Shown here piece after piece: positions 1 to 20,150 of a DNA stretch of 20,150 nucleotides (positions are counted from its first letter, which is position 1; each line of letters begins with the position of its first letter). Both the position numbers and the translations under genes were made by a program. The stretch covers positions 1 through 20,150 of the IMG/VR virus record IMGVR_UViG_3300036785_001127. One strand, given 5' to 3'. Source of the DNA: a virus. Under the pieces are notes generated by a model. It was not told where the DNA came from and did not search any database. It saw only the letters and a program-made list of their open reading frames with translations.

Positions 1-373
1 AAGCTGGATTGCCGTCGGCGAGATGGTTTACCTAGATCAAGCTGGGGGTGGAGTGGGGAAAGCCGGGGCACTGCAGGTCACCGCGAAGAGCGGCAACCAA
101 CTGACCCTGCTTACTCCGATTCCCCCCGCTGCGCCTTCCGGCAGTGCGCCGCTTCAGATGATCTGGGGCGAGACTCCCGGCGGCACGGTTGATGGAGCCA
201 ATAAGAGTTTTACAAGCGTTTCCTCCTACCGCACCAATCTCATTTCAATTTTCCTGAACGGCATTCGTCAACGGCGCATCAATGATTACACCGAGACGGG
301 AAGCAACTCCTTCCAGTTCGTTAGTGCTCCGATACCCGGAGACATTCTTTCGATCGATTATATACTTCCCTAG
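1..373 (+). CDS. Tail fibre / receptor-binding protein, C-terminal part (left-truncated)
   Basis: The reading frame is open from base 2 to a TAG at 371-373, so the gene begins outside the window. An ATG at 23 lies inside a conserved module (SWIAVGEMVY) and is probably not the start. About 123 residues are visible. They hold a short beta-rich module (residues encoded by 2-118) that recurs near the end of the protein at 2017-2415, then a C-terminal module (170-370; ETPGGTVDGAN ... FLNGIRQ ... DYT ... GD) that recurs at the end of the protein at 377-2014. Such Gly/Thr/Ser-rich modular proteins are typical of phage tail fibres and appendages. I infer a structural or adsorption role from composition and from neighbours sharing the same modules. 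No enzymatic motif is visible. The exact tail component is not known. Confidence 0.7.
   Translation, partial: SWIAVGEMVYLDQAGGGVGKAGALQVTAKSGNQLTLLTPIPPAAPSGSAPLQMIWGETPGGTVDGANKSFTSVSSYRTNLISIFLNGIRQRRINDYTETGSNSFQFVSAPIPGDILSIDYILP
2..118 (+). repeat. Tail module A, copy 1 (protein-level repeat)
   Basis: This encodes SWIAVGEMVY followed by AGALQVTA and LTLL. The same order (SWVAVGEMLY, AGILQVTA, LTLL) is encoded at 2299-2412. The similarity is clear at protein level. It suggests duplication or shuffling of a tail-protein segment. Confidence 0.7.
170..370 (+). repeat. Tail module B, copy 1 (protein-level repeat)
   Basis: This is a C-terminal module of about 67 residues with ETPGGTVDGAN, FLNGIRQ, a DYT and a closing GD-x-L-x-x-x-Y. 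It aligns in order with the last 67 residues of the protein at 377-2014 (ETPTGTVNGVN, FLNGLLQ, DYT, GDRLRVNY). In both proteins it sits at the extreme C-terminus. Confidence 0.75.
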
Positions 374-376
374 CAT

Positions 377-2014
377 ATGGCAACGACTCAGATTCGCGGC
401 AATACCCAAATTATTCCGGTAAGCATTGCTGATGCTCAGATTGCCACGGCGGCGGCAATCGCTTTAACCAAGTTAGCGAAAGTTCCGATTACGCCCGATG
501 GGGCCACCCCTTTTACCGCCGCGCAGTCGATGGGGTCGCAGAAGATCACCAGTCTTGCTGACCCTACGGTCGCGACCGATGCCGCCACCAAGAACTATGT
601 CGATAACGTCGCCCAGGGTTTATCGACCAAACAAAGCGTTCGTGCCCTGGCTGCGTCTAATATTACTCTAAGCGGTACCCAGACGATTGACGGCGTGGCG
701 TTGTCGGCGGGCGATACGGTGCTCTGCATTGCCCAGACTACCGGTTCCCAGAACGGTTCGTACACCGTAGCAAGCGGCGCCTGGACGCGTACGCCCGACT
801 TTGATGACGTCAATGATCAAACCAGGTCGCCATACTGGTTCGTTGGGGAAGGTACTGCCTATGCCGCCTCGGGCTGGGTGATGACTACTTGGCCTTACAC
901 GATTGGCTCAACTGCTCTCTCATTTACCCAGTTTACGGGCGCGGGCGAGATCATTGCCGGCAACGGTCTGACCAAATCAGGCAATACGCTGTCGATCAAC
1001 ACGGCGGTTACGGTCGATGTCAGCACCGCGCAGACCCTGACCAACAAGTCGATTGCCGCTACCCAGTTGACTGGGACTCTAGCAGCCGGGCAGTTTCCAG
1101 CGCTGACAGGGGATGTTACTACTCCAGGCGGATCGCTCGCCACCACTATCGCTGCGGGTGCCGTCACTCTTGGCAAGATGGCAACGTTGGGTGCGAACAG
1201 CGTGGTCGGCAACGCTACGGGAAGTGCGGCGACCCCTTCGGCGGTCAGCATGACCGCTGCACCTACAGCCAGCACGGTGGCGTTCCGTGATGCCAACGCC
1301 AATCTACAGGCGAATAACTTCATCGATAATGCTGCTACTACTCCTACCGCCGGGACGACCACTACCCTGACGGTAGCAAGCGCCAAGACCCAGCAGTTTA
1401 CCGGGTCGAGCACGCAGACCGTGGTGCTGCCAAATGCGACCACTCTAGTGGTGGGGTATCAATTTTGGATCATTAACCGCAGCAGCGGCGCCGTTACGGT
1501 AAACATGAACGGTGGCTCGCTGTTGCAGACGCTAGCGGCCAGCAGTTTTGCCCTCCTTACCCTGTTGAACAACGGAACGGCTGCGGGCACTTGGGATTCT
1601 GCCTATAGCTCTGGAGGCGGCTCTGGCACGGTCACCACGGTCTCGGTAGTCAGTGCGAATGGTTTTGCCGGCACGGTAGTTAACGCGGGCACCACCCCGG
1701 CGATCACGATGCAGACCAGCATCACTGGTATGCTGAAAGGTAATGGCACGGCGATGAGCGCGGCAGTAGCCGGGACCGACTTTATGGCTCCATCTGATTT
1801 CGTTACGCGGGAAACGCCCACGGGAACCGTCAATGGTGTCAATGCGACCTTTACCTTGGCTAACACGCCGATCGCCAATACGGAGTCGGTCTTCCTCAAT
1901 GGTCTTTTGCAGGAACCGGGCGCTGGCAACGATTACACGATTTCCACCAACACCATCACAATGCTGAATGTTCCGGCCACCGGCGATCGGTTAAGAGTAA
2001 ATTATCAAAAATAG
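377..2014 (+). CDS. Phage tail fibre protein
   Basis: A 545-residue protein rich in Thr, Ala, Gly and Ser with no signal peptide. Several stretches are typical of phage tail fibres: DAATKNYVDN near residues 67-76, a segment with NITLSGTQTIDGVAL and GSQNGSYTVASGAWTR around residues 95-138, TNKSIAATQLTGTL, LTGDVTTPGG, and MLKGNGTAMSAAVAGTDF near residues 450-467. The last 67 residues are tail module B, shared with the preceding gene. The N-terminus (TTQIRGNTQI) resembles that of the next protein (LTTIRGKQVL). It starts three bases after the previous stop with no strong ribosome-binding site, so coupled translation is likely. It probably forms part of the adsorption apparatus. Whether it is a side fibre or a tip protein cannot be told. 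Confidence 0.85.
   Translation: MATTQIRGNTQIIPVSIADAQIATAAAIALTKLAKVPITPDGATPFTAAQSMGSQKITSLADPTVATDAATKNYVDNVAQGLSTKQSVRALAASNITLSGTQTIDGVALSAGDTVLCIAQTTGSQNGSYTVASGAWTRTPDFDDVNDQTRSPYWFVGEGTAYAASGWVMTTWPYTIGSTALSFTQFTGAGEIIAGNGLTKSGNTLSINTAVTVDVSTAQTLTNKSIAATQLTGTLAAGQFPALTGDVTTPGGSLATTIAAGAVTLGKMATLGANSVVGNATGSAATPSAVSMTAAPTASTVAFRDANANLQANNFIDNAATTPTAGTTTTLTVASAKTQQFTGSSTQTVVLPNATTLVVGYQFWIINRSSGAVTVNMNGGSLLQTLAASSFALLTLLNNGTAAGTWDSAYSSGGGSGTVTTVSVVSANGFAGTVVNAGTTPAITMQTSITGMLKGNGTAMSAAVAGTDFMAPSDFVTRETPTGTVNGVNATFTLANTPIANTESVFLNGLLQEPGAGNDYTISTNTITMLNVPATGDRLRVNYQK
1811..2011 (+). repeat. Tail module B, copy 2 (protein-level repeat)
   Basis: This encodes the last 67 residues of the fibre protein, from ETPTGTVNGVN to GDRLRVNYQK. 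It matches the module encoded at 170-370 in order of motifs and in length. Confidence 0.75.
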
Positions 2015-2016
2015 CC

Positions 2017-2415
2017 ATGGCGCTAACTACCATCCGAGGTAAACAGGTTCTTGACGGCACCATCCAAAGACATGACCTGGATGTCAGTACCGTTGGTCAG
2101 GCGGTCGTAGCCAAGTTGATCCAGGGAACCAACGTTACCCTAAGCTCAACCGGAGGCGATGCCGGTACCGGAGACGTTACCATTTCGGTTCCAGGTGGCG
2201 GGATTGGGCCAGCGGGTAACAATGCTTATACCACAACCACCGCTAGCCTTACGGTGCCTAACCACGGCAGCACCACCACGGTTACCGTAGCGGATTCAAG
2301 CTGGGTCGCTGTCGGGGAAATGCTTTATATCGCGGGAGCCGCTGGCAGCGGGCAGGCGGGAATCCTCCAAGTGACTGCAATCGCCTCCAATACCCTAACC
2401 CTGCTTAATCCTTAA
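2017..2415 (+). CDS. Small tail appendage protein
   Basis: A 132-residue Thr/Val/Gly-rich protein that begins two bases after the previous stop. Its N-terminus (residues 1-20, LTTIRGKQVLDGTIQ) resembles the N-terminus of the preceding fibre, probably a shared attachment segment. A Gly-rich linker (GGGIGPAGNNA, about residues 60-70) leads to tail module A (residues 95-132), which also occurs in the truncated first gene. It therefore looks like a fibre reduced to an attachment segment plus one beta module. The role is inferred to be structural, in the tail tip or fibre network. No catalytic residues are visible. Confidence 0.7.
   Translation: MALTTIRGKQVLDGTIQRHDLDVSTVGQAVVAKLIQGTNVTLSSTGGDAGTGDVTISVPGGGIGPAGNNAYTTTTASLTVPNHGSTTTVTVADSSWVAVGEMLYIAGAAGSGQAGILQVTAIASNTLTLLNP
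2299..2412 (+). repeat. Tail module A, copy 2 (protein-level repeat)
   Basis: This encodes SWVAVGEMLY through LTLLNP at the C-terminus of the 132-residue tail protein. It matches the module at the left edge of the window (2-118). Confidence 0.7.
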
Positions 2416-4479
2416 ATGGCTAATCCGATCGCAGTTCCCGGTACGGTGGTTCCTTCAGGGAGTCTGACTACTCCCGGCGGCGCGCAAGGTGTGGCTGGAG
2501 CAGGCATTACTTTCAAAGGCACCGTCGCCACCTTTTCAAGTTTGCCCGGGACCGGTAACAATTACGGGGATCTCTGGATTACCAACGACACTGGTCATGG
2601 CTGGATTTGGAGTACAGGAGCGGTACCGTCCTTCGTCCAGAAAGCTTATATTCAAGCTGGTACTGCTGCCTCCACCACGATCACCTATGCTAATGCGCAG
2701 ATGTCGGCAGACACTAATGTTATCGCGATCACTTACGGTCGCAGCGGTGCTAATCCGATCACCGTAACCGTCAGCAGCGTAACCGATACGGCAGGCAATA
2801 CCTATACCGCCTCCCCATTGGGATTGGTTCAGGAGGTCGGTGGAGGCAGTGACGGTGTTGGCACAATTATCTATTACTGCTCATCGATTAATGCCTGGAC
2901 TGCTGGTAACGCGGTCACAGTTACGCTAAGCGGTACTGCCAATTTTCTAGCGGTGGAGATTCTGGAATATACGGGTCTCGCCGGGTTGGACGTTAGTGTA
3001 AGCGCGAAAGTAAATAGCCCCGGAGCAAGCACCGCTATAAATTCCGGTTCCGCTACGACCACCGCCGTCAATGATTTAATTTTTGGTTTCTGTTGCGGCT
3101 GGGATGGTGGACTTGCCGGCGGGAGCGGCTTCACGGTTCGCAATGCCGTTTACCTTATTCTGGTGGAGGATAAGGCCGCGCCTTCGATTGGCGCTTACAA
3201 TGTCACCGGCACTGCCGGGGGGACCAACGGCTGGGCGGCGCAATTGCTCGCTTTTAAAGCGGCTGCCAGTTCCTGGACGGACTCAGGGTTATGGAGAGGA
3301 CCTCCAGGCCCGACCGCGGTTTCGACTGATGCCGGCAACATCGCTACGCTCGGCAGCGATTCGCTGATTCTGGTTCCGCAGAGTACCATATGGTCAGCCC
3401 GGTTAAGATCTTACCAAGCTCTGGGAAATAACACCTTCGAGGTGGATCAACGCAATGTGGGAAACGCCGTAACTTATCCTGCCGGGACTTCGGGCTCGAT
3501 GGTTTGTGATCGTTGGGGATTCAGTAAATCGGCAGCGACTGCAACTTTTAGCTCACGTCAGTTCAGTCCTACAGCTATCGTGGTACCGGGAACAAATTTC
3601 CGTATTTCCAACGGTCAATTAATTGTTACGCTCACGGCTACCCAAGCAACTTTAGCTGCGGGCGAATATATACAGTTAGCGCAGTCGGTAGAAGGTCCGC
3701 AATTGCGTGAATTAATCGGCGATGTTCATTCTTTGTCGCTATTAGTTTATTGCACCAATGCCCCGCTTACTTTTAGCGTAAGATTATCTGCTCCCGGGGC
3801 GCCTATTTATACTCTGACTAAACTGTGTACGATTACGACAGCTAGTCAGTGGACCATGTTCAACTTACCAAATTTACCGGTCTTTACGCCGAGTGCGACA
3901 TGGACCCTAACTCCCGGAAATATTGGGTATAGTTTAGGAATTGGTTTGGGTGCGGGCACTACTTATACCTCACCCGCTAATGACACTTGGCAATCAGGCA
4001 ATTACGTTACGGGACCAGGAACTACGAACTTCGCTTCTTTACCGGTCAATACTCAGTTCATTTGCGGCTTCGTCCAGCACGAGCCGGGTGCGTTATGCTC
4101 TAATCCGCCAATGGATTGCAAGTTTACCGATAATTATGATAGTTGCTTACGGTATTACCAAAAAACTTATGATTATGCTACGGCAGTAGGGGCGGCTTCA
4201 ATTAGCGCGGGTATCATTGGCGTTTATAATTCCAGCACCACACAAATGATGAACATGGGAACCAGATTTAAAAAACCGATGGCTAAAATTCCTACGGTAA
4301 CCGTTTATAATCATGTTAGTGGTGTTATCAATAGCGTTCAAGATTGGGCTGCGGTAACTCATGCGGTAAGTTCGGTAAGCGGTTCATCCACCGAAAGCCC
4401 TTTTTACCAGTTGACTACAAGTGGAGTTACCGCAGGTCAAGGTTGCTGGACACATTACACCGCCGATACCGGCTGGTAG
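2416..4479 (+). CDS. Tail fibre / receptor-binding protein with distinct C-terminal domain
   Basis: A 687-residue protein whose ATG directly follows the previous TAA. The N-terminal region contains GDLWITNDTGHGWIW (about residues 51-65), a segment common in phage fibres. A beta-rich domain follows, then a short collagen-like GPPGP (about residues 295-299). The second half ends with CLRYYQKTYDYATAVGA, KKPMAKIPTVTVYN and a closing HYTADTGW, which I recognise as the style of the C-terminal domain of many phage tail fibres and minor tail proteins, probably the receptor- or sugar-binding tip. From about base 3540 the DNA is visibly richer in A+T than the first half, suggesting a mosaic gene whose tip was exchanged by recombination. 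The binding specificity is unknown. Confidence 0.8.
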   Translation: MANPIAVPGTVVPSGSLTTPGGAQGVAGAGITFKGTVATFSSLPGTGNNYGDLWITNDTGHGWIWSTGAVPSFVQKAYIQAGTAASTTITYANAQMSADTNVIAITYGRSGANPITVTVSSVTDTAGNTYTASPLGLVQEVGGGSDGVGTIIYYCSSINAWTAGNAVTVTLSGTANFLAVEILEYTGLAGLDVSVSAKVNSPGASTAINSGSATTTAVNDLIFGFCCGWDGGLAGGSGFTVRNAVYLILVEDKAAPSIGAYNVTGTAGGTNGWAAQLLAFKAAASSWTDSGLWRGPPGPTAVSTDAGNIATLGSDSLILVPQSTIWSARLRSYQALGNNTFEVDQRNVGNAVTYPAGTSGSMVCDRWGFSKSAATATFSSRQFSPTAIVVPGTNFRISNGQLIVTLTATQATLAAGEYIQLAQSVEGPQLRELIGDVHSLSLLVYCTNAPLTFSVRLSAPGAPIYTLTKLCTITTASQWTMFNLPNLPVFTPSATWTLTPGNIGYSLGIGLGAGTTYTSPANDTWQSGNYVTGPGTTNFASLPVNTQFICGFVQHEPGALCSNPPMDCKFTDNYDSCLRYYQKTYDYATAVGAASISAGIIGVYNSSTTQMMNMGTRFKKPMAKIPTVTVYNHVSGVINSVQDWAAVTHAVSSVSGSSTESPFYQLTTSGVTAGQGCWTHYTADTGW

Positions 4480-4485
4480 GTAAAA

Positions 4486-4836
4486 ATGAGTGCACCCGCA
4501 CCCCCCAATAACAATGGTCGTTCCGCGCTGCTTAATACCTTAGCCAGCAGCGGCAATCAACTGGTGCAATTGGGCACTCTGGGTCTGGTAGCAATCTCTG
4601 GTCTCACCTCATTTTTTCAAACGCAGCAGGTAGGCGAGCAAGGCAGCAAGGACCGGGATAGGGCAATCCACGAGATTCACCAGCTCTACGAGAAGGTGGA
4701 TGAATTCGAGGCGCGGCAGACGACAATCCTGAAAACCCAGAACAGTATGCTCGCCAACCAGGAAAATGTCCTCAAGATCATGAAAGATAACCAGCAGCGA
4801 GAGCTAGAGAATCTGATGAGAAAAAACGGCCCATGA
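4486..4836 (+). CDS. Small membrane protein with coiled coil, holin-like candidate
   Basis: A 116-residue protein. Residues about 26-46 (LVQLGTLGLVAISGLTSFF region) form one likely transmembrane segment. Residues about 57-113 are charged and rich in Glu, Gln and Lys with heptad-like spacing, predicting a coiled coil. The start has a modest TAGG five bases upstream. Its place directly after the last tail gene is where many phages keep the holin, and a single-membrane-span protein with a charged tail would fit a holin or spanin-like role, but no family signature confirms this. Its stop overlaps the start of the cytochrome gene by ATGA, so the two are probably translated together. The usual endolysin partner is not in the window. 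An alternative is a membrane anchor or partner for the cytochrome. Confidence 0.55.
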   Translation: MSAPAPPNNNGRSALLNTLASSGNQLVQLGTLGLVAISGLTSFFQTQQVGEQGSKDRDRAIHEIHQLYEKVDEFEARQTTILKTQNSMLANQENVLKIMKDNQQRELENLMRKNGP

Positions 4837-6179
4837 AAATAAATATGTGGATGTTAACAGCGTGCGCATTTGCCGGGATAATTGCGTCACTTACCTTACT
4901 GATGGGCGCTCCGGGCGGGATTCCCGGGCCGCCTCCTAAAGCGCCCAAGATCCGGCTCAATCATCCGCCTCCCCCAGGCCCGACACCAACACCATCACTT
5001 TCAGGTTTCGGCGCTCTTCTGCCGGGAGTAACCTTGAGTGAAAAAGCCGCTTGGCTCGCGGGACGCGCACAGTTTCAGACGCCCGAAACCGTTGCTGACG
5101 GGTTAGGACCAATTTTTAATAACACCAATTGTTTTGCATGTCACCAGCAGCCCGACGTAGGGGGAGCGCCGGTTGTCGGTGGCGCTTCAGCGCAGACAGA
5201 GGTACGGTTTAAAACTAATGCTGGAATATTCGACCTCGTACACGTTTCTTCAATCAATCCCTCGGTCTGCCAGGATCAGGTACCCTTTGATGCCATCCTC
5301 ACGGCCCATAGAAAAAGTAATCAAACCTTTGGTTTGGGACTTATCGAAAATATCCCGGATGCGACAATATTGGCGAACCAGAATCGCAACCTTGGCCGCG
5401 ATGGAGTCTTCGGGAGAGCCGCAATACTCACTGACCCCGTAACGACCCGCATTGCCGGGGGTCACTTCTTTGATGCGCCTGACGGGCAAGTTGTCGGTCG
5501 CTTTGGCTGGAAAGCACAAGCAGCAACGCTGCTCGGATTTGATGCCCAGATAAACGAATTGGGCGAAACGACAAGGTTTTTCCCGACCGATTTGAGCCCT
5601 CATCAAGGGGGCCTGGAACCGCCCAACGATGCCGCTCGCAATGCAGCCGAGCCTCCCGGCTTACTAGCCACCGATTTACAGGATACCCCGGCGAATCCCA
5701 GCCTGCCTGAAGGACCCAGTAATTTCGATGACCTCGACCGATATGTTTTCTTCATGGCCCTAAATTCACCACCACCCACCGTCCCGTTAACGGTCAGTGC
5801 CTTAAATGGCCGAGCTTTGTTCACTAAGATCAATTGCGTCGCCTGTCACTTGCCGAACATGACTACCGGCGGCGGATCTAAAATCAGCGCCGTACTGAAT
5901 TTCGTTAACGTGCCGTTGTATTCAGATCTTTTGCTCCATGATACGGGACCGGCGCTTGGCGATGGAATCCAACAAGGAGCAGCCTCTGCGAATGAATTCA
6001 GGTCGGCCCCGCTGTGGGGCGTTCGGGCAAGGGCGCCCTACTTGCATGACGGGCGAGCCCCAGACCTGATGACAGCCATTCTAGCTCACGCTGGTGAGGC
6101 GCAGAAGATCAGGGACCGCTTCGCGAACCTTCCTGCCGCGGATCAGCAGGACATCCTCAATTTTCTGAACTCAATCTGA
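4833..6179 (+). CDS. Secreted di-heme cytochrome c, DHOR family (COG3488-like)
   Basis: A 448-residue protein. Residues about 5-26 are a signal peptide or membrane anchor (WMLTACAFAGIIASLTLLMG), followed by a Pro/Gly-rich linker (about 27-56). Two haem-attachment motifs are present, CFACH at 100-104 and CVACH at 335-339. The C-terminal signature RSAPLWGVRARAPYLHDGRA (390-409), then the AILAHAGEA stretch, is characteristic of the DHOR / putative thiol oxidoreductase group related to di-haem peroxidases. Members carry two covalent haems outside the cytoplasmic membrane and need host export and cytochrome c maturation. The reaction is not established for most of the family. The ATG overlaps the preceding small membrane gene (ATGA), tying it to the phage late operon and arguing against a chimeric join there. 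A metabolic cargo gene altering host electron transfer is my inference. Confidence 0.85.
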   Translation: MKINMWMLTACAFAGIIASLTLLMGAPGGIPGPPPKAPKIRLNHPPPPGPTPTPSLSGFGALLPGVTLSEKAAWLAGRAQFQTPETVADGLGPIFNNTNCFACHQQPDVGGAPVVGGASAQTEVRFKTNAGIFDLVHVSSINPSVCQDQVPFDAILTAHRKSNQTFGLGLIENIPDATILANQNRNLGRDGVFGRAAILTDPVTTRIAGGHFFDAPDGQVVGRFGWKAQAATLLGFDAQINELGETTRFFPTDLSPHQGGLEPPNDAARNAAEPPGLLATDLQDTPANPSLPEGPSNFDDLDRYVFFMALNSPPPTVPLTVSALNGRALFTKINCVACHLPNMTTGGGSKISAVLNFVNVPLYSDLLLHDTGPALGDGIQQGAASANEFRSAPLWGVRARAPYLHDGRAPDLMTAILAHAGEAQKIRDRFANLPAADQQDILNFLNSI

Positions 6180-6180
6180 A

Positions 6181-6339
6181 GTGAAAGAAAAACCCAAGGA
6201 AACAAGCAAGGGGAAAAATCCGCCCGGGATATTCAACCGAGGGTACCTCGCCAAGGTTAAACGCGCAAACCATTTGCGGGAACGCGAAATGTTGTCCAAA
6301 ACTTCGCTGAAAGATTTGATAGGCAAACGGTCTATTTAG
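6181..6339 (+). CDS. Small Lys/Arg-rich protein, GTG start (tentative)
   Basis: An open frame of 52 codons starts with GTG two bases after the cytochrome stop and ends at TAG 6337-6339. The product is strongly basic (KEKPKETSKGKN at the N-terminus, LAKVKRANHLREREM in the middle) with no membrane segment. Close spacing to the upstream gene favours coupled translation. The GTG start, short length and lack of a clear ribosome-binding site are against it. If real, it could be a small nucleic-acid-binding protein, but nothing specific shows this. Confidence 0.35.
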   Translation: MKEKPKETSKGKNPPGIFNRGYLAKVKRANHLREREMLSKTSLKDLIGKRSI

Positions 6340-6733
6340 GACGCTTGCCCTTTCGCCAACGCATCCGCAAATACCATGTGGGAGAGTGAATTGCGCTCAC
6401 GCTTTTAACAGCACCAGGAAATCTTCGGCACTCAAGGTAACCATCCAGTTCCTACGAGCTAAGTCAATCACATTGTCCGAACCAGCCAGCAGATCAAGAC
6501 CGTAGCGATGAAGAGCCCGATCGCCAGGGGCAGGTCAAATTCCATTTGATTCATTCCTGCGGTACCTCGAAAGGCGGGCGTAAAAGATCCGGAGTAACAG
6601 AGGATCGGTAATGATTCCCTCTTTGCCATTGTCGAGCCTGTACGAAATCCCGCTTGGCCGGGATGAAACGAGATGTTGCCAGAAAAACTGGCTGCGAGCG
6701 GATTTAAGCATGCGGGAAGCCTCTTCGTCGCGG
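6340..6733. other. Non-coding gap between late and replication regions
   Basis: I found no convincing + strand gene here. The only notable content is a possible minus-strand micropeptide (6468-6554). No clear Rho-independent terminator for the cytochrome operon was seen: short inverted segments near 6386-6400 are too weak. Confidence 0.5.
6468..6554 (-). CDS. Possible minus-strand single-pass membrane micropeptide
   Basis: On the minus strand an ATG at 6554-6552 (or 6545-6543) opens a peptide of 28 or 25 residues that is almost entirely a membrane span (FDLPLAIGLFIATVLICWLV) ending RTM. An AGGA lies directly before the first ATG and nine bases before the second, which would suit the second. 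The longer minus-strand frame reaching to 6746 is probably not used. It is the only plausible minus-strand coding signal and may be chance. Confidence 0.2.
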   Translation of the reverse strand: MNQMEFDLPLAIGLFIATVLICWLVRTM

Positions 6734-6762
6734 TTGCCTTTGTCAATGTTTTCTGCTATATT
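6734..6762 (+). promoter_or_regulatory. Candidate sigma-70-type extended -10 promoter
   Basis: TTGCCT at 6734-6739 (4 of 6 to TTGACA), then 17 bases, then TATATT at 6757-6762 (5 of 6 to TATAAT), with TG at 6754-6755 giving an extended -10. Transcription would start near 6769, about 60 bases before the recombination/replication operon. This assumes a host with an E. coli-like consensus, which is unproven. Confidence 0.4.
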
Positions 6763-6791
6763 TTTTCAAGATGCTGCCGTATTAGAAAAGA

Positions 6792-6829
6792 AACTGCTCA
6801 AGCCCCGTTTGCCAGGAACTTGAGCAGTT
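6792..6829 (+). promoter_or_regulatory. Leader stem-loop abutting the start of the replication operon
   Basis: AACTGCTCAAG (6792-6802) and CTTGAGCAGTT (6819-6829) form a perfect 11-bp inverted repeat with a 16-base loop. The loop contains AGGA (6814-6817), the only Shine-Dalgarno-like sequence near the ATG at 6830, which follows the stem immediately. It could control translation of the first gene. Read on the minus strand, the stem is followed by a T-rich stretch and could instead be a leftward terminator. Confidence 0.5.
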
Positions 6830-7825
6830 ATGCAATACAAACAAACCTCAGTCTCAGAAGTAACTCCAATGAACAATATAACCACGGGAAGCGTATCCGC
6901 GTCCCAACGAAAGGCAAGATATTTCCACACCATGAATGAATCCACTACGCCGGCCACTGAGCCGGTTCTTCCGTTTACTTCGCCACCCACTGCTCAGCCA
7001 GATGGCGCTAAAGCGACCGCACCTCCGAACCCTTTCGCGGAACGCGCCGCGGCTGAAGCGGGTGAACGCGCGAAAAAGCCTTCGCTACTGTCCACGGTGA
7101 TCTACAAGAAGCGCCGCAGACCTCTTTACGCTTCTCTCTATGGACCAGCCGGTATTGGAAAATCGACGTTCGGTAGCACTTTGCCGAAACCGCTGTTCTT
7201 ACAGACCGAAAGAGGATTGGATCAGATAACCGTCGCAAGACTGCCTCTATTGCGAAGTCTGAATGATTATAAAGCCCAGATTCAGTCCATTCTTCATGAA
7301 GAGCATTCTTACGAAACCATCGTAATCGACACTATCGATGGTCTTGATGTGCTGATTCAGGAGGAAGTCTGTAATGAAGGTAAATGCGAGGCGCTGGAAC
7401 AATACGGAGGTGGGTACGGTAAAGGGGTTTCGCGGATGCGAGAGATCTGGCTAAAAATCCTGGATCGTCTCACTGAAATGTCGGAGCGCTGGAATATCCT
7501 TCTGCTTGCACATGCACAAATTAAAACTGTTAGTGATCCGATGCTAGGAGTTCCTTACGATTTATGGAGAATGCGAGTAACTGAAAAATGTCAGGACGTG
7601 ATAAAGCAGAGCGTAGACCTGCTGCTTTTTGTTAATCTGGCGCGCACGGTAAGCAAGGATAGCCCTCGTTCACGCAAAGGTCGGGCGATTATTAGTGAAG
7701 ACCGAGAAATGTGGACGGCACCGGCTACTGGCGTGGAGGCAAAAAATCGTTTTTCACTTCCGTCCCCTATGGAATTTAGTTGGGAAGCATTAGAAAAGGG
7801 AATAAACGATTTTTATGAGCGTTGA
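6830..7825 (+). CDS. Sak4-like AAA (RecA-fold) recombination ATPase
   Basis: Up to 331 residues. A Walker A motif GPAGIGKST lies at residues 105-113, a Walker B strand TIVIDTIDG at 163-171, and ILLLAHAQIK near 223-232 fits the sensor strand of RecA-fold ATPases. This combination, beside an ssDNA-binding protein gene, is typical of the phage 'nucleotide-binding protein'/Sak4 group, which assist single-strand annealing and recombination-dependent replication. The first ~95 residues are poorly conserved in style (Pro/Ala-rich, then KKRRR). The start is uncertain: ATGs at 6830, 6869 and 6932 are all in frame. 6830 is given because an AGGA lies upstream in the hairpin loop, but 6869 is nearly as good. 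It is the first gene of a tight operon and overlaps the HNH gene by 11 bases. Confidence 0.82.
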   Translation: MQYKQTSVSEVTPMNNITTGSVSASQRKARYFHTMNESTTPATEPVLPFTSPPTAQPDGAKATAPPNPFAERAAAEAGERAKKPSLLSTVIYKKRRRPLYASLYGPAGIGKSTFGSTLPKPLFLQTERGLDQITVARLPLLRSLNDYKAQIQSILHEEHSYETIVIDTIDGLDVLIQEEVCNEGKCEALEQYGGGYGKGVSRMREIWLKILDRLTEMSERWNILLLAHAQIKTVSDPMLGVPYDLWRMRVTEKCQDVIKQSVDLLLFVNLARTVSKDSPRSRKGRAIISEDREMWTAPATGVEAKNRFSLPSPMEFSWEALEKGINDFYER

Positions 7826-8543
7826 GTCGCGTTGGAATAATCCGGAATGGGTACGCGAATACCGGAAGGAATACAGGCGATTAAATATCGATAGGGATAA
7901 GAAAAACGCTAGAAAGTGGCGTGCTATTCCTGCTAACCAAGAAAGGAGTAACGCGGCTGCTAGAAAGAGATGGACGGAAAATCCAGGAAAATATCGTGAG
8001 AATGGGCGGAAGCGTTACGCTAAAGATTTAGAGAAGTCTCGTGCTTACAAACGTGAGTGGATGCGAAAACAGAGAACTATTAACCGCGAGAAACATAATG
8101 AATACAGGCGAAAGTATCGGGCTGATAATCGAAAAAAAGTTATCGGAACCTACCAAAAATGGATAGAAAAGAATCGTGATAGAAGCAGAACTGCTCGGAA
8201 GAAATGGACTACATATCGATTGGAAAATGATCCGGCTTTTAAGGTTCTGTGCTATACGAGAAATCGGATTAACGAGGTCTTAAGAGGTGCCCGAAAGTGT
8301 AATAAAACTAAAACGTTGCTTGGAACTTCGGTTGACGAAGTTAAAAGACGCCTTCAATCGCAATTTCATAATGGTATGACCTGGGAGAATTACGGCGCAA
8401 ATGGCTGGCATATCGATCACATCATACCGTGCGTTTCATTCGATCTAACCGATCCCGAACAACAAAAACAATGTTTCCACTATACTAACCTTCAACCACT
8501 TTGGTGGTATGAAAATTTAAGCAAAGGAGCAAATCATGTCTAA
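7815..8543 (+). CDS. HNH endonuclease, free-standing homing type
   Basis: A 242-residue very basic protein. Residues about 10-135 are a low-complexity array of loosely repeated Arg/Lys/Tyr/Trp-rich units (EYRKEYRRLN, RKKWTTYR), probably a helical DNA-contacting region. The C-terminus carries the HNH core: GWHIDHIIP (197-205) with H199, D201 and H202, then FDLTDPEQQKQCFHYTNLQPLW with N225, and a late N234 before LSKG. This C-terminal pattern is common in phage HNH endonucleases that behave as homing enzymes. The gene is richer in A+T than the ssDNA-binding and nuclease genes to its right and sits between two genes that often adjoin, overlapping the first by 11 bases and the second by 8. Insertion as a selfish element is likely. 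Confidence 0.85.
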   Translation: MSVESRWNNPEWVREYRKEYRRLNIDRDKKNARKWRAIPANQERSNAAARKRWTENPGKYRENGRKRYAKDLEKSRAYKREWMRKQRTINREKHNEYRRKYRADNRKKVIGTYQKWIEKNRDRSRTARKKWTTYRLENDPAFKVLCYTRNRINEVLRGARKCNKTKTLLGTSVDEVKRRLQSQFHNGMTWENYGANGWHIDHIIPCVSFDLTDPEQQKQCFHYTNLQPLWWYENLSKGANHV

Positions 8544-9063
8544 GTACGTATATTCTGGAGAACCTGAGGAACGACCGGTTGGACCATTACCCGATGGCGA
8601 TTACGATTTTGTGCTGTTGCGTTGTGGTGAGCCCTACGAATCGAAAGCTGGCAACATTGTGGTGAGCGCGGAACTCGAGATCAAGCCTAGTGGGCGAACA
8701 GTCTTCTACAATCCGTGGGTTGGCACGGACAAAAACGGCGAAAAACGTGATGGGATTGCCGACTTCCTGCACGCCATCGGGCTTGTTCCGAAGATCGGCG
8801 AAGAACCGCGCTGGGATCAACTTGCCGGCGCGCGCGGCCGTTTACGATTAACGACGGAGATCGCCGGCGCCGGCAAATACCAGGGCCAACAGGTTAACAA
8901 GGTCCACTACCTGTACCGGCCGCACGCCGCTGTCGGGAATCAGGCGGGCACGGTGACGACCTATTCAGCGGATGAAGTTAAACAGGCGCATGAACGTGCC
9001 GAGAACGCCGCGCGCGGCACAGGCAGCATTCGCGGCAATGAACCTAAGGATATTCCGTTTTGA
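8536..9063 (+). CDS. Phage ssDNA-binding protein, DUF669-like
   Basis: A 175-residue protein starting at an ATG with a strong AAGGAG (8524-8529) six bases upstream. The pattern PLPDGDYDFVLLRCGEPYES, then SAELEI, FYNPWVGTD and GIADFLHAIGL followed by a beta-rich middle matches the DUF669-like single-strand DNA-binding proteins of phages. The C-terminus ends EPKDIPF, a short acidic-hydrophobic tail like that by which many SSB proteins recruit partners. It follows the Sak4-like ATPase (after the HNH gene) and precedes a nuclease, the usual recombination-module setting. It should coat and protect ssDNA and help the ATPase. Function is inferred from family resemblance. Confidence 0.78.
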   Translation: MSKYVYSGEPEERPVGPLPDGDYDFVLLRCGEPYESKAGNIVVSAELEIKPSGRTVFYNPWVGTDKNGEKRDGIADFLHAIGLVPKIGEEPRWDQLAGARGRLRLTTEIAGAGKYQGQQVNKVHYLYRPHAAVGNQAGTVTTYSADEVKQAHERAENAARGTGSIRGNEPKDIPF

Positions 9064-9067
9064 AGTT

Positions 9068-9331
9068 ATGAGTGAGACCACAGAAAAACTGAAAGTGTGG
9101 ATTTACCGGAATGCGCCGATGGCAGACTGGGCGGCGGCCGGTTTTGACCGGGAGTGGGTAAAGTGTGAAGACCTGAGTATTACGCAACTATACGGATTAG
9201 CGGCTGGGATTGTGCTTAGCAGTACTGATAAAGAGATGGTGGGTAAACGAACGGACGAACTGTGCGATCTAGGGTTAGATCGAAGAAAGTTAATGGGAGC
9301 ACTGGAGCAGATGGCTCAGCATCTAGAATGA
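9068..9331 (+). CDS. Conserved-looking small protein of unknown function
   Basis: An 87-residue protein whose ATG lies four bases after the SSB stop and whose stop overlaps the next start by ATGA. It is mixed alpha/beta in appearance: KLKVWIYRNAPMADWAAAGF, then a helical C-terminal half (LYGLAAGIVLSS ... LMGALEQMAQHLE). There is no membrane segment, Cys cluster or recognised motif. Its position inside the recombination operon between SSB and a nuclease suggests an accessory role, but nothing in the sequence names it. A longer in-frame upstream extension would overlap the SSB gene and is unlikely. Confidence 0.6.
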   Translation: MSETTEKLKVWIYRNAPMADWAAAGFDREWVKCEDLSITQLYGLAAGIVLSSTDKEMVGKRTDELCDLGLDRRKLMGALEQMAQHLE

Positions 9332-10461
9332 GCAGCACCGATGATCAACGCGAAGGGCTTCCCCATGCAGCGGACTGGAGTCGTTACGAGCTGTGCGCGG
9401 GCAGTCGGCAGCTCGAAATTGAAGCGCGTCGTCTCGGGCAGGTGGCGCATATATCGTCGCATTCGGCTCGCAGCGGAACCCGCATTCACACGTACCTCGC
9501 TGGCATCGCCGACGAGAACGGCAAGGAAATTACGCTCTCTGCAGAAGAACAGACAACCGCAGACTTCCTGCAAGATCGCGCGACTGAACAGGCTCGCCGT
9601 ATCTTTGGCGATACGCCTTATAAGCAGCTTGATGAAAAACGGGTTTGGCTGATCACCGGAGGCTATCGTGTTGCCAGCGGCCGGTTCGATCGCTGCCTGT
9701 ACACCAAAGAAGTCGCGCTGGTTCAGGATTTCAAGACTGGATTCGTGGAACCCGAGCCAGCGCAAACCAATGCGCAACTTAAGGTTTTAGCGGTGCTGAC
9801 GGCGCTCAGCCTGCCTTCGGTCAAGGAAGTCATCGTACAAATCGTTTCTGGGCCGTTCGGAGTGACCGAAGCCAGGTATGACTTGAGCGGGCTTTCAATG
9901 GCTTACAATGGCATTCTGGACACGCTGGAAGCCATCGGGGACGAACGCGCGCCGCTGGTTCCCGGGGTTGTTCAATGCCGGTATTGTCCAGCGATCCTGA
10001 TTTGCCAGGCAGTGAAAGACACAATCAAGCCGTTAGTTAGTTTGCAGGTGAGCGAATTGCCTTCGCAGGGCGAGCGCGCGGCGCGACTACTTGATGAAGT
10101 GGAATTGCTGCTCGTCCATCTCGAGGAAATCAAGGCCTTCTACAAGGGCCGTATGGCGCAGGATCCGAATTTGAAGATTCCCGGCTACGGCTTGGTGCCT
10201 GGTAACGAGGTGCGGACGATCAGCGATTGGCCGAAGGCGCGCGAGATTCTACGCAGGTACGTTCCGGACGCGGATCTGGAAGGGATTCCGACCTTGGCGC
10301 AGATCCAGCAGGCGTTGAAAAAAGTGTTAAAGCTTTCTTCGCCGAAAGCCGCCGCAGAAAAGCTGAACGAACTTCTCGGCGATTTGATCGAGTTGAAGCG
10401 GAACGCGCCAAGTTTCAAGCGGGTGAGCGGCGAGCCGTTACGCAAAACCCTCGAAGAATGA
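9328..10461 (+). CDS. PD-(D/E)XK exonuclease, Cas4/AddB-like with four-cysteine set
   Basis: A 377-residue protein starting at the ATGA overlap at 9328. The N-terminal ELCAGSRQLE and SARSGTRIHTYLAG are typical of phage RecB-family nucleases. The core has GRFDRC (D121), VQDFKTG (D134, K136) and Q150, fitting motifs II, III and QxxxY of the PD-(D/E)XK fold. C23 together with C217-x2-C220-x5-C226 (CRYCPAILIC) matches the spacing of the iron-sulphur-binding cysteines in AddB and Cas4. The C-terminal third is helical and charged (LARLLDEVE-like, LIELKRNAPSFK). It probably resects DNA ends to make ssDNA for the Sak4-like/SSB pair. Both neighbours are joined by ATGA overlaps. The Fe-S cluster is inferred from cysteine spacing only. 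Confidence 0.82.
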   Translation: MSSTDDQREGLPHAADWSRYELCAGSRQLEIEARRLGQVAHISSHSARSGTRIHTYLAGIADENGKEITLSAEEQTTADFLQDRATEQARRIFGDTPYKQLDEKRVWLITGGYRVASGRFDRCLYTKEVALVQDFKTGFVEPEPAQTNAQLKVLAVLTALSLPSVKEVIVQIVSGPFGVTEARYDLSGLSMAYNGILDTLEAIGDERAPLVPGVVQCRYCPAILICQAVKDTIKPLVSLQVSELPSQGERAARLLDEVELLLVHLEEIKAFYKGRMAQDPNLKIPGYGLVPGNEVRTISDWPKAREILRRYVPDADLEGIPTLAQIQQALKKVLKLSSPKAAAEKLNELLGDLIELKRNAPSFKRVSGEPLRKTLEE

Positions 10462-10661
10462 CGGAGGAAATCCGCAAAAAATTTAAACGTCTGAGCCTGT
10501 ACTATCTGCGGGTAGCAAACGATTTAGATAGAGACGCCTGGGCGGAATCACTAGCTGATCTATCGGAATTGAGCGGGTGCTGCCGCCGGCTCTGGCATGA
10601 AATTGCGCGGGAAAATGAAAAAAGAGAGAATGAAGGAAATGTTGCAGACAAAAATCATTGA
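10458..10661 (+). CDS. Small charged helical protein, unknown
   Basis: A 67-residue protein starting at the ATGA overlap with the nuclease gene (10458-10461). The sequence is strongly helical and charged (EEIRKKFKRLSLYYLRVAND ... WHEIARENEKRENEG) with a CC pair in SGCCRRLW. No family is recognised. A frame starting earlier (10227) would lie inside the nuclease gene and is rejected. Its end overlaps the next gene by about 30 bases, which is more than elsewhere in the operon, so one of the two starts may be misplaced. Confidence 0.5.
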   Translation: MTEEIRKKFKRLSLYYLRVANDLDRDAWAESLADLSELSGCCRRLWHEIARENEKRENEGNVADKNH

Positions 10662-10899
10662 ATCGTTAATCGAGCAATCGCGGTCGCTATTGGAAGATCA
10701 TTGGAGCGAAGCTGAACGCATGTTTGGGGCGCAGAAAATCAAGATCGGCATGGCGTTCAGCGTTGAGCGCGGACCCGCTGAATCGGCCTGTAAGGTATCC
10801 ATTTCCTTTGGGGCGCGCGTCAAGGATTCCAGCGAGGTATTGGTAAGCGATCAGCCGGAATTAGCGCTGAAGAAAATGACTGATGGGAATCCGGCCTAA
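10630..10899 (+). CDS. Small protein of unknown function
   Basis: An 89-residue protein if the ATG at 10630 is used. ATGs at 10597, 10615 and 10639 are also in frame. The purine run AGAGAG just upstream favours 10630, and an AAGGA favours 10639 only at very short spacing. The N-terminal half is a helix (IIESLIEQSRSLLEDHWSEA), the second half beta-like (KIKIGMAFSVERG, CKVSISFGARVKD). The pattern is consistent with a small two-domain nucleic-acid-module protein, but I recognise no family. It overlaps the VRR-NUC gene by 17 bases and lies between two nuclease genes. Confidence 0.5.
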   Translation: MKEMLQTKIIESLIEQSRSLLEDHWSEAERMFGAQKIKIGMAFSVERGPAESACKVSISFGARVKDSSEVLVSDQPELALKKMTDGNPA

Positions 10900-11281
10900 A
10901 CAGATCACCGAGGCAATGATCCGGCTCGCTAACGGCGAGCTTGGAAAGCTTCGCCCTTCGTCGACGGATACCGACGTCCTTGAGCGCGAAGAACAAGCGA
11001 AGCTGGCTGCGTGGCTCGGTGACCAGAAACGCGTCGGCCGGTTGCAGTACGATTGGTCGGCGACGCATCGTAAGGCGACGCGCCGTATCGGGATGCCGGA
11101 TTTCAGCGTGTGGGCGAATGGCTGCGCTCTTCTAGGTGAGATGAAACGGCGTGGGAGCAAGCTTCGCCCCGACCAGGCTGAGGTGCACGCGGAATTCCGG
11201 CGTAGCGGAACGCCGGTTCACGTCTGGCATAGCGCAGCTGAGGCGACCGGTTGCATTGAGGCATGGCTTCGGGGCATATGA
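10883..11281 (+). CDS. VRR-NUC domain nuclease
   Basis: A 132-residue protein with the small PD-(D/E)XK core of the VRR-NUC group: an N-terminal EREEQAKLAAWL (E36/E37), GMPDF (D73), LLGEMK (E86-x-K88), then LRPDQAEVHAEF with Q98 and a closing beta-alpha unit (VHVWHSAAEA). The length is usual for stand-alone phage VRR-NUC proteins, which are thought to cut branched or recombining DNA, such as Holliday-type junctions. It overlaps the upstream gene by 17 bases and the downstream gene by ATGA. It is the second PD-(D/E)XK-fold nuclease in the operon and could act as a resolvase beside the Cas4/AddB-like enzyme. The exact substrate is not known from the sequence. Confidence 0.85.
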   Translation: MGIRPKQITEAMIRLANGELGKLRPSSTDTDVLEREEQAKLAAWLGDQKRVGRLQYDWSATHRKATRRIGMPDFSVWANGCALLGEMKRRGSKLRPDQAEVHAEFRRSGTPVHVWHSAAEATGCIEAWLRGI

Positions 11282-11487
11282 ATACACACGGCGGCCGGCG
11301 GCTCGGCAGCGGGAGGAAAAAGAAACAGGGCTGGGGTGATAAATTTCTACGCTTGGAGGATCTGACCAAACAGATGCTTGCCGAAGCCGCGCGAGAGAGT
11401 CGCATGAGTCAAAGTGAGATCGTCAACAATCTTTTGGCAAAAGAGTTAAGAAAGTTCTTGAAAAGGCATAGGGATAGTCAAGGATAG
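11278..11487 (+). CDS. Small basic DNA-binding protein, ribbon-helix-helix-like
   Basis: A 69-residue protein starting at the ATGA overlap with the VRR-NUC gene, with GGGG three bases before the ATG. The N-terminus GGRRLGSGRKKK is the short basic leader seen on many small phage and plasmid DNA-binding proteins. Residues about 22-62 (KFLRLEDLTKQMLAEAARES then MSQSEIVNNLLAKEL) read as strand-helix-turn-helix, fitting a CopG/Arc-type fold. It may be a regulator of the replication operon. No operator was identified near it. Confidence 0.6.
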   Translation: MNTHGGRRLGSGRKKKQGWGDKFLRLEDLTKQMLAEAARESRMSQSEIVNNLLAKELRKFLKRHRDSQG

Positions 11488-11491
11488 TTTC

Positions 11492-11854
11492 ATGCTCCAA
11501 TTCACCGAGCGAGAGCTAAAATTGATTCGGCTGATGCTCGATTCAGCCGCAGCCCAAGGCGAGGTGGCCAACGCTTCGCGCATGCTCGTCGAGGCGTTAC
11601 GCGCGCGTGCGGTCAGCGCGCAGGATATTGAAGAATCGTTGAACAAGGCGGCTGTTCCCGAATACGGTCATTGGGCGCCGGATTATGGTTTATGTACGAT
11701 GCCGTGGGGAAAGCATAAGGGTCATCAGTTCAAAGATATCCCGCCTTCGTACTTTCGTTACGTGAAGAGCTGGATCGAGGATCCGCAGGGAGACCGGTTG
11801 CCGCGCATGGCGGCCCTTCTGAGCGACATTAAGGCCTGGCTGGCTCAAGCGTGA
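11492..11854 (+). CDS. DUF3820 domain protein
   Basis: A 120-residue protein with AAGGA (11480-11484) seven bases before the ATG. The N-terminal 60 residues are helical (LIRLMLDSAAAQGEVANASR). The C-terminal half carries the DUF3820 core MPWGKHKGHQFKDIPPSYFR (residues 70-89) followed by WIEDPQGD. DUF3820 modules are short and are found alone or attached to exonuclease-type proteins in phages and bacteria. The function is unsettled, and the family's 'quorum-sensing-regulated virulence factor' name should not be taken literally here. Its position between nuclease and primase genes supports a DNA-processing accessory role. Confidence 0.78.
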   Translation: MLQFTERELKLIRLMLDSAAAQGEVANASRMLVEALRARAVSAQDIEESLNKAAVPEYGHWAPDYGLCTMPWGKHKGHQFKDIPPSYFRYVKSWIEDPQGDRLPRMAALLSDIKAWLAQA

Positions 11855-11909
11855 GGCTTTTGGGTTAAAGCTCGCCAAACGCCAACGTAGAGCGTTTAAA
11901 GGCCATTCC

Positions 11910-12233
11910 ATGAGCACGGACGCATTGCGCCAAGCCCTCGAAGCATTGCCTATTCCCGTCTTGTGGCGCCGGCTAGGGCTTCCAGGCGACGTCCGCGGCA
12001 ATTGCACCGTGCGCAGTCCACTGCGAAACGACGACCGGACCCCGAGTTTCTCGATCTACGCAGACGGCCGGCGCTATATTGACCACTCAACAAAAGAAGG
12101 CGGCGACGGGTTCGACTTTTTCTGTGCGATCGCTAAGCTCGATAAACGTACAGCCTACCCCCAATTTCTCGAATTGGCTGGTGTCGGTTCCCGCCGGGGG
12201 AATCGGTGCAATCGGTGGGCGTACCGTCAATGA
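11910..12233 (+). CDS. Primase N-terminal (CHC2-like) module, separate short ORF
   Basis: A 107-residue protein with AAAGG (11898-11902) seven bases before the ATG. The core SPLRNDDRTPSFSIYADGRR, then YIDHSTKEGGDGFDFFCAI and a closing TAYPQFLELAGV is the zinc-ribbon-type N-terminal module of phage and plasmid primases. The usual Cys and His of the C-P-x-H motif are replaced (SPLR), so it may not bind zinc. The last ~20 residues (GSRRGNRCNRWAYRQ) look unrelated to a normal domain end. The TOPRIM-helicase begins 29 bases later in another frame, and in relatives I recall the two parts form one chain. The gap before this gene holds the 6-bp inverted repeat AAACGC/GCGTTT (11877-11897). Confidence 0.72.
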   Translation: MSTDALRQALEALPIPVLWRRLGLPGDVRGNCTVRSPLRNDDRTPSFSIYADGRRYIDHSTKEGGDGFDFFCAIAKLDKRTAYPQFLELAGVGSRRGNRCNRWAYRQ

Positions 12234-12261
12234 AAATAAAAAGTGTTTGGCAAAAAACAGG

Positions 12262-13929
12262 ATGTCTAATCAACCTTTTGTCTGGTTTGATTGTGTCGCG
12301 GATTTTCGTGAAACTGAAATTATTGGATTGGCCGCCGCGCGCGGATATCGGGTCGAATTCGTACGGTGGCTGCATCAACACGGTGAAGTCGGTCGCTATT
12401 ACGTACCTGGCACCAGTTGGTGCACGGCGTTACCGATTCGCGACGGCAATGGCGACGTGTTTCGATGCCATTGTCGAGGCGAGTCGAAGAAAATTTTCAA
12501 ATATGAACCTGCCGACCCGGATAAGAAATCGATTAGTGCGATGGTGTTAGGCGATCTTGTTTCGGCGCTTCGAGTCCATATTCACGAGAGCGAATGGGAC
12601 GCGCTCGCACAGATCAGCGCGCTCAGACTGGAGGACGAGATTTACCGCGGAGAGGCGTGCGTGATCGCGACGCGCGGCGCTGCGGACAGCAAGCGAATAA
12701 GCCCGGACGCAATATCGGTGGCTGGCGGAACGAATATTTATTTGTATCCGCAAAACGATACACCAGACCGATATGGTCGGGTTGCCAGTGAAGAGTGGTT
12801 AAGGGGTTGCGTGGATGAACTGGGCGGAGCCTATGTGGTGCGAATTCCCGCCGCGCACAAAGACCTCAACGATTGGATTCGAGCAGCTGATTTCACCACT
12901 GATCAGCTGGAATATGCCATTGACAACGCGCCGCTCGAGAAGCGCAAAGGGAAGTTTCCGGCGATCGTTACAGGCGATATTATTGAAGCAGTGCATCAGC
13001 CCTTGCCCGCTGAAGTGATCCGCGGAATTCTCGCGATCGGTGAAAAAGGGTCACTGGTTGGCGGGAGCAAAGCATACAAAACTTGGACGCTGCTGCATCA
13101 GGCTTTAGCAGTAGCCAGCGGAACGGACTGGTGGGGATTTTCTTGTCCGCAGAATAATTCGTTATTCTTAAATCTGGAGTTGCCTCCGCCATATTTTGAG
13201 AATCGGGTGCGCACGGTGGCTTTCGCCATGGGGATCAAAGTGCCTGCGAATTTTCATGTGTGGCATTTGCGAAGAGCGAAGTTGGGCGACCCGGAACGCT
13301 GGGGCGACTTTGTTGATGAGCTTGTGGTGCAGGCGTCGGCAATTGCCAATCCGTTTATAACCTCGGATCCGATTTACAAGCTCTTGGGCGGTCGCAACGA
13401 AAACGATGCCGGCGATGTGGGAAGTCTGCTCGAACAGATCGACGACCTCATCGAGGTGGCGAACGGCAGTAATTTTTTCGGGCAGCACACGACCAAGGGC
13501 AATCAGGCGGCTAAGGAAGCAATCGACCGGGCGGCCGGCAGCGGAGTGTTCGCGCGCGATCCGGACACGATATTCCCGATGACCGCGCACGAGAAACCGG
13601 GCGCATTCGTGATCGAGCCGATATTGCGAAATCACTCGCCGCTACCTCCTTTTGTGGTGGAATGGCAACCGCCGCTTTTCGTACGCAATCCGCTGCTTGA
13701 TCCCGGGGAGCTCAAGGGACCGAAAGTACGGACCGGCGGCAAATACGACATGCACATGCTGGCTTTCTGGCTGGGAGCTAAAAGACTCAGAAGTAAACAG
13801 TTTGCGGTATTGGTCGGCGATGAAACCGGGATGAGTAGAGCGACTTTTTACGAATTGCTCAAAAAAGCCGAAGCGGCGAGCTTAATTAAACGCGATCCCA
13901 CCGACAAAGATTACTGGATAAAGAAGTAA
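12262..13929 (+). CDS. TOPRIM primase-RepA-type helicase
   Basis: A 555-residue protein if ATG 12262 is used. The frame is open upstream to 12079, but that part overlaps the preceding gene. Residues about 8-80 (FVWFDCVADF ... GYRVEFVRWL) and 131-215 (CVIATRGAADS, VAGGTNIYLYPQND, KDLNDWIRA) form a TOPRIM-like primase region, with TRGA where classical TOPRIM has the catalytic Glu-Gly. The RecA-fold motor follows: Walker A GGSKAYKT (267-274), NLELP (304-308), SDPIYKLLGG with D369, and QHTTKGNQAAKEAIDRAAGSG (408-428). This matches the RepA-like hexameric helicase ATPases. The C-terminus (about 495-555, DETGMSRATFYELLKKAEAA) is a winged helix. It should unwind and possibly prime phage DNA. It ends just before the GTCCAG repeat element. 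Confidence 0.85.
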   Translation: MSNQPFVWFDCVADFRETEIIGLAAARGYRVEFVRWLHQHGEVGRYYVPGTSWCTALPIRDGNGDVFRCHCRGESKKIFKYEPADPDKKSISAMVLGDLVSALRVHIHESEWDALAQISALRLEDEIYRGEACVIATRGAADSKRISPDAISVAGGTNIYLYPQNDTPDRYGRVASEEWLRGCVDELGGAYVVRIPAAHKDLNDWIRAADFTTDQLEYAIDNAPLEKRKGKFPAIVTGDIIEAVHQPLPAEVIRGILAIGEKGSLVGGSKAYKTWTLLHQALAVASGTDWWGFSCPQNNSLFLNLELPPPYFENRVRTVAFAMGIKVPANFHVWHLRRAKLGDPERWGDFVDELVVQASAIANPFITSDPIYKLLGGRNENDAGDVGSLLEQIDDLIEVANGSNFFGQHTTKGNQAAKEAIDRAAGSGVFARDPDTIFPMTAHEKPGAFVIEPILRNHSPLPPFVVEWQPPLFVRNPLLDPGELKGPKVRTGGKYDMHMLAFWLGAKRLRSKQFAVLVGDETGMSRATFYELLKKAEAASLIKRDPTDKDYWIKK

Positions 13930-13963
13930 AACGAACGCAATTCAATGAAAGACAACGCAACCC

Positions 13964-14073
13964 GTCCAGTTAGTCCAGTCTAGCTTAAATCCGTCTGGAC
14001 AACCAGTCCAGTCCAGCGCTTTATGAAATAAAAGCGCGCTGGACTGTGGATTAAGACTGGTCGTCTAGTCCAG
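13964..14073. repeat. Cluster of GTCCAG/CTGGAC hexamers (iteron-like)
   Basis: GTCCAG occurs at 13964, 13973, 14006, 14011 and 14068, and its reverse complement CTGGAC at 13995 and 14039: seven copies in 110 bases, against well under one expected by chance. The element starts about 35 bases after the helicase stop and no credible gene covers it. Confidence 0.85.
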
Positions 14074-14075
14074 AC
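13993..14075. other. Nested inverted repeats; candidate replication origin or structured RNA
   Basis: Three perfect inverted repeats are nested around one centre: GTCTGGAC (13993-14000) with GTCCAGAC (14068-14075); ACCAGTC (14002-14008) with GACTGGT (14055-14061); CAGTCCAGCGC (14009-14019) with GCGCTGGACTG (14036-14046). Together they give 26 paired bases in an 83-base element with a 16-base A/T-rich apical loop. No T-run follows on the + strand, so a simple terminator is unlikely. Strand composition changes from G-rich to C-rich at this point. The position beside the helicase gene favours an origin. A regulatory RNA or recombination site is also possible. Confidence 0.65.
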
Positions 14076-14103
14076 TCAGACTAAACCTGTAACATAACGC
14101 AAT

Positions 14104-14265
14104 ATGCAATATAAATCAGAAGACCGTTCCGCACATCTAGTTGAACTCACCGCAGCTTTACTCGCTTCAGGGCAGTATTCCAGATTCGCTAAACCTGAGG
14201 AAATCGTCGGACACGCCGAAATGATCCGTAAGGAAATTGAACGCAAAATTACCGATCGCGAATAA
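14104..14265 (+). CDS. Small acidic/basic helical protein, unknown
   Basis: A 53-residue frame from ATG 14104 to TAA 14263-14265, one base before the next gene's ATG. The product is helical and highly charged (MQYKSEDRSAHLVELTAALL ... MIRKEIERKITDRE). No strong ribosome-binding site is visible upstream. It is the first gene after the repeat element. Spacing of one base to the vWA gene suggests coupled translation and supports it being real. No family is recognised. Confidence 0.5.
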   Translation: MQYKSEDRSAHLVELTAALLASGQYSRFAKPEEIVGHAEMIRKEIERKITDRE

Positions 14266-14266
14266 T

Positions 14267-14959
14267 ATGGCTCGATTCGTCTCTAAATCTTTGCCCGCTT
14301 CAGTCAGCTCTGAAGTCTCCACTGCCGCCATCCCCGAAATCGCCCTTACCCTGGATCGTTCCGGCTCCATGCAACCTAACCGCCTCGCTGCGGTCCAAGG
14401 CGCTAACGCCTTCCTTGCCGCTCAACAAAAACTCCAGCTCCCGGCCCGTTTCACTTTCACCACCTTTAGCAACCTCATCTCGGTCATTCACAACGCCGTG
14501 CCGATCCATTGCGCTCACCCGCTTAGCCCCCAACAATTCGCCCCACTAGGGCCTACCGCTCTGTGCGACGCAATCGGCGATCTGATCGACCGCGTCGGAC
14601 CACGCTTCGATTCCACCGAGCACAACGATTCACTCGCAAAACCGCGTGTCCTTATCGCTATTCTGACCGACGGCCAGGAAAACGCTTCCACCAATTGGAC
14701 CCAGTTCAAACTCCAGGAACTCATCATCTTTCGCCAGTCCGTTCACCATTGGCAGTTCCTCTTTATCGGCCCAAACGATGAAGCCAGCCTCTTCGCCAGG
14801 CAAATCGGTATCCCGGCCGATCATATCACCACCTTCGATCCCCATAACCCGCAGCTGCTCCAACAAGCCCTCAGCCGGCTCGCTGTCGCAACTACCGCTT
14901 TCCTCACCCATGACGCCAGTTTCGCTAAATTCTTGCAGCTCCCGCCCACTACCGATTAG
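14267..14959 (+). CDS. von Willebrand factor A (vWA) domain protein
   Basis: A 230-residue protein, start at ATG 14267 one base after the preceding stop. An in-frame TTG at 14237 would overlap the upstream gene. It is essentially one vWA domain with a complete metal-ion-dependent adhesion site: DRSGSM (D30, S32, S34), GPTALCDA (T97) and LTDGQEN (D135). The C-terminal LFIGPNDEASLFARQIGI is also typical of vWA proteins seen in phages. There is no signal peptide or membrane span, so it should act in the cytoplasm or virion, probably by metal-dependent protein binding. No MoxR-type ATPase, the common partner, is adjacent. Codon use is rich in C-ending and CTC codons, unlike the G-rich replication genes before it. 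The partner is unknown. Confidence 0.82.
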   Translation: MARFVSKSLPASVSSEVSTAAIPEIALTLDRSGSMQPNRLAAVQGANAFLAAQQKLQLPARFTFTTFSNLISVIHNAVPIHCAHPLSPQQFAPLGPTALCDAIGDLIDRVGPRFDSTEHNDSLAKPRVLIAILTDGQENASTNWTQFKLQELIIFRQSVHHWQFLFIGPNDEASLFARQIGIPADHITTFDPHNPQLLQQALSRLAVATTAFLTHDASFAKFLQLPPTTD

Positions 14960-15009
14960 CCTCTCATTTGTTAAAGGTTAAGGTTTTGTTTGACACCTGG
15001 AGCCCGCAT

Positions 15010-15246
15010 ATGCCATCCACAATGTTTCCAATGAACAGACGTTCCCATAAGTTGCTGGTGCTCGTTAGTGATGAGAAGCTCGCCGCTAAACTTATCGCTA
15101 TCGCCGGCCAGCTCGATGTTCCCGTTTCCCGCTTGGCCCGTCTCCTTATCGAAGCGGGCTTGCGTACCGCTAAAGATTCTAACGGCCTGCTCTCTACTCG
15201 CGCCAATACCCAGATTCCTGCCGAATTGCTCCAGGACGTACAGTGA
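15010..15246 (+). CDS. Ribbon-helix-helix (CopG/Arc-like) DNA-binding protein
   Basis: The ATG at 15010 is chosen because GGAG (14999-15002) lies seven bases upstream. ATGs at 15022 and 15031 are alternatives. The 78-residue product contains a strand HKLLVLVSDE, a helix LAAKLIAIAGQLDVP and a second helix VSRLARLLIEAGL, the order and size of a ribbon-helix-helix domain, followed by a ~28-residue polar tail. It is probably a dimeric repressor, or the DNA-recognition partner of a neighbouring protein. Its stop overlaps the next start (GTGA at 15243-15246), so they are likely made together. Possible operators are the short palindromes in the gap after the next gene. Confidence 0.65.
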   Translation: MPSTMFPMNRRSHKLLVLVSDEKLAAKLIAIAGQLDVPVSRLARLLIEAGLRTAKDSNGLLSTRANTQIPAELLQDVQ

Positions 15247-15815
15247 ATCCCAGCGATTCCCCAGCCAATCTACGCGAAACCCTCGCCTTGCGCCTGGGCC
15301 AGATTTATAAGCAGGAACGTACCAATGAGGAAATCCGCTCCCCAGGACTGTCCAATAAAGCCCAACGCCTGCTGGCCGGTAACCCGGCTACCTATGGCGC
15401 AGCAATCGAAATGCTCTGCGACGGTAGCGATGCACGCAAAACCGCTAAGTCTCTCAGGCTCGATGTCTCTCTCGTCAAATTCTTGGCCCGCCTCCATCCC
15501 GAAGTCAGAGCTGCTCGGCGGCTCGTCGTCGTCGGTAACCTCGAGGAATCGATCGTGGCTCTCTCAAACCGCCTTAGCAATGAGGCTGACGAAATACCGA
15601 TGCGCGATGTCGCACGCACCCTCTCAACGGCAATCGATAAGCTCGCCACGCTTACCGGTAACGTTACACAAACCGTTGCAATTCAACACCATGCGTCACG
15701 CGAGCAGGTCCTCGCCATGTATGACGAGATCAGAAAACGTGATGACCGGCCATCAGCGGGAGTGAAAGATTTGGACGAGGCCAAAAGCAAGGCAATAACC
15801 GGAATAAATGATTAG
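15243..15815 (+). CDS. Helix-turn-helix protein, possible small terminase subunit
   Basis: A 190-residue protein starting with GTG in a four-base GTGA overlap with the upstream gene. A mid-region GSDARKTAKSLRLDVSLVKF (residues about 62-81) reads as a helix-turn-helix. The following segment EIPMRDVARTLSTAIDKLAT with LTGNVTQTV resembles a motif I associate with HTH/small-terminase-like phage proteins. The C-terminus is charged (MYDEIRKRDDRPS). Location upstream of the large terminase gene, with a DNA-binding fold, suggests it recognises the packaging site, but a second candidate (16154-16783) lies closer. It is separated from the terminase by a 338-base non-coding region full of short repeats, which could be its target. 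Confidence 0.55.
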   Translation: MNPSDSPANLRETLALRLGQIYKQERTNEEIRSPGLSNKAQRLLAGNPATYGAAIEMLCDGSDARKTAKSLRLDVSLVKFLARLHPEVRAARRLVVVGNLEESIVALSNRLSNEADEIPMRDVARTLSTAIDKLATLTGNVTQTVAIQHHASREQVLAMYDEIRKRDDRPSAGVKDLDEAKSKAITGIND

Positions 15816-15837
15816 CCATTAGTTCCACTCGGTTTGT

Positions 15838-15847
15838 TGACATGTCA
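15838..15847. promoter_or_regulatory. 10-bp palindrome TGACATGTCA overlapping a -35-like TTGACA
   Basis: TGACATGTCA is a perfect palindrome. TTGACA (15837-15842) overlaps it and matches the sigma-70 -35 consensus, but the best -10 at suitable spacing (GAGGAT, 15861-15866) is poor. It could be an operator. Confidence 0.3.
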
Positions 15848-15922
15848 TCGGCAACTGTCTGAGGATCAGCCACCAGAGCCGCTTCGCGGGCGATTACTGC
15901 ATCCGTAAAACATGCTTCGGCG

Positions 15923-15942
15923 TGTAGCATTTTTGTAGCATT
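15923..15942. repeat. 9-bp direct repeat TGTAGCATT, one helical turn apart
   Basis: TGTAGCATT occurs at 15923-15931 and 15934-15942. The 11-base spacing puts both copies on the same face of the helix, as for a protein-binding site. Confidence 0.45.
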
Positions 15943-15975
15943 GATTATTGGAAAGTCATTTCACGAGGGAAGAAC

Positions 15976-15994
15976 TGAGGTTTCCTGAACCTCA
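15976..15994. other. Perfect 7-bp stem-loop
   Basis: TGAGGTT (15976-15982) and AACCTCA (15988-15994) flank the 5-base loop TCCTG. No T-run follows on either strand, so it is not a typical terminator. Confidence 0.4.
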
Positions 15995-16021
15995 ACTCGC
16001 TTAATAGCCCGCGGCCCAATA

Positions 16022-16062
16022 GGGGGCGGGGGGGGGCAGGCCCGAGGGTCGGTGCCCCTCGG
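16022..16062. other. G-tract (G5, G9) followed by a GC hairpin
   Basis: GGGGG at 16022-16026 and nine G at 16028-16036, then CCGAGGG (16042-16048) pairing with CCCTCGG (16056-16062). The G-runs could form a quadruplex. The nine-G homopolymer is also a place where the read length may be wrong. Confidence 0.5.
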
Positions 16063-16094
16063 CCGAGCGCTTCACACACGTCCCCTCCTCCGCC

Positions 16095-16113
16095 AAAAAA
16101 AATTTAAAAAATT
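16095..16113. other. A/T tract (A8 T3 A6 T2)
   Basis: An uninterrupted run of 19 A/T bases directly after a very GC-rich stretch. It could be an easily melted or bent segment, or an upstream promoter element for the packaging genes. Confidence 0.5.
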
Positions 16114-16153
16114 CTAGGGAGCGTTTCACTTCCATGATAATAGCCTATTTCTG

Positions 16154-16783
16154 ATGGAAGATGAGCCCAGGAAACCTGAGATCCCCGAAGGCTGGCGTTC
16201 GGAAGCGTCGTTGGTGGGGGAATGGGGATTAAAGCGCTCGGAATTCGCGGAATACCGCACCAGCCGGCTTCGGGAGGGCTATCATTACGGCAAGCCGCAA
16301 GGGTTGCAGATATATTTGAGTCCTGTAGGGATAGAGGCGGCTATGCGTCATTTTAAGCCTCCTCCGAGGGAAGCGGTAATAGCTCAGAAGCTTGCGGAGC
16401 GAGCTGAAGAGCTTTCGAAGTGGGCTCACCCTCCCATTCCGGGAACGCCGTTAGACGAGAATATCTGTCGCTGCCTTGCGTCGTGGGGAAACCCTCGGAT
16501 GGTGCGTGTGCAGAATGGGCTAGGGCGGGTGTTTTACGTCAGGGTACGTTCCAACAAGAATTTCCGGGTAGGGTTATTGCTTGATCTTCGTTCCTGTCGC
16601 CGGGTATGGCGTGAGCACGAGCCGAACGGGGACGGTCTGTACGGGGGGCTACCGGTATACGAGTTGATGATACCGCCGCCGCGGTTTCCGGGCCGTTGGG
16701 GTTGGAGCGCCTTGACCAATCCGCATTTTGGCCGGCGCGAACAATACGTTCGCCGGCAGAGAGAAAGCCCTCGGGAGCGATGA
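16154..16783 (+). CDS. Winged-helix-like protein upstream of terminase, unknown
   Basis: A 209-residue protein. The N-terminal part (GWRSEASLVGEWGLKRSEFA, then TSRLREGYHYGK and IYLSPVGIEAAMRHF, residues about 11-63) looks like a winged-helix DNA-binding domain. The C-terminal half (NPRMVRVQNGLGRVFYVRVRS, then NFRVGLLLDLR and CRRVWREH) is basic and beta-rich. Proteins of this layout occur near terminase genes in other phages as far as I recall, without assigned function. It could be the small terminase subunit or a packaging-site-binding factor. The ATG lacks a clear Shine-Dalgarno sequence. Its stop overlaps the large terminase start by ATGA. Confidence 0.6.
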   Translation: MEDEPRKPEIPEGWRSEASLVGEWGLKRSEFAEYRTSRLREGYHYGKPQGLQIYLSPVGIEAAMRHFKPPPREAVIAQKLAERAEELSKWAHPPIPGTPLDENICRCLASWGNPRMVRVQNGLGRVFYVRVRSNKNFRVGLLLDLRSCRRVWREHEPNGDGLYGGLPVYELMIPPPRFPGRWGWSALTNPHFGRREQYVRRQRESPRER

Positions 16784-18399
16784 CACTCGATCGGGAGACG
16801 CTTGCGCCCCATCCGTTATATCCCTTGCCGACCAGGGAAGAGCTGGAGAGCGATTATGAGCGTGCCGAAGCGTATCTGGAGAAGCGTGCGGGCCTGATCA
16901 AGGCTGAGGAGACCGATCCCTACCGGTGCGGGTACGTGCCGCCCGTATGGAACCTGCCTGATGAGGCGATTCGCGCCGGCAAACGGGAGATACTGATTTT
17001 GGGGGGTAACCGCAGTTCGAAAAGCTACTATGCCGCCCGTAAGAGTGTCGAGGTGCTCTTATCCGGTCCTAAGAAAGTGGTCTGGTGCCTGCAAACGACC
17101 TTCAAGAACTCGGTCGAGATGCAGCAGAAGATCGTCTGGCACTATTTGCCGCCGGAATTCAAGAATTTGCCTCGGGGAAGAATCACCAACATCAGCTACA
17201 CGCAAAAGACAGGTTTTAGCGAAGCGAAATTTGTGTTGCCAAATGCCTCTGAGTGCGTGTTCCGGCATTATAGTCAGGCGATTGAAGTGATTGAGGGTGG
17301 GGATTGCGACTTGGTATGGGCGGACGAGTTGATCCCCTTATCGTGGATTGAGACGCTGCGGTACCGCACCCTATCGCGCAAAGGCGTCTTGCTCATTACT
17401 TTCACTCCCGTGCAGCAGTGGAGCCCGACGGTTGCCGAGTACCTGGAAGGCGCCAAGACGCTGACCTACGCGGACGCTCCTTTACTCCCCCGGGGTATGC
17501 GGGGCCGAGTGCAGCGCCGTGTTCCCAGGACCCAGCAGCCCTTGAGGCAGAACGCTTTTGTCTGTTATTACCACATCACGGACAACCCGTTTACTTCTGC
17601 GGAGACAACGGCGGAAACCCTTGACGGTGCGCCGCCGGACGAGATTTTGATGAGGGCTTACGGTATTCCGTCGAAATCGGGTGCTAACCGTTTCCCGCGC
17701 TTCAGGGAGACGTTGCACGTGTTGCCGGCCGAGGAGATAGCCAAACGGATGGAAGGCGCGACGAAGTATCACTTTACCGATCCCGCTTCGGGGAGGAACT
17801 GGTTTATGATCTGGGTTGCGGTATCGGCGGACGGCACCCATTACGTTTACCGGGAATGGCCTGATTACGAAAATCACGGCGACTGGGCGGTTGCCGACGG
17901 GCGTCTGGCCGACGGGAAGATGAGCACAGCTCAGGAAAGCTACGGCTGGGGTATCCGGCGTTATCTGGAGGAGATCGAGCGGCTTGAAACAAACTCAAGC
18001 GGCGAGCGTGAAGAGATTGCCGCCCGGTGGATAGATTCGATATTCGCGGCGATGCCCACTCAAACGGTCGAAGGCGGGACGACGTTATTGGAAGAGTTAG
18101 CCATGCTGGGCGAGCCGTTCAGTCCTGCTCCGAAAGAGCATATTGACGAGGGGGTCTCCCTGATCAATAACCTCCTGGACTTCGAGCGGGGCGAGGATGA
18201 CAAAATCCTCGAGGCCCCCAAGCTCTATTTGAGCGAGGCGTGCGGGAACACGGTCTTCGCTCTCAAGTTATGGACCGGGAGAGACCATCGGATGGGAGCG
18301 TGCAAGGACCCGATTGACTGCCTGAGGTTCATGGCTACCGCGAGGCTGGTTGGGTTTAGCGATGCCGATTTGATGGTGTATGCGGGAGGGCACTACTAA
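16780..18399 (+). CDS. terL: Terminase large subunit (packaging ATPase-nuclease)
   Basis: A 539-residue protein, start set at the ATG (16780) that overlaps the previous stop, with GGGAG just upstream. A longer frame from 16696 would run inside the preceding gene. The ATPase domain has the deviant Walker A GGNRSSKS (75-82), Walker B CDLVWADE (176-183) and a coupling motif TFTP (208-210). The RNase H-like nuclease domain shows HFTDPA (D334) starting its first strand, ARWIDS (D419) and a final acidic site near PIDCLRF (D513). Length and motif order are normal for the family. The enzyme cuts concatemeric phage DNA and pumps it through the portal into the prohead. The portal gene follows one base after the stop. 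Confidence 0.93.
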   Translation: MTLDRETLAPHPLYPLPTREELESDYERAEAYLEKRAGLIKAEETDPYRCGYVPPVWNLPDEAIRAGKREILILGGNRSSKSYYAARKSVEVLLSGPKKVVWCLQTTFKNSVEMQQKIVWHYLPPEFKNLPRGRITNISYTQKTGFSEAKFVLPNASECVFRHYSQAIEVIEGGDCDLVWADELIPLSWIETLRYRTLSRKGVLLITFTPVQQWSPTVAEYLEGAKTLTYADAPLLPRGMRGRVQRRVPRTQQPLRQNAFVCYYHITDNPFTSAETTAETLDGAPPDEILMRAYGIPSKSGANRFPRFRETLHVLPAEEIAKRMEGATKYHFTDPASGRNWFMIWVAVSADGTHYVYREWPDYENHGDWAVADGRLADGKMSTAQESYGWGIRRYLEEIERLETNSSGEREEIAARWIDSIFAAMPTQTVEGGTTLLEELAMLGEPFSPAPKEHIDEGVSLINNLLDFERGEDDKILEAPKLYLSEACGNTVFALKLWTGRDHRMGACKDPIDCLRFMATARLVGFSDADLMVYAGGHY

Positions 18400-18400
18400 G

Positions 18401-20150
18401 ATGGATCCGCAAGGCTATGACGTTCCTCCGAGCGCAGGCAAGACCCCGCCTGCCATGAATATCAAGGTCTTAAAGGAGCAGTTCAACCAGGCTGTCACCG
18501 AGACCAGCGGTTACCTGCAGCTTACCCGGCGCTTAGATGACACCCGCTACTGCCGGTGGGCGGGTCAGTCCGACGATGGGCGCAAATACAGCAGGAATAC
18601 GGGTTCCCAGGTTTTCCCATGGGAAGGCGCTTCCGATATCCGCCCTTACTTCATTGACGATTTGATCGTGGATGACGTGGACCTCATGCGAACATCAGAC
18701 CGGAATTGTCATATGCAGGTCCTGGGCTCTAACAGTTCGAATGACTCGCTGGCAAGAGCCGCTACGAGCGTTCTGGATTACATTAACCGGATGCTTATGG
18801 CCGAAGAGTCCGACCGGGAACGCGACCTTGCGGCGGGCTGGCGCCAGCACTACGGGAGTGCCGTATTCGGGATCGACTGGCTCATTGAAATGGACTCCGA
18901 GCAGGTGACGATTGGTATGCAGGACCTGATGCAATTAGCCCAAGTTGACCCTGACTTCGGGAACATGCTGCAGTACCTGATGCAGAACCTGCAGCGGGGT
19001 AATACGAACTTCAGTCAGGATGACCAGCAGGCGTTCGCGATGAAGTTTAAACAGTACTTCCCCGAGGCTGACCCGATGTCGGCTATTTCCCAACTGATGC
19101 AAACGGGGCAGTTTCAGTACAACAAACCCTACGTGCGTGTGGACCGCCCCTGCATTACTGCTTTGAGGACCTTTCAGGACGTGTTCTTTTTCCGGTCGAT
19201 TGGCGATATCCAACGTGCGCCCTGGGTTGTCCGGAGAGATGTTCTCGCGAAAACGGACATTGAGGACCGGGCCCGACAGGAACAGTGGGACCCGAAGTTC
19301 GCCAACTACATTTTGACCAGTGCGGGATCTTCCTGGCTTTGGGCGTTTGAACGGGGCGACATGCTTACCCGCCACGGCACCCGTATCTACACGGACGAGA
19401 TGGATTTCATGTGCGAGGTGTTCTACGGGTTTTTCAAAGGGGAGGATTCCAATGGGAACCGGCAAACTCAAGTTTGTATATTCCATCCGGGGACGAGCGA
19501 GATTGGCCGCCAGTTGCCGTTACCTTATGCGCATGGCGCTTATCCGTTTGTGCTCTGTCGCCGAGAGAATCGGAGCCGAAGCGCTTTTGAATCGAGGGGT
19601 GTCGGCGATATTGCGGAGACGGCGCAAACTGAAATCAAAACGCAACGCGATGCGCGAAATGACCGTACGTCCTTCTCCGTGATTCCTCCGCTTCTGGTTC
19701 CTTTAGGCAGAGGCAAACAACAATACCGACTCGGGCCCGCCGCTCAGCTGGGGGTGCTTCGGGCCGGTGACATTGGCTGGCTGCCGCCTCCGCCGCTTGA
19801 TCAGACAACGTTCGATTCGGAGAATGGGGTGCGCAAAGATATCTACAACTACTTTGGCCGGAATTTTGACGGAATTGACCCGAACAAGGTTCTGAGAAAA
19901 CAGCAGCGCCTCATAAACAGCTGGCTGGACGAGAATCGTGCTGTGATGATGCAGATTTTCCAACTGTGCTGTCAGTTTATGCCCATTGAGAAATGGCAGC
20001 AAATTTCGGGCGACCCGGATTTTCAGCTTCCCATCGGCAGCCGCGATTTTATACAAAACAATTTAACCCTCGTGCTTGAGTTTGATGCGAGAGATCTGAA
20101 TTTGGAATATCTCGAGCAAAAATTGCAGCTGATCAACTCGGTGATTGTGG
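18401..20150 (+). CDS. Portal protein (right-truncated)
   Basis: An open frame of 583 codons from ATG 18401, one base after the terminase stop, running off the right edge without a stop. The early part has SQVFPWEGASDIRPYFIDDL (about residues 68-87), a segment typical of one group of phage portal proteins. Later parts include VFFFRSIGDIQRAPWVVRRD (about residues 263-282), IAETAQTEIKTQRDARND and a C-terminal region with NYFGRN and FMPIEKWQQI. The order terminase-portal is the classical head-gene order. The dodecameric portal forms the vertex through which DNA enters. There is no signal peptide or frame disruption in the visible part. The call rests on context plus the PWEGASD-type motif. Confidence 0.82.
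   Translation, partial: MDPQGYDVPPSAGKTPPAMNIKVLKEQFNQAVTETSGYLQLTRRLDDTRYCRWAGQSDDGRKYSRNTGSQVFPWEGASDIRPYFIDDLIVDDVDLMRTSDRNCHMQVLGSNSSNDSLARAATSVLDYINRMLMAEESDRERDLAAGWRQHYGSAVFGIDWLIEMDSEQVTIGMQDLMQLAQVDPDFGNMLQYLMQNLQRGNTNFSQDDQQAFAMKFKQYFPEADPMSAISQLMQTGQFQYNKPYVRVDRPCITALRTFQDVFFFRSIGDIQRAPWVVRRDVLAKTDIEDRARQEQWDPKFANYILTSAGSSWLWAFERGDMLTRHGTRIYTDEMDFMCEVFYGFFKGEDSNGNRQTQVCIFHPGTSEIGRQLPLPYAHGAYPFVLCRRENRSRSAFESRGVGDIAETAQTEIKTQRDARNDRTSFSVIPPLLVPLGRGKQQYRLGPAAQLGVLRAGDIGWLPPPPLDQTTFDSENGVRKDIYNYFGRNFDGIDPNKVLRKQQRLINSWLDENRAVMMQIFQLCCQFMPIEKWQQISGDPDFQLPIGSRDFIQNNLTLVLEFDARDLNLEYLEQKLQLINSVIV

Follow-up and report, generated by a model that had tools for sequence, protein, structure and literature searches.

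The usual view of SF4 replicative helicases is that they depend on a distinct initiator or loader, as RepA of RSF1010 depends on RepC, and the helicase of the phage P4 alpha protein is of the SF3 type. A published precedent for a helicase-adjacent origin is provided by SaPI Rep and by SCCmec Cch2, the latter with a putative origin (PMC7581432). The P4 alpha protein combines a primase, a helicase, and a winged-helix origin-binding domain in one polypeptide and binds iterons, and the RSF1010 oriV carries iterons plus hairpins used in priming (PMC4234260). In pRN1 and Bordetella phage BIP-1, a stem-loop is found downstream of the replication gene, with a conserved structure and a sequence that is not conserved; pRN1 replication needs this stem-loop, and the protein carries a winged helix at its C-terminus (PMC4234260). 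In the PLE satellites of Vibrio cholerae, the DNA-binding domain of the initiator RepA covaries with the iterons, only cognate pairs replicate, and diversification may be selected for by a nuclease directed at the origin (PMC8263062).

Here, we describe an element that is quite probably the replication origin of a phage, or at least the site where its helicase is loaded, with iterons that the adjacent helicase would bind through its C-terminal domain; this reading draws on sequence, structural models, and analogy with the systems above. The element lies in IMG/VR virus record IMGVR_UViG_3300036785_001127, whose 20,150 bases were analyzed as a whole (hereafter, the window). The features of the locus are as follows.

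12079-13929, + strand: primase-helicase gene, 616 aa (AAA_25, E 6.6e-17), RSF1010-RepA-like SF4 core
13750-13926, + strand: C-terminal winged helix-turn-helix (residues 558-616, AlphaFold2), proposed origin-binding domain
13837-13875, + strand: predicted recognition helix (residues 587-599), within SRATFYELLKKAEAA, third helix in both models
13930-14103, unstranded: noncoding element with iterons and hairpins, a proposed replication origin, from pair score and fold
13964-13969, + strand: GTCCAG unit, 35 bp past the helicase stop
13973-13978, + strand: GTCCAG unit, 9 bp after the unit at 13964
13995-14000, − strand: GTCCAG unit
14006-14011, + strand: GTCCAG unit
14011-14016, + strand: GTCCAG unit, left arm of the central hairpin
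14039-14044, − strand: GTCCAG unit, right arm of the central hairpin
14068-14073, + strand: GTCCAG unit
13993-14000 and 14068-14075: 8-bp perfect arms, nested
14002-14008 and 14055-14061: 7-bp perfect arms, nested
14009-14046, unstranded: central hairpin with 11-bp arms (14009-14019 and 14036-14046), inner core CCAGCGCTT...AAAAGCGCGCTGGA also in the relative
14968-15246, + strand: ribbon-helix-helix-like protein, a rival binder disfavored by its conservation in the relative

A sequence-only reading of this DNA had reported seven GTCCAG/CTGGAC units and nested arms of 8, 7, and 11 bp, and all were recovered at 13964-14075, with five units on the + and two on the − strand. Its statement that the repeats cover no gene also holds, as no ORF of at least 50 aa was assigned to the gap (13930-14103) between the helicase stop at 13929 and the next ORF start at 14104; a tRNA search gave no match. 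The arrangement had further been called far beyond chance, and this is true of the pairing and the fold, but the GTCCAG count on its own is only moderately unusual. The hexamer occurs 17 times in the 20 kb, 7 of them inside 13964-14075, and, when 20-kb sequences were simulated, 4 of 150 contained a 6-mer repeated at least seven times within 112 nt. By comparison, the 7-mer pair score of 13930-14103 was 28, whereas resampling gave a mean of 2.0 and a maximum of 18 (0/5000 reached 28). Folding as RNA and as ssDNA, which the same reading had proposed as a check, yielded z-scores of −4.7 for RNA and of −5.5 (+) and −6.0 (−) for ssDNA (overall range, −4.5 to −6), better than all 200 shuffles in each case, and both DNA strands folded about equally well.

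The neighboring gene does encode a RepA-type helicase, as had been noticed. Indeed, RSF1010 RepA was the only PDB sequence matched by the helicase family profile as well as the top Foldseek match. Residues 190-269 make up a weak TOPRIM-like part (sub-threshold Toprim_3 match), and the N-terminal half was mostly modeled without confidence by AlphaFold2. The last 60 residues adopt an H-H-H-E-E order (three helices, two strands) in two independent AlphaFold2 models, one of the full-length protein and one of the isolated piece, with a pLDDT of about 58-81 (58-79 in the full-length model; mean of 70 for the isolated piece). Foldseek analysis of this piece returned mostly winged-helix domains, including archaeal MCM C-terminal and MarR-type ones, all with weak E-values, and its Pfam MarR_2/winged-helix matches were sub-threshold. 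Given this predicted fold and the covariation described below, we infer that the C-terminal winged helix binds the GTCCAG iterons.

The window resembles SaPI Rep/ori in that its array lies directly downstream of the helicase gene and consists of multiple short iterons (7 units in the window and 13 in a close relative). The predicted winged helix and the covariation suggest that the helicase C-terminus may recognize these iterons. However, the SaPI and SCCmec helicases come from other families (DUF927, D5/Primase_Cterm) than the AAA_25, RSF1010-RepA/SF4-like protein of the window, whose array, unlike theirs, is strongly palindromic around a hairpin. Of the parts that P4 alpha combines, the window protein has a helicase and a predicted winged helix, with the TOPRIM match below the cut-off; its core is of the RecA-like RepA type rather than SF3, and no homology to P4 alpha was seen. 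RSF1010 RepA, a RepA-type hexameric helicase, is the closest solved relative of that core; in RSF1010 the helicase, the primase (RepB′), and the iteron-binding protein (RepC) are separate, whereas the winged helix of the window is fused to the helicase. The ssi-type primase hairpins of RSF1010 have a possible counterpart in the conserved central hairpin. As in pRN1 and BIP-1, the stem-loop of the window family is found downstream of the replication gene and keeps its structure while its sequence changes; however, those systems combine an AEP primase with an SF3 helicase, no iterons have been reported for them, and no specific binding has been found. PLE RepA differs in that its DNA-binding domain is N-terminal, the recruitment of the replisome is ascribed to its C-terminal domain, and it is not a RepA-type helicase. 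By analogy, the arrangement in the window seems best explained as SaPI/P4-like logic with an SF4 (RSF1010 RepA-like) helicase, and we found no open-access paper describing a helicase-read downstream origin for RepA/SF4 phage helicases.

The sequence-only reading had named related phages lacking the repeats beside the same helicase as a refutation, and the close relative did not refute it. The viral contig L002 (35,742 bp), whose helicase is 87% identical to that of the window, carries a larger element at the same place after the helicase gene (RNA fold z −7.6). Seven of the eight TCCA/TGGA sites in the window read GTCCAG, while all 13 in L002 read CTCCA. Alignment of the two places several units in register and reveals a common central hairpin core (CCAGCGCTT...AAAAGCGCGCTGGA). 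The two helicases diverge most at the C-terminus (74% identity, vs 84% for the N-terminal part and 90% for the core), with R/A and E/Q differences in the predicted recognition helix. Both the helicase and the ribbon-helix-helix proteins had been proposed as binders of the unit, and the helicase is the likely one: the ribbon-helix-helix protein is 79% identical in the relative, and its N-terminal strand is invariant though all units changed. No second array of GTCCAG or CTCCA units was found in the window or in the L002 record. An exact-pattern search based on the helicase alone gave one close viral relative and none in genomes, and terminase alignment proved too distant for finding relatives (the L059 locus had a different gene order, and no element was noticed there). 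We also considered CCAGCGCT..AGCGCGCTGG as a mobile hairpin motif and rejected it, as its 47 matches in viral contigs, many of them copies of one repeated passage, looked unrelated apart from those of the relative.

With regard to the wider helicase family, we recruited 80 loci from viral contigs, L002 among them, by alignment with two distant phage helicases and scored the position of the most repeat-dense 250 bp in each locus. The densest repeats lay just past the helicase stop in 66 of the 80 viral loci scored and, upon removal of near-duplicates, in 52 of 65 (4% expected by placement). A second, previously unused set of 80 loci from bacterial genomes encoding the helicase contributed 76 loci to the position count, and 43 of them peaked directly after the stop (5% expected). 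The array was not the locus maximum in 13 of 65 viral and 33 of 76 bacterial-genome loci. The 220 nt after the helicase stop had a median fold z of −6.6, as opposed to −0.3 to −0.7 for control stretches, and the repeat units were phage-specific (GGGACA, GGGAAA, CCGCAAA, GGTGTCAAA, GTCGCACCC, and others).

Several other observations were made in these sets. The loci from Lachnospiraceae and similar genomes (L210-L219) encode the same helicase type and mostly show little or no array after the gene, which makes them an informative set of exceptions. Very dense repeat blocks were found away from the helicase end at L125:8076 and L130:7451, with pair scores of 900 and 228. An AT-rich melting region was rejected as a family feature, since a top-decile AT peak coincided with the array in only 34 of 65 loci and the window was unremarkable.

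The repeat unit is predicted by the C-terminal helix-turn-helix and not by the helicase core or control DNA. Array similarity correlated with identity over the last 85 residues when the N-terminus and core were held constant (partial r of 0.317; 0/2000 permutations); the partial effect of the core was −0.001, and five control regions gave at most 0.06. The C-terminal correlation was replicated in the bacterial-genome set (0.240, p = 0.001), including its Verrucomicrobiota part (0.311, p = 0.001). In that set, the helicase N-terminus correlated with the array as well (0.216), so part of the signal reflects shared ancestry. In addition, block recombination could yield part of the covariation, the C-terminal domain being encoded beside the array.

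Within the common helix-turn-helix type, one residue of the recognition helix (xxTVRx) separates the unit types: loci with N carry GAAA units and those with R/K carry CA-type ones, without overlap between 11 and 19 strong arrays. This residue changed 12 times on a tree built without the C-terminus and was concordant with the unit type in 38 of 39 loci; 5 or 6 of 6 independent pairs agreed, with none against (6/6 in most pairings). Because the residue test was picked with the data already in view, the replication of the array position and of the C-terminal correlation in the bacterial-genome set matters. As for the residue in that set, by eye L209, L244, and L247 fit the rule, and L220, with residue N and a TGTCAA unit, goes against it. 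L168 is discordant. The winged-helix subtype of the window is represented by few loci. Six loci (L106, L118, L133, L148, L154, and L158) have a recognition helix of the R-T-V/I/L-x-D form with mostly GCGG-type units, possibly a further letter of the code.

The helicases closest to that of the window outside viral contigs, mostly 36-44% identical, came mainly from Verrucomicrobiota genomes (L174-L203), and several of these matches extend into the C-terminus, which suggests Verrucomicrobiota as the host group of the phage. At L181, FFYELL stands in place of the TFYELL of the window, and the units are GTCCAC; RAT/SF-F/Y-R helices go with GTCTCA (L176, L189, and L196), TFYRLRK with TGCCAA (L180 and L200), and RFYALL with GTCCCA (L177 and L178). 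Five Verrucomicrobiota loci have one central hairpin in common (CCCTTTAGGG or a close variant of it), around which the units differ on both arms (GTCTCA, GTCCCA, TGCCA). A pair count in these hairpin loci gave 94.5% paired cells, with four pairs changed on both sides. Since one unit occupies both arms, paired changes are as expected from the exchange of a protein-binding word and are not in themselves evidence for RNA.

Under the origin reading, the RepA-type primase-helicase, whose gene lies directly upstream, would bind the GTCCAG iterons through its C-terminal winged helix. By analogy, several units in both orientations would gather helicase molecules around the central hairpin, which may extrude or be melted, allowing the helicase ring to assemble and priming to start, so that replication would begin at the element. 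With one protein performing both unwinding and origin recognition, the helicase gene and the origin would form one cassette, in which the central hairpin is retained and the unit changes in step with the recognition helix. We lean toward the more general proposal that there is a widespread class of phage replicons whose SF4 RepA-type primase-helicase recognizes its own origin and whose helix-turn-helix and array codiversify around a fixed hairpin, following a residue-to-base code that is simple and can be read in part. Such codiversification would give every phage an origin address of its own; competition between origins or defense directed at them is perhaps the driving force. If true, this would place SaPI/P4 logic in a different helicase superfamily, and the covariation would supply many natural initiator-site pairs for a direct test of the recognition code. 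Moreover, for many phages and prophages of streptococci, clostridia, and Verrucomicrobiota, the origin could be predicted from sequence.

Among the three options that had been offered for the element, a replication origin is the best supported because of the family-wide position, the covariation of unit and helix-turn-helix, and the SaPI, P4, and pRN1 parallels; the other two, an undescribed RNA and a recombination site, are less probable. An operator, by which the helicase or a small DNA-binding protein regulates the downstream genes with no replication start at the array, is the alternative we take most seriously, though we consider it unlikely. The units would suit helix-turn-helix binding sites, and genes follow directly (encoding a 53-aa, a vWA-type, a ribbon-helix-helix, and a 190-aa protein). 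Yet the only promoter-like site in 13800-14400 lies outside the element at 14237, which is about the chance expectation; the array stays after the helicase gene in phages with differing downstream genes; and at least 10 copies in both orientations around a hairpin would be unusual for an operator. It is very unlikely that the element acts as RNA, i.e., as a structured element for termination, antitermination, or processing where early genes give way to late ones. The strong predicted fold and the compensatory changes among relatives are what such an RNA would show, but the latter follow from the same unit changing on both arms, most units are direct repeats for which pairing is not needed, and the unit tracks the DNA-binding domain of the helicase, with both strands folding about equally. 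Moreover, none of 4227 Rfam families matched at gathering score, and no terminator-like site was found in 13800-14400.

A packaging (cos/pac) or recombination site seems more improbable still. Genes resembling small and large terminases do occur 1-3 kb downstream in the window phage and in FP_Lugh, but the genes directly after the array in Javan249 and EFC-1 are not terminases, the window and relative records both run through the site with no end there, and covariation was seen with the helicase, on which the comparison was made. Lastly, the repeats might be selfish or generated by slippage, accumulating without function in a noncoding gap. A short unit copied in both direct and inverted form can result from template switching. 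We nevertheless regard this explanation as hardly credible in view of the systematic position of the array in two collections, the covariation of the unit with the C-terminal domain of the helicase, and the retention of the central hairpin core while the units change.

The change in strand composition pointed out by the sequence-only reading is real, with GC skew passing from about +0.10 to −0.23, but it marks a local C-rich island; as an origin signature it was rejected, its sign being opposite to that of a bidirectional origin and the pattern not being general in the family. The island begins directly after the element and spans about 1.8 kb of the + strand (14104-15900), with a skew of about −0.23 to −0.28 and genes all on the + strand; that of the relative has a skew of about −0.31 to −0.33. 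Elsewhere in the window, positions 4833-6179 hold a di-haem oxidoreductase/cytochrome-c peroxidase-like gene (PF06537, E 5e-48) that may be an auxiliary metabolic gene, and the relative G001 showed no DNA match across this stretch. The vWA-like protein encoded at 14237-14959 (phrog_7371) is weakly related to proteins of many Streptomyces, Microbacterium, and Pseudomonas phages.
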